Shown: positions 1 through 64,000 of the stretch, one piece after another | Layout: every line of letters begins with the position of its first letter | How positions within the stretch are numbered: position 1 is the stretch's first letter | Source: Anaerosomatales bacterium | GTDB taxonomy: Bacteria > Actinomycetota > Coriobacteriia > Anaerosomatales > Anaerosomataceae | DNA: 64,000 bases | Reading direction: 5' to 3' | NCBI GenBank assembly: GCA_030019445.1 | Contig: JASEEU010000003.1 | Coordinates: 1-64,000, forward strand | The notes under the pieces: model-generated | Seen by the model: the letters and a program-made list of their open reading frames with translations, nothing else | Told to the model about the DNA's origin: nothing | Database searches by the model: none | Made by a program: the position numbers and the translations under genes

Positions 1-22
1 GGCCGCCTCATGTCAGGCGGCC
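1..22. terminator. Perfect hairpin at window edge, possible terminator
   Basis: Two 8-base arms (1-8 and 15-22) are perfectly complementary around a 6-base loop. The stem is very GC-rich. Only a weak T-containing stretch (CTTCG) follows, so it may be a terminator for a gene left of the window or a structured leader. The upstream context is not visible. Confidence 0.45.
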
Positions 23-89
23 GGGCCTTCGTACACCACTACCGGGGACGTTAACGTTCCGGGCTCTGCTCCGGAACAAGGAGTTCGCA

Positions 90-674
90 ATCACTGCGTG
101 GCCGCCGCGCGAGTACGAGGGCGATCCAGACGACACCTCGGAAGACGCGACCATTGCGGGACAGGCGGAGCTTCGGGTTCAAGCTCTCCTCAGGCAGTAC
201 GAAGAGAGCGTCAACCTGGAGGAGCGAGCAATCGCAATCATCTTGGAAGCACTCCTGTTCGCCCGTCTCTTTGAAGACGGAGCCGACCAGTCCATCTACG
301 CCGATCATCTGCCCACGATTCTGGCGCAGCACGGCATCGAAATGAGCACAAGACAAGTGCGCAGCCTTGTCGGTGTCGTCAGGGACAAGGGCGTCATCGT
401 CGCAGGGTCGCCAAACGGCTACAAGCTTGCCCTGACCGCTGCGGACATCGGAGAGTACTTGACTCACACAGAGGGTATTGTGGGGCCGATGCTTGGCAGA
501 GTCGGGCGAGCTCGACAGTCTGTGAAGGCGGACACGTCGGGGCGCTACGATATCCTCTCGCGGTCGGACACTCTGCGAGCCCTTGTTGAGGCGAGCGCTG
601 ATGCATCACTGGCGGCGCTGGAAGACGAGGCCCCCTCAGAAGACGCAGACGCCGTTCTTGAGGATGGCGCATAG
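90..674 (+). CDS. Unrecognised winged-helix-like protein, start uncertain
   Basis: I do not recognise the family. The central part (about positions 320-470) reads like a winged helix: a recognition-helix segment STRQVRSLVGVVRDKG followed by a GYKL beta turn, as in replication-initiator or regulator wHTH domains. The C-terminus is acidic. The frame is open from the left window edge to TGA-free stop at 674, but the first ATG/GTG/TTG in it is TTG 243, which would remove clearly protein-like sequence upstream. A good Shine-Dalgarno (AAGGAG, 78-83) sits six bases before an ATC codon at 90, so either ATC is the start, or CTG 66, or the gene begins outside the window. It stands alone before the IS110 remnant. 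Confidence 0.5.
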   Translation: MTAWPPREYEGDPDDTSEDATIAGQAELRVQALLRQYEESVNLEERAIAIILEALLFARLFEDGADQSIYADHLPTILAQHGIEMSTRQVRSLVGVVRDKGVIVAGSPNGYKLALTAADIGEYLTHTEGIVGPMLGRVGRARQSVKADTSGRYDILSRSDTLRALVEASADASLAALEDEAPSEDADAVLEDGA

Positions 675-1027
675 CCTTGATCGGTCTGCCAGTGTCTAAC
701 CCCGGCTTCGAGCAGAAAGCGCGCCCCGCCAAAGAGGTAGACTGAACTGCACGGAAGCGCGCGGGGGCGCGCTTCAGCTCAAGCCGAAACACGTTGATAT
801 GAGATTGCCGGTCAACCCGCGATCGCTCACGGTCCTCTCTTCTGGCGTGTCGGTGCAAGCGGGCGGGCACATGGATTCGGCGCTCGACCATGCTGATATC
901 CGGGGATTCGAACCCCACATCTCGGTCGGACCGGAGCCTGCCTCAAACTAGGCGCGCGCTTACAAACGTCGCATAACGTTATCGAGGATCTCTCCGGAGT
1001 CTGGCGCCCGCCCGCGTGCATGACTGA
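675..1027. other. Intergenic stretch with hairpin and palindrome
   Basis: No convincing gene is visible. A perfect hairpin with 9-base arms (754-762 and 767-775) around GGGG lies here without a T-tract. A 10-base palindrome ATAACGTTAT (973-982) lies just beyond the transposase stop codon and could relate to the IS110 end or target, since IS110 elements lack long terminal inverted repeats. A tRNA T-loop-like string occurs near 901-916 but does not form a tRNA. Confidence 0.4.
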
Positions 1028-2150
1028 CTATCGCGCAGGGCCGAGGTTGCCCGTCATGAGCCCCCAGACGAAACCGGAGAGCTCTCGCGCGGTGGCCACC
1101 ACCGCGGTATGCGCACCTTTGCGGGCCGAGATCGTGCGGAATGTGCGGTTGAGGCGCACCTGTGCCGCCCACGAGTAGGCCGCGACCTCAGGCGGCATCC
1201 CCTCGAGCCGTTCACGCAGCTTGCCGCGGACCGCCGGCACATGCCGGTAGGCCCAGGCGGACTCCACGAGCACGCGCCGGATGTGCCGGTTGCCCGTCTT
1301 GGTGATCGAGCCCTGGTGCCTACTCGCCCCGCTCGAGTGCTCGGAGGGGGTGAGACCCGTGAAGCCCATGTAGCTTCCGGCATTCCCGAAGCGGGAGAAG
1401 TCGCACGTCTCGGAGATGATCGTCATCGCCGAGAGCGTGGATATGCCACGAAGGGTCGAGAGACGCGCGACGTCAGAAGCGAAGGGCTCACTCCCCGCGA
1501 TCTCCTCGATGCGGCGTCCCATCTCGGCGAGCTGCGTGTCACGCACGAAGTAGGCGGACATCAGGTTGGCAAACGCCTCTTGGGCGTGCGGCTCGTCGAA
1601 GGAAAGCGAGCGGGCCCAGACCTCGAAGCGGTGCGACCACGCGTCACGCGGCCCGGGGTAGCGCTTGCCGTAGCGCAGAAGGAAGCTCCGGATCCGCTGA
1701 CGCGCGACCCTGCGGTCGCACTTGACCTCCTCCCGCACGCGGATCAGATCGCGCACGGCCTCCTCTGCGGCACCGGGCACACGGACGCTGGTGAGCTCGT
1801 CGGCGCGATGGAGCCGTGCGAGGTTGCGCGCGTCGATGCGGTCGGTCTTCACGTGCGCACCGCTGCGGCGGGGGATGAGGGAAGGCGCGATCACGTCGCA
1901 GTCGAAGCCGAGCGATGTGATGAGCCGGTGCGTGTCGTAGCCGGTCGGACCCGCCTCGTAGCACGTGCGAAGCGCCGACGGGTCCTCATAGCGCCGGAGC
2001 AGTCGGCGGATCCGGGGTATTGGGGATCACCCGCTCGTCGACCTCGGTCGTGCCGGGCCGCAGCACTGCCACTGCGATCGTGTCCTTGTGCACGTCGAGC
2101 CCGATGTGAGTACACTCGTTCATGGCCGGTCCCTCCGTATGTCGGCACCG
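1000..2150 (-). mobile_element. IS110-family insertion sequence, degenerate, ends approximate
   Basis: The element is defined by the frameshifted transposase at 1028-2123. IS110 elements have no obvious terminal inverted repeats or target duplications, so the ends given are approximate. It lies immediately upstream of, and divergent from, the AlbA_2-type gene, whose start at 2239 is intact. Confidence 0.55.
1028..2123 (-). pseudogene. IS110-family transposase, frameshifted
   Basis: The protein starts MNECTHIGLDVHKDT, the canonical N-terminus of IS110 RuvC-like (DEDD) transposases. The rest continues in another frame from about 2025 to the stop at 1028. That part contains the YEAGPTGYDTHRLI region, KTDRIDARNLARL, and the transposase_20 block LSTLRGISTLSAMTIISE with GFTGLTPSEHSSG. 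The junction is near the CCCCGGATCC stretch around 2020-2030. After NTP the first frame runs to a TGA, while the shifted frame continues perfectly with IRRLLRRYEDPSALRTCYEAG. A one-base indel therefore broke a full-length (about 365 residue) transposase. IS110 is not known to use programmed frameshifting, so I call it a pseudogene. Confidence 0.85.
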
Positions 2151-2238
2151 CGGACCCATTTCCGCCGTGAACCACGTATATGTGCGGATTCGGGCCGGCC
2201 ATCTCATAGTGACTAGATGCAGTGCCGAGGGGGTTCCG

Positions 2239-3675
2239 TTGTCCGCAGTTCCTGTTGTGGAAGTGAGCGTCACAGAGGTCGAGAAGGTCCTCGCGACGGA
2301 AGAGGGCCATTTCGCTGACGTCAAGAGTCTCAGGATTGCGCCAGCCAAGCTTACGCGATCACTCTCGGCATTCGCGAACGCCGAGGGTGGCGAGCTCTAC
2401 GTAGGCATCGAAGAGGAGAAGGGCTCCGGGGCCCGCACATGGTTGGGGTTCGAAACCCCTGAGGCCGCCAACGGTCACGTTCAGGTCTTCGAGTCGCTGT
2501 TCCCTCTAGGTACGGAGTTCGCGTACGAGTTCCTCCGCAACGCGGCCAGCGACGGTCTCGTGCTCAAGATCTCGGTCCAGAAGACCCGCGAGATCAAGAA
2601 GGCGTCCAACGACGTCGTCTACGTTCGGCGAGGGGCACAGAACCTGCCTGTCGACTCTCCCGAACGTCTCGAGATTCTCAAGCGCGAGAAAGGACTCACT
2701 ACCTTCGAGGACCAGACGGTTGCCTGCGAACCCGAGGTCATCACGAACTCTGAGACTATCATCGGCTTCATGCTGGAGGTCGTTCCTACGTCGGAGCCGG
2801 AGTCGTGGCTTCGCAAGCAGCGCCTACTCGTCGGCGCCAATCCGACGGTCGCGGGCATAGTGTTGTTTGCAGATGTACCTCAGGCGGCCTTGCCCAAACG
2901 CACCGGAATCAAGGTCTACAGATACAACACCAGCGCCGAGCAGGGGACGAGAGAGACACTGGACTTCGACCCCATCTCAATAGAAGGCAACGCCTACAAT
3001 CAGATACACGCTGCGGTTGCTGAGACGCAGCGGATCATCGAGGCACTCCGCATTAGAACGTCCGAAGGGCTCGTGAGCGTCGAGTACCCGACAACTGCGA
3101 TTCACGAGATTGTCACAAACGCAGTGCTCCACAGAGACTACGGGGTGTCGGACGACATCCACATTCGCATCTTCGACAATCGCGTCGAGGTCCTCAGCCC
3201 TGGCACACTGCCGGGCCATGTCACGCCGGAGAACATTCTGGATGAGCGGTTTGCCCGCAATCCCTCGATAGTGCGCCTCATCAACAAGTTCCCGGACCCG
3301 CCCAATAAGGATGTTGGTGAGGGACTGAACACCGCGTTCGACGCGATGCGCGAAATGAAGCTTCGTGATCCCGAGATTGTGCAGGCAGGTGGCTATGTCA
3401 CCGTCACCTTGCGCCACGAACGCATTGCCTCGCCGGAGGAGCGCATTCTAGAGTTCCTGGAGACACACGACGAGATTGCCAATCGGCAGGCTCGCGAGAT
3501 CTGCTTCATCGGGTCGGAGAACCGCATGAAGACGATTCTTCAGCGCATGGTTCGCGACGGACTCATCGAATTGGTTCCCGGGCGAACACGCTACACCGCA
3601 GCATACCGGCTGCCGACGGATGGAAGTGTCAAGCCCGCGGAAACCGGACAGGAACAGCTTGATCTCGGCGTATGA
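2239..3675 (+). CDS. AlbA_2/Schlafen-type ATP-binding protein
   Basis: The N-terminal domain (residues about 10-150) matches the AlbA_2/divergent AAA_4 fold: EEGHFADVKSL, then LSAFANAEGGELYVGIEE. The C-terminal part carries the HATPase_C_4-like motif HEIVTNAVLHRDYG near residue 320, then a winged-helix tail. Such proteins are usually annotated as putative DNA-binding or transcriptional regulators and often sit in defence or mobile regions; the biochemical role is unclear. TTG 2239 was chosen because GAGGGGG (2227-2233) precedes it at proper distance; upstream in-frame sequence reads like noncoding DNA. Codon use is less GC3-biased than the neighbours, consistent with acquisition. It sits between IS110 and IS30 remnants. 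Confidence 0.85.
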   Translation: MSAVPVVEVSVTEVEKVLATEEGHFADVKSLRIAPAKLTRSLSAFANAEGGELYVGIEEEKGSGARTWLGFETPEAANGHVQVFESLFPLGTEFAYEFLRNAASDGLVLKISVQKTREIKKASNDVVYVRRGAQNLPVDSPERLEILKREKGLTTFEDQTVACEPEVITNSETIIGFMLEVVPTSEPESWLRKQRLLVGANPTVAGIVLFADVPQAALPKRTGIKVYRYNTSAEQGTRETLDFDPISIEGNAYNQIHAAVAETQRIIEALRIRTSEGLVSVEYPTTAIHEIVTNAVLHRDYGVSDDIHIRIFDNRVEVLSPGTLPGHVTPENILDERFARNPSIVRLINKFPDPPNKDVGEGLNTAFDAMREMKLRDPEIVQAGGYVTVTLRHERIASPEERILEFLETHDEIANRQAREICFIGSENRMKTILQRMVRDGLIELVPGRTRYTAAYRLPTDGSVKPAETGQEQLDLGV

Positions 3676-3681
3676 GCACGC

Positions 3682-3727
3682 ACCTGAGTTCAAGTTTGAA
3701 TCGCAACACACCGCCCGTCTGAGGGCC
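3682..3727. repeat. IS30-family terminal repeat, copy 1
   Basis: This 46-base copy lies between the stop of the AlbA_2-type gene and the 3' end of the transposase fragment. Read on the minus strand it contains the GTGTTGC...TTCAAACTTGAA pattern seen at IS30-family ends. It matches 4008-4053 in direct orientation with two mismatches. Confidence 0.75.
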
Positions 3728-3730
3728 TTC

Positions 3731-4007
3731 CTACGATTGTGCATAGCACTCCTCCGGGGTCTTGTAGCCGAGCCTCTTGCGCGGTCGTGAGTTGAGCTTC
3801 GCGGCGATCGCGTCGCAGTCTTCCTGCGTGATGTGAGCCATGCTCGTCCGCTTCGGCAGGTACTGGCGGATGAGCCCATTCGTATTCTCGTTGGTGCCGC
3901 GCTCCCATGAGTGGTGCGGCGTGGCGAAGTAGAACTCCACCCCGGTCGCCTCCTCGATCTGCTTGTAGGAGTGGAACTCGGTGCCGTTGTCCGAGGTGAT
4001 GGTCACG
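3731..4007 (-). pseudogene. IS30-family transposase, C-terminal fragment
   Basis: About 92 residues of the rve/DDE integrase core remain. They begin at VTITSDNGTEF, which carries the second catalytic Asp, and include ATPHHSWERGTNENTNGLIRQYLPK, which carries the catalytic Glu, then the typical NSRPRKRLGYKTPEE tail. The HTH and the first Asp are missing. The fragment ends abruptly at 4008, where a second copy of the element's own terminal repeat begins, so it was cut by insertion or deletion at an IS30 end. It cannot be functional. Confidence 0.9.
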
Positions 4008-4053
4008 ACCTGAGTTCAAGTCTGAATCGCTACACACCGCCCGTCTGAGGGCC
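4008..4053. repeat. IS30-family terminal repeat, copy 2
   Basis: This is a direct repeat of 3682-3727 (two substitutions in 46 bases). It abuts the truncated transposase and marks the junction of a second element copy. Confidence 0.75.
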
Positions 4054-4156
4054 TGACTTCACGCTTGCATCGCAACACTCCGCCCTCCTGAGCGCTCTCC
4101 CGCTATCGCGCGTCGTGCTCCTCAGGCGCTCGCCACGCCTCTTGCGCGGTCGTGAG
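4054..4156. mobile_element. Third, degenerate IS30 remnant
   Basis: Positions 4054-4096 are a diverged third copy of the terminal repeat. Positions 4137-4156 are identical over 20 bases to 3772-3791, the part of the transposase encoding the SRPRKR region. Spacing between the two parts mirrors copy 1, so this is the 3' end of another IS30 copy decayed beyond coding. Confidence 0.65.
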
Positions 4157-4213
4157 GGGACGCCGTCCAACGCGACCCGCCCTCGGCACCGCTCGAGTGC
4201 CCGATCGGCGCCT

Positions 4214-5074
4214 CTACGCATCCGCTGAGAACAGCAACCTGTTGTCCTCGGCGAACTGTCGGAAGCTGATCGGCCTGCGCCCGAGCAGCTCGTGCAGGTC
4301 CGTCGTCACGGTCGCCGCCATCCGCATCTTGGCGACCATGTAGATCGCGCGCATCACGGACACGAACTCGGCCGGGTAGCCTCGCGTGCGCATGTGCTCG
4401 GCGAACGCGCGTCCGGACGGGCGTGTGTAGGTGATGGGCCGGCCGACCACGTCGCTCAAGATGGCAGCGCATTCGTCGTAGTCGAGGGCTTCCTCGCCGG
4501 TGAGCGAATATGACTGGCCTTCATGCCCGGGCTCGGTGAGCACCCTGGCCGCAGCCGCCGCGATGTCTCGCACGTCGATGAAGCTGGTGCGCCCCGAACC
4601 TGCGGGGACGATGATCTCGTCACGCTCGCGGATGTCGGCCAGGTGCGTCGTGCACAGGTTCTGCATGAAGAAGCTGGGCCTGAGCATCGTCCAGGCCAGG
4701 CCGCTCTTCTTGAGCTCCTTCTCGATCGAATGGTGGGGCACGACAGGGTTCTTCTCGGCACCGAGCAAAGACAGGAACACCACCTGGGCCACGCCCGCTT
4801 CCTTCATCGCGGCCAGGAACGGGAGGAATGCCTTCGCGTCGCTCATGTGCGGCGGGCGCATCAGGAACACCCGGTCCACGTGCCTGAGCGCCTGCGGGAA
4901 CGTCGAAGCGTCGCAGAAGTCGAACGCGACACGCTCGCAGCCCGTCGGGATCCGCTCCGACTCGCGGTCGTCGGTCATCGTCGCCCGGACCGTGACACCC
5001 GCTTCCAGCAGCGCTTTCACGACCTCGCTGCCGACGTTCCCGGCTGCTCCCGTGACCAGTACCGTTCCGCTCAT
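4214..5074 (-). CDS. NmrA/SDR-a family NAD(P)-binding protein
   Basis: The protein begins MSGTVLVTGAAGNVGSEVV, a glycine-rich GxxGxxG dinucleotide-binding loop, then FLMRPPHMSDAK and LSLLGAEKN and WTMLRPSFFMQNL, all typical of the NmrA-like/atypical SDR group (286 residues). Members act as redox sensors or quinone/NADPH reductases; the substrate here is unknown. The start codon overlaps the stop of the upstream marR gene by four bases (TCAT at 5071-5074), so the two form an operon read leftward from the operator at 5523-5554. Induction of an NmrA reductase by a MarR ligand, such as a quinone or phenolic, is a reasonable inference. Confidence 0.9.
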   Translation of the reverse strand: MSGTVLVTGAAGNVGSEVVKALLEAGVTVRATMTDDRESERIPTGCERVAFDFCDASTFPQALRHVDRVFLMRPPHMSDAKAFLPFLAAMKEAGVAQVVFLSLLGAEKNPVVPHHSIEKELKKSGLAWTMLRPSFFMQNLCTTHLADIRERDEIIVPAGSGRTSFIDVRDIAAAAARVLTEPGHEGQSYSLTGEEALDYDECAAILSDVVGRPITYTRPSGRAFAEHMRTRGYPAEFVSVMRAIYMVAKMRMAATVTTDLHELLGRRPISFRQFAEDNRLLFSADA

Positions 5075-5505
5075 GAGTGCGGTCCCTTCAACGCGGTCGG
5101 ATCTCGCTCGACAAGGGCGGCCAGGGCGTGGAACAGCGAGACGACGTCCGCATCCTCCATCCCGCTGAGCACGCGAGCCTGAGCGCGCTCCGAGGCCGCA
5201 CGGATGCGAGGGAGCATGTCGCGGGCCTGCCCCGCCAGCGTCAGTGACTGGGAACGGCGGTCGGCGGGGTTGTCCTGCGCCGCGATCCAGCCATCTCGCG
5301 ACAGTCGGGCGAGAAGGCCGCTCATCGTCGCCCGGTCGATGCCAAGCGCCGCAGACAGCTGTGTCGGGGTCGACGGCTCGCACGCGGACAGCGCCAGGAG
5401 CGAGGAGGCCTGCCGCGGCGTCAGGCCGACTTCCCGGAGCTGCATGGCGAACTCATGGTCGAGCATCCGCGTCGCTCGATGGAGGAGGTAGCCGAGCTGG
5501 TCCAC
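5071..5505 (-). CDS. MarR family transcriptional regulator
   Basis: This 144-residue protein has the MarR winged helix: LTPRQASSLLALSACEPSTPTQLSAALGIDRATMSGLLARL as helix-turn-helix, then the wing DNPADRRSQSLTL with the conserved DxRS segment. It is the first gene of a two-gene operon with the NmrA reductase and diverges from the DUF5655 gene at 5642. A perfect inverted repeat lies 18 bases upstream of its start, so autorepression is likely. Confidence 0.93.
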   Translation of the reverse strand: MDQLGYLLHRATRMLDHEFAMQLREVGLTPRQASSLLALSACEPSTPTQLSAALGIDRATMSGLLARLSRDGWIAAQDNPADRRSQSLTLAGQARDMLPRIRAASERAQARVLSGMEDADVVSLFHALAALVERDPTALKGPHS

Positions 5506-5522
5506 ATCGCTCTCCTAACTGG

Positions 5523-5554
5523 TTCGTATACGTAGTAGGTGCTTTGTATACGAA
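5523..5554. promoter_or_regulatory. Predicted MarR operator
   Basis: TTCGTATAC (5523-5531) and GTATACGAA (5546-5554) form a perfect 9-base inverted repeat separated by 14 bases. Each arm also contains the palindrome GTATAC. The site sits between the divergent marR gene (start 5505) and the gene at 5642, a position suited to autoregulation. Confidence 0.7.
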
Positions 5555-5641
5555 CTGTCGCGCCGCGTCAAGCACGCGGAGCAGACGCCGGACCGCCGGC
5601 GGGTACATCCTCACGAAAGGGAGTCTGAACGGAGGGCCACG

Positions 5642-6070
5642 GTGCCGGAGAAGTCGGTCGCGGAGAAGATTGACGAGTTCTTCGCCGGACATGAGTCGTC
5701 GCGGCCGCTGTTCGAGGCGCTCCGCCTGGTCGTCGGCTCGCTCGGCGACGTCGACCTTCGTGTCACCAAGAGCCAGATAGCCTTCGCGCACAAGCGCGCG
5801 TTCGCGTGGGCGTGGGTGCCGGCCCGCTATCTCGGCAGCGGGCATGCGCCGCTGGTACTGTCGGTCGCGCTGCTGCATCCTGACCCTTCGCCACGCTGGA
5901 AGCAGGTCGTCGAGCCGTCACCCGGCCACTTCATGCATCACCTCGAGCTGCGCTCGGAGTCAGACATCGACGACGAGGTGCGCGCGTGGTTGCAGCAGGC
6001 GCGAGCGGTTGCCGAGAACGGCGCGGCGCGACCCTGCACCAACCAAGAGGAGGCCGTATGCATGCCATGA
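5642..6070 (+). CDS. DUF5655 domain-containing protein
   Basis: This 142-residue protein has the DUF5655 pattern: an N-terminal helical KIDEFFAGHESSRPLFEALR, the strand DVDLRVTKSQIAFAHKRAFAWAW, then PRWKQVVEPSPGHFMHHLELRSESDIDDEVRAWL. The family is thought to be a small transport or adaptor-like fold; its function is not established. GTG 5642 follows GGAGGG with good spacing. Its 3' end overlaps the trmO start by 13 bases, so the two genes are co-transcribed. Confidence 0.8.
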   Translation: MPEKSVAEKIDEFFAGHESSRPLFEALRLVVGSLGDVDLRVTKSQIAFAHKRAFAWAWVPARYLGSGHAPLVLSVALLHPDPSPRWKQVVEPSPGHFMHHLELRSESDIDDEVRAWLQQARAVAENGAARPCTNQEEAVCMP

Positions 6071-6543
6071 GCCCGGAACGACCACGCTTCGAGATCCGTC
6101 AGATCGGGACCATCGAGCGCACCGAGGGCGGCGCGCGGCTGCACGTGTTCGAGGAGTACCGCGCCTGCCTGGACCAGCTCGGTACCTTCAGCCACGCCGA
6201 GGTGCTGTGGTGGTTCAGTCAGTGCGACGAGGAGGAGCTTCGGAGCATCACCAGGGTGGATCCGCCCTTCGAGTCGCCGACGCTCGGCGTGTTCGCCACG
6301 CACACGCCCACGCGCCCGAACCCTGTCGCGCTGAGCACGATCGTGATCCGCAGCGTCGACGAGGACGCCGGCATCGTCGAGATCGGTGCGGTCGACGCCG
6401 TCGACGGCAGTCCTCTGATCGATATCAAGCCGTACATGCCGCACTACAGTCGCGTCCGCGAGCCCGTCGTTCCGGCGTGGGCGTCCCAGTGGCCCGAGTG
6501 GATGCCCGAGGACGGCGTCGAGCTGGATGAGCCTCCCGAGTAG
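6058..6543 (+). CDS. trmO: tRNA (N6-threonylcarbamoyladenosine-N6)-methyltransferase TrmO
   Basis: The protein (161 residues) belongs to the TsaA/UPF0066 family. It contains GTIERTEGGARLHV, HAEVLWWF, THTPTRPNPVALSTI (the conserved RPNP block around the SAM site) and LIDIKPYMPHYS. E. coli TrmO methylates t6A37 of some tRNA-Thr species; this protein lacks the long C-terminal extension of E. coli TrmO, as many bacterial members do. ATG 6058 has AGAGGAGG directly upstream. The gene overlaps the DUF5655 gene and is followed closely by a membrane protein. Confidence 0.9.
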   Translation: MHAMSPERPRFEIRQIGTIERTEGGARLHVFEEYRACLDQLGTFSHAEVLWWFSQCDEEELRSITRVDPPFESPTLGVFATHTPTRPNPVALSTIVIRSVDEDAGIVEIGAVDAVDGSPLIDIKPYMPHYSRVREPVVPAWASQWPEWMPEDGVELDEPPE

Positions 6544-6559
6544 ACAAGGAGGGGAGGGT

Positions 6560-7252
6560 TTGGCCGAAGCGGGCTGGAGCATGCGGTGGCAGTGGGGTGT
6601 GTACGCTGCGCTCGTGGCCGCAGCGGTGGTCTTGGCGGCGATCCCTGCAGTCAAACCGTACTTCGCGTGGTTCTTCGGGCCGCTCAACCCAGCGGTCGTG
6701 GCTCTCGCCGCGGGCGCGGTCGGTGGCGTCTCCCTCTTCATCCTCAGACGTTCGTACGGTTTCGAGATCCTCAAGCAGGGATCCACGGCGCGCGGAGTAG
6801 CCGTTGGCCTCGGCTTCGCGACTGTTCTGGGCATCGCGATCGTCATAGCCGATGTCCTATTCCGATACCCGCATGACATCAACGCTCCCATGCCGCAGGC
6901 GCTGGCATTCTACCCGAGCATCGGTCTGGTGGCAGAGATCCTCTTCCACATCCTGCCACTCACGATCGTGCTGACCCTCCTCCTGCCGTTGCGTGATCGG
7001 CTCGGCGTTGACCAGACGGTCATCATCGCGATCGCGCTGGTCGCGGTCGCGGAGCCCACCTTCCAGGTGGTGTTCGGCGATGGGACGCCCGCAGTGTCGG
7101 TGTACACGTGGGTGCACGTCTTCGCGATAGCGCTCCTCCAACTGCATGTCTTCAGGCGCTTCGACTTCGTGTCGATGCTCTCGCTCCGGCTTGTCTACTA
7201 CGTGTACTGGCACCTGATCTGGGGCGCCATTCGGCTGAAAGTGCTGTTCTAG
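6560..7252 (+). CDS. Multi-pass membrane protein, distant CPBP-like
   Basis: About 230 residues with six to seven hydrophobic segments. Two motifs recall CPBP intramembrane proteases in position but not in sequence: VAEILFHILPL (Glu and His in a membrane helix) and YVYWHLIWG near the C-terminus. The canonical EExxxR box is absent, so protease activity is doubtful. TTG 6560 follows AGGAGGGGA (6547-6555) closely; the frame also extends upstream into trmO without a better ribosome site. It is the last gene of the trmO operon. Confidence 0.7.
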   Translation: MAEAGWSMRWQWGVYAALVAAAVVLAAIPAVKPYFAWFFGPLNPAVVALAAGAVGGVSLFILRRSYGFEILKQGSTARGVAVGLGFATVLGIAIVIADVLFRYPHDINAPMPQALAFYPSIGLVAEILFHILPLTIVLTLLLPLRDRLGVDQTVIIAIALVAVAEPTFQVVFGDGTPAVSVYTWVHVFAIALLQLHVFRRFDFVSMLSLRLVYYVYWHLIWGAIRLKVLF

Positions 7253-7291
7253 AGCGCGTGACACCAGCGCTGGGCGACGCGTTGCCCCCCT

Positions 7292-7337
7292 TTTCACCCA
7301 GGTAATATTGACAGCGGAGTTTCACCCGGGTCATACT
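7292..7337 (+). promoter_or_regulatory. Sigma70-type promoter with tandem operator repeats
   Basis: TTGACA (7308-7313) and CATACT (7332-7337) are separated by 18 bases. Two direct repeats of TTTCACCC(A/G)GGT(A/C)ATA lie at 7292 and 7320, 28 bases apart. One covers the region before -35 and the other fills the spacer, an arrangement expected for repression of the DUF2239 gene at 7372. Confidence 0.7.
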
Positions 7338-7371
7338 CATCGACATCCTACCGAGATGCCGAGGAGCACAC

Positions 7372-7941
7372 ATGACCGAACGAGCCTTGACCCTGTTTGC
7401 CGACACGCAGGCTGTCGCGTCCGGAGACCGTCAGACGATTGCCGCCGCGATCGCCGAGCTTCGCGCGAGCGACGATCGGCGCACCCTGCTCGTGTTCGAC
7501 GACATCACCGGCGAGCAGGTCGACGTCGACCCGCGCGATACATCGGCTGCCGACGCGCCGGCCACGGAAGATGCCCCCCAACGCAAGGGTCCGGGGAGGC
7601 CGCGGCTCGGGGTCGTCTCGCGCGAGGTCACGCTGCTGCCCCGGCACTGGGAGTGGCTGAGCGCGCAGCCGTCGGGGGCCTCGGCCACGCTTCGCCGGCT
7701 CGTCGACCAGGCGCGCCGCCAGAACGAGCGCGGGGACCGCGTCAGGCGCTCGCGGGAGGCCACGTTCCGCTTCATGACCGCGATGGCGGGCAATGAGGTC
7801 GGCTTCGAGGAGGCGTGCCGCTCGTTGTTCGCGGGTGACGAGGCGGGCTTCACATCCCATCTGGCGGCGTGGCCCGAGGACGTCGCTCGCTTCTCGGTCA
7901 GGCTCGCCGCCGACGCGTTCGTGGCCGAGAATGCGGACTAA
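7372..7941 (+). CDS. DUF2239 family protein
   Basis: This 189-residue protein has the DUF2239 layout: an N-terminal LLVFDDITGEQVDVD segment, a basic linker RKGPGRPRLGVVSREVTLLPRHWEWL, then ASATLRRLVDQARR and a helical tail with RFMTAMAGN. The linker resembles an AT-hook-like GRPR plus a ribbon-helix-helix-like stretch, so nucleic-acid contact is possible, but no function is known. A strong promoter with repeated operator elements precedes it. The gene downstream starts 24 bases after its stop. Confidence 0.85.
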   Translation: MTERALTLFADTQAVASGDRQTIAAAIAELRASDDRRTLLVFDDITGEQVDVDPRDTSAADAPATEDAPQRKGPGRPRLGVVSREVTLLPRHWEWLSAQPSGASATLRRLVDQARRQNERGDRVRRSREATFRFMTAMAGNEVGFEEACRSLFAGDEAGFTSHLAAWPEDVARFSVRLAADAFVAENAD

Positions 7942-7964
7942 CCGCCTCCGCGAAGGGGTCGTCA

Positions 7965-8327
7965 ATGCATGAGCGCGCAGCCGAAGACCTGCGGGAAGCG
8001 CGACGTCCGATAGCCTCGCTCCTGAGCAAGTCAGAGAAGGCCCAGCGCAACCTGCAGCCGGGCACCTGGCAGCATACGATGCTGCAGGACAACATCGAGG
8101 CGCTGCGGATCGTGTCCGCGCTGATGGACGGCGAGCCGCTGCCAGGCGATACCGGCGCGGATGCGCTCCAGCGAGCGCTCGACGCGCTGTCTTCGATGAT
8201 CGTCAGGACCGAGACGGCCCTGGCGAAGTTCGCGCCGGGAACCTCCCAGCACTCGTTGCAGCGCAACCGCCTGGCGGCGTTGCGCGTGGCCGAGGCGCTC
8301 GTGCGAGCAGAGATCGACCGCGCCTGA
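7965..8327 (+). CDS. Unrecognised helical protein with internal duplication
   Basis: The 120-residue product is made of two similar halves. KAQRNLQPGTWQHTMLQDNI and ALRIVSALM (about residues 24-53) align with TALAKFAPGTSQHSLQRNRL and AALRVAEALV (about residues 84-113), sharing the PGTxQHxxxxNxxALRxxxAL pattern. Both are predicted helical hairpins. I know no family with this pattern. ATG 7965 is the first start after the DUF2239 stop, but the ribosome site (GAAGGGG) is modest. It is probably co-transcribed with DUF2239. Confidence 0.75.
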   Translation: MHERAAEDLREARRPIASLLSKSEKAQRNLQPGTWQHTMLQDNIEALRIVSALMDGEPLPGDTGADALQRALDALSSMIVRTETALAKFAPGTSQHSLQRNRLAALRVAEALVRAEIDRA

Positions 8328-8342
8328 GGCGTCCGTCCGCCG

Positions 8343-9062
8343 TCAGCAGCGCACCGCGCGGCGCTTGAAGCCGAGGCGGCCCTTCTCGGCGGCCTTGCGG
8401 ATCTGCCCGGCGGCGCTGGCGAGGGGCTTCTCGGCACCGTCTGCCGCCACCGTCACCACGCCGATCGCGTCGGCCGTGGCCAGCGCCTCCTCATGGAGCG
8501 GCGCATACGACGCGCCCACCGCGACGATGAAGGCGTTCATGGCGCGCTTCACCCGTGGCGCGGCGTCGTGGATGGTCGTGCGGGCGAGGTCCAACAACGC
8601 CCGGATCGACGCCGTGTCGAAGTAGTCGTCCGGTCGCCAGCCGAGAAGCCACTCGTAGCACGCCCAGCCTGCCGACGCGCGGCTCTCGTCGCTGCTGCGG
8701 ATCCAGCGGTCGGCCACCGTCCGCGCGAGGTCGGACTCGGCGAGCGTCACCGCGACGACGAAGTCGGACAGCATCGAGGAGTACGCGCTCTCGATCCAGC
8801 GGTCGAAGTCCTTCTCGGTCATCACGCTGACGTCCGCGATCATGCCGGCGAAGTACATCGCGTCGTAGTTGCCGGTCGCCCACAGCGCGTCGGCGAGCGC
8901 CTGATCGACGCCGATCTGCTTCTTGAGCGGCTTCATCGCGCCTGTGGGCACGCCGAAGAGCGGCTCTCTCACTCCCCGGGACAGGTAGCTCTTCTTGGTG
9001 CGCTCAGTGGCGAGCGCCTCGAGCTCGCGCATGACCGAGTCTACATCCGGGGACATCTCCAC
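8343..9062 (-). CDS. DNA alkylation repair protein, AlkD-like
   Basis: About 239 residues of HEAT-like helical repeats match the AlkD/AlkC DNA glycosylase group: RGVREPLFGVPTGAMKPLKKQIG at the N-terminus, then ALADALWATGNYDAMYFAGMIAD and the WIRSSDESRASAGWACYEWLL region. AlkD excises cationic 3-methyl- and 7-methyl-purines without base flipping. The C-terminus is basic. ATG 9062 or 9056 are equally possible starts. It is transcribed in the same direction as the SDR upstream (9102-9914), 39 bases away. Confidence 0.85.
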   Translation of the reverse strand: MEMSPDVDSVMRELEALATERTKKSYLSRGVREPLFGVPTGAMKPLKKQIGVDQALADALWATGNYDAMYFAGMIADVSVMTEKDFDRWIESAYSSMLSDFVVAVTLAESDLARTVADRWIRSSDESRASAGWACYEWLLGWRPDDYFDTASIRALLDLARTTIHDAAPRVKRAMNAFIVAVGASYAPLHEEALATADAIGVVTVAADGAEKPLASAAGQIRKAAEKGRLGFKRRAVRC

Positions 9063-9101
9063 CTCGTTTCGTGCTGTCCGCGACGGTCATCGCAGCGCGC
9101 G

Positions 9102-9914
9102 CTACGACGGCAGCAGGTCCTTCATCTGCTTGTAGATGAGCGCTGCAGCGCGCTTGGGTGACAGTCGCGAGAAGCGGTCCATGAACGTCGCGTCCGACCC
9201 GATGCGCACGCGGTAGGCGTTCTGCTCCATGCCGTCGATGATCATCTGCGCCGCCACAGCGGGCTCGGTGGTCTTGTAGTTGGATGACGCCGCCTGCTTC
9301 TCGGCCTCGGCCTGCGTGACGACACCCGAGTTCACCGAGATGTTCGTCTTGATGGCGCCGGGGAACACGACGGTCACGCCCACGTTCGTGGCTGCGAGCT
9401 CGGAGTGGAGCGCCTCGGTCAGCAGCTTCACGCCGGCTTTGGAGACGCCGTAGATCGTCTGCCCCGGCACCGGCAGGAAGCCACCCATGCTCGAGACGTT
9501 CACGATGTGCGCTTCCGGCCGATCGAGCAGGTGCGGCAGGAACGTCTTGGTGGTGTGGATGGTGCCCCAGAGGTTCACGTCGATGACGCGCTCGATGGCC
9601 GAGTAGTCGAGGTCGTTGAAGAGCACGAACGGCTGGATGATGCCGGCCACGTTCATGAGGCCGTCGATCTGGCCGTGGCGGTCGGTGATGGCCGAGGGCA
9701 GCGCCTCGACGGCCGCCCGGTCGGTGATGTTCACCACGTGCGTCGACAGCCGCTCGGCGTTGGCGCCGGCGAGCCGTGCGGTCTCGGCCAGGCCCTCGTC
9801 GCTGATGTCGAGCGCCGCGACGCGTGCTCCCTTGGAGAGCAGCTGCAGGACGGCTTCTCGGCCGATCCCGTTGCCGCCGCCGGTGACCGCGATGGTCTTC
9901 CCCTGTGCGCGCAT
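9102..9914 (-). CDS. SDR family oxidoreductase
   Basis: Classical short-chain dehydrogenase, 270 residues: VTGGGNGIG (cofactor loop), MNVAGII (NNAG variant), VNVSSMGG with the catalytic Ser, YGVSK (YxxxK), then PGAIKTNIS. Residues after 230 (RIGSDATFMDRFSRLSPKRAAALI) resemble the SDR subgroup acting on lipophilic alcohols. ATG 9914 is preceded by GGGGAAAGGGGC. It diverges from the beta-lactamase-fold gene at 10026, sharing a 111-base intergenic region. Confidence 0.92.
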   Translation of the reverse strand: MRAQGKTIAVTGGGNGIGREAVLQLLSKGARVAALDISDEGLAETARLAGANAERLSTHVVNITDRAAVEALPSAITDRHGQIDGLMNVAGIIQPFVLFNDLDYSAIERVIDVNLWGTIHTTKTFLPHLLDRPEAHIVNVSSMGGFLPVPGQTIYGVSKAGVKLLTEALHSELAATNVGVTVVFPGAIKTNISVNSGVVTQAEAEKQAASSNYKTTEPAVAAQMIIDGMEQNAYRVRIGSDATFMDRFSRLSPKRAAALIYKQMKDLLPS

Positions 9915-10025
9915 GCGTGCCCCTTTCCCCGCGATTCGCTGCCGGGGTGCCGGCCCCGGGTGGTTGTCGGACATGGTATACGATTCCACTGGACCGCAAC
10001 AGGAACCGCACGAGGAGAGAAGGCG

Positions 10026-11579
10026 ATGTCCGCACGCCGGGGAGGCATGACCGACCGCGCCGCGACCACGCTCCGCGCGCACGGGCGCTCGGCCGGCGGC
10101 GCGATGATCGCGCTGCTGGCGGCGACTGCGCTGTTCGCCCTGACCGCCTGCGGCGACGGCGACGCACCGCGCTGGCGCTCCCGCGATGTCTTCACCGCGC
10201 ACCTCGACACGATGGTGCCGCAGCTCATGGATCGCTATGCCGTCCCGGGTGCGAGCATCGCGATCGTCGAAGAGGGCGAGGTCGTGTGGACCGCCGCGTA
10301 CGGCCTGGCCGACGTCGAGGATGCGCGGCCGATGACGGTCGATTCAGTCTGCCGCGCGCAGTCCATCTCCAAGTCGCTCACGGCGTGGGGCGTGGTGCGC
10401 CTGGCCGAGGCGGGCCTCGTCGATCTTGACCGTCCGGTGCAGGACTATCTCGGCGGCTTCACGCTTCCCGACACGCCGTATGCCGAGGATGACGTGACCG
10501 TGCGCGGGCTGCTCAGCCAGACCGCGGGCATGCCGCTCGGCGACGTGCTCGCGCAGTACGAGCCCGGTGCCGAGATGCCCACGCTGCGCGAGGACCTCGC
10601 TGCGCAGGCGCGCCTGTTCCGCGAGCCCGGTGTCGGCTTCTTCTACTCGAACCCCGGATTCGACCTGCTCGAGATCGTGATCGAGGAGGCCTCCGGCCGG
10701 CCGTACGCCGAGTACATGCGGGCCGATGTGCTCGAACCGCTCGGCATGCACGACTCCACGTTCGAGTGGGACGAACGCCTGCGTCCCGACTTCCCGACCG
10801 GCTACGACCTGCGCGGCGAGCCGGTGCCGCCCTACGTCTACCCGGCCAAGGCCTCCGGTGGGTTGCTGGCGCCTGTCGAGGACCTCGCGCGCTTCGCGGC
10901 CGCCGAGATGACCGGCGAGCACGCCGCCGAGCAGGACGTGCTGAGTCCCGCGAGCATCAGCGCGATGCATGCCGCCGAGACCGACGTCACCGGCATCTTC
11001 GGCGCCGTCTCCGATAGCTATGGCCTCGGCCACTTCATCGAGCGCCTCCCCGACGGTCGGACCTCGGTCTGGCACGGCGGGCAGGGCAACGGCTGGATGA
11101 CCCACTTCCAGGCGGTGCCATCCTCCGGCGACGGCATCGTCATCCTTACCAACAGCCAGCGCAGCTGGCCGATGATGGGTCGCATCCTCGGCGACTGGGC
11201 GACCTACGCCGGGCTCGGGTCCGTGAAGTTCACGCGGATCGTCTGGGCCGAGAACATCCTGTGGGCGATCGCCGGCCTCATCGTGCTCGCATCGATCGCG
11301 CAGCTCGGGCGGCTGGCGCGCGACCTGCGCCGCGGTCGGCGGCGGGTGGCGCCCTTCTCGGCGACGGCAGGCGGCACGCGCGCGCTGCTCTTCGCGCTCG
11401 GCGCGGTCATCCTCGGAGCGCTCGCGTGGAGCGCCGCTCAGCCATACCTGCTGCTGTCCTCGGTGCTGCCGTTCGTGGCAGACTGGGCGACCGCGGCGGC
11501 CGGGCTCGGCGCGGTAACACTGATCGCCTCCGCGCTCATCGCGCCGACGGACGGGACCACGACCGTGGACGACGGCTAG
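10026..11579 (+). CDS. Beta-lactamase-fold serine hydrolase with C-terminal membrane domain
   Basis: The 517-residue protein has an N-terminal signal with lipobox (ATALFALTAC). The class C beta-lactamase/penicillin-binding domain (residues about 55-400) has the SISK (SxxK) nucleophile motif, YSN (YxN) and HGG. Three hydrophobic helices follow (residues about 405-510). The EstB/PBP4*/Pab87-like family includes esterases and D-aminopeptidases; resistance is not implied. ATG 10026 follows GAGGAGAGAAGG. The ICMT-like gene starts 12 bases after its stop, so they form an operon. Confidence 0.9.
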   Translation: MSARRGGMTDRAATTLRAHGRSAGGAMIALLAATALFALTACGDGDAPRWRSRDVFTAHLDTMVPQLMDRYAVPGASIAIVEEGEVVWTAAYGLADVEDARPMTVDSVCRAQSISKSLTAWGVVRLAEAGLVDLDRPVQDYLGGFTLPDTPYAEDDVTVRGLLSQTAGMPLGDVLAQYEPGAEMPTLREDLAAQARLFREPGVGFFYSNPGFDLLEIVIEEASGRPYAEYMRADVLEPLGMHDSTFEWDERLRPDFPTGYDLRGEPVPPYVYPAKASGGLLAPVEDLARFAAAEMTGEHAAEQDVLSPASISAMHAAETDVTGIFGAVSDSYGLGHFIERLPDGRTSVWHGGQGNGWMTHFQAVPSSGDGIVILTNSQRSWPMMGRILGDWATYAGLGSVKFTRIVWAENILWAIAGLIVLASIAQLGRLARDLRRGRRRVAPFSATAGGTRALLFALGAVILGALAWSAAQPYLLLSSVLPFVADWATAAAGLGAVTLIASALIAPTDGTTTVDDG

Positions 11580-11591
11580 GGGAGACCGCGG

Positions 11592-12134
11592 ATGCAGACT
11601 GCGTACGCCGTGCTGATCATCGCCTACACGCTCATCGACCGGGCCGCCTTCGCCGTCTCGGGCGCGCCCACCACGCGCGCCCGGCGCGAGTGGACGTTCT
11701 GGGCCGTCTGGGTGCCCTACATCGCGTGCTTCGCGGGGCCGATCGTGGAGCTGGCCCTCGGGACAGCCGAGCCGGGCACGCCGGGGATGATCGCGGGCGC
11801 CGTCCTCGTCGCCGCGGCCGCCGGACTCAGGTGGGTCGGCGTCACCACCCTCGGCCGGTCGTTCTCGGCATCCGTGGAGACGCACGAGGAGCACCAACTC
11901 GTCGATACCGGGATCTTCTCGGTCATCAGGCACCCGCTCTACCTCGGGCTGGCGCTCCTTTATGTGGGCCTCCCGCTCTTCGCCGGTGCACGGTGGACGT
12001 GGATCGCGGTGGCGCTTGGCATGGCGGGGCTGGTGGCGCGCACCCTGGCCGAGGAGCGGTGGCTCGCCGAGCAGCTGCCCGGGTATAGCGAGTACATGCG
12101 CAGGACGAAGCGCCTCATGCCCGGGGTATGGTGA
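11592..12134 (+). CDS. Isoprenylcysteine/phospholipid methyltransferase-like membrane protein
   Basis: This 180-residue multi-helix protein has the ICMT/PEMT signature: LRWVGVTTLGRSFS, HQLVDTGIFSVIRHPLYLGL (RHPxY SAM-binding core) and EERWLAEQLPGYSEYMRRTKRLMP (EExxL and YxxY). Bacterial members methylate unknown lipid or protein substrates at the membrane. It is in an operon between the beta-lactamase-fold protein and the DUF1801 gene. Confidence 0.88.
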   Translation: MQTAYAVLIIAYTLIDRAAFAVSGAPTTRARREWTFWAVWVPYIACFAGPIVELALGTAEPGTPGMIAGAVLVAAAAGLRWVGVTTLGRSFSASVETHEEHQLVDTGIFSVIRHPLYLGLALLYVGLPLFAGARWTWIAVALGMAGLVARTLAEERWLAEQLPGYSEYMRRTKRLMPGVW

Positions 12135-12143
12135 GGAGGAGCG

Positions 12144-12494
12144 ATGGCCGTCGATCCGATCGACGAGTACATCAGCGGGTATCCCCTGCAGACGCAGGCG
12201 GTGCTCAGACGGCTGCGGGCGATCATCCGTGAGGAAGCGCCCGAGGCTGCCGAGACGATCAGCTACCGGCTGCCGACGTTCGATCTCAACGGCAAGCACC
12301 TCGTGCACTTCGGCGGGTTCACCGAGCACGTGGGGCTCTACCCGACGCCGAGCGGAACCGATGCCTTCTCGGCGGAGATCGCACGCTACAAGCACGGGAA
12401 GGGCTCGGTGCAGTTCCCGCTCGACGAACCGCTGCCGGAAGACCTCATTCGGCGTATCGTACGATTCAGGGTAGGAGAGGTCACCGGGGGGTAG
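12144..12494 (+). CDS. DUF1801 family protein (YdhG-like)
   Basis: This 116-residue protein fits DUF1801: IDEYISGYPLQTQAVLRRLRAIIREEAPEAAETISYRLPTF, then HFGGFTEHVGLYPTPSG and GKGSVQFPLDEPLPEDLIRRIVRFR. Bacillus members were proposed as frataxin-like iron chaperones; that role is not certain for the family. It begins nine bases after the ICMT-like stop with GAGGAGCG as ribosome site. Confidence 0.9.
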   Translation: MAVDPIDEYISGYPLQTQAVLRRLRAIIREEAPEAAETISYRLPTFDLNGKHLVHFGGFTEHVGLYPTPSGTDAFSAEIARYKHGKGSVQFPLDEPLPEDLIRRIVRFRVGEVTGG

Positions 12495-12512
12495 CGCGTG
12501 CAAGGAGGTCAT

Positions 12513-13310
12513 GTGGGTTCTGGTCGCGGCTATCGCAGCGAGCCGTTCGGCGGTGATCGATGGATGGTCGCCGCAGCATCCTCGGTGAATCGCGAGAAGA
12601 ACACGATCCACCTCACGACCGAGGCGGACATCACCGAGCCGCGGAGGATGATCGCCGCACACCGCGCGCGCACCGGCGAGCGACTCTCCCTGACAGGCTA
12701 CGTCGTGGCCTGCCTGGCGCAGACGTTCGAGGAGTTCCCCCGCTTCAACTCGTACCGCGTGCGGGGCCGGCTCATCGTCTTCGACGAGCTCGTGGTGAGC
12801 GTGCTGTTCGAGCGCGAGGTCGACGGCGCCAGCGTCCCGGAGCCCGTGCCCGTGCGCGACGCCTGCCGCAAGACCTACCGGCAGGTCAACGACGAGATCC
12901 GGGCCGCCCAGGCGAGCGAGGGCGGATCACCCCGTTCGGCGAGCGGCATGGGGTGGATCCGGTTCGTCCCCGCGCCCCTGCTGCGCACGTTCATCCGGCT
13001 CGCCGCCCGCAGCATCCGTATGCAGCAGCGTTACGGCGTGGTGGGCGTGACCGCGGTGGGCATGTTCGGCGCGGGTCCGCTGTGGCTCATCCCGCTCACC
13101 AACGCCACCGTGACCGTGGCGGTCGGCTCGATCGCCACGCGCGTCGCGATCGTGGACGGGGTGGCCGAGAACCGCGAGCACCTCTGCCTCACGCTCTCGT
13201 TCGATCACGACATCATCGACGGCGCGCCTGCCGCGCGGTTCACCAGCCGTTTCGTCGAGCATCTTGCGAGCGGCGAGCACGTGCGCGCGGCCGCGGTCGA
13301 AGGGGGATAA
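12513..13310 (+). CDS. 2-oxoacid dehydrogenase E2-type acyltransferase domain, standalone
   Basis: About 265 residues forming only the catalytic CAT/E2 domain, with SFDHDIIDGAPAARF carrying the HxxxDG active-site motif near the C-terminus and NTIHLTTEADITEPRRMI near the N-terminus. There is no lipoyl domain and no peripheral-subunit-binding domain. No E1 or E3 gene is nearby, so it is not an ordinary dehydrogenase subunit; an acyl- or acetyltransferase using CoA esters is likely. GTG 12513 is chosen because a perfect AAGGAGG (12502-12508) precedes it; an earlier GTG at 12498 would place that sequence inside the gene. Confidence 0.85.
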   Translation: MGSGRGYRSEPFGGDRWMVAAASSVNREKNTIHLTTEADITEPRRMIAAHRARTGERLSLTGYVVACLAQTFEEFPRFNSYRVRGRLIVFDELVVSVLFEREVDGASVPEPVPVRDACRKTYRQVNDEIRAAQASEGGSPRSASGMGWIRFVPAPLLRTFIRLAARSIRMQQRYGVVGVTAVGMFGAGPLWLIPLTNATVTVAVGSIATRVAIVDGVAENREHLCLTLSFDHDIIDGAPAARFTSRFVEHLASGEHVRAAAVEGG

Positions 13311-13343
13311 GAGTGACGTAGGTCGGCCGTCTGGGGGTCAGAC

Positions 13344-15809
13344 GTGGCGGACGTTCAAGATTCGGCACGGCGGCTGAGGTCGCGTGCAGGCACACCGTAC
13401 ATCGCGGTGCTGCTCGTCGTGGGGTTCGTGTTCGCGGCGTTCGCCCTCGGCGCCGGCCACGCGCGCACGATGTCCGAGGACGAGTCGCGCGCACGGGTGA
13501 CCCGCCAGGTCGCGCCGTACGCCAGCGCGCTGTCCTCGGCGGTCAACACGCGCTTCGCGCTCATCTCGGGGCTGCACGAGTACGTGCGCGTCAACCTCCC
13601 GGAAGGACCCTCGGCCGAGGAGTTCGACACGTTCGCCTCGGGACTCGGCGCGGGCGCGGCGGGCATCCGCGCCATCCAGGTGGCGCCCGACGGCGTCGTC
13701 CGGTACGTCTACCCGCCCGAGGGGAACGTGGCTCCCGGCAACGACCTCCTGAACGACCCGCGCCCCGAGGTCAGGGCTGACGCTCAGCGGACGCTCGAGA
13801 GCGACGGCATCGTGCTGAGCGGTCCCTACGAGCTTCGGCAGGGTGGCCTCGGCATCGTCGGTCGTCAAGCTGTGCGCACCCAGGATGGAGCGTTCTGGGG
13901 CTTCGTCATCATGGTGCTCGACGTCCCGCCCATCCTCGATGAGGCGGGACTCGCGGATGGCGACGTTTCGCTGCGGTTCGCGCTCCGGGACGACGACGGC
14001 CGGGTGTTCTTCGGCGATGAGGGCGTCTTCGATGCGGCGCCGGTGAGCTACCCTATCGCGTTGCCGGACGGCGAGTGGGTGCTTGCCGCGGTTCCCGCAG
14101 CCGGATGGGAGGCGTCGGGCGACGCCGTCCTTCCGTGGATCTGGGCCTCGGGCACGGCGCTCGCCCTGGCGCTGGGAGCCTCGGTCTTCCTGGCGATCAG
14201 CTACCAGCAACGACTGGAGCGGCAGGTCTTCGATCAGACCGGCGAGCTCCGGGCGCAGCGCGACCTGTTCGAGCGCGTGGCCGAGTCGAGCCCGGTGGGC
14301 ATCACCACGCTCGACCTCGACGGCGCGATCACGTATGCGAACGCTGCTGCCGAGAGGATCCTCGGCCTGCGCCGCGATCAGATCAGCGAGCGCACCTACG
14401 ACGACCCCGCGTGGCGGATCATCGCCACCGACGGTGGTCCGTTCCCGTCCGAGCACCTCCCGTTCGCGCGCGTCCGTGCGACCAGGGAGGCCGTCTTCGA
14501 TGTCCGCCACGGCATCGAGTGGCCCGACGGGCAGGTGAAGATGCTGTCGGTGAACGCCGTCCCGGTGCGTGACGCCGGAGGCGCCATGAGCGGCGTCGTG
14601 GCCTCCATCGAGGACATCACTGAGCGGATCACCGCGGAGGAGTCGCTGCGAGCGAGCGAGCGTCGCTTGAGGGCCACGATGGACACGATGCTCGAGGGCT
14701 GCCAGATCATCGACTTCGACTGGCGTTACGTCTACATCAACCCCGCGGCCGAAGCGCAGAACAGGTGCCCTGCGGAGGAGCTTCTCGGCAGGAGGTACGC
14801 CGAGGCGTGGCCCGGCATCGAGGAGACGTCAGTGTACGAGCACATCCGCGCGGCGCTCGAAGACCGCGTGCCGTCCAGCCTGCAGAACGAGTTCAGATTC
14901 CCCGATGGCGCCGTGGGGTGGTTCGAGCTGGAGATCCGCCCGATCCCCGAGGGCGTGTTCATCCTCTCGGTGGACATCAGCAAGCGCCGAAGGGCCGAGG
15001 CTGAGGTGCAGCACTATCAGGAGCGTCTTGAGCAGCTCGTCGAGGAGCGGACCGCGCAGCTGGCCGAGGCGAACGCCGAGCTGCGCCAGGCGACCATGGC
15101 GAAGAGCGACTTCCTGACGAGCATGAGCCACGAGCTCCGCACGCCGCTCAACTCCATCATCGGCTTCTCCGAGCTGCTGGCGAGCGGGCTCGTGGGCCCG
15201 CTTTCCGAGGAGCAGGAGAAGCAGATCAAGATGATCCTCAGCTCCGGCAAGCACCTGCTCGCGCTCATCAACGACGTGCTCGACCTCTCCAAGGTGGAGG
15301 CGGGTGCGGCTGTCGTCCATGCCGAGGAGTTCGACGCGCGCGCCATCGTCCTGGAGGTGGCCGAGTCGCTCCGCCCGCTGGCGGAGGAGAAGGGCCTGGA
15401 GCTCGGGGTGGAGGTGCCCGACTCGGCATGCGCCATGACGTCGGATCCGGGGAAGCTTCGGCAGATACTGTTGAACCTCGGCGGGAACGCGGTCAAGTTC
15501 ACCGAGGAGGGACACGTCGACGTGCGCCTCCACTACGACGGCGCGGTGGCCGTCTTCGAGGTCGCGGACACCGGCATCGGCATACCGCACGGAGAGCTCA
15601 CCCGCGTGTTCGAGGTCTTCGCGCAGATCGAACGCCCCGGCGAGGTCAAGCCGGCCGGGACCGGGCTGGGGCTGGCACTGTCCCGGCAGTACGCGGAGCT
15701 GCTCGGTGGGCGCATCGTCGTGCAGAGCGAAGAGGGCAAGGGCTCGACCTTCACGGTGCTCGTGCCATGCGAGGCGAGCGCCGTCACACGTCGGGCCGAA
15801 ATCCAATAG
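13344..15809 (+). CDS. CHASE/PAS sensor histidine kinase
   Basis: This 821-residue hybrid-free kinase has a first membrane helix (about residues 18-40), an extracytoplasmic CHASE-type domain (about 60-240, with TRFALISGLHEYVRVN), a second helix (about 265-285), two PAS domains (about 305-430 and 445-555), a coiled coil, HisKA with H596 in SHELRTPLNS, and HATPase_c with N, G1 (DTGIGIP) and G2 (GTGLGLAL) boxes. CHASE domains sense small ligands such as cytokinin-like molecules or peptides; the ligand here is unknown. No response regulator is adjacent, so it is an orphan kinase. Confidence 0.93.
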   Translation: MADVQDSARRLRSRAGTPYIAVLLVVGFVFAAFALGAGHARTMSEDESRARVTRQVAPYASALSSAVNTRFALISGLHEYVRVNLPEGPSAEEFDTFASGLGAGAAGIRAIQVAPDGVVRYVYPPEGNVAPGNDLLNDPRPEVRADAQRTLESDGIVLSGPYELRQGGLGIVGRQAVRTQDGAFWGFVIMVLDVPPILDEAGLADGDVSLRFALRDDDGRVFFGDEGVFDAAPVSYPIALPDGEWVLAAVPAAGWEASGDAVLPWIWASGTALALALGASVFLAISYQQRLERQVFDQTGELRAQRDLFERVAESSPVGITTLDLDGAITYANAAAERILGLRRDQISERTYDDPAWRIIATDGGPFPSEHLPFARVRATREAVFDVRHGIEWPDGQVKMLSVNAVPVRDAGGAMSGVVASIEDITERITAEESLRASERRLRATMDTMLEGCQIIDFDWRYVYINPAAEAQNRCPAEELLGRRYAEAWPGIEETSVYEHIRAALEDRVPSSLQNEFRFPDGAVGWFELEIRPIPEGVFILSVDISKRRRAEAEVQHYQERLEQLVEERTAQLAEANAELRQATMAKSDFLTSMSHELRTPLNSIIGFSELLASGLVGPLSEEQEKQIKMILSSGKHLLALINDVLDLSKVEAGAAVVHAEEFDARAIVLEVAESLRPLAEEKGLELGVEVPDSACAMTSDPGKLRQILLNLGGNAVKFTEEGHVDVRLHYDGAVAVFEVADTGIGIPHGELTRVFEVFAQIERPGEVKPAGTGLGLALSRQYAELLGGRIVVQSEEGKGSTFTVLVPCEASAVTRRAEIQ

Positions 15810-15824
15810 CGCGACGGGAGCGTT

Positions 15825-16226
15825 TTGTACCAAAACGACTGGATCCTGCGACAGATCGAGATGCTCGGTGCGGCATTCGCGCGCATCGTGAAGGCCCTGC
15901 GCGAGGGCAGGACCGAGGAGGCGCTCGACCTCACCGACGAAGCGATGGCCGAGACGCTCGGCATCGATCCCGCGCTGGCCGAGACGCTCGACGCGCCCTC
16001 GCTCACCATGCTCGTCACTATGGGATCGGACGGCGCCCGGCGCGCGTTCCTCGCCGGCGAGCTGCTCACGGCCCGGACGCTGGCGCTGACGGCAGCGGGT
16101 CGTCGCGAGGACGCCGCCCGTGAAGGCGAACGCGCGCGAGCGTTGCTGCTGGCGGCCAGGCCCGACGCCGAAGAGGGTGCGTCAGAGCGGATCGGGGAGC
16201 TTCTCGGCTGGTTGGACGAATCCTGA
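15825..16226 (+). CDS. DUF6483-like protein
   Basis: This 133-residue protein begins MYQNDWILRQIEMLGAAFARIV, the characteristic start of the DUF6483 group found in Firmicutes and Actinobacteria. The rest is alanine- and glutamate-rich helices (TPR-like). Function unknown. The start is TTG 15825 (TTGTACCAAAACGAC), which aligns with the family N-terminus; the ribosome site GACGGGAG lies a few bases upstream. It is 15 bases downstream of the histidine kinase and probably in the same transcript. Confidence 0.75.
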   Translation: MYQNDWILRQIEMLGAAFARIVKALREGRTEEALDLTDEAMAETLGIDPALAETLDAPSLTMLVTMGSDGARRAFLAGELLTARTLALTAAGRREDAAREGERARALLLAARPDAEEGASERIGELLGWLDES

Positions 16227-16250
16227 CGAGCACGATGGCGCGTAACCTGC

Positions 16251-16256
16251 TATACT
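16251..16256 (+). promoter_or_regulatory. Predicted -10 box for cspA leader
   Basis: TATACT at 16251-16256 is a near-perfect -10 element between the DUF6483 stop and the cspA leader hairpin. The -35 is weak. It would give a 5' leader of about 105 bases, in keeping with the long leaders of cold-shock genes. Confidence 0.5.
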
Positions 16257-16290
16257 GCCCGCAGGCGAGCCAGAGGGGCTCGCAGGATTG

Positions 16291-16337
16291 CGACGTGACA
16301 CACCGCATTCTGGCGGCAGTCACGTCGTTTTGTTTTG
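16291..16337 (+). terminator. Terminator-like hairpin inside the cspA leader
   Basis: CGACGTGAC (16291-16299) pairs perfectly with GTCACGTCG (16319-16327). An inner CCGC/GCGG stem lies between them, and TTTTGTTTTG follows. It looks like an intrinsic terminator yet lies downstream of the TATACT box and 40 bases before the cspA start. It may therefore be an attenuator or temperature-responsive leader structure, or simply the terminator of the upstream gene. Confidence 0.65.
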
Positions 16338-16367
16338 CCCCACGTCGGGGCGGAAGGTAGGTTTGGA

Positions 16368-16571
16368 ATGGCTGAAGGCAAAGTCAAGTGGTTCAACCCT
16401 GACAAGGGCTACGGCTTCATCGAGCGCGAGGGTGGCGACGACCTGTTCGTCCACTTCTCCGAGATCCAGGGCGAGGGCTTCAAGACCCTCGACGAGGGTC
16501 AGGCCGTCTCTTTCACGGAGGCCACTGGCCAGAACGGCAAGCAGCAGGCCACGCAGGTGCGCCCGCTCTAA
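16368..16571 (+). CDS. cspA: Cold shock protein, CspA family
   Basis: A 67-residue OB-fold protein with RNP1 (KGYGFIE) and RNP2 (DLFVHFSEI) motifs. It binds single-stranded RNA and DNA and melts structure at low temperature. ATG 16368 is preceded by GGAAGGTAGG. It is monocistronic: a strong bidirectional-looking terminator follows at 16590, and the converging SDR gene ends at 16668. Confidence 0.97.
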
Positions 16572-16589
16572 GCCGCGCCATAGCGCATA

Positions 16590-16630
16590 CGAACCGGCCG
16601 GTCCCCTCGGGGGCCGGCCGGTTCGGCTTT
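16590..16630. terminator. Intrinsic terminator between cspA and SDR gene
   Basis: A stem of twelve or more bases (16590-16602 with 16614-16625) closes a short loop and is followed by GGCTTTG. It separates convergent genes and could serve both. Confidence 0.8.
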
Positions 16631-16667
16631 GTGGACGGGTCAGCGCCTGAGGCGCCCGCCTCGCCCA

Positions 16668-17426
16668 CTACTGCGCGACGAACGCGCCGTCGACCGGCAG
16701 TGCGGCGCCGGTGATGAACGACGCTTCATCGGAGCACAGGTAGACCACCGCATCGGCTATCTCGGAAGGCTTGCCGAGACGCCCGACGGGCTCCATCGCC
16801 TCCATGCCCTTGAGCGCCTCCGGATCTCCGCCCGTGAAACGCTCGATCATCGGCGTGTGTATCACGCCGGGGCAGACCGCGTTGCACCGGATGTTCTGCG
16901 TGGCGTAGTCGAGCGCGATCGCCTTCGTGAGTCCCACGACGCCGTGTTTCGACGCCGTATAGGCGGGGATGCCCGCGAACCCGACGAGGCCGGCAACAGA
17001 GGCCGTGTTGACGATGGCGCCGCCGCCCACTTTCAGCATCTCGGGTATCTCGTACTTGGCGCACCACCACACGCCCTTGAGGTTGATGCCGAGGGTGCGG
17101 TCCCAGTTCTCCTCGGTGCACTCCACGCACGGCCCGGCCATGCCCTCGATGCCCGCGTTGTTGTGCGCGCAGTCCAGACGCCCGTACGCTTCGACGGTCC
17201 GTGCCACGAGCGCCTTGACGTCGTCTTCCCTGGATACATCGCACTGCACGAAGATGGCGTCGCCGCCGCCGTCTCTGATCATAGCGACGGTCTCCTCACC
17301 GCCTTCGACCATCACGTCCGAGACGACCACCTTGGCCCCTGCTCGCGCGAAGGCGAGGGCGCTCTCCCGGCCGATGCCGGAAGCCGCTCCGGTCACGAGC
17401 GCCACCTTTCCAGTGAGGTCTGCCAT
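16668..17426 (-). CDS. SDR family oxidoreductase (FabG-like)
   Basis: A 252-residue classical SDR: VTGAASGIG, D in VSDVMVEGG, HNNAG, NTASVAG with catalytic Ser, YTASK, and the carboxyl SFITGAALPVDGAFVAQ typical of FabG-like enzymes. The Asp at the end of beta2 favours NAD(H). ATG 17426 has GGAGGTGTAAGGG upstream. The promoter region shares the 200 bases before tRNA-Val. Confidence 0.92.
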   Translation of the reverse strand: MADLTGKVALVTGAASGIGRESALAFARAGAKVVVSDVMVEGGEETVAMIRDGGGDAIFVQCDVSREDDVKALVARTVEAYGRLDCAHNNAGIEGMAGPCVECTEENWDRTLGINLKGVWWCAKYEIPEMLKVGGGAIVNTASVAGLVGFAGIPAYTASKHGVVGLTKAIALDYATQNIRCNAVCPGVIHTPMIERFTGGDPEALKGMEAMEPVGRLGKPSEIADAVVYLCSDEASFITGAALPVDGAFVAQ

Positions 17427-17640
17427 GTCCCTTACACCTCCCCGTGCCCTCCACCGCATGCTGGAGCGCCGCGGGCACGTGACGGCGCCCCACGTGGTGA
17501 TTGTGTCCTGCCGGCGGTGGAGAGGAACGTATCGGGCACAAGTGATTGGAAGTACTTGCGCCCGGGCAGGCCAGAGGGTCGCTTCGCTGCGCACGCCCGC
17601 CGTGCCCTGCTAGAATGGCAGTCGCGCGCGAGCGCCGATC

Positions 17641-17715
17641 GGGCGATTAACTCAGCGGGAGAGTGCCTCCCTTACAAGGAGGAAGTCGGCAGTTCAAATC
17701 TGTCATCGCCCACCA
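17641..17715 (+). tRNA. tRNA-Val(TAC)
   Basis: The acceptor arms GGGCGAT and ATCGCCC pair perfectly. The anticodon stem-loop CCTCC-CTTACAA-GGAGG gives TAC, and the T-loop is GTTCAAATC. CCA is encoded (17713-17715). Confidence 0.96.
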
Positions 17716-17802
17716 GCATCATCTCGAGGTCCCGGGAGCAAGCACGCCGCTGCCGGGGCCTTCTCATGTCGTGACGCCTGTCTCGGCTGAGGACGCGCCC
17801 GC

Positions 17803-18393
17803 TCAGCTTGTCGCTGGCGCTGCACGCCCCGCGTCGTAGCCGTCGATGATGATGCGCAGCGTTCGCAGGCAGGTCTCGTCGCGCCAGTCCACCATCCGGG
17901 CCGCCAGGGCCGAAGGCAGATCGCTCACGCCGCTCTCGCTGTAGGCCGAGCTGAACACCGAGAAGCCCACGATGAACGCGATCATCGACTGCCAGAGCTC
18001 GACAGCGTCATCATCGCTGAAGCCGAGTTGCGTGAGGAAGACGAGGCCGCTGTCCGGATCGGTCTCCACACGTCGACCGGCGAGCGGCATGAGGTTGGGG
18101 TGTGCGGCGAGCGTGCGCCGGTATGCGGCGAAGATCTCGAGCATGAGCTCGCGCCAGTCCTCGGGCAGGGGCTCGGGCAGCACGATCTCCTGCCGCATGC
18201 GGATGACCACGCCGTCGAGCAGGGCGTCCTTGTTCGGCAGGTGATGGTAGAGCGACGCCGCCTCCACGCCGACCTCACGGGCGAGCCGGCGCATCGTGAG
18301 CGCTTCGAGCCCCTCGGCATCGGCGATCGCCAGCGCTCGCTCGTAGAGCTCCTCTTTCGTGACCGGGGTCTCGCGCTTCTTCGATGTGACCAT
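17803..18393 (-). CDS. TetR family regulator (TetR_C_1 type)
   Basis: A 196-residue repressor. The N-terminal HTH reads ALTMRRLAREVGVEAASLYHHLPNKDALLDGV, typical of the TetR group with TetR_C_1 ligand domain. It diverges from the flavodoxin-SDR-membrane protein operon. Two palindromic operators lie in the 117-base intergenic region, so it likely represses both itself and that operon until a small molecule binds. Confidence 0.93.
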   Translation of the reverse strand: MVTSKKRETPVTKEELYERALAIADAEGLEALTMRRLAREVGVEAASLYHHLPNKDALLDGVVIRMRQEIVLPEPLPEDWRELMLEIFAAYRRTLAAHPNLMPLAGRRVETDPDSGLVFLTQLGFSDDDAVELWQSMIAFIVGFSVFSSAYSESGVSDLPSALAARMVDWRDETCLRTLRIIIDGYDAGRAAPATS

Positions 18394-18419
18394 TCGCGGA
18401 ACTCCTTCGAAGAAAGGTG

Positions 18420-18475
18420 TTGACCCTAACGCTGTTAGGGTGCATACTGCCCGTGGAACCTAACGGCGTTAGGTT
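18420..18475 (+). promoter_or_regulatory. Promoter with two TetR operators
   Basis: CCCTAACgctGTTAGGG (18424-18440) and AACCTAACggcGTTAGGTT (18457-18475) are near-identical palindromes with centres 34 bases apart. TTGACC (18420-18425) and CATACT (18443-18448), spaced 17, form a rightward promoter overlapped by the first palindrome. This strongly suggests control by the divergent TetR regulator. Confidence 0.85.
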
Positions 18476-18509
18476 ACCACATCGGACGAATGGAAGCGAG
18501 GGGTCGGAG

Positions 18510-19175
18510 ATGGCCGAGGAGATGAGCCGCCGGGAGTTCGTGCGGCTGGGGGCGAACGTGGGCGTCGGCGTGGCTGCGATAGGTGTCGCTGGCTGCGCGT
18601 CACCCGCGCCGGAGGCCGAGATCGACACGCCCTCGTCGATGTTTGGAGAGGAGACGGAGATGTCCAAGCGAGTCCTGGTGGGATACGCGACCCGCACGGG
18701 GTCGACGGTCGGCGTGGCCGAGGCGATCGGCCGCGCGCTCAGCGAGCGCGGATACGTGGCCGACGTGAAGCCGCTGCGCGAGCGGCCGTCGATCGATGGG
18801 TACGACGCGGCGGTCCTCGGCAGCGCCATCAACGGCGCGGCGTGGCTGCCCGAGGCTCTCGGCTGGCTCAAGGCCAACGCAGCGGCGCTCGGTGCGATGC
18901 CGGTGGCCGCGTTCTGCGTCCACAGCATGAACGGCGGCGATGACGAGAGGCAGACCCGCAAGCGCCTGGCCTACCTGGACAAGGTGCGCGAGATCGTCAC
19001 ACCCACCGGCGAAGGCTACCTTCTCGGCAAGGGGCCGAGCGAAGACGACACATCGCTCGTGATGCGCTGGGCGTTCAAGGCGTTCGGCGGGACCGCCGAG
19101 GGCGACGCGCGCGACTGGGACGCGATCCGCGCCTGGGCAGAGCAGACCGAGCTCGGAGAGGAGACAGTACGATGA
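18510..19175 (+). CDS. Flavodoxin-domain protein with Tat-type lipoprotein signal
   Basis: The N-terminal 35 residues have a twin-arginine motif (SRREFV), a hydrophobic stretch and a lipobox (GVAGC), implying Tat export and lipidation. A flavodoxin domain follows: VLVGYATRTGSTVGVAEAIG (FMN phosphate loop) and VLGSAINGAAWLPEAL, similar to HemG-like flavodoxins. A second ATG at 18660 with its own GGAGAGGAG ribosome site (18644-18652) starts exactly at the canonical flavodoxin N-terminus, so a cytosolic form may also be made. First gene of a TetR-controlled operon; its stop overlaps the SDR start (ATGA). Confidence 0.88.
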   Translation: MAEEMSRREFVRLGANVGVGVAAIGVAGCASPAPEAEIDTPSSMFGEETEMSKRVLVGYATRTGSTVGVAEAIGRALSERGYVADVKPLRERPSIDGYDAAVLGSAINGAAWLPEALGWLKANAAALGAMPVAAFCVHSMNGGDDERQTRKRLAYLDKVREIVTPTGEGYLLGKGPSEDDTSLVMRWAFKAFGGTAEGDARDWDAIRAWAEQTELGEETVR

Positions 19176-19963
19176 GCGCACGCAAGACCGCACTCGTGAC
19201 CGGCGCCAGCAGCGGGATCGGCCGGGAGCTGGCACGGCTGTTCGCGCGGGACGGGTACGACCTCGTGCTCGTGGCGCGCAACGCGACACGCCTGGAGGCG
19301 CTGGCCGCCGAGGTCCGCGAGTCCCACGGCACGCACGCGCTCGTGCTGCCCACCGATCTCGCGCTCCCCTCAGCCGCCGACGAGGTGTACGCGCACATCG
19401 AGAGCCGCGGCATCCGCGTCGACGCGCTCGTCAACAACGCCGGCTTCAACGTCTATGGCCCCTTCGCCGAGACGGACGGCGCCGCCGAGCTGGACATGCT
19501 GCAGGTGAACGTGATCGCTCTGACGCGCCTGACCAAGCTCGTGCTCCCGGGGATGGTGCGGCGGGGAAGCGGCCGCATCCTCAACCTCGGATCCACCGGT
19601 TCGTTCGCGCCCGGCCCGTTCGACGCCGCCTACTGCGCGAGCAAGGCGTACGTACTGAGCTTCTCGGAGGCGCTTGCCGCCGAGCTCGAGGGCACGGGCG
19701 TGACGGTCACAGCGCTGTGCCCCGGCCCCACGCGCACCGCGTTCGCGACGCGTGCCGGCATGACCGAGACGCCCCTGTTCAGCGGTCGTGTGGCGGAACC
19801 TTCCGGGGTGGCCGAGACGGGCTACCGCGCTCTCATGCGGGGCCGTCGCGTGATCGTGCCCGGCATCGGCAATGCGCTGCTGGCCTTCTCGGTCAGGCTC
19901 TCGCCGCGCACGCTCGTCGCCTCGGTCGGCAGGCGCATGCTGCTCAGGACGGAGGCCGCCTGA
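19172..19963 (+). CDS. SDR family oxidoreductase (DltE/YqjQ-like)
   Basis: A 263-residue SDR: VTGASSGIG, ARNATRLE, NNAGFNVYG, LNLGSTGSFAPGPF with catalytic Ser, YCASK, then CPGPTRTAF. The C-terminal basic amphipathic tail resembles the COG0300 group acting on lipids. It overlaps the flavodoxin stop and the next start (TGATG) and is thus translationally coupled to both. Confidence 0.92.
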   Translation: MSARKTALVTGASSGIGRELARLFARDGYDLVLVARNATRLEALAAEVRESHGTHALVLPTDLALPSAADEVYAHIESRGIRVDALVNNAGFNVYGPFAETDGAAELDMLQVNVIALTRLTKLVLPGMVRRGSGRILNLGSTGSFAPGPFDAAYCASKAYVLSFSEALAAELEGTGVTVTALCPGPTRTAFATRAGMTETPLFSGRVAEPSGVAETGYRALMRGRRVIVPGIGNALLAFSVRLSPRTLVASVGRRMLLRTEAA

Positions 19964-20742
19964 TGAACGAGAAGCACGTGATGCGCTCCCTGTGTCGGGC
20001 GGCATCCGTCGCCGCGATCTTGGCGCTGCTTGGGACCGCGTTCGACATCGTGCTCTCCATGGTGCCGGGCTGGGGAACAGCGACCGTCCCGGCGACGGCG
20101 TCCGGCTGGCTGCAGCAGATGGCCGAGAACCCGCTGCTGGGGCTGCGCAACCTTGACGCGCTGAACGTCCTCATCAGTCTCATTGCAGCGCCCATGTACA
20201 TCGTGCTCGCGTGGCTGCACCGCCGAGAACGGCCGGTGAGCGCGCTGCTCGGCCTTGTCTTGGTGCTGTCGGGCACGATGCTGTTCGCGGCGGCCAACGC
20301 AGCGTTGCCCATGTTCGGGCTCTCACAGCAGTGGGCCTACGCCGGGGCAGCGGAGCGGCTCGCCCTCGCCACCGCGGCCGAGGGGTTGCTCGTCAGGGGA
20401 GCGCACGGCAGCATGGGCGTGCTGCCGGGCTTCCTGCTCTCCGAGCTCGGGACAACCGTTCTCGCGCTGTCGACGATGTCCGGCGTGCTCATCAGCCGAC
20501 GTACCGCGGGCCTGGGAGCGATCGGCGCGGCTGTCCTGGCGGTCTACACCCTGCTCATGACCTTCGGGGGCGGACAGGAGCCGCTGGTCCTCATGCTCGC
20601 CGCGCCCGCAGGGATCATCGTTATGGTCTGGCAGGCGGCGGTCGCCCGGCGACTCCTGATGTGGTCGGGGCCGGCTCGCCCCGGGCTACTCGAACACCTC
20701 GCGCTGCGCCTCGAGCGTCCGGATCCTCTTGCCCACCCGTAG
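19963..20742 (+). CDS. Membrane protein, DUF4386-like
   Basis: A 259-residue protein with about six membrane helices and a polar N-terminus (MNEKHVMRSLCRAASVAAILALLG). The pattern of helices and the GLRNLDALNVLISLIAAPMYIVL segment resemble DUF4386-type proteins of unknown function. Last gene of the TetR-flavodoxin-SDR operon. Its 3' end overlaps the convergent DUF2812 gene by 57 bases. Confidence 0.78.
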   Translation: MNEKHVMRSLCRAASVAAILALLGTAFDIVLSMVPGWGTATVPATASGWLQQMAENPLLGLRNLDALNVLISLIAAPMYIVLAWLHRRERPVSALLGLVLVLSGTMLFAAANAALPMFGLSQQWAYAGAAERLALATAAEGLLVRGAHGSMGVLPGFLLSELGTTVLALSTMSGVLISRRTAGLGAIGAAVLAVYTLLMTFGGGQEPLVLMLAAPAGIIVMVWQAAVARRLLMWSGPARPGLLEHLALRLERPDPLAHP

Positions 20743-21231
20743 CGTCTGGGCAGCGAACAGTCCGGCGATGATGAAGTAGACCGCAGAGAGCGGCAGCACG
20801 AACCAGAGGGCGCGGCCCGCATCGAGGAGGTTGTCGATCGTGACCACCGAGAGCGGCAGCAGCGCCGCCGTGAGCGAGACGTAGAGGGCGAGCACCCGCT
20901 TGTAGTGGGCGAGCCGCGAGTCCAGGTCCGAGTAGAGCTCGAACGGGCCGTCGGCGGCGCGCTTGCGGTGATAGGCCCACTGCTCGCTCACGGCCACAGT
21001 CTCGATGCCGCTCTCGGCAAGGAACTCGAGATAGGAGCGAGTCTCCGGCTTGCGGGGGCTCGCTCCGAGCAACTCCATCCGGTACGTCCACTCGCCGGGC
21101 TTCCCCTGCTCGAAGACGTACGTCCCCCATGTGTGTCGTACGAGATGCTCGCCCCGCGCGGCGTGCTCGTTGATCCAGCGCTGCTCATTCTCGAAGTCCC
21201 AGAACAGCCGGTGCACGGTCTTGAAGCTCAT
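20686..21231 (-). CDS. DUF2812 membrane protein
   Basis: A 181-residue protein. The DUF2812 domain (residues about 5-105) reads FWDFENEQRWINEHAARGEHLV and PGEWTYRMELL, and two membrane helices follow near 118-165. DUF2812 genes regularly pair with PadR regulators, as here: its start overlaps the padR stop by four bases. Function unknown. Confidence 0.87.
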   Translation of the reverse strand: MSFKTVHRLFWDFENEQRWINEHAARGEHLVRHTWGTYVFEQGKPGEWTYRMELLGASPRKPETRSYLEFLAESGIETVAVSEQWAYHRKRAADGPFELYSDLDSRLAHYKRVLALYVSLTAALLPLSVVTIDNLLDAGRALWFVLPLSAVYFIIAGLFAAQTLRVGKRIRTLEAQREVFE

Positions 21232-21554
21232 CGACGTTCCTCCTTCGCGACGCGCCGTCCGTTCCGCAAGAGCTCCTCGAGCCGCTCGAGCTCGAGGCGG
21301 ACCGCTTCGCGGCCGGCGTGGGTGATGACGTACTCCTTCTTGCGGTCGCCGGTGTCACCGGCGACGGGCTCGATCCAGCCCTTCTCGGCGAGCGACGTGA
21401 GCGCGCCGTACAGGGTGCCGGGGCCGAGCGTGACGCGACCGCCGCTCAACTCGCCGACGTACTGCATGACGCCGTAACCATGGAGTGGCTCGTGCAGCGC
21501 CAGCAGCACGTAGAAGACCGTCTCGGTCAGCGGGCCGTGCGTCTCGGTGGACAT
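21228..21554 (-). CDS. PadR family transcriptional regulator
   Basis: About 108 residues: LTETVFYVLLALHEPLHGYGVMQYV (PadR helix 1-2), GPGTLYGALTSLAEKGWIEPV (recognition helix and wing), DRKKEYVITHAGREAVRLEL. The ATG at 21554 is chosen; an upstream ATG at 21608 would add a proline/arginine-rich extension without homology. AACGAGG lies upstream. It is likely an autoregulator of the padR-DUF2812 operon through the AT-rich repeats at 21619-21652. Confidence 0.93.
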   Translation of the reverse strand: MSTETHGPLTETVFYVLLALHEPLHGYGVMQYVGELSGGRVTLGPGTLYGALTSLAEKGWIEPVAGDTGDRKKEYVITHAGREAVRLELERLEELLRNGRRVAKEERR

Positions 21555-21618
21555 CTCGTACCTCGTTTCGCGCACTCGGCCGGGAGTCTGCATCGCGTCA
21601 CGATGCATCGGCCAACGG

Positions 21619-21652
21619 TATATCGAGATACGTTATATCGGATGACGATATA
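21619..21652. promoter_or_regulatory. Predicted PadR operator/promoter region
   Basis: TATATCG (21619-21625) and CGATATA (21646-21652) form an inverted repeat, with a further TTATATCG at 21633-21640. The stretch is strikingly AT-rich for this genome and lies just upstream of padR and at the 3' end of the MBL gene. Confidence 0.6.
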
Positions 21653-21656
21653 TCTG

Positions 21657-22688
21657 TCAAGCGACCACGCGGGAGTCCCGGGCCGCGGCCTCGATGCGCA
21701 CGCGGTCGCCGGCGTGGAGCACCTCGGCGTCAGCCGACAGCTCTTCGCTCATGCGTGCGAGCGCGTGGTCGCAGCTGTCGTGCGCCGAGAGCAGCACGCG
21801 GTCCGGGGCGTACGACTCGATGGCGGCGATCGTGGCGCTCAGGTCGGCATCGTTCACGGGAGACCACGGCGGCTTGCCGGTCCCGACCACACGCTGCAAC
21901 TCGATACCCGCCCGGCTCACGCGTCCGGAGGTGAGCGGGAAGTGCAGTCCGCCACCGATCGCGTGGATCGGCTCATCGGAGAGACGGCGCACCATCCGCA
22001 CGATGAGCTCGATGGTGGGGTGTCCGCATCCCGTCAGGATGACGAGGCCTTTGCCGCGCACGCGCGCCACGAGCGCGTGCTCCTCGGTGAGGCCGAACAT
22101 GAACAGGCTCCGAGCGAGCGGTCCGGTGGTGGCGATGCCGGCCTCGAGCAGACGCGGGCCGTCGACGAGCTCTGCGCGCAGTCCCGGCGTCGAGCACGGG
22201 GCCGGCACGTAGCACGTCGTGCCCTCGGCGATGCGCAGCTCCTCCGGGATGGCGACACGGTTCGCACGGTATGCGGCCATGCCGCCCATGTGATCGAAGT
22301 GGAGGTGCGACATCGCCACGGCGTCGAGGTCGTCAAACGTGAGCCCCAGTCGGGCGGCGTTGTGCGCGAGCGTGGGCGTGGACGGGCCCATGGCCACGTC
22401 GAACAGCATCGACCCGCGGTCAGTCGTGAGCAGGTACGACACACCCGCATCGCCGAGGAACCCGTCGAGGGTCTTGTGCTCGACGAGCACGGTGATCTCA
22501 AGGAACTCGAGCTCGGGGAGGTCGAGCGGCTGTGCGGCGGCAAGGCGCTGCTCGTTCGTCTCGGCAGCGAGCACCCGATTCCGACGGAATCGCGCGTTGC
22601 GCGCCGCCATCAGCGGCGCCAGGACGGGGGAGGCCACCGCGAGTGCGGGCCACCAGAGCGGTGAGATCGCTGGAGCTTTGCCGTTCAT
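21657..22688 (-). CDS. MBL-fold metallo-hydrolase
   Basis: A 343-residue protein with the metallo-beta-lactamase motif SHLHFDHMGGMAAY (HxHxDH), upstream strand GSMLFDVAMG, LTGCGHPTIE (third metal His) and LLSAHDSCDHAL near the end. The N-terminus is hydrophobic (WWPALAVASPVLAPLMAA) and may anchor the enzyme. It resembles the 7,8-dihydropterin-6-methyl-4-(beta-D-ribofuranosyl)-aminobenzene-5'-phosphate synthase-like group. Its start overlaps the tetR stop by four bases. Confidence 0.88.
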   Translation of the reverse strand: MNGKAPAISPLWWPALAVASPVLAPLMAARNARFRRNRVLAAETNEQRLAAAQPLDLPELEFLEITVLVEHKTLDGFLGDAGVSYLLTTDRGSMLFDVAMGPSTPTLAHNAARLGLTFDDLDAVAMSHLHFDHMGGMAAYRANRVAIPEELRIAEGTTCYVPAPCSTPGLRAELVDGPRLLEAGIATTGPLARSLFMFGLTEEHALVARVRGKGLVILTGCGHPTIELIVRMVRRLSDEPIHAIGGGLHFPLTSGRVSRAGIELQRVVGTGKPPWSPVNDADLSATIAAIESYAPDRVLLSAHDSCDHALARMSEELSADAEVLHAGDRVRIEAAARDSRVVA

Positions 22689-23311
22689 GACCGTTCTCCT
22701 TCCCAGGTGCGTTCGAACCGCGCCACGAGCGCGGCGGTCAGGTCACGTGCCTGTGCGTGCGCTGCCGACTCCTCCACGTCCTGCCCCCAGAGGCGGCCCG
22801 AAGTGGTGAGCGACACGATGCCGTGCAGGGCCGTCCAGAGCAGGCGGGCCTCGGTAGGGGCGTCGATGCTCTCGGCGAACTCGCCCCGCTCGACGCCACG
22901 CGCGAACTCGGCCTCCAGCACGCGGAGCGCGCCCTGCCGGCGTGCGCGGACAGCGGCATCCGGGTGGACCGGCAGCGCGCGTACGAACACGAGCTCGTAC
23001 ATGCCGGGGTGGGCGACCCCCCACGACACGTAGGACTCGGCGAACATGCCGAGCCGGCGCGCCGAGGACGGTTCGGCGGCGACAGCGTCCTCGTCGATCG
23101 CGGATCCGAGCTGACGCACGCCGTGGTCGATCGTGCGGTCGAGCAACTCGTCACGGCTGGCGAAGTACCGGTAGATGGCGGCGGCGGTGTAGCCGACGCG
23201 CCGGGCGATCTCCACCACGGTGACACCGTCGGGCCCGTGCTCCTCGACGAGCGCGGCCGCCTCCTCGAGCACCCGTTCGGGGAGCTCGGGGTTCGCGGGT
23301 CGTGGACTCAT
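22685..23311 (-). CDS. TetR family regulator
   Basis: A 208-residue protein with HTH VTVVEIARRVGYTAAAIYRYFASRDELLDRT and a TetR_C_33/WHG-like ligand domain (SYVSWGVAHPGMYELVFVRAL, LWTALHGIVSLTTSGRL). It is closely similar in layout to the TetR at 37142. It heads a two-gene operon with the MBL-fold enzyme. Confidence 0.93.
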   Translation of the reverse strand: MSPRPANPELPERVLEEAAALVEEHGPDGVTVVEIARRVGYTAAAIYRYFASRDELLDRTIDHGVRQLGSAIDEDAVAAEPSSARRLGMFAESYVSWGVAHPGMYELVFVRALPVHPDAAVRARRQGALRVLEAEFARGVERGEFAESIDAPTEARLLWTALHGIVSLTTSGRLWGQDVEESAAHAQARDLTAALVARFERTWEGERS

Positions 23312-23324
23312 GGTTGGCTCCTCT

Positions 23325-23358
23325 CATAAACTACACACCATAACTTATACCGCATAAC
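23325..23358 (-). promoter_or_regulatory. TetR promoter region with 14-base periodic repeats
   Basis: CATAA(A/C) occurs at 23325, 23339 and 23353, exactly 14 bases apart, directly upstream of the tetR start. On the transcribed strand it reads GTTATG twice and TTTATG once. These may be operator half-sites overlapping the promoter. Confidence 0.5.
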
Positions 23359-23498
23359 CAACGGCGGCGCAACACCCGATCCCGACAGGCTGCCGGGAAG
23401 GACGACCAGCTCTCGCCGGGGGGTATCGCACGCCACCCCTGGAGGTGCTACGTTCAGGGCGGCGCGGCAAGCCGTTCGGCCTGGTGAGGGGAGCCACC

Positions 23499-24323
23499 AT
23501 GAGCCAGCAACAGTGCCCGGCGTGCGGTTCGTACGTGCAGCCCGGCTCGCAGTTCTGCACGAACTGCGGTGCCGCGATGCAGGCGGGGACGGGAGCGCCT
23601 CCGCCGCCTCCACCGGGAGGGCAGGTCCCGGCACCGGGCTATTACCAGCAGCCCACGGCACCGCAACCCGGCTATCAGCAGCAGCCGCCGTATCCGCCCG
23701 CCGGCTTCCAGCAGCCGATGCCGCCGCAGGAGCCCCCTCGGAAGCGCAAGACTCTCCTGATCGTCGTCCTGGTCGCGCTCGCGCTGCTGCTCTGCTGCGG
23801 CGCCGCGGTCGCGGCCGTCCTTATCTTCGGGGATGGCGACGGGGGCGGCTCGTCAGGGGAGTACCCGGCGTGGGAGCTCTCGGCCAACCAGCGGCGTGTC
23901 GTGGCCGAGTTCGGCTACCCGCAGACCTTCAACGTCTACTACGGCACCGACCCGGTCGCCGATACCCCCGCCGAGAACGGCGAGCTGCCGATGCATCGCT
24001 TCGAGGTCTGGGACTACTACGCGCTCGGCTCGCGCTTCATGTTCAAGGACGGCGCGGCCGTCGGCACGTCCGATGCACCGGCCCTGCCCGCGGGGACCGA
24101 GTTCCCCATGCTCAAGCCCGAGGAGTTCTCGCTCGGCATGTCGTTGCAGGAGACCGCTGACGCGATCGGCGCGCTGCCCACCGAGGGAGCGGACATCGCG
24201 CCGGAGATCCTCGAGGGCCTTGAGGTCTACATCTTCGAGGGGCAGGTGACGGCGAGCTTCGACCAGGGTCGGCTCGTCGGCGTCGAGACGGTACCGGTCG
24301 CACCTGAAGGGAGCGTGCAGTGA
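23499..24323 (+). CDS. Zinc-ribbon, proline-rich, single-TM protein
   Basis: A 274-residue protein. It has an N-terminal zinc ribbon (CPACGSYVQPGSQFCTNCG), a Pro/Gln/Tyr-rich linker of about 60 residues, a membrane helix (about residues 88-110), and an extracytoplasmic domain of about 160 residues without a family I recognise. ATG 23499 follows GAGGGGAG. The stop overlaps the next start. The layout (cytosolic ribbon, outside sensor) is common in actinobacterial and firmicute surface-stress proteins. Confidence 0.82.
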   Translation: MSQQQCPACGSYVQPGSQFCTNCGAAMQAGTGAPPPPPPGGQVPAPGYYQQPTAPQPGYQQQPPYPPAGFQQPMPPQEPPRKRKTLLIVVLVALALLLCCGAAVAAVLIFGDGDGGGSSGEYPAWELSANQRRVVAEFGYPQTFNVYYGTDPVADTPAENGELPMHRFEVWDYYALGSRFMFKDGAAVGTSDAPALPAGTEFPMLKPEEFSLGMSLQETADAIGALPTEGADIAPEILEGLEVYIFEGQVTASFDQGRLVGVETVPVAPEGSVQ

Positions 24324-26269
24324 TGAAGCGGACACGCACCTTCTTCGGCTGGTTCTGCCGAGACGATCGTGGCGAGATCTTCACGCTCAGCGTGCTCACC
24401 TGGATCGCGATCACGAGCCTGAGCGCGACGGTCATCGTCGGAGGCAGCCAGGTGGCGGCGGATGTCGCCAACAAGCAGGACACGGATGCAGCGGCGGCCA
24501 ACCTCCGCGGTGGCGCCGAAGCGATCCGCGAGAAGATGTCGGGACGCGGCGACGAGTACGCCCAGCAGATGCTAGAGAACGCCGACAAGATGGAGCAGGT
24601 CGCCGGCACGATGGAGAGCGATGCCAACTGGGCGATCGCCAAGAGCGGCGGCAGCGTCGCCGTCGACCTCGTGCTCGCGCCGGTCCAGATGGACAAGCTC
24701 TCCAAGCTTGGCAAGGCGGGCAAGTTCCTCTGGGACGTCAAGGGCGGGGTGGAACTCGGCCAGTCGGGCATGAGCGCGGTGCAAGATGTGCCGCCGGAGA
24801 TCGGCCAGCTCCAGCAGGATCTGGCGGCGATCCAGTTCAACAAGAACAGGCCGGCGAGCGACCCGACGGCGCCTGAGCTGCCGACGATCCCCGACTACGA
24901 GCTCCCCGATCCCACCGAGGGCTACATCCTCGGCGTCAAGGTGAAGTCGGCGACGCAGCAGCTGCAGAGCACGCTTCCCGACCGGGAGGACGACCTCTAC
25001 GAGCAGCTGGCGGCCGACCTGGTCAAAGACATGGAGACCGACGAGCTCATCGGCCCGGCGGAGGCGTCGTCGATCACCGGCGGGATCGAGTGGGGCGACG
25101 CGCCGTTCGCTGACGCGCTCGCCGCCGAGGTGTCGCTGCTCGACCCCAACAACGCTCCGACGGTCGAGATGGGGGGCGTGCAGCTGACCGATGCCGATCG
25201 CGCGGCGCTCGAGTCCGGTGAGAAGACGCAGGTGATCGGCCAGTACTACGGCACCGCCGGGATGGAGCCGGTCGTCGTCACCAGAGACGACGCAGGCGGG
25301 CTGACCACCGAGTTCACGCTGCTGGAAGGCCAGCCGGCGGTGTCCACGAGCCCGGACTACAAGCCGGACTACGAGCAGATGCCGGACTGGTGGGACGGCA
25401 CCGTCGATTCCTGCCCGTACGTGTACGCCTGGGACGGTCGGTCATTCGTCGCGGTCAACGACATCATCTCGGTCAGCCGGGACCCCGCGCGCGAGTACGA
25501 CGACTTCATGCTCTTCCGCTCGCTCGCACAGCCTGACGGCACGCTCGAGGTGCGGGTGTCCGAGGTACGAACCGAGGAGTCGTTCCTCGACCGCATCGTG
25601 ATGAAGGGCGTCGTCCCCGATGACGGATTCGGGGCGGCGGTGACTCCGTCGGGCGACGTGCTGTCGGTGCGCGACCCCGTCGGACCCGATCGCGCCAGAG
25701 CCGCGGCGCCCTCCGCGCTGGTCGCCGTGGACGGGACGGGCGTCAAGCTCTACTCGGGTTCGCGATTCGAGGCGTCATGGAGCGTCGGCGATGCCGGCGA
25801 CGCGGTCATGCTGCTGGCGATGGACGGCTTCGAGGACCTCGGCGACATGGGCCTGCCGCTCTTCCAGCGGCCGGCGGTCACGGTGGAGGCGTACGTTGAG
25901 GGCGCCTGGCGACCGGCGGGCACCATATTCCCGCGCGAGCAGCCCGATGAGATGGCGCTCGATGTGAGCCGCTTCATCGACGAGGGCACGGTGCGGCTGC
26001 GCTTCTCGGCCACCTCGTGCCATGTCGAGAAGTTCCAGTTCGTGGACGCCGTGCGGCTCTCTACGGCACCGACCGACCGCGTCACGGTTCGCGCGCTCGA
26101 CCCGATCGGCATCACGCTGGATGGAAGGGACGTCTCGGCAGAGCTCGCGTCGACAGACGGTCTGCGTGTGCATACCGTTCCCGGCGACGTCATCCGATTC
26201 CGGTATGCTGGCGTGAGCACGACGCTCTTCGTCGCGGAATCGAGAGGGTGGTACCGCGACCTCGAGTGA
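24323..26269 (+). CDS. Large cell-surface protein, unknown function
   Basis: A 648-residue protein with one N-terminal membrane segment (IFTLSVLTWIAITSLSATVIVGG) just after a RDDRGE motif that recalls TadE/Flp-type prepilin starts. A helical region (about 60-170) follows, then a beta-rich C-terminal half containing SCPYVYAWDGRSFVAVNDI and DDFMLFRSLAQPDGTLEVRVSEV. That CPYVYxWDGxxF block recurs in secreted archaeal and bacterial proteins of unknown function. It overlaps the zinc-ribbon gene (TGATG) and precedes a membrane protein by 24 bases, so the three likely form a surface complex. Confidence 0.8.
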   Translation: MKRTRTFFGWFCRDDRGEIFTLSVLTWIAITSLSATVIVGGSQVAADVANKQDTDAAAANLRGGAEAIREKMSGRGDEYAQQMLENADKMEQVAGTMESDANWAIAKSGGSVAVDLVLAPVQMDKLSKLGKAGKFLWDVKGGVELGQSGMSAVQDVPPEIGQLQQDLAAIQFNKNRPASDPTAPELPTIPDYELPDPTEGYILGVKVKSATQQLQSTLPDREDDLYEQLAADLVKDMETDELIGPAEASSITGGIEWGDAPFADALAAEVSLLDPNNAPTVEMGGVQLTDADRAALESGEKTQVIGQYYGTAGMEPVVVTRDDAGGLTTEFTLLEGQPAVSTSPDYKPDYEQMPDWWDGTVDSCPYVYAWDGRSFVAVNDIISVSRDPAREYDDFMLFRSLAQPDGTLEVRVSEVRTEESFLDRIVMKGVVPDDGFGAAVTPSGDVLSVRDPVGPDRARAAAPSALVAVDGTGVKLYSGSRFEASWSVGDAGDAVMLLAMDGFEDLGDMGLPLFQRPAVTVEAYVEGAWRPAGTIFPREQPDEMALDVSRFIDEGTVRLRFSATSCHVEKFQFVDAVRLSTAPTDRVTVRALDPIGITLDGRDVSAELASTDGLRVHTVPGDVIRFRYAGVSTTLFVAESRGWYRDLE

Positions 26270-26293
26270 CGCTCACTGACGGCAACTGAGAGG

Positions 26294-27019
26294 ATGCGCG
26301 TGCTGGCGGTCGCCTTTGGCGTGCTGTTCTTCATGGCGGTCTCGCTCGTGACGGGCCTGCTCTTCGATCGCATCGGCTGGGGCTACCTGCTCTCGAGCGA
26401 TGTGGCCGAGGTAGCCGAGGCGCGCGCTGCCGAGCCGATTCTCGGCATGCCCTGGGCGTACTACGTCGCCGTGCTCGGGCCGGGCATCGGGGTCATCGCG
26501 ATGATGGACTGGGCGCTCCTCGCGTGGCGCTTCGCGCTCGGCCTCGGCACGTCGCTGTTCCTCCTCGTGACGATGTGGGACATGCGCCGCCGGCGCGGGA
26601 CGCTCGCGATCTACATCGGCATGCGTCGCCGCGAGATCGGGTTCGAGCCCCGCGGGGACGTCATCGAGGTGCCCAAGCTCATGTTCGTGACCATGAACGA
26701 GCCCGGTCCCGCGGTCTGGCTCATCCTGGCCGTCCTCACGACGCTGCTCGCCGTGGCGCTCTATCCGCGGACCCACCTGCTCGCGGTGCTGCCGCTCGGA
26801 CTGCTCGCGATCGTCGCTGTCTGGGTCTTCATGCGGCAGCGCCAGAGCCCCTGGGAGCCGCTCGCGCGACGGCTGCGGCGCGCCTCGTTCAAGGACGGGG
26901 AGCGCCTGCGGGAGTACCTCGAGGGCTCGCTGGACGTCGACCCCGAGGTGCAGCTGCTGCGCCACGCCGCGGATACCATGGTCGCGCGCGTGCTCGGCGG
27001 CCTGGGCGAGCGCGACTAG
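26294..27019 (+). CDS. Membrane protein of the zinc-ribbon operon
   Basis: A 241-residue protein with two to three helices in the first 100 residues, an RRRRG loop, further helices at about 140-185 and a charged cytosolic tail. I do not recognise the family. The position suggests it is the membrane partner of the preceding two genes. Confidence 0.75.
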   Translation: MRVLAVAFGVLFFMAVSLVTGLLFDRIGWGYLLSSDVAEVAEARAAEPILGMPWAYYVAVLGPGIGVIAMMDWALLAWRFALGLGTSLFLLVTMWDMRRRRGTLAIYIGMRRREIGFEPRGDVIEVPKLMFVTMNEPGPAVWLILAVLTTLLAVALYPRTHLLAVLPLGLLAIVAVWVFMRQRQSPWEPLARRLRRASFKDGERLREYLEGSLDVDPEVQLLRHAADTMVARVLGGLGERD

Positions 27020-27128
27020 CTTCGGCGGTCCTGCGGTATACTCCTGGTACCGAGTACCCGCCGCGAAGGCACCCGCGCGTCCACACCGCGCCGGGACCGG
27101 TCGCATCGTCGCCGAGCGCAAGGAGCCC

Positions 27129-28274
27129 ATGGGGACCTACCGCGATGATCTGACGCCTGTGTCGCGCTACCAGAACCTGGGTGCGCGTTCGGTTCGATAC
27201 ATCCGCTCGCTGGACGCGGTGCCCGAACTGACGCCGGAAGAGCGCGAGGCGTTGCACGGTGTCGCGGAGCGCTTCGCGTTCAGGACGAACGACTACTATC
27301 TCGGCCTCATCGACTGGGACGACCCCGACGACCCGATCCGCCGCCTCGTGATACCGCATCCCGACGAGCTGCGCGACTGGGGGGCGCTCGACGCCTCCAA
27401 CGAGGCATCCAACACCCGCCTGCCGGGTCTGCAGCACAAGTACGCAGACACCGCGCTTCTGCTCGCCATCGACGCATGCGGCGGCTACTGCCGGTACTGT
27501 TTCCGCAAGCGGCTCTTCATGCACGAGAACGCCGAGGTCTCAAGGGACATCGAGCCGGGTCTGGAGTACATCCGTTCGCATCCGGAGATCAGCAACGTCC
27601 TGGTCACGGGTGGCGATCCGCTGCTGCTGTCGACCGCACGTCTCGAGCGTCTGCTCGGCGAGCTCGCCGATATCCCTCACGTTCGGATGATCCGCTTCGG
27701 CACCAAGATGCTCGCGTTCAACCCGTACCGGGTCCTCGGCGACGAGCGCCTGCAGCAGGCCGTCGAGCGGTTCTCGGGTCCGGGGCAGCGCATCTACTTC
27801 ATGCTCCACTTCGACCACCCGCGCGAGATCACGCACCTCGCGCGCGAGGCGGTCCGTCTCCTGCGCAGCCTCGGGGCGGTGTGTGTGAACCAGTGCCCCA
27901 TCGTCGCCGGCGTCAACGACGACCCCGCCGTGCTCGCCGAGCTCTTCCAGCTCTGCACGAACGTCGGTTGTCCGCAGTACTACGTGTTCCAGGGCCGGCC
28001 GACGGCAGGCAACGAGCCGTACGAAGTGCCGATCGTCCGGGGCTGGACCGTCTTCTCGCAGGCGCGCCGCGGCCTGTCAGGGCTCTCGCGCCGCGCCCGC
28101 TTCGTGATGTCGCATGCGACGGGCAAGATCGAGATCGTCGGAGTCGATGAGGAGCGCATCTATCTCCGTTATCACCGTGCGAAGGACCCGGCGCACGAGG
28201 ACCGCGTCATCGTCTGCCGTCGTGATGACGATGCGTACTGGCTTGACCAGCTCGAGCCGGTCGAACTCGGCTGA
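27129..28274 (+). CDS. KamA-family radical SAM protein (lysine 2,3-aminomutase-like)
   Basis: A 381-residue protein. CGGYCRYC (C117, C121, C124) binds the 4Fe-4S cluster, followed by FRKRLF, VTGGDPLLL and MLHFDHPREIT, all matching KamA/EpmB. The C-terminal FVMSHATGKIEIVG may supply the PLP lysine; the PGGGGK segment of genuine lysine 2,3-aminomutases is absent. Substrate therefore uncertain: beta-lysine or glutamate mutases, or the EF-P lysine pathway. It stands alone, 109 bases after the membrane protein. Confidence 0.88.
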   Translation: MGTYRDDLTPVSRYQNLGARSVRYIRSLDAVPELTPEEREALHGVAERFAFRTNDYYLGLIDWDDPDDPIRRLVIPHPDELRDWGALDASNEASNTRLPGLQHKYADTALLLAIDACGGYCRYCFRKRLFMHENAEVSRDIEPGLEYIRSHPEISNVLVTGGDPLLLSTARLERLLGELADIPHVRMIRFGTKMLAFNPYRVLGDERLQQAVERFSGPGQRIYFMLHFDHPREITHLAREAVRLLRSLGAVCVNQCPIVAGVNDDPAVLAELFQLCTNVGCPQYYVFQGRPTAGNEPYEVPIVRGWTVFSQARRGLSGLSRRARFVMSHATGKIEIVGVDEERIYLRYHRAKDPAHEDRVIVCRRDDDAYWLDQLEPVELG

Positions 28275-28416
28275 CGCAGTCGGACCCCTGCACCGCTGAC
28301 CAGGGCACTCTTCACAGTCCGTGAATCAATAACGGATTTCTTAACGTTTGCAGGAGTGCGCCCTGCCGCACCGAAATGCCTAGTCACGCACTAGCATGCG
28401 AGTCGAAGGGTGACGC

Positions 28417-28815
28417 ATGGACCACAAACGGCCGCAGACCACCGAGGAGAACCTCGGTGTGCGGGTCTACGAGGTGACGAAGCAGCGCGCCGTCGAACGC
28501 GCGATCGAACGGCTGCGCGCCGGCCTCAAGGCCGACTGGTTCTACCTCACGCAGGACGATATCGCCAATCTGCGCTGGCTGTTCGGCGAGATCTGGGCGA
28601 CGCGCGATCGCGCGGACTGGGACGCGCTGCACTTCAGCAAGCTCGACATCCGCGACGCGCGGATCCTCGCCGGTCACGCGGACCGGCTGCATCGCCATGG
28701 CACGCTACGTCTCCCGACCATCGACCTGGCTGTCGCGATGTTGCGAGACGCCGCGGACCGCGCGCGGCGCACCGAGTTCCTGCTCTACACGGAGCAGGAG
28801 GGCGCCAACATCTAG
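28417..28815 (+). CDS. Unrecognised small protein
   Basis: A 132-residue charged, helical protein with no membrane segment. Notable stretches are YEVTKQRAVERAIERLRAGLKADWFYLTQDDIANLRWLFGEIW and LHFSKLDIRDARILAGHADR. I know no family. ATG 28417 follows GGGTGAC weakly. The intergenic region upstream contains TAACGGATTTCTTAACG, unusual AT richness for this genome and possibly its promoter. Confidence 0.65.
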   Translation: MDHKRPQTTEENLGVRVYEVTKQRAVERAIERLRAGLKADWFYLTQDDIANLRWLFGEIWATRDRADWDALHFSKLDIRDARILAGHADRLHRHGTLRLPTIDLAVAMLRDAADRARRTEFLLYTEQEGANI

Positions 28816-29029
28816 ATATCTCGTAATGGAGCGGGCGTCGGCCGTCGGGGGGCGGTCGCCGTCCGCTTCTTCACGTGCGCGCGTGGAACGCCTGGTGGGG
28901 AGGGGTGTTGTGACGCGCCTCATACAGCGATTCCCACCTTCTGCCGAATGAGCCCGACAGACCTCGGGACAGGGGCGCGGAGTGTCCGCACCGGGGACCG
29001 TCAGGCGAGCGGAACGGGAGGAGATGCCG
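28816..29029. other. Intergenic, promoter region of the surface protein
   Basis: No gene seen. An AT-containing stretch (AGATATCTCGTAATGG, from 28813) could hold a promoter element for the secreted protein. Confidence 0.3.
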
Positions 29030-30979
29030 ATGTCTGTCATGAGGTTGCGCGCCCGACCGCTGGGAGCGGTCTGCGCGCTCGCGCTGTTCTTCGCTTCTAT
29101 CGTCATCATGCCGGCGGCTTACGGATGCACGCCGCCGGACGAGCCCTTCAATATCGAGTTGCTCGGAGGCTCGGCGGCCGTGACCAACGGGGTCGATCTC
29201 GACGTGGAGGGTGCGTACCTCTACGTGGCGACACCCGACGGGCTCACGGTCTTCGATGTGACCGATCCCGCCGCTCCAACGGCGGTCGGCTCCGGGTACG
29301 CCACATCCTCCCCTGCGGTACGGCTCCTCGTGTCCGGCTCTCGCGCGTACGTGGCCACCGATGCTGGGCGTGTCGTCATCCTGGATGTCACCGACCCGCT
29401 GGCGCCGGCGCTTCTCGGCCAGTACGACTCCGGGAAGTACCCGCACGCGCTGGCCGCCTCGGCGAACCGGCTCTACGTCGGAGCCTCGGACGGCCTCCAT
29501 GTGGTCGATGTCAGCGATCCAACGGCACCGGTGCGCGTGGGGTACTTCGCCACACCGCAGCCGGTCACTGACGTGGTGCTCGACGGGTCGGTCGCATATG
29601 CGGCGTACTCCTACTACACCGTCGCCGTCGCGACCGGTGTGTACGAGACGTATCCGACGACCGTGATCGCGCTGAACGTGGCAAGTGATTGGCCGACGCT
29701 GCTCGCCAGTCATCAGATCCCGGCCGGTCGCGTGCGTCTGGCGTTGGGCGGCGGCTACCTGTACGTAGCGGTCGCCGGCTCGGGCGGCTACCTGAAGGTC
29801 TTCGACGTGGTCCCGTCGGGGTCGCTCGACTACCGCGTCTACATCGGCGTCGGCAGCTATGGAGCGCTTGACGTCGCCGCCGACGGTACCGATGTGTACC
29901 TTGCCGGCAAGGACGACACGCGCGCGTATGACCTGGCGTACACCGACGCGCCGTATCTCTCGGCGCTGCACCCCGACGGCGCCAAGGCCATCGACGCTGC
30001 GGACGACGTGGTCTTCACCCTCGACACGATGGGCACAGTACGCGTCTACCAGTACCTGCCGACCTCGGAGCGCTCGCTCGGAGCGGACCGCTACAAGACG
30101 GCGGTCGACCTCAGCAAGCAGTTCGCGGCGGCGGAGTACGTCGTGCTGGCCACCGGCGCCAACTACCCGGACGCCCTGGCAGGTGCGCCGCTCGCGTACC
30201 TCCTGGACTGCCCGATCCTGCTCGTCGATCGCGACGCGATCCCGTCTTCGGTGAAGGCGGAGATCAAGCGGCTCGGCGCTACCAAGGCGTACATCCTCGG
30301 CGGTACGGGAGTCGTCTCGGACCGCGTCGTCGCGGAGCTCAGGGGACTCGGCATGGCCGCAGGCAATATCAAGCGGCTTGCCGGAACCAACCGTTACGAC
30401 ACCTCGGCCAAGGTCGCCCTGGAGATGAAGGCGCGGAGCGGCTCCATCGCCAACGCGTTCATCGCCACCGGGGAGAACTTCCCGGATGCGCTCGCGGGTT
30501 CGGGCGCGGCGGCCAAGATGGGCGCGCCGATCCTTCTGGTGGAGCGCACCAGCGTCCCGGGGGCCACACGCCAGGCGCTGTCCGCCCTGGGCGTGAAGGA
30601 CACCTACGTGCTCGGCGGGACCGCGGTCGTCTCGGACGCCGTGATGCGCAGCCTGCCCTCGCCGCTCCGGCTGGCGGGCAGCGACCGGTTCGGTACCGCG
30701 AGAGCGGTGGCCGATTGGGCCATCGACCGCTCCGGCGCGGGCTTCGCGGAGACCACGGTGTTCGTGGTGACGGGGCGCAACTTCCCCGACGCCATGCCGT
30801 GCGGCGTCCGCGCCGCCATCGACAACGCCGCGACCGTGCTCGTCAACGAGGACGTCCCGGGCTCCACGCGTTCGTTCCTGATGACACGGGCGGCGGGCAT
30901 CGATAACGTGCGTGTCGTGGGCGGCACGTCGGCGGTGTCGAGCGAGGTCGAGCGCGTCGTCGTGAGTCTCGTCAAGTAG
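29030..30979 (+). CDS. Secreted beta-propeller protein with CWB2 cell-wall-binding repeats
   Basis: A 649-residue protein. A signal peptide (residues 1-31, ending PAAYGC) is followed by an LVIVD-type beta-propeller (residues about 45-340) with repeats of the form LYVA..GLTVFDVTDPAAPT, VVILDVTDPLAP and LHVVDVSDPTAP. Three tandem cell wall binding repeats 2 (PF04122) follow, each with R(F/Y)xT(A/S), NFPDAL-like and VLGGTAVVS-like segments, which attach it to wall polysaccharide. ATG 29030 is selected because GGGAGGAG lies six bases upstream; ATG 29024 is too close. Its ligand is unknown. Confidence 0.92.
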   Translation: MSVMRLRARPLGAVCALALFFASIVIMPAAYGCTPPDEPFNIELLGGSAAVTNGVDLDVEGAYLYVATPDGLTVFDVTDPAAPTAVGSGYATSSPAVRLLVSGSRAYVATDAGRVVILDVTDPLAPALLGQYDSGKYPHALAASANRLYVGASDGLHVVDVSDPTAPVRVGYFATPQPVTDVVLDGSVAYAAYSYYTVAVATGVYETYPTTVIALNVASDWPTLLASHQIPAGRVRLALGGGYLYVAVAGSGGYLKVFDVVPSGSLDYRVYIGVGSYGALDVAADGTDVYLAGKDDTRAYDLAYTDAPYLSALHPDGAKAIDAADDVVFTLDTMGTVRVYQYLPTSERSLGADRYKTAVDLSKQFAAAEYVVLATGANYPDALAGAPLAYLLDCPILLVDRDAIPSSVKAEIKRLGATKAYILGGTGVVSDRVVAELRGLGMAAGNIKRLAGTNRYDTSAKVALEMKARSGSIANAFIATGENFPDALAGSGAAAKMGAPILLVERTSVPGATRQALSALGVKDTYVLGGTAVVSDAVMRSLPSPLRLAGSDRFGTARAVADWAIDRSGAGFAETTVFVVTGRNFPDAMPCGVRAAIDNAATVLVNEDVPGSTRSFLMTRAAGIDNVRVVGGTSAVSSEVERVVVSLVK

Positions 30980-31170
30980 GCCGAGCGCACGCCGTGCGTT
31001 TCGTCGCGAGGCGGCCGCCACCTGCGGTCGCCTCGCCTGCGTCTGCGGGCGTAGCCGCGGTGCGACCGATGCGAGGCCGCCAGCCCGGGCGTGGAGTTCG
31101 GCCATCGCGCTCGAGTGTCGTACCATGTCGGTGACGTCACGGTTAGTCTTCGGAAGGCCACGCGTCCGAG

Positions 31171-31653
31171 ATGCACGCGATACCCGCACACGCGAGCGTA
31201 CCCGACCGGCTGGTCCGACCGGCGCGCATCGCCTGCGCTCTCGTCATCGCCGCGATGTGCGCGCTCGGTTCGGGTTGCTCGGATGAGCCCCCCGAGCTCG
31301 ATCAGACGCGGATCGCAGTCGGGGGCGTCCCGGTCACGGTCAGCGTCGCCGACACCGAGGAAGCGCGCTCGTGGGGATTGCAGGGTCTCGACGGGTTGGC
31401 CGAGGGGACCGGCATGCTGTTCGTCTACGAGGATGCCGCGGACCGGACGTTCGCGATGAAAGACGTCAGCTTCCCGATCGACGTGCTGTTCATCGGCGAG
31501 GACGGATGCGTCAGCGGCATCGTCCCGCTCGACCCGGGGAGCGAGACGCTTGCGTTCAGCCCGGGGCCGTCACGCTACGTCGTAGAGCTGCCGCGCGGCT
31601 GGGCCGAGGCGCGGGGCATCCGGCAAGGCAGCCGGTTCGAGCTCGCGCCGTAG
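31171..31653 (+). CDS. DUF192 lipoprotein
   Basis: A 160-residue protein with signal and lipobox (ALGSGC, about residue 36) then a DUF192 domain: VSVADTEEARSWGLQGLDGL, GMLFVYEDAADRTFAMKDVSFPIDVLFI, and the carboxyl YVVELPRGWAEARGI. DUF192 proteins are small beta-barrels of unknown role, often secreted. Its stop is two bases from the stop of the convergent GNAT gene. Confidence 0.9.
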   Translation: MHAIPAHASVPDRLVRPARIACALVIAAMCALGSGCSDEPPELDQTRIAVGGVPVTVSVADTEEARSWGLQGLDGLAEGTGMLFVYEDAADRTFAMKDVSFPIDVLFIGEDGCVSGIVPLDPGSETLAFSPGPSRYVVELPRGWAEARGIRQGSRFELAP

Positions 31654-31655
31654 CG

Positions 31656-32111
31656 CTACCGCGTCTTCCGGAGCCACACGAGGGTCAGCGCGTCGCTCGC
31701 CCGCTGCCGCCGGACCTCCGTGTAGCCGAGGGAGCGGTAGAGCGCGAGCGAGCGTTCGCTCAGGTGGCCGGTGAAGAGCTCGAAGCACCGCGCTTCCGGG
31801 AACGACGACTCGATCGTGACCGCGAGCGCACGGCCGATCCCCTCGTTCTGGCGTGTGGGATCCACGACCAGGCGAGCGACCTCGCACGTGTCTCCCGCGC
31901 GCATCACGCCCTGGACGCTGCCGATGATGCGGCCATCGCTGGTCGCTTTGAGCACCACGTGGTCCCGGTAGCGTGAGCGATGCTCGTCGAGCGTCTCGGT
32001 AAGCGGAGGGAGCTCCGGATCGCCGTACTGCTCGCCGACCGGGCCGAATGCCCGCTTGATGAGCGCGAGGATCTCCTCGGCATCATCGAGGGTGGCGCGT
32101 TCGATGCGCAT
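31656..32111 (-). CDS. GNAT family N-acetyltransferase
   Basis: A 151-residue GNAT: MRIERATLDDAEEILALI start, VARLVVDPTRQNEGIGRAL (motif A, acetyl-CoA pyrophosphate loop Q/RxxGxG/A) and ELFTGHLSERSLALYRSLGY (motif B). Substrate unknown. ATG 32111 is the canonical GNAT start; the frame also opens further upstream without support. Confidence 0.92.
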   Translation of the reverse strand: MRIERATLDDAEEILALIKRAFGPVGEQYGDPELPPLTETLDEHRSRYRDHVVLKATSDGRIIGSVQGVMRAGDTCEVARLVVDPTRQNEGIGRALAVTIESSFPEARCFELFTGHLSERSLALYRSLGYTEVRRQRASDALTLVWLRKTR

Positions 32112-32599
32112 CGTCGCCCCGTCCACGAAGGTTGAAGAAGCCTGAGTCCCGCACGCTGTGCGTGGCCGCTCAGGGCGATCACTAGCGATCCTGCGGGGCA
32201 TCCGGCGACGCGGCCGGATGCGCGGTCGTGCTGTGCGTGCCTACCGGGGCAGGAACTCGAGGCGGCCAGCCGGACGCCAATGACGCTCGGCGTCCCGGAG
32301 CCGCACCTCCCGGGAGCAGGCGACGTGACGCTCGAGCGCCACGGCGAACGAGTAGTGCGGTGCGCGCTTGCGTGGCCTTCGCGACCTGGCTCTGCGCATA
32401 CGCTCTCCGACCTCCGTTCCGACGGCAGCAGGACGAGCAGCGTGCAGGCGCACGCGGGCACGGGCGCGCGCCGAGAGCGTCAGGGGTGAGAAGTGGGACC
32501 GAGCCGGCGTCGCATCGCGTCCCGCCGGCTTGAGCGGAACCGGGCATGTCGGGTGAGCATGACCCATCGGCCTCAGTGTAGCAGCTGAACGGGCGTTCG
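32112..32599. other. Gene-poor gap with one possible small gene
   Basis: No gene with family support is seen in these 488 bases, apart from the weak small reading frame at 32241-32399 listed separately. No tRNA or recognisable riboswitch fold was found. Confidence 0.4.
32241..32399 (-). CDS. Possible small basic protein
   Basis: A 52-codon frame encodes RRARSRRPRKRAPHYSF, then ALERHVACSREVRLRDAERH and WRPAGRLEFLPR. The second half shows the GC3 codon bias of real genes here; the sequence is basic and could be nucleic-acid binding or a C-terminal relic of a longer gene, since the frame is open upstream. No ribosome site is clear. Confidence 0.25.
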   Translation of the reverse strand: MRRARSRRPRKRAPHYSFAVALERHVACSREVRLRDAERHWRPAGRLEFLPR

Positions 32600-33388
32600 T
32601 CACTCCTCGGCGGTGGGCGGAGCGGTATCGATCGGCAGACCGGCGGTCTCGTAGACCGCTCGCTCCGCCTCCTCGAACGCCGGGAGGTCGAGGTCGACGC
32701 CGAGATCCGCGGCGCGGTCGAGCGTCGCGACCGCGATCGTCATGGCGTTGACGAGCGTGATGGCGACCTGTTCGCCGCTCGGCCGGTAGCGTGCCTCCAG
32801 GGTGCCGTCGGGATGCGCGCGCGCGTAGCTGCTGGACGCGGACGTGTTGCCGTGCGCCCGGTCCGAGAGGATCGGATAGACGTAGCCGAGATACTCCAGG
32901 ATGCCCGGCATGACGCGATCGGCGCGCTTGGCCATCTGGTTGAGCGAGAGGCGCGTCCACCGCTCGTAGCGGGGCTTGTCACGCTGCGCGTCGGCCGTGT
33001 CGGGGACGGGCGCGTCCGGCTCCGTTCCCTGTCGCAGCGCCGCCGCGATCTCCGCGCCGGTGGCAAGGCGGCGGTTCTCGAACGAGAGCCAGCGCTGGGC
33101 GAGCTTCTCGGCATCGGTCGAGATGTAGCCGAGCGTGACGGCGTCCTCGACCATGCCGCGCAGCAGCGTCTGCGCCTCGACCGCGTAACCGGCCTCGCAG
33201 AGCAGTCGGACGGCGTTCAGGTTGCGCAGGCAGCGGATCACGAACAGCGACCCCACGAACGCGGGGACGCCGTGCTCGAACTCGAGGCCGGCGTCGAGCC
33301 AGCCGAACCCGACATCGAGCGCCCGGCGAACGGCGGCGAACAGCGCTTCGTGCTGCTCGCCGGGCCTCCATGTCAGGTACGTGGGCAT
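32600..33388 (-). CDS. DUF5677 domain protein
   Basis: A 262-residue protein of the DUF5677 family: FVIRCLRNLNAVRLLCEAGYAVEAQTLLRGMVEDAVTLGYI, then YERWTRLSLNQMAKRADRVMPGILEYLGYVYPILSDRAHGN. The conserved RxxxE and H residues resemble an HEPN-like fold, which in some families is RNase-associated, but no function is shown. Seven bases separate it from the membrane protein upstream; they form an operon. Confidence 0.82.
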   Translation of the reverse strand: MPTYLTWRPGEQHEALFAAVRRALDVGFGWLDAGLEFEHGVPAFVGSLFVIRCLRNLNAVRLLCEAGYAVEAQTLLRGMVEDAVTLGYISTDAEKLAQRWLSFENRRLATGAEIAAALRQGTEPDAPVPDTADAQRDKPRYERWTRLSLNQMAKRADRVMPGILEYLGYVYPILSDRAHGNTSASSSYARAHPDGTLEARYRPSGEQVAITLVNAMTIAVATLDRAADLGVDLDLPAFEEAERAVYETAGLPIDTAPPTAEE

Positions 33389-33394
33389 CGTCAG

Positions 33395-34138
33395 CTACTC
33401 GCTCACGAGGACGGGCGCCTCGGGGTCGAGCGGGTTGGTGCGCACCGCGAGCGAGAACAGGTACGGGTAGCTCGCCTTGAGGTGTTCGAGATGGCCGACC
33501 CACTGGCCCGCGAGCGCCGCGTAAGCGCGCTTGATGTCGCCGCCGAGGTGCGCCAGGTCGGTAGCGGGCAGGTCGGTGACGCCGGGACGCGCCTCGAGCT
33601 CCTCGGCCAGATGGAAGACGGCCCACAGCGTGTCGGTGAACGACTCGTGCTCGAGGAGGTTCGGGTTCTCTAGCAAGCGGAGCAGGAAGTCGCGCTTGGA
33701 GGTCAGGAAGTCGCGCACAGCCTCGAGGTCGCCCGCCGACGCGTCGATGGGATGCTGGGCTGCGGCGAACACGGCGCGCGCCTCGGCGAACTGCTTCGGC
33801 GTCCAGTCGGGTCGAACGAGCAGCTTCTGGCGAGCATCGACAGCCGAGGCGTCGAACGTGGCGAGCATCCCGAGCAGTCGATTGCCCACTTCCGAGAAGA
33901 ACGCGCCGATCACCATGTTCAGCTTGTGCAGCAGCTCGCGCTTGGCTCTACGCTCGAGCAGCTCGTGGAGGACCATCGTCACAAGGAGCACCTCGAGCGG
34001 CAGGAACGCGATGTCGTGCACCGTGTATATGGCGATGTGATGGAAGTCGTGGAAGATGAGGTAGTGCAGCACGTACAGTACGAGTGAGGCGGCGACCAGC
34101 CCGATGCCGAGGCGGACGCGCCAGCTCTTCAGATTCAC
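33395..34138 (-). CDS. Two-helix membrane protein, unknown
   Basis: A 247-residue protein with two N-terminal membrane helices (about residues 10-60, including FHDFHHIAIYTVHDIAFLPLEVLLV) and a soluble helical C-terminal part. Some similarity in layout to small sensory membrane proteins; family not recognised. Partner of the DUF5677 gene downstream. Confidence 0.75.
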   Translation of the reverse strand: MNLKSWRVRLGIGLVAASLVLYVLHYLIFHDFHHIAIYTVHDIAFLPLEVLLVTMVLHELLERRAKRELLHKLNMVIGAFFSEVGNRLLGMLATFDASAVDARQKLLVRPDWTPKQFAEARAVFAAAQHPIDASAGDLEAVRDFLTSKRDFLLRLLENPNLLEHESFTDTLWAVFHLAEELEARPGVTDLPATDLAHLGGDIKRAYAALAGQWVGHLEHLKASYPYLFSLAVRTNPLDPEAPVLVSE

Positions 34139-34269
34139 TGCGAGCCCCTTTCACAGGCGTCGGTGGATTGCTCCATAGTAGCGGGGGCGGATGGAAGGCG
34201 CACGTGCGGCATACGCGCGCGGAGGGTATAGAGGCGTCAGGTCGCCGAGATACGAGCGGAGGTTGGCTG

Positions 34270-34602
34270 ATGAACGGACGGGTACGGATGGTCGCGATAC
34301 TGCTCGCCCTGCTCATGCTCGGCATGGCGCTGGGCGTGGCCGGCTGCGGCAGCGATGCCGAGGAGCCGATCGATGAAGAGACGACGGTGGACACGGGCGA
34401 GGGCGGCATCGGGGAGACGATGCTCACCGGTGAGGAGCTCGTGGAGGCGAAGTGCTCGACCTGCCATGACCTCGAGCGGGTGCTGGAGGCGGACTACGAC
34501 GATGTAGGCTGGATGGCCGTCATCGACCGGATGATCGTGAACGGCCTGGAGATCACCGACGAGGAGGCCGCCGCGGTGGCGCAGTACCTCGCCAACCGCT
34601 GA
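34270..34602 (+). CDS. Monohaem c-type cytochrome lipoprotein
   Basis: A 110-residue protein. The signal peptide has lipobox VAGC (about residue 24), followed by an acidic linker and a small cytochrome c domain with CSTCH (haem attachment) near residue 65. A downstream Met in RMIVNG could be the axial ligand; the tail EEAAAVAQYLANR is the usual last helix. It would be membrane-tethered outside the cell. Monocistronic with a terminator after it. Confidence 0.87.
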   Translation: MNGRVRMVAILLALLMLGMALGVAGCGSDAEEPIDEETTVDTGEGGIGETMLTGEELVEAKCSTCHDLERVLEADYDDVGWMAVIDRMIVNGLEITDEEAAAVAQYLANR

Positions 34603-34622
34603 CGGACCGTGATGTCAGCCGA

Positions 34623-34653
34623 CGCGCCGGCCGCATCCGCGGTCGGCGCGTTT
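34623..34653 (+). terminator. Intrinsic terminator after cytochrome gene
   Basis: CGCGCCGGCCGC (34623-34634) pairs with GCGGTCGGCGCG (34639-34650), with one G-U pair, loop ATCC, then TTTGCG. Confidence 0.75.
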
Positions 34654-34710
34654 GCGTGCTGACGCGGGTGGGCGCACAATACGAACGCCCGCCACAGAGA
34701 GGTCCCGCAG

Positions 34711-35610
34711 GTGCCTTCGAACGAGTCCGCACATCGCGTCGCGCCCGCGACGATCGAGATCCGCCAGATCGAGCTCCCGCTCACGACGCTCCGCGTCGGC
34801 ACGGCCGGTGACGGCCCTCCGGTCATCATGGTCCCGGCGACCATATCCCTCATCGAGGACTGGGAGCCGATGATCCGCTTCGTGGCCGAGCGCTACTCGG
34901 CGTACTTCTTCGAGCTCCCGGGTTACGGAGGGAGCACGCCGTTCAGGCAGCCCTTCAGCAGCAGGCTCGTCGCGCAGGCCGTCGGCCAGCTCGCCGACGC
35001 CATCGGAGCCGGACGCTTCGGCGTCCTCGGCTTCTCGTTCGGTGGTCTGCTCGCGCTGCGGACGCTGCAGGCCATGCCCGATCGTGTGGACCGGCTCGGC
35101 CTGCTCTCACCGTACGTCGGCAAGGAGGCGCTCCTGCACTCGGACGCCAAGATCGGCGCGCTGCGCACGATGCTCGGTGCGTTGCGGACCGAGGTCGCCC
35201 GTCGCGGGATGGTCGCTGCGCTCCACACGCCCGTGGGGCGCACCTTCGTCTCCTGGTTCATGCAGTCGGCGGGCAAGTTCGAGACCCCGACCGACATCCG
35301 GGGACGGCTCGCCGCGTTCAGCGTGCATTCGCTCGAGGTGCTCATCGCTCAGACGACCGAGGTGCTCACGACGAGCACGGCCGAGCTCGCCGGTCCGTAC
35401 GACGTGCCGTGCTTGTTCGGCATGTCCGAGTTCGACACGATGCTGGACTTCGGCACCACGCAGCGCTTCATCCACGGCAGCTTCCCTGACGCGGTCGAGG
35501 ACGTGTGGGACTTCCCGTACCACGCGCCGCCCGAGCCGTTCACCCTGGAGGACTACGAACGCGACTACCACGCGCTGTTGGCGTGGGAGCCTGCGACGCG
35601 AGCGGGGTAG
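34711..35610 (+). CDS. Alpha/beta hydrolase
   Basis: A 299-residue protein with VIMVPATISLIEDWEPM (oxyanion strand), FFELPGYGGS, nucleophile elbow GFSFGG and the late histidine-bearing region FPYHAPPEPF. GTG 34711 follows AGAGAGGTCCCGCAG. The fold is clear; substrate is not. It starts the segment leading to the solenoid protein, 32 bases downstream. Confidence 0.87.
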   Translation: MPSNESAHRVAPATIEIRQIELPLTTLRVGTAGDGPPVIMVPATISLIEDWEPMIRFVAERYSAYFFELPGYGGSTPFRQPFSSRLVAQAVGQLADAIGAGRFGVLGFSFGGLLALRTLQAMPDRVDRLGLLSPYVGKEALLHSDAKIGALRTMLGALRTEVARRGMVAALHTPVGRTFVSWFMQSAGKFETPTDIRGRLAAFSVHSLEVLIAQTTEVLTTSTAELAGPYDVPCLFGMSEFDTMLDFGTTQRFIHGSFPDAVEDVWDFPYHAPPEPFTLEDYERDYHALLAWEPATRAG

Positions 35611-35642
35611 GTACCAGAGGTAACCAAGCCGAGGAGGGACCG

Positions 35643-36185
35643 ATGACTGACGAGAAGCCGCTTGAGACGCTGCCGGAGACCATTGTGGAGGGCGAGGCGT
35701 ACGCGCGGCTCGAGGCCCACGATGTGCAGATGCGGTCGAGCGCGATCGGCTCGGCGGCCGTGAACGACCTCGAGACGGACATGAGCGCGCTGGGCGGCGT
35801 GAGCGCGGACGGGTCGGCCAGCATCGACATGTCCGCCGTCGGCGGTATCGCGGCCAAGGGCGACGTGACCGTGGAGCGAGGACTGATCGGCGGCGTGGCC
35901 GCGGGCGGGAACGTGTCGCTCGGGATCGGTCTCGCCGATGCCGTGCTCGCCGCCGGCGACGTGCACGCGGAGACGCTCGGCGCCGGGGCGGTGGCGGCGC
36001 GTTCGGTGACCATCAGCAAGGGGTGGGTCGGCGTCGTGGCCTCCCCGCAGGCGAACATCGCCGAGGACGTCAAGGTCGTGCTCGACCCCAAGGGCGCAGC
36101 ATGGCTCGGCATCGCGTTCGGCGTGGCGTTCGGGCTGGTGTACGCGGTGACCCGCGCCTTCACCGGCAGCTGCTGCGAAGAGTAG
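35643..36185 (+). CDS. 16-residue-repeat solenoid membrane protein
   Basis: A 180-residue protein. After about 30 residues it shows seven consecutive 16-residue repeats, with register SAxGGxxAxGxxxxxx. Examples: SALGGVSADGSASIDM, SAVGGIAAKGDVTVER, GLIGGVAAGGNVSLGI, GLADAVLAAGDVHAET. Then one C-terminal helix (WLGIAFGVAFGLVYAVTRAF) and CCEE. The period and the small-residue pattern suggest a short beta-helix, as in bactofilins, but I do not know a family with this exact repeat. ATG 35643 follows GAGGAGGG. Start spacing suggests co-transcription with the hydrolase upstream and the DUF72 gene 10 bases downstream. Confidence 0.85.
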   Translation: MTDEKPLETLPETIVEGEAYARLEAHDVQMRSSAIGSAAVNDLETDMSALGGVSADGSASIDMSAVGGIAAKGDVTVERGLIGGVAAGGNVSLGIGLADAVLAAGDVHAETLGAGAVAARSVTISKGWVGVVASPQANIAEDVKVVLDPKGAAWLGIAFGVAFGLVYAVTRAFTGSCCEE

Positions 36186-36194
36186 GCGCCGCAC

Positions 36195-37145
36195 GTGGGC
36201 GCGGTGCGGATCGGCACGTGCTCGTGGAGCGACAAGACGATGATCGAGGCGTACTACCCGGCCGAGGTCAAGACGGCCGAGCAGCGGCTTCGTTACTACG
36301 CTGCGCGTTTCGACACCGTCGAGGCCGATTCGCCCTTCTACGCGATCCCCGACGTGCGGGTGGCCGAGAACTGGGCCGCGCGCACGCCTGAGGACTTCAT
36401 CTTCCACGTGAAGGCGTTCGGCCTGATGACGCAGCATTCGGTTGACGAGCGACGCCTCCATCCGGCGCTGCGCGAACTGCCCTACGAGACCAACGAGCGC
36501 GGTCGGGTGACACGGCCCTCCGCCGAGATGATCGACACGGCGTTCGAGCTGTTCGGCGAGTTCGTCGCGCCGCTACGCCGCGCCCGTAAGCTCGGCGGCG
36601 TCCTCATGCAATTCCCGCCGTACTTCACCGCGCTCGATGACGAGCGTCGTCGCGAGAACCTGGGGTATCTTGAGCGAGCGCAGGAGCTTCTCGGCGACGT
36701 GCCGATGCTCGTAGAGTTCCGGCACCCGTCCTGGGTGGCCGAGGACCGCGTGGCCGAGACGCTCGGCTTCCTTGCCGACCGGCAGATGGCGTACGTGAGC
36801 GTCGACGCTCCGCAGTTCACGGACAAGCCGGTGATGCCACCCCTCGCCGCGGCGACGACGCCCTGGGCGTACGTCCGGTTGCACGGCAGGAACCGCGAGA
36901 TGTGGTTCGCGCGCACGAGCAGCGCCGCGGACCGGTTCGACTACCTCTACACCACTGAGGAGCTCGGCGAGGTCGCCTCGCGGGTACGCGAGCTTGCCGA
37001 TGAGACCGAGGTGACCTGGGTGATGTTCAACAACTGCAAGTACGACTACGCGCCGCGCAACGCGCGCGAGCTTGCCGGGATCCTCGGTGAGGGCGTCCCG
37101 ATGCCGGACGGGAGCGCCGGCGGGCAGCTCGGCCTCGGGCTCTAG
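36195..37145 (+). CDS. DUF72 family protein (YecE-like)
   Basis: A 316-residue TIM-barrel protein: IGTCSWSDKTMIEAYYP, RLRYYAARFDTVEADSPFYAIPD, FHVKAF, LVEFRHPSWV and YVRLHGRN, all hallmarks of DUF72. Function unproven. GTG 36195 is the only well placed start. Its stop overlaps the convergent TetR stop. Confidence 0.9.
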   Translation: MGAVRIGTCSWSDKTMIEAYYPAEVKTAEQRLRYYAARFDTVEADSPFYAIPDVRVAENWAARTPEDFIFHVKAFGLMTQHSVDERRLHPALRELPYETNERGRVTRPSAEMIDTAFELFGEFVAPLRRARKLGGVLMQFPPYFTALDDERRRENLGYLERAQELLGDVPMLVEFRHPSWVAEDRVAETLGFLADRQMAYVSVDAPQFTDKPVMPPLAAATTPWAYVRLHGRNREMWFARTSSAADRFDYLYTTEELGEVASRVRELADETEVTWVMFNNCKYDYAPRNARELAGILGEGVPMPDGSAGGQLGLGL

Positions 37146-37771
37146 AGGGGCGACGTCGCCGTCCAGTCGGCGAGCCAGCCGTCGGCGAGCGCATCGGCAA
37201 GGGCGTGCGCTCGCCGGTCGACCTCATCGGCGGCCACCATGTTCGGGTTCCCGTACATCCGACCGGAGATGGCGAGCGATGTCAGGCCGTGCATGGCGAC
37301 CCACATCACGTCGGTGGCCACGGCGCTGTCGAGCGAGCGGTCAAACACGCCCTGTTCGATGCCGAGCTCGACGATCTGCCGGTTGCGCCGCCACGACCGG
37401 CGTCGGGCGAAGATCGCGTCGGGGCTGATGTCGCCCAGGTAGCCCCACTCGAACATGAGGCGGTACATCCCCGGATTGGCGAGCCCCCATGCCAGGTACG
37501 CGTGCGCGCCCTGCCGGATGCGTTCGACGGCGCTCGTCCCGGTCTGCCGGGACTCGATCTCATCGGCGAACCACTCGTACGCGCGGTTCACCGTCTGGTC
37601 GAGCAGCTCGTCTTTGTTCGCGAAGTGCAGGTAGATGCTCGTCGGGCTGTAGCCGATGCGCCGTGCGACCTCACGCATGGTCACGCCCTCGGGACCGCGC
37701 TCTTCCACGATCGCAGCGGTGGCCGAGATGATCTCGCTTGCCAGGTGAGGGTTGGCGGGTCGTGCTGACAT
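37142..37771 (-). CDS. TetR family regulator (exporter control)
   Basis: A 209-residue protein: HTH VTMREVARRIGYSPTSIYLHFANKDELLDQT and a TetR_C_33-like ligand domain (YLAWGLANPGMYRLMFEWGYLG, WVAMHGLTSLAISGRMYG). It diverges from the ABC permease/ATPase operon; operators between them overlap the promoter. It is the likely repressor of that exporter. Confidence 0.93.
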   Translation of the reverse strand: MSARPANPHLASEIISATAAIVEERGPEGVTMREVARRIGYSPTSIYLHFANKDELLDQTVNRAYEWFADEIESRQTGTSAVERIRQGAHAYLAWGLANPGMYRLMFEWGYLGDISPDAIFARRRSWRRNRQIVELGIEQGVFDRSLDSAVATDVMWVAMHGLTSLAISGRMYGNPNMVAADEVDRRAHALADALADGWLADWTATSPL

Positions 37772-37801
37772 GCACGAGTTCCTTTCGTCGATATGCCGAG
37801 A

Positions 37802-37913
37802 GATTAACAGCGTTATCTTAACGTGTCAAATCCGAGAAAGTAACGGAAAAGGGGGTTGACCGGCGTCCCTACAACCGTTAACTTAACGCCGTCATTGTAA
37901 ACGGTGTTAAGTT
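37802..37913 (+). promoter_or_regulatory. Promoter and TetR operators for the ABC exporter
   Basis: TTGACC (37856-37861), 17-base spacer, TAACTT (37879-37884). AACTTAACGCCG (37880-37891) and CGGTGTTAAGTT (37902-37913) form an inverted repeat with one mismatch. A related half-site, TTAACAGCGTTATCTTAACG, starts at 37804 on the tetR side. The whole region is AT-rich and shares the TTAAC core with the repeats. Confidence 0.8.
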
Positions 37914-37936
37914 TCGGAATCGCGAGAGGGGACCCG

Positions 37937-39100
37937 ATGCGTGTCCTGCGTACCATCTTCAAGAGGAAGCTGCGCGCCTTCCTCACGATCTTCGGCATCA
38001 CGATCGGCGTGCTGGCGCTCGTCGTGATGGGCTCGATCGCCGAGAAGCTCCAGCTGCTCGTTGACGGCGGGGTGGACTACTACGCGGACAAGGTGATCGT
38101 GGCTGCGCCGAGCGCGATGGCGGGCTTCAGCACCGAACCGCTCTCGACCGATGTCATCGCCCAGATCGAGGAGGTCGACGGTGTCGCGCGCGCCGCGGGC
38201 TCGGTGATGATGTTGCTCGAGACCGACGCGTCGAGCGTGAACATGGGCGTGCCGGCGAACATCAACGCCTCGGACTTCCGCGAGGAAGGCTACGAGACCT
38301 TCCAAAGCGACGTGGTCGAGGGCCGCAAGCTTGAGAAGGACGACCGCGGCGCCGTCGTCGTGGGCTCAGACCTGGTGGACAAGCTGGGAGCCGAGGTCGG
38401 CGGGACCGTCGACATCCGCGGCGAGGAGTTCGAGGTCGTCGGCATCCTCGGCAAGACGCTCACCGCGCCCGACAAGGCGGTGCAGATGTCGCTTCCCGAC
38501 GCGCAGCGCCTGCTCGTGGCAGACCTGCCCTCGGCGGTCCGAGACACGGTCGACCCCGAGACGCTCATCACGTCGATCGCGGTGTACCTCGAGGACGGGT
38601 ACGACCCCGACGAGATGGCCGAGGTGATCCAGGCCGAGGTCGACGACGTCGAGGCCATGGGCCCCGAGGGCTTCGAGAAGTCCGTCAGGGAGCCGCTCAA
38701 GATCTTCAACCAGATCATCTACGCCATCGCGATCGTGTCGCTGCTCGTCGGCGGGCTCTCGGTCATCAACACGATGACGATGTCGGTGGCCGAGCGTACC
38801 CGGGAGATCGGCGTACGGAAGGCGATCGGCGCCTCGGACGGCGCGATCATGCGCCAGTTCATCGCCGAGTCGGCGGTGATCGGGCTCATCGGCGGCCTGC
38901 TCGGCCTCGGTCTTGGCGCGCTCATCGCGCTGGCCGGGAACCAGGCGGGCGCGGCGAGCGCCACGGAGCTGTTCCTCGTGACGCCGCGCCTTGCGATCGG
39001 GTCCGTCGCGTTCTCGCTCGTCCTGGGTGTCGTCTCGGGCCTGTACCCGGCCTGGCACGCCGCCCGGCTCAACCCCGTCGAAGCCCTCCGCTACGAGTAG
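37937..39100 (+). CDS. MacB-like ABC transporter permease
   Basis: A 387-residue FtsX/MacB permease. It has an N-terminal membrane helix (RAFLTIFGITIGVLALVVMGSIA), a large extracytoplasmic MacB_PCD domain (about 55-260) and three C-terminal helices with NTMTMSVAERTREIGVRKAIGAS, the FtsX signature. Ends AARLNPVEALRYE. Exports macrolides, peptides or lipoproteins in the family; substrate here unknown. ATG 37937 follows GAGAGGGGA. Operon with the ATPase 26 bases downstream. Confidence 0.93.
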   Translation: MRVLRTIFKRKLRAFLTIFGITIGVLALVVMGSIAEKLQLLVDGGVDYYADKVIVAAPSAMAGFSTEPLSTDVIAQIEEVDGVARAAGSVMMLLETDASSVNMGVPANINASDFREEGYETFQSDVVEGRKLEKDDRGAVVVGSDLVDKLGAEVGGTVDIRGEEFEVVGILGKTLTAPDKAVQMSLPDAQRLLVADLPSAVRDTVDPETLITSIAVYLEDGYDPDEMAEVIQAEVDDVEAMGPEGFEKSVREPLKIFNQIIYAIAIVSLLVGGLSVINTMTMSVAERTREIGVRKAIGASDGAIMRQFIAESAVIGLIGGLLGLGLGALIALAGNQAGAASATELFLVTPRLAIGSVAFSLVLGVVSGLYPAWHAARLNPVEALRYE

Positions 39101-39126
39101 CGGACGAACACGGAAGGACTGCAACC

Positions 39127-39822
39127 ATGGCAAGCATCGTCAGCGTCGTAGGGCTCGAGAAGCGCTACCGCCTTGGCAAGGACAACTTCGTGGACGCGCT
39201 GCGTGGCGCCTCGCTCGAGATCGAGGAGGGCGAGATGGCCGCCATCATGGGGCCGTCCGGCTCCGGGAAGTCCACGCTCATGCATATCGCCGGGTGCCTC
39301 GACCGCCCGGATGCGGGGGAAGTGTGGCTGCGCGGCCGCCGCGTCGACGGAGTGCGCGGCACCGAGCTCACGCGCATCCGCGCCCGGGAGGTGGGCTTCA
39401 TCTTCCAGGGCTTCAACCTCATCAGCACGATGACCGCGCTCGAGAACGTCGCGCTCGCCGCCGAGTACGCCGGCTCCTCGCGCAAGGATGCGGCGCGTGC
39501 GGCCGCCGAACTGCTCGAGACGGTCGGGCTGGCGGACCGCGTCAAGCACGTGCCCTCCGAGCTGTCCGGTGGCCAGCAGCAGCGCGTGGCGATCGCCCGT
39601 GCGCTCGTCAACGGCCCCCGGATCGTGATGGGCGACGAGCCGACCGGCGACCTGGACACCGCGACATCGGACGAGATCGTCTCGGCCATGCGCGCGGTCA
39701 ACCGCGAGCGCGGCACGACGTTCCTCATCGTGACGCACAACCCGGAGGTCGCGGCGGCGTGCGACCGGACGATCAGGATGCGCGACGGCGTCGTGGAGAC
39801 GGCCGAGTCGCGTACCGCCTAG
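39127..39822 (+). CDS. MacB/LolD-like ABC transporter ATPase
   Basis: A 231-residue ATPase: Walker A GPSGSGKST, Q-loop FQGFNL, signature LSGGQQQRVAIARAL, Walker B RIVMGDEPTGDLDT and H-loop THN. The MacB group fits. Works with the permease at 37937. Confidence 0.95.
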   Translation: MASIVSVVGLEKRYRLGKDNFVDALRGASLEIEEGEMAAIMGPSGSGKSTLMHIAGCLDRPDAGEVWLRGRRVDGVRGTELTRIRAREVGFIFQGFNLISTMTALENVALAAEYAGSSRKDAARAAAELLETVGLADRVKHVPSELSGGQQQRVAIARALVNGPRIVMGDEPTGDLDTATSDEIVSAMRAVNRERGTTFLIVTHNPEVAAACDRTIRMRDGVVETAESRTA

Positions 39823-39855
39823 CGGCGTGCCGTGCGCCGAGAAGGGAGCGGTCAC

Positions 39856-40065
39856 ATGACCCGCACGGACAAGGACGGAAGCCGGGAGACCACGGCCCGG
39901 CAGGGGATCCACGCGTACGTGAGCATGGGTACGTTCATCGCGCTCGGTGCGGCGCTCGGGTTGGTGGTCGGGCTGCTCGCCGAGCAGATGGTGATCGGCC
40001 TTGCGATCGGGGCGGGGCTCGGCACCGTGGGTGGCGCCGTGTTCGAGACGTACCGTAAGCGTTAG
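39856..40065 (+). CDS. Small two-helix glycine-zipper protein
   Basis: A 69-residue protein with two hydrophobic segments rich in glycine (LGAALGLVVGLLAEQMVIGLAIGAGLGTVGGAVF), likely a hairpin in the membrane. ATG 39856 has GAAGGGAG. Third gene of the exporter operon; may modulate the transporter. Confidence 0.75.
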   Translation: MTRTDKDGSRETTARQGIHAYVSMGTFIALGAALGLVVGLLAEQMVIGLAIGAGLGTVGGAVFETYRKR

Positions 40066-40073
40066 AGCGAGCG

Positions 40074-40796
40074 TCAGTCCTTCTCGGCGGAGCGGTAGTC
40101 GTTGGGCACGTCCTGCACGAGCTCCCCGTCGAGCACCTCGAGTATGCGGTCGGTCTGCTGCGCGATCCGGCGGTCATGGGTGACGATAAGGAACGTCGTG
40201 CCGCGCTCGGCGTTCACCCGGCGGAACAGCTCGTACACGGCTTCCGAGTTGGATGAGTCGAGGTTGCCGGTGGGCTCATCGGCCAGGATCAGCTCGGGTT
40301 CGCTCATGAGCGCCCGTCCGATCGCCACGCGCTGCTTCTGCCCGCCGGACAGCTGGTTGGCGTTCTTGTCGCCGAGCCCGGCCAGGCCGAGGAGATGGAG
40401 CAGCTCCTCGCCGCGCCGGCGCTCGGCGTCGTTCACCGCCACGCCGGCGATCAGGCGCGGCATGACCATGTTCTCCCAGACGCTGAACTCCGGCAGCAGG
40501 TAGTGGAACTGGAAGACGAAGCCGATCAACCCGTTGCGCAGCTCGGCGCGGCCCGACGGCTTGAGCGCGCCGGTGTCCTCGCCGTTGTAGCGCACGACGC
40601 CGGACGTCGGCGTATCGAGCAGGCCGAGAAGGTTCAGCAGCGTCGACTTCCCCGAGCCCGACTGGCCCACGATGCTCGCGAATTCGCCCGCCTCGAGCGT
40701 GAAGGAGACGCCTTTGAGCGCGCGGGTCGCGATGTCTCCGCTCCCGTAGACCTTCTCGAGCGCGTCGGCAACGAGCAGCGGTGCGCGTTCAGCCAC
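40074..40796 (-). CDS. LolD-like ABC transporter ATPase
   Basis: A 240-residue ATPase: GQSGSGKSTLLNLLG, FQFHYLLPEFSVWENM (LolD-like Q-loop), LSGGQKQRVAIGRALM, LILADEPTGNLDS, THD. It overlaps the upstream permease stop by eight bases. Divides the second exporter set, convergent with the first. Confidence 0.95.
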   Translation of the reverse strand: MAERAPLLVADALEKVYGSGDIATRALKGVSFTLEAGEFASIVGQSGSGKSTLLNLLGLLDTPTSGVVRYNGEDTGALKPSGRAELRNGLIGFVFQFHYLLPEFSVWENMVMPRLIAGVAVNDAERRRGEELLHLLGLAGLGDKNANQLSGGQKQRVAIGRALMSEPELILADEPTGNLDSSNSEAVYELFRRVNAERGTTFLIVTHDRRIAQQTDRILEVLDGELVQDVPNDYRSAEKD

Positions 40797-41916
40797 TCTG
40801 GATCACCTCGATCGGGTCGAGGCGCGAGGTCTTGCGTGCGGGGATGACGCTCGAGGCGAGCGCCACCGAGATGCCCACGACCGCCGAGATGGCGATGAAC
40901 TGCGGCTCGGGGCGGATCGAGAATGGTACGGGAGCGAACGAGAAGCCCCAGATGAGCGCGTAGCCGAGCGCGATGCCGCCGGTGGTGCCGCCCGCGCCGA
41001 GGAGCGCCGCCTGCCACAGGAAGATGCGGCCGGCCGGTCCGTCGCCCATCCCCATCGCTTTGAGGATGCCGATCTGACGCGTCTTCTGCACGGCGCTGAT
41101 AGCGAGCGTGCTGGCGATGCCGAGCGCCACCGCCACGAGCACGAACACCTGGATCATGGCCGAGGAGCCCGACTGCGCCTGCAGGCCGCTCAACAGCTCC
41201 TCGTTGGTCGCCTGCCAGTCGACCGCTACCGCGTCGAGCTCGGACGCGAGCCGCTCGGCCACCTCGGTGGACGCGAAGACGTCCGAAAGCTGCACCTCGA
41301 TCGCGCTGTACGCGTCGGTCTCGAGGCCGAGCGCCGCAGCGGCGGTCTGCGCGGCGGTGAACGCGAGCCGCTCGTTGGCAGCAGCCGCTCCCAGGTCGAA
41401 CACGCCGGAGACAACGTAGGCCCCCGTCCGGCCGTCCGGCAGCAGCAGGGAGAGCTCGTCCCCCGGGCCGACGCCGGTGGCCTCGGCGAACCCGGCGCCC
41501 ACCAGGATCTCGTCATCGGCGAGCGTATACGCGCCCTCGACCAGGCGTCCCGAGAGCCCGTATATGCCGTCGATGCCCGCCGCACCGCCGCCCTTCACGC
41601 TGAGCGGCAGGCTCTCATCACCGTCGGCGTAGATGGCCGAGAAGTCCCGCACGGCGACGGCGTCGGTCGCGAGCGGCTCGGAGTCGAGCACGCGTTCGGC
41701 GTACGAGCCGGGAAGCGTGGTCTCGCCGTCTGGTGGCAGCAGCGTGACGTGCGGGCTCGAGCCGACGGTGGTGTCGATGAGGTCCGCCTGCAGGCTCGTG
41801 ATGAGCGAACCCACGAACACCTGCGTCGCGATGCCCACCGCGATGCCGGCGATGATGAGCGCGGACTGGCCCGGGGATGTCTTGAGGAAGCGCGCGGCGA
41901 TCCTGAGCGACAGCAT
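40789..41916 (-). CDS. LolC/MacB-like ABC transporter permease
   Basis: A 375-residue permease. It has an N-terminal helix (SALIIAGIAVGIATQVFVGSLI), an extracytoplasmic domain of about 220 residues, then helices containing LAISAVQKTRQIGILKAMGMG (FtsX motif) and an end SRLDPIEVIQSG. ATG 41916 was chosen: it follows the stop of the B12-binding gene with one base between, and upstream frame is antisense to that gene. Confidence 0.92.
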   Translation of the reverse strand: MLSLRIAARFLKTSPGQSALIIAGIAVGIATQVFVGSLITSLQADLIDTTVGSSPHVTLLPPDGETTLPGSYAERVLDSEPLATDAVAVRDFSAIYADGDESLPLSVKGGGAAGIDGIYGLSGRLVEGAYTLADDEILVGAGFAEATGVGPGDELSLLLPDGRTGAYVVSGVFDLGAAAANERLAFTAAQTAAAALGLETDAYSAIEVQLSDVFASTEVAERLASELDAVAVDWQATNEELLSGLQAQSGSSAMIQVFVLVAVALGIASTLAISAVQKTRQIGILKAMGMGDGPAGRIFLWQAALLGAGGTTGGIALGYALIWGFSFAPVPFSIRPEPQFIAISAVVGISVALASSVIPARKTSRLDPIEVIQSG

Positions 41917-41917
41917 G

Positions 41918-42556
41918 CTACGCGTCCGTTTCGCCGAGGTCGCCGAGAAGCGCGTCGGCGTCGAGCAGCTCGTCGGGCTCCCAACCCTCGTGCCCGTGCG
42001 CGAACGCCGCGCCGCCGACGAGCACGCGCGCCTGCGGCAGGAGCGCGCGCAGCGTGTCGACGTGCTCCCGCAGGCGAAGCCGGTGGTAGTGCGTGGCGGC
42101 CGAGAGCACGACGAGGTCCGCGCCGGTCTCGCGCGCGGCGGCAGCGGTCTGCGCCACGGGAAGGTCCGCGCCAAGGAAGACGACGTCCCAGCCGGCTAGC
42201 GCGAAGCGGTCCGCGAGCATGCGGAGGCCGAGGTCGTGGTACTCCTCGGGCGGACAGGCGAGGAGGACGGCGCCGGCACGTTCGGTCTTCTCGGCCAGCT
42301 CGGCGACGATGGGCGCGACCGCCTCGACGATGGTGCGTACCACAGCCGAGGCGTAGTGCTCTTCCCAGACCTCCTCAGCTCCCTGCTGCCAACGTGAGCC
42401 CACGCGGATCAGCAGCGGCGCGAGCACGCGCTCGTGCAGGACGGGGATCGGGATCTCGCCGGAGCCGACGGCGTCAAGCGCGCGCCGGAGCGCACCCGCG
42501 CGATCCCGGGAGGCGATGAGCGACTCAAGCTCTGAGCGAAGCGTGTCGGCAGTCAT
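41918..42556 (-). CDS. Cobalamin-binding domain protein
   Basis: A 212-residue protein. It has an N-terminal helical cap of the B12-binding-2 type (GSRWQQGAEEVWEEHYASAVVRTIVE) and a Rossmann B12-binding domain (VLLACPPEEYHDLGLRMLADRFALAGWDVVFLG). The His in EYHDLGL is in position to be the lower cobalt ligand. CarH/LitR light-sensor and methyltransferase families share these domains, but no MerR HTH is present, so a separate partner would be needed. It is just upstream of the LolC-like permease, hinting at B12-regulated or B12-related export. Confidence 0.88.
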   Translation of the reverse strand: MTADTLRSELESLIASRDRAGALRRALDAVGSGEIPIPVLHERVLAPLLIRVGSRWQQGAEEVWEEHYASAVVRTIVEAVAPIVAELAEKTERAGAVLLACPPEEYHDLGLRMLADRFALAGWDVVFLGADLPVAQTAAAARETGADLVVLSAATHYHRLRLREHVDTLRALLPQARVLVGGAAFAHGHEGWEPDELLDADALLGDLGETDA

Positions 42557-42559
42557 CTC

Positions 42560-43228
42560 TCACTCATCGTAGACGTCGGCCGCGAGGTCCACGGCGTTCA
42601 CCACGCGCGTCACGCGCCAATATACCCCATCCTCGTCCTCGCGCCGCTCCAGCTCGAAGACCACCGTCTGGACGCCGATCCCGTCGCCCTCGAAGCCCAC
42701 GCCGGTGCCGGTAGCTTCCGCGTAGCCGTCCTGCGTGCGGGTGACCTGCGCGTTGGAGAGAGCCACCTGGACCGGCTGGTACAGGAATGCCGCCCCCGCG
42801 GCGTACTCGTCGCCCACAGCGCGGCAGCCGTCATGGATGCTCTGGTATGTGGCCTCCATGTCCCAGTAGCGGCTCATGCGGTTGAGGTCCTTCTCGGCGA
42901 ACGCCACATGGAGCTGGTCGAGCGAGTATTCGGGCGTTGCGCGATGACGGAGGGCCGAGCCGATGAACGCCGCGGCGAGCACGAGCGCGATGACCGACAC
43001 GCCTCCCACCCAGGCGAGCAGGGTGGTCCGGCGTCGTCTGGCCAGCGCCTCGCGCGCCTGGGAGCACGGCCTGCAGAACCGCGCCTCGCCGTCCTCGATG
43101 AGGTTCCATGCGCGCGTCTCGGCGCCGCATGCGTCGCACGTGCCGGTCGGCACCTCATCCGGCCGCAGCACGGTCCGGACCGGTCCCTCCGGTGGTGATC
43201 CCGGCCCGGCAGCCGTCGGTCGGTCCAT
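42560..43228 (-). CDS. Zinc-ribbon single-TM protein
   Basis: A 222-residue protein with a CDACG...CRPC ribbon, a membrane helix (LAWVGGVSVIALVLAAAFIG) and an extracytoplasmic domain that resembles NTF2/DUF4878-like folds (LDQLHVAFAEKDLNRMSRYWDM). ATG 43228 is preceded by GGGGGGAGGGC; an in-frame start at 43300 lacks a ribosome site. Position upstream of the B12 gene (three bases) suggests co-transcription. Confidence 0.8.
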   Translation of the reverse strand: MDRPTAAGPGSPPEGPVRTVLRPDEVPTGTCDACGAETRAWNLIEDGEARFCRPCSQAREALARRRRTTLLAWVGGVSVIALVLAAAFIGSALRHRATPEYSLDQLHVAFAEKDLNRMSRYWDMEATYQSIHDGCRAVGDEYAAGAAFLYQPVQVALSNAQVTRTQDGYAEATGTGVGFEGDGIGVQTVVFELERREDEDGVYWRVTRVVNAVDLAADVYDE

Positions 43229-43296
43229 CGGCCCTCCCCCCGTCGGAGCCGCATCCTCGAGACCAGGGTAGCCGCCGTGCCCGGCGGCGGCAACGC

Positions 43297-44730
43297 TCAC
43301 CAGTCCAGCAGCCGGCGCTCGCCTTCGAGGGAGCGGACATGCGTCGCATCCTGCGACACCTCCAGGCAGCCGACGTACTCGCCGCGCTCGTCATGCAGCG
43401 CGATGTAGCGGATCACCACGAACTTCTCGCCGAGCTGTATCCAGAATTCGGCGGTGTCCTTCTCGCCGGCTTTGAACGCCGAGAGGATCTGCTCGACCTT
43501 CTCGACGCTCGCCGGCGGGTGGCAGTTGCGCACCTCGCGCCCGATGACCGCGGGCGAGCGCGGGAAGACGCGCATGCCTTCGGAGTAGTAGCGCACCCGG
43601 TCATCCGGGCCGACGAAGGTGATGTCGACCGGGAGGTTGCGCAGTACCAGGTCGAGTTCGGACGGCGTCAGCCTGCCGGTGGTGAGCGGAAGCCCATGCT
43701 CGCCTGCGGCGCGGGCGCGGTCCTCGGCGGCATGGATGTCGGCGGGTGTGATGTCGTGTGCGGCGGCCGGCGCGCCGGTGCCGAACCCGGTAGCCGGGCC
43801 GTCCACCCACGCGAAGCCGATCTCGGCCTCCCCGGCGGCCATCGACTCCCACTCGGACTCGGTAAGCGTCTCGAGCGCCACGGGGAAGAGGATGCGCTCC
43901 TCCTTGTAGACCATGTCCTCGATCATGCCGAGCGCGTCGGGGAGCGAGGCACGCACCAGCTCGGCGTCGCCAGCCGTCGCCGCTGCCCGAACGGTCTTGA
44001 GCCGATCGCGGATGTCGTCGTGGATGGCCCACATCACCTGCGTCGGTCCGGTGACGCCGTGCCGTTCCAACAGCGGGAAGAGCTGGTTTTCCTTGCGCGT
44101 GTAGTGCGTATCGAGCGCCGAGAGCGACGTCAGGCTGGCGCGCAGCTCCTCGAGCGAGTCGGGCAGGTCGTCGAGCTGGCAGCGTATGGCGTTGACGATC
44201 TCGGCCAGCGCCTCGTTCTCGCGGCGGTACGTGTCGACCGGATGCCCCGCGGGGACGGCCCCTTCCTCCTGCGCCTCGAGCGCGTCCTTGAAGACGCTCA
44301 CATGCACGTCGCAGAGCCGTTGCACGTCGCCTACGGGCACTCCCTCTCGGATGAGCGCCTGCTCCATCTCGGCGATCTCGGTTGAGTCCACCTCCTGGAC
44401 GAGTGCATCGAACCGCGCCTTGACGTCTGCCACGGCGGCGCCGTCGTGCAACTCCTTGATGATCTCTTTGAGGAGCGCCTGTCGGCTTCCGCGCTCTGCG
44501 TCGCCTGCCGAGAAGGTCGCGATCTCCGCCGAGAGGTCCTCTGTGAAGCGCTCGGCCGGTACACCGGCCATCTGGGCCGCGTCGCCGACGGTCGCGACAC
44601 GCAGCACGGTCTTGCGTAGCACGGGATTGCGCAGCTTGGTGAAGGCGGGATCGTAGCTCACGAGGAAGTCGATGAGCTCCGGGTACTGCCGGAGCAGGTC
44701 GTGGATCTTCGTGTCGGCCGTGACGCGCAT
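43297..44730 (-). CDS. DUF1858-DUF438-hemerythrin-PAS protein
   Basis: A 477-residue protein. It has DUF1858 (TKIHDLLRQYPELIDFLVSYDPAF), DUF438 (LLKEIIKELHDGAAVADVKARFDALV), a hemerythrin HHE domain (FPLLERHGVTGPTQVMWAIHDDIRD, MVYKEERILFPV, with the His/Glu di-iron ligands) and a PAS_10-like C-terminus (LPVDITFVGPDDRVRYYSEGMRVFPRS ... VGREVRNCHPP style). Clostridial and archaeal homologues are proposed oxygen, nitric oxide or redox sensors. ATG 44730 has GGGAGGACTC upstream. Confidence 0.93.
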   Translation of the reverse strand: MRVTADTKIHDLLRQYPELIDFLVSYDPAFTKLRNPVLRKTVLRVATVGDAAQMAGVPAERFTEDLSAEIATFSAGDAERGSRQALLKEIIKELHDGAAVADVKARFDALVQEVDSTEIAEMEQALIREGVPVGDVQRLCDVHVSVFKDALEAQEEGAVPAGHPVDTYRRENEALAEIVNAIRCQLDDLPDSLEELRASLTSLSALDTHYTRKENQLFPLLERHGVTGPTQVMWAIHDDIRDRLKTVRAAATAGDAELVRASLPDALGMIEDMVYKEERILFPVALETLTESEWESMAAGEAEIGFAWVDGPATGFGTGAPAAAHDITPADIHAAEDRARAAGEHGLPLTTGRLTPSELDLVLRNLPVDITFVGPDDRVRYYSEGMRVFPRSPAVIGREVRNCHPPASVEKVEQILSAFKAGEKDTAEFWIQLGEKFVVIRYIALHDERGEYVGCLEVSQDATHVRSLEGERRLLDW

Positions 44731-44866
44731 GAGTCCTCCCGGTGATGGCGATGGGTACCATCCCGTTTGTACCCGGCGAGCCCCGCCGTCCGGCACATTT
44801 GTGTGGACATGGGGGCTGGCCGCTGGTAAGATTCCGCGTGCTGTCCGCATAGCGGGCACCCCGTGC

Positions 44867-44943
44867 GGGGGTGTAGCTCAGCTGGTTAGAGCGCTGGCCT
44901 GTCAAGCCAGAGGTCGCGGGTTCGAGCCCCGTCACTCCCGCCA
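44867..44943 (+). tRNA. tRNA-Asp(GTC), island-flanking copy 1
   Basis: The acceptor stem GGGGGTG/CACTCCC, anticodon arm CTGGC-CTGTCAA-GCCAG (GTC) and T-loop GGGTTCGAGCCC are all intact, with encoded CCA. It differs from the copy at 49787 by one D-arm base (T at 44883, C at 49803). The integrase lies 75 bases downstream. Confidence 0.97.
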
Positions 44944-44954
44944 CAAGTAACAAG

Positions 44955-44993
44955 CAGGTCAGTCACGGTTCTTGGTGGCTGGCCTGTTTTGTT
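44955..44993 (+). terminator. Intrinsic terminator after tRNA-Asp copy 1
   Basis: CAGGTCAGTCAC (44955-44966) pairs with GTGGCTGGCCTG (44975-44986), with G-U tolerances. TTTTGTTGTTT follows. On the minus strand it could also end the integrase transcript. Confidence 0.8.
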
Positions 44994-45017
44994 GTTTGAG
45001 GAAGTGGACCGCATTTC

Positions 45018-46154
45018 CTACGTATTCCTACGGGCGATAGCCACCAGGGAGTAAGCCGCCTGCCCGAGAACGTGCTCTCTGGCGAGCCACTCGTCCATGT
45101 CGGTCGAGGCCACAGCACGCTCTTCATCGTAGACGCCGATGTAGTAGGCGAGTGTCGTCTTGGCCTGCTCATGACCGAGAACATCTTGCATGAATGCGGC
45201 ACTGCGACCCTGGCGGGCGAGAGCACTCGCATACGTTCGGCGAAGGTCATGCATCGTCAGATCGGAGCGGAGGCCGGCGGCCTTGACTGCAGGCTTCCAG
45301 ACACGCGTGCGGAAGTTATTGACGTTGACAGGGCGGCCGGCAGGTGTTGGCAGCAAGAGGTCTAGTTCGCTTGGCGGGACCACATCAAGATGGGATCGCA
45401 GCGCTTCGACCGTCGACTTCGGCATAGGTATGCTTCGCCGTGCCTTCCGACTCTTTAATGGAGCCAGCTCACCGTTCACGAGCTGATGGGTCACGTGCAG
45501 GAGGCCCCGTTCAAGCTCGACGCTCGATGTGACCAAGCCGAATGTTTCTGAACGCCGCGTTCCGCATGTGGCCATGACGATCAACGCAGGGCGCCAGTAC
45601 CCGGGTGTGGCCGCGATCAACGCCCGTATGTCGGCGGGGGAGAGTGGCCGTATGTGACGGTCGGGCTGGCGAGGCAGGTTGCTTACGGCTGCTGCCATCG
45701 GTGCTTGTGTTGAGTAACCCATAGACTCCGCGAACTTGAACGCCTGCGACAGCCGCACCACGACCTTCCTCACGTAGTTGTCGCTCAGCCCCTTGGACGA
45801 GACCCAGCTCACGAAGCGATAAATGTCAGGTCGAGTGACCGAGGATATGGCGGTTGTGCCGAAGTATTCGCGGATGTAGCGGGCCTGGTAGCCGTAGTCC
45901 GCACGGGTGTTGGGCCGCAGGTTCACGGTCTGCAAGGACAGCCACTCATCGACGAGCGTGGAGAAAGCGATGTCCTTGTGCTCCACCGGTGTGATCCCGA
46001 GCCGGATACGTCGATCCGCTTCTGCGAACGCCAGCTTCGCATCAGCCTCCGTTCTGAACGTGCCGACCCATTCGGATCGCTTGAGATGACGGTTGTAGAC
46101 GTTGACGGCGAACCGGAGATCGCCCTTGGCGGTCTTGTACTTCTTGATGGACAT
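45018..46154 (-). CDS. Tyrosine recombinase/integrase
   Basis: A 378-residue phage-type integrase. The N-terminal AP2-like arm-binding domain is FAVNVYNRHLKRSEWVGTF, with a SAM-like core-binding domain at about residues 65-165. The catalytic residues are R200 (CGTRRSE), H302 and R305 (HDLRR), H328 (LGHE) and Y337 (LAYY). It likely integrated the island at tRNA-Asp. The leader contains hairpin AGCCCGC/GCGGGCT (46176-46194) just before the ribosome site. Confidence 0.95.
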   Translation of the reverse strand: MSIKKYKTAKGDLRFAVNVYNRHLKRSEWVGTFRTEADAKLAFAEADRRIRLGITPVEHKDIAFSTLVDEWLSLQTVNLRPNTRADYGYQARYIREYFGTTAISSVTRPDIYRFVSWVSSKGLSDNYVRKVVVRLSQAFKFAESMGYSTQAPMAAAVSNLPRQPDRHIRPLSPADIRALIAATPGYWRPALIVMATCGTRRSETFGLVTSSVELERGLLHVTHQLVNGELAPLKSRKARRSIPMPKSTVEALRSHLDVVPPSELDLLLPTPAGRPVNVNNFRTRVWKPAVKAAGLRSDLTMHDLRRTYASALARQGRSAAFMQDVLGHEQAKTTLAYYIGVYDEERAVASTDMDEWLAREHVLGQAAYSLVAIARRNT

Positions 46155-46626
46155 GATCTTCTCCTCAAGAGGCGAAGCCCGCTCATGGCGGGCTCCTCGA
46201 AGGTTTGGATGTCTCGCGAAAACAAAGAAACCCCACCGTGGGCGACGTTCGCGACTTGTCGCAAAACGTCCGTTACGATGAGGTCATGTAGCGCAGGTCT
46301 CCCTGCGCCCCCTAGTAGTTGGCGCTTGGCCGAGGTCACCATAGCACACGATCTTCGTGACCTGCAATGGCGTTTCCGCCAAATAGCCGCGTGCCTTCTT
46401 GCACGCTGCCTGCGGCTGTTGGATGCCTTCTGATGCCCCGCCCATGCCCGTATATGCCACGGGCCAGAGTGACTCATGTTGGTAGAGCTCAGCGACCGGC
46501 GCTCTCTCGGTCGCGTTGCCCCGCAGGGGACGGAAAACTCGCGGGTAGACAACACAAAACGCCCCTGTCTTTACGACAAGGGCGTCTGAGTGTCTATGGT
46601 GGACTCACAGATCCCGGTTACAGTCG
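46155..46626. other. Integrase leader and spacer
   Basis: No gene is supported in these 472 bases. It holds the integrase leader hairpin (46176-46194), a promoter-like AT stretch near 46225, a 7-base hairpin GCGCAGG/CCTGCGC (46291-46308), and the terminator of the cadA gene. Confidence 0.5.
46553..46585 (-). terminator. Intrinsic terminator of cadA
   Basis: ACGCCC(T/G)TGTC arms (46559-46569 and 46575-46585) flank a five-base loop; on the minus strand TTTTGTG follows. It lies 41 bases after the cadA stop. Confidence 0.85.
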
Positions 46627-48729
46627 CTATCCCTTGTGCCGAAGCAGCCTTATCCCGTTAAGCGTTACGAGCACGGATGCACCCATGTCCGCGAGGATCG
46701 CGAGCCACAGCGTCAGCCAACCGGGAAACACGGCAAGGACGGCGATCAGCTTGATGCCAAGTGAGAACGCTATGTTCACCCTGATGGTGTTGAGGGCAGC
46801 GCGCGATAGGCTCACGGTGAACGGCAGTTGAGTTAGATCGTCCGAGAGCAAGGCGATGTCTGCAGTCTCGAGAGCCGTGTCCGATCCCGCGCCGCCCATC
46901 GCGATACCGACTGTCGCTGTGGCAAGTGCGGGCGCGTCGTTGATGCCGTCTCCCACCATCGCAACTTTGCCGTAGTCAGACAGCAGCGTCTTGATCGCTC
47001 CGACCTTGTCCTGCGGCAACAGCCCGGCCTCAAAGCGGTCAGCTCCCACGCTGTCGGCCACGCTGGCCGCTACACGTGCATTATCGCCGGTGAGTATCAC
47101 CGCATGCGCGACGCCCGCTTCTCGCAGCTGGGCTATGACGCCGGGCGCATTGTCACGCACCTCGTCGGCTACAGCTATCAGGCCGTAGGGACCGTCTTCA
47201 TCACCGAGAACGAGTACCGTCTTGCCTTGTTCTTCGATGGCGGCGACTCGAGAGCTCACACCGATGTCGGCGGATGGGAATAGCCTCAGACTCCCGATCC
47301 GGAGCCGTCGGTCGTCGATCGTCGCGGCGGCCCCACTTCCGAACATTGCCTCGAAGCCACGTGAGGCCGGCACCGTAAGATCGAGGCGCGCAGCCTCCCT
47401 GAGCACCGCCCCCGCGAGCGGGTGCTCCGAGTGGCGTTCGACGCCAGCTGCGTCGGACAACACGGCAAGGTCATCCATCCCGGGCCGCATCACCTCTATG
47501 TCGGTGACCGCCGGTTCGCCGACGGTGAGCGTTCCCGTCTTGTCGAATGCGATCGCGCTGACTGAGCCCATCTGTTCCAGGTAGATGCCTCCTTTGATGA
47601 GTACACCGCGTTTGGCAGCGTTTGATATGGCACTCACGACAGCCACCGGCGTTGACACCACCAGAGCGCAAGGGCAGCTCACAACGAGAAGGGCCAGGCC
47701 ACGATAGATCCACGGCTCCCATGGCTGGCCGGTTACCAAGGGAGGGAAAATGGCTATGACGGCCGCGAGCCCTATGACGATAGGCGTGTAGATGGCGGCG
47801 AACTTCTCGACGAACGCCTGAGATGGCGCTCTGTGGGCCTGGGCATCTTCCACCATGTGGATGATCTTCGCAATGGTCGTGTCCTCGGCACGCTTGGTCA
47901 CTTCTACGCGAAGCAGGCCCTGCACGTTCAGTGTGCCTGCGAACACCTCGTCGCCGACGGTCTTCTCAGCGGGGATGGACTCACCCGTGATGGCCGCTTG
48001 GTTGATGGACGAGGTTCCAGACGTGACAATGCCGTCCATTGCCAGCTTCTCTCCCGGTCGGACGTGCATGATGTCGCCGATCGAAACGTCATCAACCGAA
48101 ACGTCCAAAACGGAGTCAGCCCGTTCTACTCGTGCTGTCTTGGGGGCGATGTCCATCAGGTCTCGGATGGAGCGCCGCGCACGGTCCATTGTCCATCCTT
48201 CGAGCATCTCCGAAACTGCGAACAGCAGCGCGACCACGCCCGCTTCCTCGTACTCCCCGATGGCGATCGCGCCTATGACGGCCGCGCTCATGAGCACCGA
48301 CATGTTGAGGTCGCGACGCGGGATGGCCCTGATGGCCTTGCGATAGTTCGACCAGCCGCCAACTACCGCTGCCAGCACAAAGGCGCCCATGCCGATGAAC
48401 TCGAAGCCTTGAACCGCCTCACCGATGTAGCCAGCGACCACGGCGACCAAGGCAACGACCACGCGTCGTCTTTCCCAGTCTGGGCCTTGAGCCTCGCCTT
48501 GGCGCACGGGAGCGTCCGCCGACTCGACCACGTAGTCCTCGGCCCTGCCCTCCCTGCGGATCGCCTCGAGGTCGGCTTCACCTTCGACGACGAGCTTGCC
48601 AGTCGTCGCGTTCAGTCGTGCCCCGGTGACACCGGGGAGAGCGGCTACGTTCTTCTCGAACTTGGCCGCACAGTCCATTCAAGTGACGCCCTCGACGCGG
48701 AAGATGTGTGTTCCCGTTGCGTTAGCCAT
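46627..48729 (-). CDS. cadA: CadA-type heavy-metal P1B-ATPase, predicted selenoprotein (UxxC)
   Basis: The 700-residue pump (counting one recoded residue) has HMA domain, TM bundle with CPC (C352-P-C354), DKTGT phosphorylation site (D396), and HP motif region (SEHPLAG). The CadA/ZntA Cd/Zn/Pb group fits. The true start ATG 48729 overlaps the arsR stop by eight bases, and the frame runs HIFRVEGVT, then TGA (48679-48681), then MDCAAKFEKNVAALPGV. CadA homologues read GxTCxxCAxKFEKNVxxxPGV, so the TGA replaces precisely the first metal-binding Cys (residue 17; C20 intact). A hairpin follows with SECIS geometry. Conventional calling would begin at ATG 48678 and lose half the motif. Alternatives: a C-to-stop mutation or sequencing error, with reinitiation at ATG 48678. 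Confidence 0.9.
48641..48669 (-). promoter_or_regulatory. Predicted bacterial SECIS hairpin
   Basis: On the coding strand, GCGGC (48669-48665), 3-base interior, GTTC (48661-48658), loop GAGAA (48657-48653), GAAC (48652-48649), 3-base interior, GCCGC (48645-48641) form a symmetric stem-loop. The apical loop begins 21 bases after the TGA and starts with G, in keeping with the bacterial SECIS model. Confidence 0.65.
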
Positions 48730-49120
48730 TCGAGGCACTTCCGTTCTGCTGAGTCGTTCGAGACAGAGCATAGTTGAGGGCAGCCTCCACCACGGGGACG
48801 ACGTCATGAGCGGCGAGTGAGTAGTAAACGAGCCGCCCCTGCTTGCGGTATGTCGCAAGACCCATGCGATAGAGGAGGCGCAAGTGGTAGGAGGCGACCG
48901 CCTTGGAGACCCCAAGAGCAACGGCCACGTCGCACACGCACATTTCAGCCTGGCTGAGGGAGTAGAGCACCTTGAGCCGCGTGTCATCGGCAAGTGCGGA
49001 GAGCAGCTCGCCCGCGCCCTCCACACCGGTGAGGGGGCCTTTGACAGCGTTGACCACATCCGCGTGGACGCACTCAACACTGCAGACAGGACTGACGGAC
49101 TGATCTCGCTTGCCAGGCAT
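48722..49120 (-). CDS. ArsR/SmtB family metal-sensing repressor (CadC/CmtR-like)
   Basis: A 132-residue regulator. EMCVCDVAVALGVSKAVASYHLRLL contains the alpha3N-type CVC metal site of CadC (ELCVCDL) with the HTH, and an N-terminal C-x3-C-x-H stretch (CSVECVH) may add ligands as in CadC. The wing is KQGRLVYYSL. ATG 49120 is selected by GGAGG at six bases. It is translationally coupled to the cadA start. Cd/Pb/Zn relief of repression is inferred. Confidence 0.93.
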   Translation of the reverse strand: MPGKRDQSVSPVCSVECVHADVVNAVKGPLTGVEGAGELLSALADDTRLKVLYSLSQAEMCVCDVAVALGVSKAVASYHLRLLYRMGLATYRKQGRLVYYSLAAHDVVPVVEAALNYALSRTTQQNGSASNG

Positions 49121-49147
49121 CAAGAGCCTCCGAATAGGTATCATGGT

Positions 49148-49161
49148 CAAACGACCGTTTG
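49148..49161 (-). promoter_or_regulatory. Predicted ArsR operator
   Basis: CAAAC-gacc-GTTTG (49148-49161) is a perfect inverted repeat about 30 bases upstream of the arsR start, in the position of cad operators, which also carry AAA/TTT imperfect palindromes. Confidence 0.6.
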
Positions 49162-49258
49162 TACATTGAGATGTTACAGCACGACACTGAGCACGACAAG
49201 TCCGGAACAAGTGATCCACGGCGTCTGTTCTTGGAAGCGGGACGTCGGCAAACCGAGA

Positions 49259-49687
49259 TCAGTCGGCGAACAGGCCCCAAAGGGTGGAGATGGCCCATGC
49301 GCCGAAGATGATCCAGACGACAAGAATGAAGACGGCTGCCGCGACACTCGGCGGCTTCTCGCTCTTCTCGGCCTGTTCGCGGCACTCATCCATCACGGAC
49401 TTCGGAACCATGCGGACGCAGAGGGCGATACCGACCGGCACGATCAGCAGATCATCGAGATAGCCAAGCACCGGAATGAAGTCAGGTATTAGATCGATGG
49501 GGCTGAGTGCGTATGCGGCGACGGCGCCTGCCGCCAGCTTGGCGTACCACGGCGTGTCTGGATGGCGTGCTGCGAGGTACAGCGCGACCGAGTCTCGCCT
49601 CAAGCGGCGTGCCCATTGTCTTAGTCGTCCCACAGCCAATGATCGTGCTCCTTCGCCGATGTCGTACGGATAGTCATCATGACCCAT
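49259..49687 (-). CDS. DUF1232 (YkvA-like) membrane protein
   Basis: A 142-residue protein with the DUF1232 core WYAKLAAGAVAAYALSPIDLIPDFIPVLGYLDDLLIVPVG and a C-terminal membrane helix (AAAVFILVVWIIFGAWAI). YkvA-type proteins are membrane-associated and often linked to metal or stress loci; function unknown. ATG 49687 starts with MGHDDYPYD. Last gene before tRNA-Asp copy 2. Confidence 0.87.
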   Translation of the reverse strand: MGHDDYPYDIGEGARSLAVGRLRQWARRLRRDSVALYLAARHPDTPWYAKLAAGAVAAYALSPIDLIPDFIPVLGYLDDLLIVPVGIALCVRMVPKSVMDECREQAEKSEKPPSVAAAVFILVVWIIFGAWAISTLWGLFAD

Positions 49688-49786
49688 GTTCGACCGCTGT
49701 CCGAAGACGACATCCTACGCATTCCTAAGGATCCTAAGGAAAACGACCCCCGTCTGCTGTCCACCTCGTGCGGACAACACCCATCC

Positions 49787-49863
49787 GGGGGTGTAGCTCA
49801 GCCGGTTAGAGCGCTGGCCTGTCAAGCCAGAGGTCGCGGGTTCGAGCCCCGTCACTCCCGCCA
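49787..49863 (+). tRNA. tRNA-Asp(GTC), island-flanking copy 2
   Basis: Same arms as the copy at 44867, with C instead of T at the D-arm position (49803). Full acceptor stem, CTGTCAA loop and CCA. It is followed by a terminator and is probably functional. Confidence 0.97.
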
Positions 49864-49875
49864 TAGTGATTCCGA

Positions 49876-49906
49876 GAAGACCGGAGCCTTCGGGCCCGGT
49901 CTTCTT
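49876..49906 (+). terminator. Intrinsic terminator after tRNA-Asp copy 2
   Basis: GAAGACCGG (49876-49884) pairs with CCGGTCTTC (49896-49904), followed by TTGCG. Confidence 0.75.
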
Positions 49907-50033
49907 GCGTTCGGGGCGACCCGAGTGCCGAGTTCGTCACGATTGTTACAAGTCGAGGGGTATAGTTGAGGTGTTCCCGGCAGCGAGCTCTCGGTCCGAA
50001 CGACGCGAGGGCGGAACGAAGAAGGGGGTTGCG

Positions 50034-50798
50034 ATGCGACTCGAAGGCAAGGTAGCCGTGATCACCGGAGCGGGCTCCGGCATGGGCCGCGCGATGGCGA
50101 ATCTGTTCTCGGCGGAGGGAGCGAAGATCGTCGCGGCGGAGTGGAACACGACGACGCTCGCCGAGGTCGTCGATGAGGTGAAAGCCGCGGGTGGCGAGAT
50201 CGTGGGCGTCGAGGGCAACGTCGCGCTTCTTGAAGACTGCGAGCGCGTCATCGACACGGCGGTCGAGGCGTTCGGCACCGTGGACGTGCTCTGCAACAAC
50301 GCGGGCGTGATGGACGGCTTCGCGGGCGCCGCCAACGCGACCGACGAGATGTACGAGCGCGTCTTCGGCGTGAACGTGAAGGGTCCGTTCTACCTGACGC
50401 GCAAGGTGCTGCCCATCATGCTCGAGAAGGGCAGCGGCTCGATCGTGAACACGGCCTCGGTCGCCGGCGTGGGCGGCGGCGCGGCAGGCGTCATCTACAC
50501 CATGTCCAAGCACGCGGTCGTCGGTCTCACCAAGAACACCGCCTGGCAGTACGCGCTCAAGGGCGTGCGCTGCAACGCGATCGTCGCCGGCGGCGTGGAG
50601 ACGAACATCATGTCGAGCGTGGACCAGTCGAAGATGGATCCCGAGGGCGCGGAGCGGTGCCAGAAGTACGCGTCCATCATCCCGGGCATGCTCAAGGCCA
50701 CCGACATCGCCGATCTCGCGCTGTTCCTGGCCTCCGACGAGTCGAAGATGATCAACGGCACCGCGATCCCGGCCGACGCCGGCTGGCGCAGCGCCTAG
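50034..50798 (+). CDS. SDR family oxidoreductase (FabG-like)
   Basis: A 254-residue SDR: ITGAGSGMG, AEWNTTTL, CNNAGVMDG, NTASVAGVGGGAA (catalytic Ser), YTMSK, NAIVAGGVETNIM. ATG 50034 follows GAAGAAGGGGGTTGCG. The tail ESKMINGTAIPADAGWRSA is FabG-like. A strong terminator follows at 50832. Confidence 0.93.
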   Translation: MRLEGKVAVITGAGSGMGRAMANLFSAEGAKIVAAEWNTTTLAEVVDEVKAAGGEIVGVEGNVALLEDCERVIDTAVEAFGTVDVLCNNAGVMDGFAGAANATDEMYERVFGVNVKGPFYLTRKVLPIMLEKGSGSIVNTASVAGVGGGAAGVIYTMSKHAVVGLTKNTAWQYALKGVRCNAIVAGGVETNIMSSVDQSKMDPEGAERCQKYASIIPGMLKATDIADLALFLASDESKMINGTAIPADAGWRSA

Positions 50799-50831
50799 AC
50801 GAGCCTTCAGGCGCACACGGCCTCGAAGATC

Positions 50832-50864
50832 GAGAAGGCCGGCCCCTCGGGGGTCGGCCTTCTC
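50832..50864 (+). terminator. Intrinsic terminator after the SDR gene
   Basis: GAGAAGGCCG (50832-50841) pairs with CGGCCTTCTC (50855-50864) around a GC loop. TTCGTG follows, so a T-tract is weak. Confidence 0.7.
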
Positions 50865-50921
50865 TTCGTGACTGTGGTGACGGCGCGACCGTTGCGCGAC
50901 GGCCGGGCACGGAGGACGCGG

Positions 50922-51039
50922 TCACACCCAGCCGCGCGCCCGGTACAGCTCGAGCCCACCGTCGAGCGCGCGGCGCATCTGATCCCGGATGGCGGGTGTC
51001 AGCTTCTTGAGGTAGCCTCCTGACGGGGACTGGGACGGC
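50922..51039 (-). pseudogene. Gene fragment, C-terminal about 37 codons
   Basis: On the minus strand a frame reads SPSGGYLKKLTPAIRDQMRRALDG then GLELYRARGWV and stops at 50922. It looks like the real end of an enzyme gene, with GC3-biased codons, but the frame is closed by TAG about 38 codons upstream and there is no start. The rest of the gene is absent. Family not identified. It abuts, back to back, the truncated gene on the plus strand. Confidence 0.5.
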
Positions 51040-51477
51040 TACGAGCGAGCGTACAGCGGCTCCAAGCCGCTCGACGCCACCTTCACGGAGGCTGAGATCT
51101 CCGCGCTGATGTCGTACGCGCACGGCTCGTCGTACTGGCCGATCAAGAGCATGCAGGTGAACCTCCTCGGCGGGGATTCCGCCGAAGCGTCGGCGCTCGT
51201 CACCTACGCCGGACGCGACTGGCCCGTCTACGTGGCCGGGAGCGGCGGCATAAGCGGCCGCGCGCTCACGGTGGACTTCTCGGAAGCGACCGTCGCCGGC
51301 ATGAGCGTGCCCGCGAACTACCTTGACGCGGGAGAGGCGTACCTCGAGAGCCTCGTGAACGGCCGGCTGGGCCGGATACCCGGGTTCGACATCCAGACGC
51401 TCGAGATCACCGAGGAGGGCGTCCACGCGGTCGGGAGCATCTGGGAGAGCGCGGAGTGGGTGCCGGTGGCCGAGTAG
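51016..51477 (+). pseudogene. N-terminally truncated protein gene
   Basis: After an in-frame TAG (51013) the frame encodes DGDWDGYERAYSGSKPL, DATFTEAEISALMSYAHGSS, then a beta-rich domain (MQVNLLGGDSAEASALVTY, DWPVYVAGSGGIS, YLESLVNGRLGRIPGF). Sense coding continues well upstream of the only ATG (51109), so the natural N-terminus is missing. It is probably the C-terminal extracytoplasmic domain of a lost membrane protein. A short product from ATG 51109 (122 residues) is possible. Confidence 0.6.
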
Positions 51478-51618
51478 GTCCCCCGCGCGCCGCGTCGCTT
51501 CCCCCTCGGCCCGCGCCCGGATCGCTGACGCCCCCGCGCGCCCCGCACGAGCGTGTTTCCGCTATCATGCTCGTACCGCGCGCCCCGTGCGGTGGGACCC
51601 GGGGGAAGGATGAGCGCC

Positions 51619-52197
51619 ATGGCCGAGAAGAGCCGGATCGCCGAGAAGATCGTCGCCGTGCGTGAATCGCTCGGCCTGTCAGCCGAGGAGCTCGCGGAGC
51701 GGGCCGGTTGCGACCTCGCCCTCATCGAGCAGCTCGAGGCGGGAGAGCTCGCCCCGTCGCTCGCGCCGCTCATCAAGATCACCCGCGCTCTCGGCATGCG
51801 TCTCGGCACGCTGCTCGACGACGACACGGCGGTCGGGCCGGTCGTGACGCGCCGCGATGAGGCCGAGCGCGTCTCGCGCGTGAAGTCGCTCGAGACATCG
51901 AGCGACGCCGGCGTGCTGGACTTCTTCTCGCTCGCTGCCGGCAAGACGGCGCGGCACATGGAACCGTTCGTGATCGACGTCCAGCCGAGCGCCGCCGAGA
52001 AGCACACGCTCTCCTCCCACGAGGGCGAGGAGTTCATCTACGTGCTCGACGGCGCCATCGAGGTCGAGTACGGCAAGGCGACGCACACGATCGCGGCGGG
52101 CGACAGCATCTACTACGACTCGATCGTGCCGCACGAGGTGCGAGCTGCCGCCGGCGCGCCGGCGCGCATCCTCGCCGTCGTGTACGCGCCGTTCTAG
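51619..52197 (+). CDS. XRE-cupin transcriptional regulator
   Basis: A 192-residue protein with an N-terminal HTH_XRE (VRESLGLSAEELAERAGCDLALIEQLEAGELAPSLAPLIKI) and a C-terminal cupin (HEGEEFIYVLDGAIEVEYG, DSIYYDSIVPHEVRA). XRE-cupins sense small organic effectors. ATG 51619 is favoured: GGGGGAAGG lies at fitting distance. It heads the acyl-CoA synthetase/ferredoxin oxidoreductase operon, nine bases before it, and likely controls it. Confidence 0.93.
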   Translation: MAEKSRIAEKIVAVRESLGLSAEELAERAGCDLALIEQLEAGELAPSLAPLIKITRALGMRLGTLLDDDTAVGPVVTRRDEAERVSRVKSLETSSDAGVLDFFSLAAGKTARHMEPFVIDVQPSAAEKHTLSSHEGEEFIYVLDGAIEVEYGKATHTIAAGDSIYYDSIVPHEVRAAAGAPARILAVVYAPF

Positions 52198-52206
52198 GGG
52201 CCGGCG

Positions 52207-53880
52207 ATGGCGCTGCACACCGACCTCACCATCGGCCAGTACTTCGAAGCGAAGGCGGCCGAGCACCCCGACCGTGACTTCGTCGTCTATCCCGACCGCG
52301 ACCTGCGCTGGACGTACGGCCAGTTCGACCAGCGCGTGGACCAGCTCGCCAAAGGACTTCTCGCCATCGGCATCGAGCGCGGCGATCACGTCGGCATCTG
52401 GGCGCGTAACGTCCCCGACTGGCTGACGTTCATGTTCGCCACGGCCAAGATCGGAGCCGTGCTCGTCACGGTCAATCCGGTCTACAAGGCCCATGAGCTC
52501 GCGTACGTCATCAAGCAGTCCGACATGAAGGCGCTCGCTATCATCGACGCCTTCCGTGACGTCGACTACGTCAAGATCCTGCGAGAGCTCGTGCCCGAGG
52601 CATCCACGCAGGAGCGCGGGCGCCTGGAGAGCTCCGAGTTCCCGCGCCTGAAGTCGCTCATCTACATGGGCCCCGAGAAGCACCGTGGCTTCTACAACGT
52701 CCCCGAGTTGCTGCTGCTCGGGGACAACATGTCCGACGAGCCGCTGCGCGCGCTCACCGCGTCGTTGCACGCCGACGACGTGGTGAACATGCAGTACACG
52801 TCAGGCACGACGGGCTTCCCCAAGGGCGTCATGCTGACGAGCCGCAACATCCTGAACAACGGTTTCTTCATCGGCGAGCGCCAGAAGCTCGGCCCGGACG
52901 ACCGTATCTGCCTGCCCGTACCGCTCTTCCACTGCTTCGGCTGCGTTCTGGGCGTGCTCGCGGCGCTCACGCACGGCAGCACGCTCGTGATGGTGGAGAG
53001 CTTCGACCCCGTCATCGTCCTCGCCGCCGTCCAGAAGGAGCGCGCCACCGCGCTCTACGGCGTGCCGACGATGTTCATCGCCGAGCTCGCGCACCCGATG
53101 TTCGACCTGTTCGACCTCACGTCGCTCAGGACGGGGATCATGGCCGGCTCGCCGTGCCCGATCGAGACGATGCGTCAGGTGATCGACAAGATGCACGCCA
53201 GCGAGCTCACCATCTGCTACGGGCTCACCGAGGCGTCGCCGGTGTTCACGCAGACGACCGTGGATGACGACCTCGTGCACAAGTGCGAGACCGTCGGGAC
53301 CAAGCACCCCGAGGTCGAGGTGCGCGTGGTCGACCCCGAGACCGGCGAGGACTGTCCGCCCGACGTACCCGGCGAGCTCTGCTGCCGTGGCTACAACATC
53401 ATGAAGGGCTACTACAACATGCCGGAGGCGACCGCCGCCGCGATCGATGCCGAGGGCTGGCTCCATTCGGGCGATCTCGGCACCGTCGATGCGGACGGCT
53501 ACTACCGCATCACCGGCCGCATCAAGGACATGATCATCCGGGGCGGGGAGAACATCTACCCGCGCGAGATCGAGGAGTTCCTGTACACGATGCCCGGCGT
53601 CGAGGACGCGCAGGTCGTCGGCGTCCCGGACGCGAAGTACGGGGAGGTCGTCGGCGCGTTCATCCGTCGTTCGGCAGGCAGCGACATCGCCGAGGGCGAC
53701 GTGCAGGAGTTCGCCCGCGCGCGCATGGCCCGCTACAAGTGCCCCAAGCACATCTGGTTCGTGGACACCTTCCCGATGACGGCGTCCGGCAAGATCCAGA
53801 AGTACAAGCTGCGCGAGATGGCCAAGGAGCGCCTCGGCATCCAGCTCGGCGTCTTCGCGGGCGAGCAGGACGACGCGTAG
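52207..53880 (+). CDS. AMP-forming acyl-CoA synthetase
   Basis: A 557-residue member of the ANL superfamily: [14 protein letters not shown] (A3), [11 protein letters not shown] (A5), [17 protein letters not shown] (A7), [24 protein letters not shown] (A8) and the Lys of [12 protein letters not shown] (A10). Medium/long-chain fatty or branched/aryl acid ligase. Uses ATP, CoA and a carboxylate. Its stop touches the next start (TAGATG). Confidence 0.93.
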
Positions 53881-54720
53881 ATGTCGGGCGTTGCGCTGCG
53901 CGTGCACGAGCACGGCACGGCCGGACGGCCGCGCGTCATCGTGCTGCACGGCGGCCCAGGCGGAGCGGGGGAGGCGACGCCGCTGGCCGAGGGTCTCGGC
54001 AGGTGGTTCTCGGTGCTCGAGCCGTGGCAGCGCGGGAGCGGGAGCGAGCGGCTCACGGTGGCCCGGCACGTCGCCGACCTGCACGAGGTCGTCATCGGGT
54101 GCGGCGAGCCCCGGCCGGCGCTCGTCGGCCACTCGTGGGGCGCGATGCTCGCGCTCTCCTACGCTGCCACCCACCCCGAAGCGGCCGGCCCGCTCGTGCT
54201 CGTGGGCTGCGGGACCTACGACGAAGCGTCGCGTGCGCAGATCGGCCGGACGCTGGGCGACCGGGTGGACGCGGATGTGGAAGCGGCGTTCGACGACCTC
54301 ATGTCGGTCGCCGACCCCGTCCGCCGCGCGCAGCGCCGCCACGGGCTCATCGAGCGGCTCTACGCGTTCGAGCCGGATGACACGCTCCCGAGGCCGACCA
54401 TAGAGATCGACGAGCGGGCGCAGGATGAGACCTGGTCGGACGTCGTACGCCTGCAGGCCGAGCGCATCGAGCCGCAGCGCTTCTCGGCCATCACCGGTCC
54501 GGTGCTCATGGTGCACGGCGCGCACGACCCGCACCCGGGCGCGATGATCCGGGACACGCTGCGTGCGGTCATGCCGCAGCTCGAGTACCGCGAGCTCGCG
54601 CGCTGCGGCCACACGCCGTGGATCGAGCGGCACGCGCGAGACGAGTTCTTCACCGTCGTGCGAGAATGGCTGGCACGGCACGAGACGACAGGGGTGAAGC
54701 GCGCCGATGGCGATGCGTGA
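53881..54720 (+). CDS. Alpha/beta hydrolase (prolyl aminopeptidase-like)
   Basis: A 279-residue protein: VIVLHGGPGGAGE (HGGPG), ALVGHSWGAMLALSYAA (nucleophile elbow), VLMVHGAHDPHPGA (Asp), RCGHTPWIERHARDEF (His). The HGGPG motif is typical of proline iminopeptidase-like enzymes. In this operon it could act as an acyl-CoA or ester hydrolase; this is inference. It overlaps porG. Confidence 0.9.
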   Translation: MSGVALRVHEHGTAGRPRVIVLHGGPGGAGEATPLAEGLGRWFSVLEPWQRGSGSERLTVARHVADLHEVVIGCGEPRPALVGHSWGAMLALSYAATHPEAAGPLVLVGCGTYDEASRAQIGRTLGDRVDADVEAAFDDLMSVADPVRRAQRRHGLIERLYAFEPDDTLPRPTIEIDERAQDETWSDVVRLQAERIEPQRFSAITGPVLMVHGAHDPHPGAMIRDTLRAVMPQLEYRELARCGHTPWIERHARDEFFTVVREWLARHETTGVKRADGDA

Positions 54721-55282
54721 CGACACGATGCACGAGATCCGATGGCACGGCCGCGGCGGCCAGGGGGCGGTGACTGCCGCCAAGATACTCGCGGACGCCG
54801 CGTTCGGCAGCGGGTGGCGCGGCGTGACGAGCGCGCCGTCGTTCGGTGCCGAACGCCGGGGCGCGCCGGTGACCGCTTCGACGCGGCTGGCCGCCGAGGA
54901 GATCCGCGTGCTGTCACAGGTGACCGAGCCCGATGTGGTGGTCGTGCTCGACGAGTCCCTGCTGGATGTGGGCAAGGCGACAGCGGGCATCAAGCCGGGC
55001 GGCGTCATCATCGTCAACACCACCCGCCCCGCGGCGGAGCTTGGCCTTGCGGGCGACTTCCGCGTGGTGGCCGCCGATGTGACTGGCGCGGCGCTTGAGG
55101 CGGGCGTCGTCGTCGCGGGCACGCCGCTCGTCAACACGGCGATCCTCGGAAGCGTGGCCGCCGCGACGGGCCTGGTCACCATCGAGAGCGTGGCCGCCGC
55201 CATCGAGCATGTCTTCTCGGCGAAGCTGGCCGAGAAGAACGTCGCGGCCGCCCGGCTCGCCTTCGAGTGCACGAGCAGGTAA
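54707..55282 (+). CDS. 2-oxoacid:ferredoxin oxidoreductase, gamma subunit
   Basis: A 191-residue PorG-type protein: HEIRWHGRGGQGAVTAAKILADAAF, FGAERRGAPVTASTRL, ADVTG, NTAILGSVAAATG, and KNVAAARLAFE. With delta, alpha and beta subunits it forms a heterotetramer oxidising 2-oxoacids to acyl-CoA with ferredoxin. G-D-A-B order is typical of PorGDAB/VorGDAB. Confidence 0.95.
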   Translation: MAMRDDTMHEIRWHGRGGQGAVTAAKILADAAFGSGWRGVTSAPSFGAERRGAPVTASTRLAAEEIRVLSQVTEPDVVVVLDESLLDVGKATAGIKPGGVIIVNTTRPAAELGLAGDFRVVAADVTGAALEAGVVVAGTPLVNTAILGSVAAATGLVTIESVAAAIEHVFSAKLAEKNVAAARLAFECTSR

Positions 55283-55294
55283 GGAGCGAGAAGC

Positions 55295-55609
55295 ATGCGC
55301 GACCGCAGCCACGATATCTCGATGTCGCGACCGGCAGCCGGCGAGGCGGGCAGGACCGGCGACTGGCGCAACGCGCGGCCCGTGATGGTGGCCGAGCGCT
55401 GTCTCGCCGTCCGCCAGGGAACCGTCACGTGCCAGATCTGCTGGGTGTACTGCCCCGACGCGTGCATCGCGCAGGGCGTGGGCCCCGTCATCGACCTCGA
55501 GCACTGCAAGGGGTGCGGCATCTGTGCCGAGATGTGCCCGGCCTCGGCGATCCAGATGCGTCCGGAGAGCGTGCATGGCGTGTGCGCCGTTGAGGAGGGC
55601 GAGCGATGA
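55295..55609 (+). CDS. 2-oxoacid:ferredoxin oxidoreductase, delta (ferredoxin) subunit
   Basis: A 104-residue protein with two 4Fe-4S motifs: CQICWVYCPDAC and CKGCGICAEMCP. It carries electrons from the TPP centre to ferredoxin. It overlaps the alpha subunit start (ATGA). The first motif has the CxxCxxxCxxxC spacing of the family. Confidence 0.94.
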   Translation: MRDRSHDISMSRPAAGEAGRTGDWRNARPVMVAERCLAVRQGTVTCQICWVYCPDACIAQGVGPVIDLEHCKGCGICAEMCPASAIQMRPESVHGVCAVEEGER

Positions 55610-56832
55610 GCCACGCGAAGACCCGCGTGATGACCGGGAACGAGGCCGCGGCGCACGCCGCTCGCCTCGCGCGCGTACAGGTCGTCGCCGCGTACCCCAT
55701 CACGCCGCAGTCGCCGGTGGTGGAGACGCTGTCGGAGTGGGTGGAGTCGGGCGAGCTCCCCGCCGAGTTCGTGACCGTCGAGTCCGAGCACTCGGCGCTC
55801 ACGGTGTGCATCACCGCGTCGACCGTCGGGGCGCGCACGTTCACCGCGACGAGCGCGAACGGTCTTGCCTACATGACCGAGCAGGTGTGGTGGGCGGCGG
55901 GCGCGCGCCTGCCCATCGTCATGGGTATCGCCAACCGCGCCATGGCGGCCCCGTGGAGCGTGCTCAACGACCAGCAGGACTCGATGTCGGTGCGTGACGC
56001 CGGCTGGGTGCAGCTCTACTGCCGCAACAACCAGGAGATCCTCGACACGCTCGTGCAGGCGTACCGCATCGCCGAGTCGCTCTACGTCCCGGTGATGGTC
56101 TGCTACGACGGCTTCCTGCTGTCACACACCATGATGCCGGTCGAGCTCCCCGATCCGGACACCGTCGACGCGTTCCTCCCTCCCTACCATCCGCTCACGG
56201 TCGTCGACCCCGACGATCCGCGCAACATCGGGCCCGTGACGCTGGCCGATCCGCGTCCAGACGCCGAGGGCGTCGCGCGCAACGGCTACATGGAGTTCCG
56301 CGCGCTGCACCATCGCGCACTGCTCGGCGCTCTCGAGACGATAGAGCGCGTCGATGCCGAGTACGGCGCGGCCACCGGCCGCACGTGGGGCGGGCTGCTC
56401 TGGGAGCACCGGTTGGACGATGCCGACGTGGTGCTCATCGCGGCGGGCTCGCTCGGCACGCAGCTCACCGTGGCGGCTGACGAGCTGCGGGACGAGGGCA
56501 TGAACGTCGGGGTGCTCGGCATCCGTTCGTATCGGCCGTTCCCCGCAGTCGCGGCGCGCGACGCGCTCGACGGGCGCTCGCTCGCGCTCGTCTTCGACAA
56601 GGCCCTCTCGTACGGTCACGAGGGCCCGATCTGCTCGGACATCCGCTCGGCGCTTCAGTCGCGGACCGGGGCGCCTGTCGTGTACGGCGCCATATGCGGG
56701 CTCGGCGGACGCGACGTCTCGCCCGCCGACCTGGCGGATGCCACCAGGCGTGCGGTCGCGGACCGGGCGGCGGGCATCGTCGACCGCGAGCCTGACTGGA
56801 TCAACCTCCACCTTGAGGAGGACGCCCGATGA
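55606..56832 (+). CDS. 2-oxoacid:ferredoxin oxidoreductase, alpha subunit
   Basis: A 408-residue PorA-type protein: MTGNEAAAHAARLARVQVVAAYPITPQSPVVE, FVTVESEHSALTVCITASTVGARTFTATSANGLAYMTEQ, ANRAMAAPWSVLNDQQDSM, and a C-terminal domain with VLGIRSYRPFP. The TP-ITPQSP motif is characteristic. The substrate could be pyruvate, 2-ketoisovalerate or arylpyruvate; sequence alone does not decide, though the acyl-CoA synthetase next to it favours branched or aryl acids. Confidence 0.95.
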   Translation: MSHAKTRVMTGNEAAAHAARLARVQVVAAYPITPQSPVVETLSEWVESGELPAEFVTVESEHSALTVCITASTVGARTFTATSANGLAYMTEQVWWAAGARLPIVMGIANRAMAAPWSVLNDQQDSMSVRDAGWVQLYCRNNQEILDTLVQAYRIAESLYVPVMVCYDGFLLSHTMMPVELPDPDTVDAFLPPYHPLTVVDPDDPRNIGPVTLADPRPDAEGVARNGYMEFRALHHRALLGALETIERVDAEYGAATGRTWGGLLWEHRLDDADVVLIAAGSLGTQLTVAADELRDEGMNVGVLGIRSYRPFPAVAARDALDGRSLALVFDKALSYGHEGPICSDIRSALQSRTGAPVVYGAICGLGGRDVSPADLADATRRAVADRAAGIVDREPDWINLHLEEDAR

Positions 56833-57749
56833 CACGCATCACCGAGCTTCCCACCGACGAGGTCGTCCTGCCGGGCAACCGCGCGTGCGCGGGCTGCGGT
56901 ATCGGCATCGGTCTCCGCGCGGTCACCAAGGCCCTCGAGGGCCGGCTCGTCCTGGTCAATCCCGCAAGCTGCCTCACCGTCCTCGGCGGCATGTTCCCGA
57001 CGAGCTCGGTCGCCGTCCCGTGGGTCAACGTCGCGTTCCCCAGCACCGCCGCCGCCGCCGCCGGGTTGGCCGCCGGGCTGCGCGCGACCGGCAGGGCCGA
57101 TGAGATGACCGTGCTCGCTATGGCGGGAGACGGCGGCACGTCCGACATCGGCATCCAGGCGCTCTCCGGCGCGGCCGAGCGCAACGACGACTTCATCTAC
57201 GTCTGCTACGACAACGAGGCGTACATGAACACCGGCACGCAGCGCTCAGGCCTCACTCCCCGCGGCGCCCGCACAACGACGACATGGACCGGCAAGCGAG
57301 AGAACCCGAAAGACGTGCCCCGCATCATGGAGGCGCACGGCATCCCGTACCTCGCCTCGACCTCCGCGGTGTTCCCTACCGACGTCTACGACAAGGTCGT
57401 GAAGGCGCGTTCGATCGAGGGGCTTCGCTACATCCACATGAGCACGCCGTGTCCGAGCGGCTGGCAGTTCGATCCCAAGGACACCGTCACGATCGGACAG
57501 CTCGCGGTCGAGACCGGGCTGGTCGCGCTCTACGAGGTCGAAGACGGCGCGTTCCGTCTCACCGGGCGCAGCGCCTCGCTCGCGCGCAGCGGAAAGCGTA
57601 AGCCGGTCGCCGACTACATCCGCATGCAGGGCCGATTCAAGGGCATGGCCGAGGAAGACATCGCCGCCGTCCAGGCGTGGGTCGACCAGCGATGGGCGGG
57701 TTACATCGCGCGGCACGAAGCGAGCGCGGGCGAGTCTACCGGCGCCTGA
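56829..57749 (+). CDS. 2-oxoacid:ferredoxin oxidoreductase, beta (TPP) subunit
   Basis: A 306-residue PorB-type protein: NRACAGCGIGIGLRAVTKAL (Cys for the 4Fe-4S), MAGDGGTSDIGIQALSGAAERND (TPP GDG motif), CYDNEAYMNTGTQRSGLTPRGA (NxxYMNTGxQ) and STPCPSGWQFDP. Completes the catalytic core; overlaps the alpha stop by four bases. Confidence 0.95.
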   Translation: MTRITELPTDEVVLPGNRACAGCGIGIGLRAVTKALEGRLVLVNPASCLTVLGGMFPTSSVAVPWVNVAFPSTAAAAAGLAAGLRATGRADEMTVLAMAGDGGTSDIGIQALSGAAERNDDFIYVCYDNEAYMNTGTQRSGLTPRGARTTTTWTGKRENPKDVPRIMEAHGIPYLASTSAVFPTDVYDKVVKARSIEGLRYIHMSTPCPSGWQFDPKDTVTIGQLAVETGLVALYEVEDGAFRLTGRSASLARSGKRKPVADYIRMQGRFKGMAEEDIAAVQAWVDQRWAGYIARHEASAGESTGA

Positions 57750-57956
57750 GCTGATCCATGAAACGTCGGTCCTCCTCACCGATGTGCTTCGTGAGCCGCT
57801 GTGCCACGAGTCCGGCAGGCTCCCGCGCCGCGGTGCACGACGGCAAGCCCAGATGGTTATGCATTGCGCGTGCGGGACAGATACCCCTTACGCGACCGGC
57901 AAAGCCGTCGGAGTCGGTCGTCGATGCGTGCGGTCCGTCGGCGAGGGGCTGTTCAC

Positions 57957-59498
57957 ATGATCGGTCGAGACGCCGTGCCCCGGCGCGTTGCGCTCATCGA
58001 GGCCGGCACCCCGGGTTTGCACGTCTACTCGCATGTCGCGATGGGTCGGGGCACGCCGCTGCTTGCCACGGTCGTACGTGACGCCGGTTTCGAGGTGCGG
58101 GCGTTCGTGGAGGACGTGAGCGGACAAGGCTCGGTCGATTGGGGATTCGTCGCCTCGGCCGGCATCGTCGGCTTCTCGGCCATAACCTGCACGATGCCGC
58201 GAACGACGGACCTCATCGAGCGAACGCGGGCTGTCAATCCCGGCGCAGTCATCGTGCTCGGCGGACCCCACCCCACGTGTGAGCCGCTCGGCAGCCTCGA
58301 CGCAGGCGCGGATGTGGTGCTGCGCGGAGAAGGCGAGGACACGTTCCCCCGCCTCTGCGCCGCGCTCACCGGATCTGGCACGGAACTCGAGACCATCGAG
58401 GGCCTCGTCTGGCGTGAGGCCGGCGCGGTTCGTGAGACAGGTCCTCCGCGACAGCTCACGAGCGCTGAGCTCGACAGTCTTCCGCGAGTCGACCGATCGC
58501 TCGTCCATCGCGCTGATGCCGCCTCGGTGGCGTGGGCATGGCGGGCTCGTGGATGTCCCAAACGATGCGACTTCTGCGAGGTGTGCGAGATCTGGCCACG
58601 ATACTCGGCGCGCAGCGTCGAGACGACCGTGGCCGAGTTGCTCGCCGCACAGGACGAGGGGTATCCGACGGCGTTTCTGATCGACGACAACGCGGCTGCC
58701 GACAAGCGCTCGTTCAAGCGCATGCTCGCGCTGATGGCCGAGGGTGGGTTTGCCCGGACGCTCGTCACACAGATCCGCGCCGACGCGGCGTTCAGGTCTG
58801 ACGGATCGCTCGATCGCGAGTTCCTCACGCTGCTTCGGCGCGCGGCCACGGTCACTGTCGTCTGCATCGGCGTGGAGTCGGCCTCCGACCCGAACCTCGC
58901 GAAGCTCGGCAAAGAGATCGACAGCTCGACGATGGCGCGCGCGCTGAGAGCGATGCGTCGCTACGGGCTCGTCGTCCACGGCATGTTCATCGCCCTTGCC
59001 GAGGACACCGCCGAGGTGATCAGCCGCAACGGCGCATACGCGCGCCGGCATGTGCACTCGCTGCAGTATCTGTTCGAGGTGCCGCTGCCGGGCACGCGCA
59101 GAACACGTGAGCACCGGGCCGCCGGTCGCCTGCTGTTCGACGCGAGATCGGACCTCGCGTACTACGATGGCATGCATGTAGTGCTGCGACCTCTTGCGGT
59201 CCATGCTGCGGAGATGCAGAAGCTCGTGGTCGAGCAGTATCGACGCTTCTACTCCGGTCGGCGGATCGTGACTGCGGCGGTCTGTTCGGCGTTCACCCGC
59301 ATCCGTGCCCTGGGTGCTGCGCAGCGCGCATACCTGCGGCGCGTCTCGGCCCGAAGACGCATCTACTGGTGGGGGCGACTGCACCTCGAGCAGATGCTCG
59401 CTCCGGTGGCTGTGCTCATCACGGGACACCGGCGAGTCAAAGCGTTCATGACCGATCCCGGCTACAGGGAGTACGCGCGCAGACTGGATACACTCTAG
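57957..59498 (+). CDS. B12-binding radical SAM protein
   Basis: A 513-residue protein. An N-terminal B12-binding-like domain (ASAGIVGFSAITCTMPRTTDLIERTRAVNPGAVIVLGGPHPTCEP) is followed by radical SAM core RGCPKRCDFCEVCEIWPRYSARS (CxxxCxxC) and TIM-barrel strands with FLIDDNAAADK. Cognate to magnesium-protoporphyrin cyclase/BchE-like or hopanoid-methylase-like class B methyltransferases; product unknown. ATG 57957 follows GAGGGGC. It ends four bases into the convergent lipoprotein gene. Confidence 0.9.
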   Translation: MIGRDAVPRRVALIEAGTPGLHVYSHVAMGRGTPLLATVVRDAGFEVRAFVEDVSGQGSVDWGFVASAGIVGFSAITCTMPRTTDLIERTRAVNPGAVIVLGGPHPTCEPLGSLDAGADVVLRGEGEDTFPRLCAALTGSGTELETIEGLVWREAGAVRETGPPRQLTSAELDSLPRVDRSLVHRADAASVAWAWRARGCPKRCDFCEVCEIWPRYSARSVETTVAELLAAQDEGYPTAFLIDDNAAADKRSFKRMLALMAEGGFARTLVTQIRADAAFRSDGSLDREFLTLLRRAATVTVVCIGVESASDPNLAKLGKEIDSSTMARALRAMRRYGLVVHGMFIALAEDTAEVISRNGAYARRHVHSLQYLFEVPLPGTRRTREHRAAGRLLFDARSDLAYYDGMHVVLRPLAVHAAEMQKLVVEQYRRFYSGRRIVTAAVCSAFTRIRALGAAQRAYLRRVSARRRIYWWGRLHLEQMLAPVAVLITGHRRVKAFMTDPGYREYARRLDTL

Positions 59499-60214
59499 TC
59501 GGCGTCCTGCACCGGATACGGCAGCACGAACAGGTCGTCTCTTATCGGCACGCCGACTTCGACGTTCGAGAACATCCTGCGCGTCACCTGGAGCGTCCCG
59601 ATACTGCCGTCGTCCTCGGGCACCGCGCCGCGCACGATCACACCGATGACGACGTCATCTTTGACGAGATAGGTGATGTCCTCGCGGTACCACGCGTTGC
59701 TCGCGCCGGCCATCTCGGACATCTCTTTGACCGCGTAGGTGACGCGGGTGGCGCCGGTCTCCTCGTCGATGCCGTCCTCGACGCCGGGGACGTCAGGTCG
59801 CGTGAGCTCGGTGAGGTAGTGGTCGACCGGTGCGACGCTTGGCTGGCAGATCTCATCCGGATGCTGGGCGAAGTACGCTGTCTCGCCGTCCGGGGTGAGG
59901 ATGGAGCGGATGAACTCGCCGTCCTGGTACAGGTCGTAACGGAAGAGGCGGCCGTCCATCCAGAACTCGCCTGACTGCTCGAGCTCGGTCCCGTTGGCGA
60001 ACGTCGTATGCAGCGTGTACTCGCCCGTCTTGGTGTCGGCCTCGAGGTACTCGTCGAGGCTCGGATCGACGATGGCGCCCGTCTCCGCAGGGGGCGCATC
60101 GGTGGTCGTCTCGGCGCTCTGGTCGGTCTCGGCCAGCAACGGACAGCAGCCTGCGGTCGTGAGCAGCACACCGACCGCGACGATGACGAGGGCTGCGAGC
60201 AGTCGACCCTTCAT
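59495..60214 (-). CDS. LolA/LppX-like lipoprotein
   Basis: A 239-residue lipoprotein. The signal peptide (VIVAVGVLLTTAGC, lipobox TAGC) is followed by a domain of repeating beta strands: GEYTLHTTFANGTELEQSGEFWMDGRLFRYDLYQDGEF, then TYAVKEMSEMAGASNAWYREDITYLV. The pattern resembles LolA/DUF4412-like proteins that carry hydrophobic cargo. ATG 60214 has GGGGGAC upstream. Confidence 0.83.
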   Translation of the reverse strand: MKGRLLAALVIVAVGVLLTTAGCCPLLAETDQSAETTTDAPPAETGAIVDPSLDEYLEADTKTGEYTLHTTFANGTELEQSGEFWMDGRLFRYDLYQDGEFIRSILTPDGETAYFAQHPDEICQPSVAPVDHYLTELTRPDVPGVEDGIDEETGATRVTYAVKEMSEMAGASNAWYREDITYLVKDDVVIGVIVRGAVPEDDGSIGTLQVTRRMFSNVEVGVPIRDDLFVLPYPVQDAD

Positions 60215-60288
60215 GGACGTCCCCCTTCGCCTCTTCGGCGACGCGTCTTCCCGCGCCACCCTCGGTCACATCATAGCCCAGGGGGCCC

Positions 60289-61047
60289 TCACATCGGGAC
60301 GAGCGTGTTCGCGAACACAAGCCAGGCAAGGAGGGACTTGGCGGTGAGGCTCAAGAAGACGTACACGGCCTCGCCGAACAGGTAGTCGCGCCACTTGCCG
60401 ATGCGCCGGTATTGCAGCCATTGGTTGAGCGCGAAGCTGTTGAAGAACACGAACATCGACACGAAGATCCAGTACACGAACGCGGGCGGCTCGGCCGCTG
60501 TGGTCGGGCTCCAGATGTAGTACGCGATGGCGAGCCAGGGCACGATCCCCGCGATGCAGCCGAAGACGAAGGGGAGCCAGCCGCGCTCGCCGGGCTCCTC
60601 GTAGTGCTCCTGCAGCAGGCCGAACAGGATCATGGACGCGTTCGCGCCGATGAGGCCAAGAAGCGCCGCGATGTCGCTGATGCCCGGAAGCATCGCGATG
60701 AGCACGACCATCAGCGATGAGCTGAACGCGTACTCGATCCACCGCGCGTAGTTGCGGTGCCGCTCGAGGTTTCGGACGTACCACGGGAAGACCGGAGGTG
60801 ATGCGATGATGAAGTGCGCGAGTGCCGACATGAACACGAAGGCGGCCACCGCAGCGCCGAGAGGCAGTGTGAAAAGCTCCGTCGGCGTCGTCGGTGTGCC
60901 CGGAGGGCCCTCCAGGAACGACGCGGTGACCGGCAGACCGAAATCGTTGCTCAGCGCGACGATCGCGACGCCCTGACCCGCGTGGAACGATCCCATGACC
61001 ACGTTGTAGATGCGGAGCCGCTTGAACCGCCGATCGTGCTCTGCCAT
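60289..61047 (-). CDS. Heliorhodopsin
   Basis: A 252-residue seven-helix protein with all heliorhodopsin landmarks: His22 (SFHAGQG, TM1), His78 (ALAHFIIAS, TM2), Glu105 (RWIEYAFSSSLM, TM3 counterion), Ser233 and retinal Schiff-base Lys237 (FLSLTAKSLLAW, TM7). Spacing agrees with the prototype (H23, H80, E107, S237, K241). N-terminus lies inside in this family, opposite to type 1 rhodopsins. It binds retinal; no transport is expected, photosensing is proposed. GGGGGGCG precedes ATG 61047. It stands alone between a lipoprotein and tRNA-Phe. Confidence 0.95.
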   Translation of the reverse strand: MAEHDRRFKRLRIYNVVMGSFHAGQGVAIVALSNDFGLPVTASFLEGPPGTPTTPTELFTLPLGAAVAAFVFMSALAHFIIASPPVFPWYVRNLERHRNYARWIEYAFSSSLMVVLIAMLPGISDIAALLGLIGANASMILFGLLQEHYEEPGERGWLPFVFGCIAGIVPWLAIAYYIWSPTTAAEPPAFVYWIFVSMFVFFNSFALNQWLQYRRIGKWRDYLFGEAVYVFLSLTAKSLLAWLVFANTLVPM

Positions 61048-61156
61048 GACGCCCCCCGTTTCGCTCGTGTCTGAACGGTTTGGTGAATTGATACCCCCGC
61101 GTCAGCGCGCCTTGACCGGGCGACGGCTCGTCGGTACGATTGTTCGGCCCCCATAC

Positions 61157-61232
61157 GGCCAGGTAGCTCAGTTGGTAGAGCATCGCACTGAAAATGCGGG
61201 TGTCGGCGGTTCAAGTCCGTCCCTGGCCACCA
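61157..61232 (+). tRNA. tRNA-Phe(GAA)
   Basis: GGCCAGG/CCTGGCC acceptor stem, anticodon arm CGCA-CTGAAAA-TGCG (GAA), T-loop GGTTCAAGTCC and encoded CCA (61230-61232). Confidence 0.96.
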
Positions 61233-61240
61233 GTCACCAC

Positions 61241-61270
61241 AACGACCCCGCTGTCGCGGGGTCGTTCTCG
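61241..61270 (+). terminator. Intrinsic terminator after tRNA-Phe
   Basis: AACGACCCCGC (61241-61251) pairs with GCGGGGTCGTT (61256-61266), loop TGTC, then CTCGTT. Confidence 0.8.
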
Positions 61271-61299
61271 TTACCGTGCGCCGGTCGGCTGTGTACACT
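61271..61299 (+). promoter_or_regulatory. Promoter for the two-component operon
   Basis: TTACCG (61271-61276) and TACACT (61294-61299) with 17-base spacing lie 33 bases before the response regulator start. Confidence 0.55.
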
Positions 61300-61331
61300 G
61301 GTGCAGGAGGCGGGAGATGAGGAGTGGCGCC

Positions 61332-62018
61332 ATGCCCAAGGCGCTCGTCGTCGATGACGAAGCGAACATCCGCGAGCTCGTGAGGGTCTACCTCGACGCG
61401 GCGGACTTCAGCGTCGACGAGGCGGCTGACGGCATCACCGCGCTGCGGCTTCTCGGCGAACGCGCCTACGATGTCGTCGTCCTCGACATCATGCTGCCCG
61501 AGGTGGACGGCGTCGAGATCTGCCGGCGCATCCGACGGACGTCGGACGTGCCCGTGCTCATGCTGACCGCGCGCCGCGAGGACACCCAGAAGGTTGCGGC
61601 CCTCGAGCTCGGTGCCGACGACTACATCACCAAGCCGTTCAGCCCGCCGGAGCTGGTGGCGCGCGTGCGTGCGGTCCTGCGGCGCGCCACCGCGCCGTCA
61701 ATCACCGAGGCACCGCTCGCCGTCGGCGAGCTCACGCTCGATCCGGCGTCGCGTGAGGTGCGCGTGGGCGATCGCGTCGTCATGCTGACCGCCAAGGAGT
61801 TCGACCTGCTCGAAGCGATGATGCGCGAGCCGGGCGTGGTCTTCAGCCGGGAGCGGCTGTTGGAGGCCGCCTGGGGCTTCTCGGACTACCTGGACGCGCG
61901 GGGCGTGGACGTCCACATCAGGCACATCCGGGACAAGCTCGGCGACGACGCCGCCGAGCCGCGGTTCGTGGAGACGGTCCGCGGGGTGGGCTACCGCATC
62001 CGCAAGGAACGTGACTGA
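61332..62018 (+). CDS. OmpR/PhoB-type response regulator
   Basis: A 228-residue regulator with the receiver domain (DD at ALVVDDEANI, phosphoacceptor D52 in VVLDIMLPEVDG, K in ITKPFSPPEL) and a winged-helix effector domain (LTAKEFDLLEAMMREPGVVFSRERLLEAAWGF, then RGVDVHIRHIRDKLGDD, VRGVGYRI). ATG 61332 follows GAGGAG. Directly coupled to the kinase downstream. Confidence 0.96.
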   Translation: MPKALVVDDEANIRELVRVYLDAADFSVDEAADGITALRLLGERAYDVVVLDIMLPEVDGVEICRRIRRTSDVPVLMLTARREDTQKVAALELGADDYITKPFSPPELVARVRAVLRRATAPSITEAPLAVGELTLDPASREVRVGDRVVMLTAKEFDLLEAMMREPGVVFSRERLLEAAWGFSDYLDARGVDVHIRHIRDKLGDDAAEPRFVETVRGVGYRIRKERD

Positions 62019-62019
62019 C

Positions 62020-63441
62020 ATGGCTCACCCACGCGGCGTGTCGTTCACGCGACAGACGCGAGCCTCGATGATGATGGTGACGATCATCGCGGTGCTGGTG
62101 TTGTTCGGCGCGTTCTCCATCGTCTGGCTCCAGTACACGGTGGACGCGCGGGAGCGCGAGCTCAGCCGCCAGGTGACCGCGCTCGCGCTCGGCCCCGAGG
62201 CTGTGCCGCTTCCGGGAGCGCAGCTCGACAGCGAGTTGAGGATGCGGCTCTTCCGCGTGCAGGCCGGCATCATCGGCGCGCGACTCCTCGTCACGGATGG
62301 CGAGGGCGGGGTGCTCTTCGCCTCCTCGCCCGAAGGCGGGCTGGCGCCCTTCGACATCGAAGCGCTCGGCGGACCCGACGCCCGCGGCGCGCGGTCCTCG
62401 GTGACCGTGTCGGCGGGAGGAGACCGGACGCTTGTCGTGGCGGCTCCCATCGAGGGCGTGGACGGCTACATCGTCGCCGTACAGCCGTTGTCCGAGGTGA
62501 GCGGCGCCGGCGTCAACGCCGCGCTGCTGCTCGGTGCGGCGGCGCTCGTCGCCGTGCTCGTCGGCTGGCTGGCTGGCGGCATCTTCGCCCGACGGGTATC
62601 CGGCCGGATCGTGCGGCTCGGCGATGCGGCCGAAGCAATCGCGGGAGGCGAGTGGGGTCGCCAGGTGGAGGAAGAGGGCGACGATGAGATCGCCACGCTC
62701 GCCCGGTCGTTCAACCGCATGTCATCGAGTGTGGCCCGGGCGTACCGCAGCCAGAAAGAGTTCGTCGGCGATGTCTCGCATGAGCTGCGTACGCCGATCA
62801 CGGCGATCCAGGGCTTCGCTACCGCGCTGGTTGATGGCACCGCGTCCTCGCCGGAGGCGCGCCAGCGGGCGCTGACGGTGCTCAAGCGGGAGGCGGACCG
62901 CCTCGGGGAGCTCACTGAGGCGCTGCTCGCACTGGCCGATCTTGATGCGGGGCAGCTCGCGCTCGACCGCTTGCCGGTCGACCCTGCCGCGCTCGCTGCG
63001 GCGCTGGTCGAGCGCCACGCGGATGCTGCCGGGGCGGCGGGCGTCTCCCTTGAGATCGCCGATCTCGCCTCGGCCGGACGTCCCCTCGGAGACGAGGCGC
63101 GCGTGCTGCAGGTGGCGAGCCAGCTCGTCGCCAATGCGCTCGCCTACACGCCTCGCGGCGGGACCGTGCGGGTGAGCGCCGGGGAGTCGGATGGTTGGTG
63201 GAGGCTTGCGGTCGACGATTCGGGTCCCGGCATCCCCATCGAAGACCGTGAGCGCATCTTCGAGCGCTTCGTGCGTCTCGATCCCTCGCGCGCAGGCGGC
63301 ACGGGCGGGACCGGGTTGGGGCTTGCCATCGCGAGACAGCTCCTCCGCCTCATGGACGGGCGTATCCGCGTGACCGACTCGGAGTTGGGTGGTTCGCGCT
63401 TCGAGATGGAGCTGCCGCTCGCGGCGCATGGCGCCCGCTAG
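62020..63441 (+). CDS. Sensor histidine kinase, EnvZ/PhoR-like
   Basis: A 473-residue kinase: TM1 (MVTIIAVLVLFGAFSIVWLQY), an extracytoplasmic sensor of about 110 residues, TM2 (ALLLGAAALVAVLVGWLAGGIF), a HAMP domain (residues about 190-240), HisKA with H254 (DVSHELRTPITAI) and HATPase with DSGPGIP and GTGLGLAI. ATG 62020 is one base past the regulator stop; a GTG at 62011 is an alternative. Confidence 0.95.
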   Translation: MAHPRGVSFTRQTRASMMMVTIIAVLVLFGAFSIVWLQYTVDARERELSRQVTALALGPEAVPLPGAQLDSELRMRLFRVQAGIIGARLLVTDGEGGVLFASSPEGGLAPFDIEALGGPDARGARSSVTVSAGGDRTLVVAAPIEGVDGYIVAVQPLSEVSGAGVNAALLLGAAALVAVLVGWLAGGIFARRVSGRIVRLGDAAEAIAGGEWGRQVEEEGDDEIATLARSFNRMSSSVARAYRSQKEFVGDVSHELRTPITAIQGFATALVDGTASSPEARQRALTVLKREADRLGELTEALLALADLDAGQLALDRLPVDPAALAAALVERHADAAGAAGVSLEIADLASAGRPLGDEARVLQVASQLVANALAYTPRGGTVRVSAGESDGWWRLAVDDSGPGIPIEDRERIFERFVRLDPSRAGGTGGTGLGLAIARQLLRLMDGRIRVTDSELGGSRFEMELPLAAHGAR

Positions 63442-63447
63442 ACGCGC

Positions 63448-63480
63448 ATCGGGGCCGCTCCTCTCCGGAACGACCCCGAT
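63448..63480. terminator. Weak terminator hairpin between convergent genes
   Basis: ATCGGGG (63448-63454) pairs with CCCCGAT (63474-63480) around a 19-base loop, downstream of the kinase and before the convergent gene end at 63517. Confidence 0.4.
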
Positions 63481-63516
63481 CCGTGCCTGTTCCGCGCCGC
63501 TGCGCGGCTCCGCTGC

Positions 63517-64000
63517 CTAGAGGTACTGCCAGACGTCCTCGATACCGGCCTCCACGGAGGGAACGCACTCGATGATCGAGTGCTGGAACGTGCCCGTCGT
63601 GCTGTCGATGAGGCGGAGGTCGACCACAGGCGGCTCGGCGATATGCCGGCCTTCCGCGTCGACGACGACCTTGACTCGCGGCCGCAGGAGGTCGTCCCGG
63701 TTCACCCGGAAGACCACGGCCGTGCTCTTGTCGTCGAGCGTGACGACCGCGCCCATGGGATAGATGCCGAGCATCGCCACGAGCGCCTTGGTCAGGCTCG
63801 GGTCGTACGCCTTGTTCCGACCCTGCATGAGGACGGCGAGCGCCTTGTCGGGCCGGATCTCGCGACGGAACGGCCGGCGCGTGGTCATCGCGTCGTAGGC
63901 GTCGCACAGCGCGACGACCTTGCTGAAGAGGTGCTGCTCGTGCGGCTCGCCGATCTCCGGGTAGCCCTGCAGGTCGTGGCGCTGGTGGTGCTCGTACGCC
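63517..64000 (-). CDS. HD-GYP-type domain protein, C-terminal part (runs off window)
   Basis: About 161 residues remain. The visible edge begins YEHHQRHDLQGYP, matching the HHERxDGxGYP region of HD-GYP phosphodiesterases, then FSKVVALCDAYDAMTTRRPFR (the DxxDAMTxxRPY segment). The C-terminal tail GAVVTLDDKSTAVVFRVNRDD is typical. In HD-GYP the second His and the GYP motif bind metal and substrate c-di-GMP; R-x-D in place of ExxDG at RHDLQGYP is a variant. The 5' part is outside. Confidence 0.85.
   Translation of the reverse strand, partial: AYEHHQRHDLQGYPEIGEPHEQHLFSKVVALCDAYDAMTTRRPFRREIRPDKALAVLMQGRNKAYDPSLTKALVAMLGIYPMGAVVTLDDKSTAVVFRVNRDDLLRPRVKVVVDAEGRHIAEPPVVDLRLIDSTTGTFQHSIIECVPSVEAGIEDVWQYL

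Follow-up and report, generated by a model that had tools for sequence, protein, structure and literature searches.

Our analysis of the window, that is, the whole stretch of 64,000 nucleotides, showed that the ORF at 35643–36185 on the forward strand, which starts with ATG and encodes a protein of 180 amino acids, is a real, conserved gene. Its parts and its immediate neighbours are as follows.

34711–35610, + strand: alpha/beta hydrolase gene, stop 32 nt 5′ of the solenoid ORF (neighbourhood scan)
35632–35637, + strand: Shine-Dalgarno-like AGGAGG, 5 nt upstream of the ATG
35643–36185, + strand: ORF of 180 aa, tail-anchored solenoid protein (homologues found)
35643–35717, + strand: residues 1–25, acidic N-terminus with part of a first coil (predicted fold, alignment)
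35718–35762, + strand: repeat 1, residues 26–40 (motif model)
35763–35810, + strand: repeat 2, residues 41–56 (motif model)
35811–35858, + strand: repeat 3, residues 57–72 (motif model)
35859–35906, + strand: repeat 4, residues 73–88 (motif model)
35907–35954, + strand: repeat 5, residues 89–104 (motif model)
35955–35999, + strand: repeat 6, residues 105–119 (motif model)
36000–36047, + strand: repeat 7, residues 120–135, carrying the conserved family motif G-W/F-V-G (motif model, alignment)
36048–36086, + strand: last coil, residues 136–148, with the family motif S/A-E-D-x-R/K-V and a linker-free join to the helix (predicted fold, alignment)
36087–36173, + strand: predicted membrane helix, residues 149–177, with an uncharged core at 151–170 that holds GxxxGxxxG (predicted fold, hydropathy)
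36153–36182, + strand: C-terminal tail, residues 171–180, into which the predicted helix extends (alignment)
36195–37145, + strand: DUF72 gene, 9 nt 3′ of the solenoid ORF (neighbourhood scan)

A promoter scan of 34600–37300, which is uninformative here, gave no sigma-70-like site.

The window protein contains seven repeats. An iterative 16-residue motif model placed them at residues 26, 41, 57, 73, 89, 105, and 120, with spacings of 15, 16, 16, 16, 16, and 15, and the self-similarity of residues 19–148 was highest at lag 16 among lags 8–24, a value matched by 0 of 5000 shuffles. The original prediction of seven 16-residue repeats is thereby borne out, and its starting point near residue 30 was about right, the first repeat beginning at 26 with a predicted partial coil before it. 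The seventh repeat ends at 135, and a predicted last coil (136–147) precedes the helix at 149–177. At the DNA level the repetition is weak, with two short families. When the motif model was refined over 27 relatives, the consensus of the repeat was G-D-V-s-I/V-x-Q-(S/G)-G-A-G-x-V-x-A-x. A total of 163 repeats were found across these 27 members, five to seven being detected in each, and their spacing was 16 (77 times), 15 (54 times), or 17, 18, or 32 (5 times).

Relatives were found in 23 of the 69 genomes of the window's order, its own included, with the single protein as query. A class-wide search with an alignment matched 24 of 296 genomes, every one within the window's own order, and a phylum-wide alignment search matched 11 of 396, again including its own. 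Each matching genome had one copy in the order-wide and class-wide searches. A contig scan with the close-subset alignment A2 gave counterparts at seven loci, in uncultured Actinobacteria or Coriobacteriia assemblies, while the same kind of scan with the window protein as sole query gave no match. Similar proteins may occur in Chloroflexota. No match to the solenoid family was found on plasmids by tblastn or in a scan of viral contigs. Of the matches from the phylum-wide search, alignments A4 and A6 exclude L031 (cut by a contig end), L032 (partial), L033 and L036 (one split gene), L037 (the L034 gene again), and L035 (a repeat protein of different look); L005 and L021 belong to alignment A1, which has 23 members, and were left out of A4.

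No model of Pfam or NCBIfam claims the family over its cut-off, whether the query was the window protein, the 23 members of A1, or six distant members. Four members had no match in PHROGs or PADLOC, sequence searches of the PDB gave chance-level matches only, and no description of the family was found in the open-licence PubMed Central literature. The family is scattered in environmental Actinomycetota and is undescribed in the libraries searched. This agrees with the original prediction, in which no family of this exact design was known. It had set two outcomes against itself, namely a described repeat family matched with confidence and predicted disorder, and neither occurred.

The members share an architecture: a mostly acidic rod has G-W/F-V-G near its end and is followed by a coil with S/A-E-D-x-R/K-V, and after this last coil comes one uncharged segment of 19–30 residues, usually followed by arginines. 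Many members of the order have an extra basic tail of 20–75 residues, which is often proline-rich. In family f1, to which the window protein belongs, the tail is short and usually acidic at its end. The tail ends vary among members (GYDDEE, GYDEE, GFDEE, ISE, RRR, RR, or proline-rich), and the CCEE end, which had been counted as part of the design, is private to the window protein among the aligned members and is no element of it.

Hydropathy analysis showed a single C-terminal hydrophobic, uncharged segment of 19–30 residues in all 27 aligned members. GxxxG was present in 18 of the 27 helices, a count inflated by relatedness, against a mean of 9.9 in composition shuffles, of which 0 of 5000 reached 18; eight of the nine remaining helices carry F/L-G-x-F/L-G/A instead. 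By eye, the window protein lacks both a signal peptide and a hydrophobic stretch at its N-terminus. Its hydropathy maxima all lie at 151–155, which indicates that there is no N-terminal transmembrane helix. The features of the tail-anchored class, namely the lack of a signal sequence (by eye) and a single C-terminal helix (by hydropathy), were found in 27 of 27 members. The tail-anchored proteins of Streptomyces, also an actinomycetote, likewise combine a hydrophilic N-terminal domain with one C-terminal membrane helix and no signal sequence (PMC3087755). However, they constitute a topology class and not a family, and the part of that paper used here describes no repeat or beta-helix member.

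The original prediction also proposed a short beta-helix like that of bactofilins, and the structural models point the same way. AlphaFold modelled the window protein (23 sequences) with a pLDDT of 83.6, with strands predicted across residues 13–147 and a helix at 149–177, whose pLDDT was about 61–74. The distant member L028 (18 sequences) was modelled with a pLDDT of 91.0, with short strands in 16-residue coils and a helix at 128–153, the helix blocks being mostly at pLDDT 87–95. Both models are of monomers, and the two alignments share members while their first sequences differ. In the model of the window protein, the rod and the helix meet at residues 147–149 with no linker. A bactofilin-like beta-helix core of about 110 residues is thus predicted.

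Neither model had a Foldseek match in the PDB at E ≤ 0.001. With VIA-align, the window protein aligned with the Thermus bactofilin 6rib_A over 91 residues (Z 10.5, rmsd 1.8 Å), with the antifreeze protein 3p4g (Z 12.3, 2.5 Å), and with the tapirin 6n2b (Z 11.7, 2.9 Å). LpxD and GlmU outranked the bactofilin by Z (up to 13.6) at an rmsd of about 10 Å; we take both to be left-handed helices and read the large rmsd as a probable mismatch of handedness. For L028, 6rib_A ranked first (Z 12.4, 1.5 Å, 90 of 101 residues, 21% identity), and the bactofilins 2n3d (BacA; Z 10.1, 2.9 Å) and 6ria (Z 9.9, 2.1 Å) were also found. Since VIA-align Z values below about 13 are common for repeats, what counts is that almost all of the domain superposes at a low rmsd. 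Pectate lyases, the other comparison suggested originally, fit worse than the bactofilin (2.5–2.8 Å vs 1.5–1.8 Å). The structural neighbours include ice-binding, adhesin (tapirin, ChiW), and pectate-lyase structures, mostly with larger rmsd or low Foldseek probability, and no shared function with them is proposed. Foldseek also listed amyloid fibrils of curli and FapC, at a probability of 0.01. Hexapep matched one distant member weakly (E 0.07), and the repeat of the family is of 15–16 residues, against 18 for left-handed coils of hexapeptide repeats.

By the Pfam criterion the solenoid protein is not a bactofilin: hmmscan gave no match to PF04519 for the window protein at E ≤ 10, nor for the 23 members of A1 or six distant members at E ≤ 1. 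We then compared profiles with hhalign, using A7, an alignment of 11 canonical bactofilins of the phylum (from 20 fetched loci without near-duplicates) whose profile itself recovers 6ria and 2n3d, and A3, the Pfam-recognised divergent local bactofilins (6 of 12 fetched loci). The probability of the match to A7 was 37% for A1, 52% for A4, and 58% for A6. The scores were 29–32; reversed profiles scored 13–17, and none of the 40 column-shuffled profiles made for each exceeded 17.4. A3 scored 31.3 against A7, no better than the solenoid family did, and the solenoid family did not align with A3 (probability 2–4%). Single members reached at most 16.6 bits against the A7 model (reversed decoys, 6.9). 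FapA solenoids gave no such hhalign signal, either to the bactofilins or to the solenoid family. Common descent with bactofilins is likely but not proven.

Both kinds of protein would thus be small right-handed beta-helices associated with the membrane, with the bactofilin as the best low-rmsd structural match and with weak profile similarity above the controls. The bactofilin helix is right-handed, and canonical bactofilins have a short N-terminal membrane peptide, about 3.2% having N-terminal transmembrane helices, according to PMC12448750. In contrast, the solenoid protein has one C-terminal transmembrane helix joined straight to the last coil, with no flexible stretch between rod and membrane. 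The beta-solenoid of FapA (PF03961) also has repeats of the xAxGDV type. Its matches to 4 of the 23 members (best E 0.07) and to 2 of the six distant ones (best E 0.025) were weak and stayed under the cut-off (best 14.6 bits vs 31), and it was rejected as the parent family, with an hhalign probability of 0.6–0.8%.

Bactofilins as such also occur in the order and the phylum. PF04519 matches (E ≤ 0.001) were found in 22 of 69 genomes of the order and 72 of 296 of the phylum, although a 2012 review describes bactofilins as broadly conserved among bacteria and names Actinobacteria as a notable exception (PMC3296230). The matches in the order sit at other loci than the solenoid gene, and there are none in the window's own genome.

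In family f26, a second bactofilin-like gene was found beside the solenoid gene in five of the six matching genomes (G075, G129, G152, G174, and G216), the locus in the sixth (G227) being cut by a contig end. These neighbours (L054:6733–7719, L055:7095–8030, L057:8191–8592, L060:7388–8215, and L036:1875–2723) encode proteins with several membrane helices and, where the N-terminus is present, a signal peptide by eye. Three of them have matches to PF04519 that stay under the curated cut-off (E 7e-5 to 0.004). The two f26 proteins may possibly form a functional pair. No bactofilin-like gene was found near the window's copy of the solenoid gene.

We infer that the solenoid protein is a membrane-anchored scaffold, a divergent right-handed beta-helix of the bactofilin type that is anchored C-terminally, and give this reading a probability of about 0.6. 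By stacking, eight to nine coils of 15–16 residues would form a rigid rod about 4 nm in size, and the last coil would pass without a linker into one transmembrane helix, holding the rod at the membrane surface. The glycine-zipper helix and the flat sides of the rod may favour self-association into patches or short arrays, which could then present binding surfaces to other proteins. Because the C-terminal end of the rod lies directly on the helix, one end is probably occupied, and the protein probably could not form the filament of bactofilins, with its head-to-head plus tail-to-tail contacts; lateral association or pairing of N-terminal ends is likelier. If this is true, the family would represent a second solution to the membrane attachment of a bactofilin-type beta-helix, by means of its own transmembrane helix, and a small, tractable subject for the action of a beta-helix scaffold in which end-to-end filament growth is blocked. 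A more far-reaching version, which we consider speculative and rather improbable, is that a bactofilin-derived family gained the C-terminal helix and lost its filament-forming end, and that in some lineages it pairs with the exported bactofilin-like neighbour with multiple membrane helices as a cross-membrane scaffold and not a cytoplasmic filament.

On the side of the membrane that carries the rod, the evidence is divided. The absence of a signal peptide argues for a rod inside the cell, as a tail anchor in the strict sense would have it. Outside f1, however, most members carry strongly basic residues (RR...RP, RRR) behind the helix and a near-neutral or acidic flank in front of it; under the positive-inside rule, this places the C-terminus inside and the rod outside. 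The original claim of a tail anchor is supported as to the single C-terminal helix; as to its strict sense, the charged flanks of most members outside f1 favour the opposite orientation. The protein could then lie N-out and C-in, having entered the membrane with no signal peptide, and its rod would face the cell wall and serve as a surface spacer or a scaffold resembling an adhesin. The acidity of the rod in most members (9 K/R vs 21 D/E in that of the window protein) and the signal peptides seen by eye in the f26 neighbours are consistent with this, as is the Streptomyces tail protein SCO2900, which was inferred to be N-out from basic residues after its helix (PMC3087755). But the export of a 150-residue domain ahead of its sole helix would be unusual, no N-terminal hydrophobic stretch is seen by eye, and the f1 tails, that of the window protein included, also hold acidic residues, so that the flanks do not decide there. 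We regard an external rod as doubtful, though worth keeping in mind.

It could also be argued that this is a generic conserved repeat protein rich in Ala, Gly, and Val, and that its repeats misled the modelling into a beta-helix. AlphaFold is prone to turn repeats into solenoids, the composition is simple, and the alignments held only 18–23 sequences. However, two targets with different first sequences, albeit from alignments that share members, gave the same fold, one of them at pLDDT 91; the motif is kept in the 163 repeats of 27 members, mostly at a spacing of 15 or 16; and the bactofilin profile signal drops on reversal or column shuffling. An artefact is therefore very improbable. A stress-signalling membrane adaptor that binds partners beneath the membrane, and is not a scaffold, is unlikely as well. 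It would resemble the Toastrack domains (DUF4097/DUF2154/DUF2807) of PSP/Lia systems, which share the general design of a right-handed beta-helix attached to membrane helices and for which two broad protein-binding faces have been proposed (PMC11237479). But the sequence models differ, those of Toastrack in Pfam giving no match at E ≤ 10 for the window protein or, at E ≤ 1, for six distant members and the 23 of A1. The domain order is opposite, since Toastrack tends to lie C-terminal to its membrane helices while the beta-helix here is N-terminal, and no PspA, PspC, Lia, or two-component gene was found among the eight neighbours scanned. The scaffold reading remains the one we prefer, and the family, which has no model in Pfam or NCBIfam, now has a motif and an alignment.

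All 11 members of families f1 (nine) and f2 (two) have the DUF72 gene directly 3′ of the solenoid gene and on the same strand. The order's 12 remaining members showed no such gene at their loci, some of which span only about 1.5 kb per side. An alpha/beta hydrolase gene lies 5′ of the solenoid gene in six f1 members, the window's included, and about 7 kb away in a seventh. At four loci of families f3 and f12 (L046, L047, L050, and L053) the solenoid gene is a neighbour of gatB, and at two of these it has gatA on its other side, the gat genes being identified by eye. A function deduced from neighbours was rejected, since the DUF72 adjacency is strict in f1 and f2 only and the solenoid genes of other members lie by gatA/gatB or elsewhere.

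An ORF of about 6.6 kb (L038:1116–7760) was found between an alpha/beta hydrolase gene and the solenoid gene, and part of it resembles a large protein encoded in the window at 28982–30979, which has LVIVD repeats and three stretches of the cell-wall-binding CWB2 type. At L050:7536–8228 and L053:7217–7837, the solenoid gene lies between gatA and gatB on the opposite strand, which is an odd fixed place for the gene of a membrane protein.

Follow-up and report, generated by a model that had tools for sequence, protein, structure and literature searches.

The only heliorhodopsin (HeR) gene in the genome of an Anaerosomatales bacterium was found in the window, i.e., the whole 64,000-nucleotide stretch of DNA analyzed here. 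By sequence and fold, its product is an ordinary heliorhodopsin. It is probable that this protein is a light-sensing regulator, not a pump, and that it is loaded with scavenged retinal in an anaerobe that has no known route to the chromophore.

Heliorhodopsin gene, fold and relatives

The HeR ORF starts with ATG, has no internal stops and is intact. The Pfam model Heliorhodopsin (PF18761, cut-off 26.7 bits) was aligned to it from end to end (E 2.3e-102, 341.9 bits, model span 1-242/242), and the NCBIfam equivalog "heliorhodopsin HeR" (NF038020, cut-off 100 bits) scored 327.4 bits. A type-1 (bacteriorhodopsin-like) identity was rejected, because PF01036 gave 27.5 bits against the 341.9 bits of PF18761. 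The best PDB sequence match was 48C12 (E about 5e-78, 52% identity over the aligned part). The AlphaFold2 model, built from 68 homologues with a mean pLDDT of 95, matched 48C12 (6su4) with Z 33.9 and rmsd 1.4 over 250 residues, and TaHeR (PDB 6is6, 44% identity) with Z 33.3. The best type-1 rhodopsin reached Z 22.5, well below the value for 6su4. Seven helices and a two-stranded A-B loop (strands 37-42 and 56-62), i.e., the HeR-specific trait, are predicted in the model. An inverted topology with a cytoplasmic N-terminus would be expected, and the basic N-terminus RRFKRLR agrees with it. The assignment to the heliorhodopsins made in the initial annotation was thereby confirmed.

Five residues had been named as being in register with the prototype, and all of them were aligned to their 48C12 equivalents, i.e., His22, His78, Glu105, Ser233, and Lys237 to His23, His80, Glu107, Ser237, and Lys241. 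Ten further members of the 48C12 hydrogen-bond network, as set out in PMC9726877, were also in register (Asn16, Gln26, Ser76, Tyr92, Arg104, Tyr108, Ser111, Glu149, Glu230, and Trp246). Following the motif definitions of PMC9601134, the TM7 SxxxK was assigned to Ser233/Lys237 and the TM3 ESL motif to Glu105/Ser109/Leu116 from the alignment with 48C12. The 15 network and Schiff-base positions that were checked are identical to 48C12 in all 32 distinct HeRs of the order, and the Schiff-base Lys and counterion Glu are invariant. A light-driven ion transporter has a precedent in one giant-virus HeR, V2HeR3 of Emiliania huxleyi virus 202, which transports protons according to PMC9448325. Such a function is very improbable here, as the window HeR is close to 48C12 with the network kept, and 48C12 releases no protons to the bulk (PMC9726877).

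HeR was found in 42 of 398 sampled Coriobacteriia genomes, i.e., 41/69 of its own order and 1/329 of the rest, counts that include a few contig-edge fragments. The window genome has no other rhodopsin. With the type-1 model, no second rhodopsin was detected in the 69 genomes of the order, apart from a weak match to the window HeR itself. PF01036 fails to detect most HeRs of the order, and a soda-lake MAG study with OPB41 genomes screened rhodopsins by PF01036 alone. In the main text of the openly available papers that were searched, HeR had not been described earlier for Anaerosomatales, OPB41 or Coriobacteriia.

In the phylogeny, one set of 35 rows (SH-aLRT 97) takes in 31 of the 32 order HeRs, with the HeR of G003 as the exception. 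The other four rows include at least one, UBA912 (L070), that comes from the same genome as an order HeR. The clade splits into two sub-clades, and genome G141 holds one HeR of each (L013 on C118 and a second on C129; cf. L070). It is probable that HeR was present early in the order and was lost many times.

Among the 15 nearest HeR pairs of the order, dN/dS was 0.07-0.24 at dS 0.25-0.53, which points to purifying selection. The low dN/dS together with the 15 invariant positions argues against a relic gene, and by itself it is not proof of light reception. A relic or recently acquired HeR without function in the host would suit the patchy presence (41/69) and the lack of a conserved neighborhood. 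It would not suit the order-specific clade (SH-aLRT 97), the dN/dS well below 1, the invariant key residues and a locus position common to the window genome and G019. By these sequence comparisons the relic reading appears unlikely already, and we give it very little weight.

Three HeRs deserve separate mention. In G003, a genome of one contig from the same family, the HeR is a different one (G003:C1:1590230-1590961; L011, L119), which is 46% identical, lies outside the clade of the order and groups weakly with TaHeR. It is likely a replacement or a separate gain. On a contig labelled Candidatus Acetothermia (L043:3155-3910), the HeR was nested inside the Anaerosomatales clade, by horizontal transfer or misbinning. 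Among the other orders of the class a single HeR was found (L019, G360:C50:5369-6127); it has a very long branch and retains 15/15 of the checked network residues.

Probably anaerobic host and possible source of retinal

The window genome (2.09 Mb, 97.6% complete) belongs to the order Anaerosomatales, class Coriobacteriia, so the host is an actinobacterium as had been proposed. In the same order, the HeR protein of G053 is identical to that of "Anaerosomatales bacterium isolate C14-13" (JARGFT010000005.1). By genome-wide profile searches, neither COX1-type (haem-copper) nor bd oxidases were found in the window genome; the COX1 model PF00115 also takes in nitric-oxide reductases. The four-subunit Por-type enzyme near HeR is a marker of ferredoxin-based metabolism, and obligate anaerobiosis was described for both cultivated species of the order (PMC9686372). 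From these three lines we infer, with good support, that the host is anaerobic. The hint of oxygen-poor life that had been taken from the neighboring genes, i.e., the Por enzyme, is backed genome-wide by the missing oxidases.

A tie of HeR to oxygen use was considered and rejected, as HeR was not enriched with oxidases across the order. It was present in 6/17 genomes with an oxidase versus 35/52 without, a difference that vanishes within families. In family f10 (G085, G091, G103, G107, G109, G113, G123, and G131), no HeR match was found, and most members have a COX1-type gene.

Genome-wide statements on retinal synthesis rest on profile searches. Phytoene synthase (PSY), RPE65-type oxygenase and Blh above the cut-off were each found in 0/69 genomes of the order, of which 51 are at least 90% complete with at most 5% contamination and one is a single-contig complete genome. 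A weak Blh match in G127 was partial and below the cut-off. As model controls, PSY was found in 7/14 control genomes and RPE65 in two, and Blh was detected in a Nanopelagicales genome (E 1.3e-36). A self-sufficient retinal photosystem, i.e., phytoene synthase plus a carotenoid cleavage oxygenase in one genome, was not found in the window genome. The earlier statement that no carotenoid oxygenase lies near HeR holds for the vicinity and for the entire genome. The case for treating the retinal source as an open question is stronger than it had been put, with Blh, phytoene synthase and RPE65-type oxygenase all missing.

The same picture was seen beyond the order. Among 50 genomes picked via their HeR, from this and other lineages, Blh was found in one and PSY in seven, so HeR is commonly decoupled from retinal synthesis. 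Since the order has no phytoene synthase, cleavage oxygenase or Blh, its retinal would have to come from outside or by a novel route. The known carotenoid cleavage enzymes require O2, which weakens the idea of a novel route, perhaps one independent of oxygen, that bypasses phytoene synthase, Blh and RPE65-type enzymes; we regard it as very unlikely. Aurantimicrobium minutum does produce retinal without known cleavage genes (PMC7734400), but it has C40/C50 carotenoid genes, whereas even phytoene synthase is absent from all 69 Anaerosomatales genomes, the single-contig complete one among them.

Scavenging of external retinal would be the best explanation. The HeR apoprotein is said to bind external retinal rapidly via a small opening (PMC9296517), and the hosts of TaHeR (PMC9385722) and of the Ca. 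Actinomarinales HeRs (PMC7771536) are without retinal synthesis. The initial annotation had also proposed that absence of any retinal route would refute its reading. No known route was found in the genome. As a refutation this is too strict, because retinal from outside can enter HeRs, and further hosts of HeR are also without the pathway (PMC9385722, PMC9296517, PMC7771536).

Genomic neighborhood and candidate partners

Features around the HeR gene in the window
Feature	Position	Strand	Basis and remarks
2-oxoacid:ferredoxin oxidoreductase subunits gamma, delta, alpha, beta (Por type)	54707..57749	+	profile matches
B12-binding radical SAM protein	57801..59498	+	distantly like BchE/HpnJ, below all cut-offs
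Putative lipoprotein	59495..60214	-	lipobox-like N-terminus, no Pfam/NCBIfam family; likely start ATG 60214
Heliorhodopsin (HeR), 252 aa	60289..61047	-	ORF, profile matches and structure model
tRNA gene, putative tRNA-Phe	61157..61229	+	upstream, divergent from HeR
OmpR/PhoB-type response regulator	61332..62018	+	divergent; likely start ATG 61332
Sensor histidine kinase (HAMP-HisKA-HATPase_c)	62011..63441	+	profile matches

The HeR gene had been described as standing alone. A small correction is needed, as HeR is followed on its own strand, after 74 bp, by the putative lipoprotein gene, which is possibly co-transcribed with it. On the other side, the later start of the response regulator was preferred because an ORF beginning at 61194 would lie partly on the tRNA gene. 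A 53% homologue of the radical SAM protein was also found near HeR in L072.

No neighbor was conserved across the order in 25 HeR contexts of ±6.5 kb, some of which are duplicate contigs of one genome. A conserved operon partner was rejected accordingly, since the lipoprotein recurs in G019 only and no neighbor is shared order-wide. In G019, a lipoprotein homologue (52% identical) and PorB were found near HeR with a transporter gene inserted, which supports a locus of shared descent rather than a fixed operon.

The histidine kinase is the nearest candidate signaling partner of HeR. It lies 1.8 kb away and is divergent, with the tRNA between. Among the matches listed only, and in counts made after the contexts had been inspected, a histidine kinase was found within 6.5 kb of HeR in 6/12 genomes versus 1.5 expected (P 0.0015) and within 5 kb in 4/12 (P 0.02); the kinases differ from each other. 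This excess agrees with PMC8612252.

A full-length photolyase/cryptochrome-family protein of 496 aa was found in the oxidase-less window genome (L137:538-2028, minus strand; G000:C16), and its presence suggests exposure to light. A HeR-photolyase operon of the Trichococcus type was rejected, as the genes lie on separate contigs, i.e., photolyase on C16 and HeR on C17. Photolyase was present in 19/41 HeR genomes of the order. The association between both genes (odds ratio about 4, p 0.02) was gone when stratified by family, and photolyase as a general partner of HeR was therefore not retained.

Cultured carriers, proposed role and known systems

Two type strains carry HeR, i.e., Parvivirga hydrogeniphila Es71-Z0120 (G005; 1,840,996 bp, 9 contigs) and Anaerosoma tenue M08DHB (G016; 2,107,022 bp, 6 contigs). 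Both HeRs are intact with all key residues present. By profile searches, Blh, phytoene synthase, RPE65 enzyme, COX1, bd oxidase and photolyase were found in neither genome. P. hydrogeniphila originates from a deep-aquifer well open at 676-999 m. A. tenue was obtained at the surface, where the sediment and water of a mud-volcano lake were its source. The word "rhodopsin" occurs nowhere in the paper describing both strains (PMC9686372).

The deep-aquifer carrier without photolyase is a poor fit to a light role. Together with the intact gene, the purifying selection and the lack of known retinal genes in that isolate, it gives some room to a light-independent function, in which HeR, as apoprotein or bound to another ligand, would control a partner, and structural or ligand demands would preserve the retinal site. 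We consider this function unlikely, because the Schiff-base Lys, the counterion Glu and the entire proton network show no variation among the 32/32 HeRs, as would be expected of a working photoreceptor. In addition, ECL1-deleted 48C12, which is unable to bind retinal, aggregates (PMC6951262), so a retinal-free state may lack robustness. For the deep-subsurface Anaerosomatales in particular, HeR might work independently of light, either as a regulator that responds to retinoids or lipids or as an apoprotein scaffold. Photoreception would then be secondary or lost and the retinal site still selected; this is improbable.

For the reading as a light sensor that obtains its retinal by scavenging, the following course may be proposed. 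Phototrophs and other carotenoid makers would release all-trans retinal, which would partition into the membrane, enter the apoprotein through a lateral opening such as that in solved HeRs, and form a Schiff base with Lys237. Light would isomerize the retinal, and the proton would pass to Glu105 and the His78/His22 region. Through the conserved hydrogen-bond network, this change would then reach the cytoplasmic side and a partner protein whose gene lies at another locus. A histidine kinase and the photolyase from the other contig may be named as candidate partners only. Retinal uptake, photocycle, lack of pumping and a regulatory role are what we infer for the window HeR by analogy with studied HeRs.

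The function of HeR has long been unsettled, and most work was done on heterologously expressed proteins. The order is largely oxidase-less, has HeR as its sole rhodopsin and a chromophore without a known route, and includes two type strains in pure culture. Therefore, the effects of retinal, light and gene loss are testable in a native host without blurring by endogenous retinal. A sharper question also arises, i.e., why a light receptor is retained in lineages from deep, presumably dark water.

HeR carriers without a retinal pathway were known already. The Anaerosomatales lineage with pure cultures is new, and the setting is apparently undescribed. The closest known system, 48C12 of an uncultured actinobacterium (PDB 6su3, 6su4, 6uh3), has the same length, fold, key residues and full hydrogen-bond network as the window HeR. 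It differs in host order, and the window host is without oxidases or carotenoid genes. The host of TaHeR, Thermoplasmatales archaeon SG8-52-1, is likewise without retinal synthesis, and external uptake via a fenestration was postulated (PMC9385722); however, this host is an archaeon and its HeR belongs to a separate clade. The Ca. Actinomarinales are also Actinomycetota with HeR and without retinal synthesis genes (PMC7771536). Unlike the window host, they are aerobic marine photoheterotrophs with an extra type-1 rhodopsin and a HeR locus fixed between nuo operons. Trichococcus flocculiformis, like the window genome, has HeR and photolyase in one genome (TfHeR-photolyase). Its photolyase is of class II and shares an operon with HeR (PMC9769723), whereas that of the window genome is of another type and is encoded on another contig.
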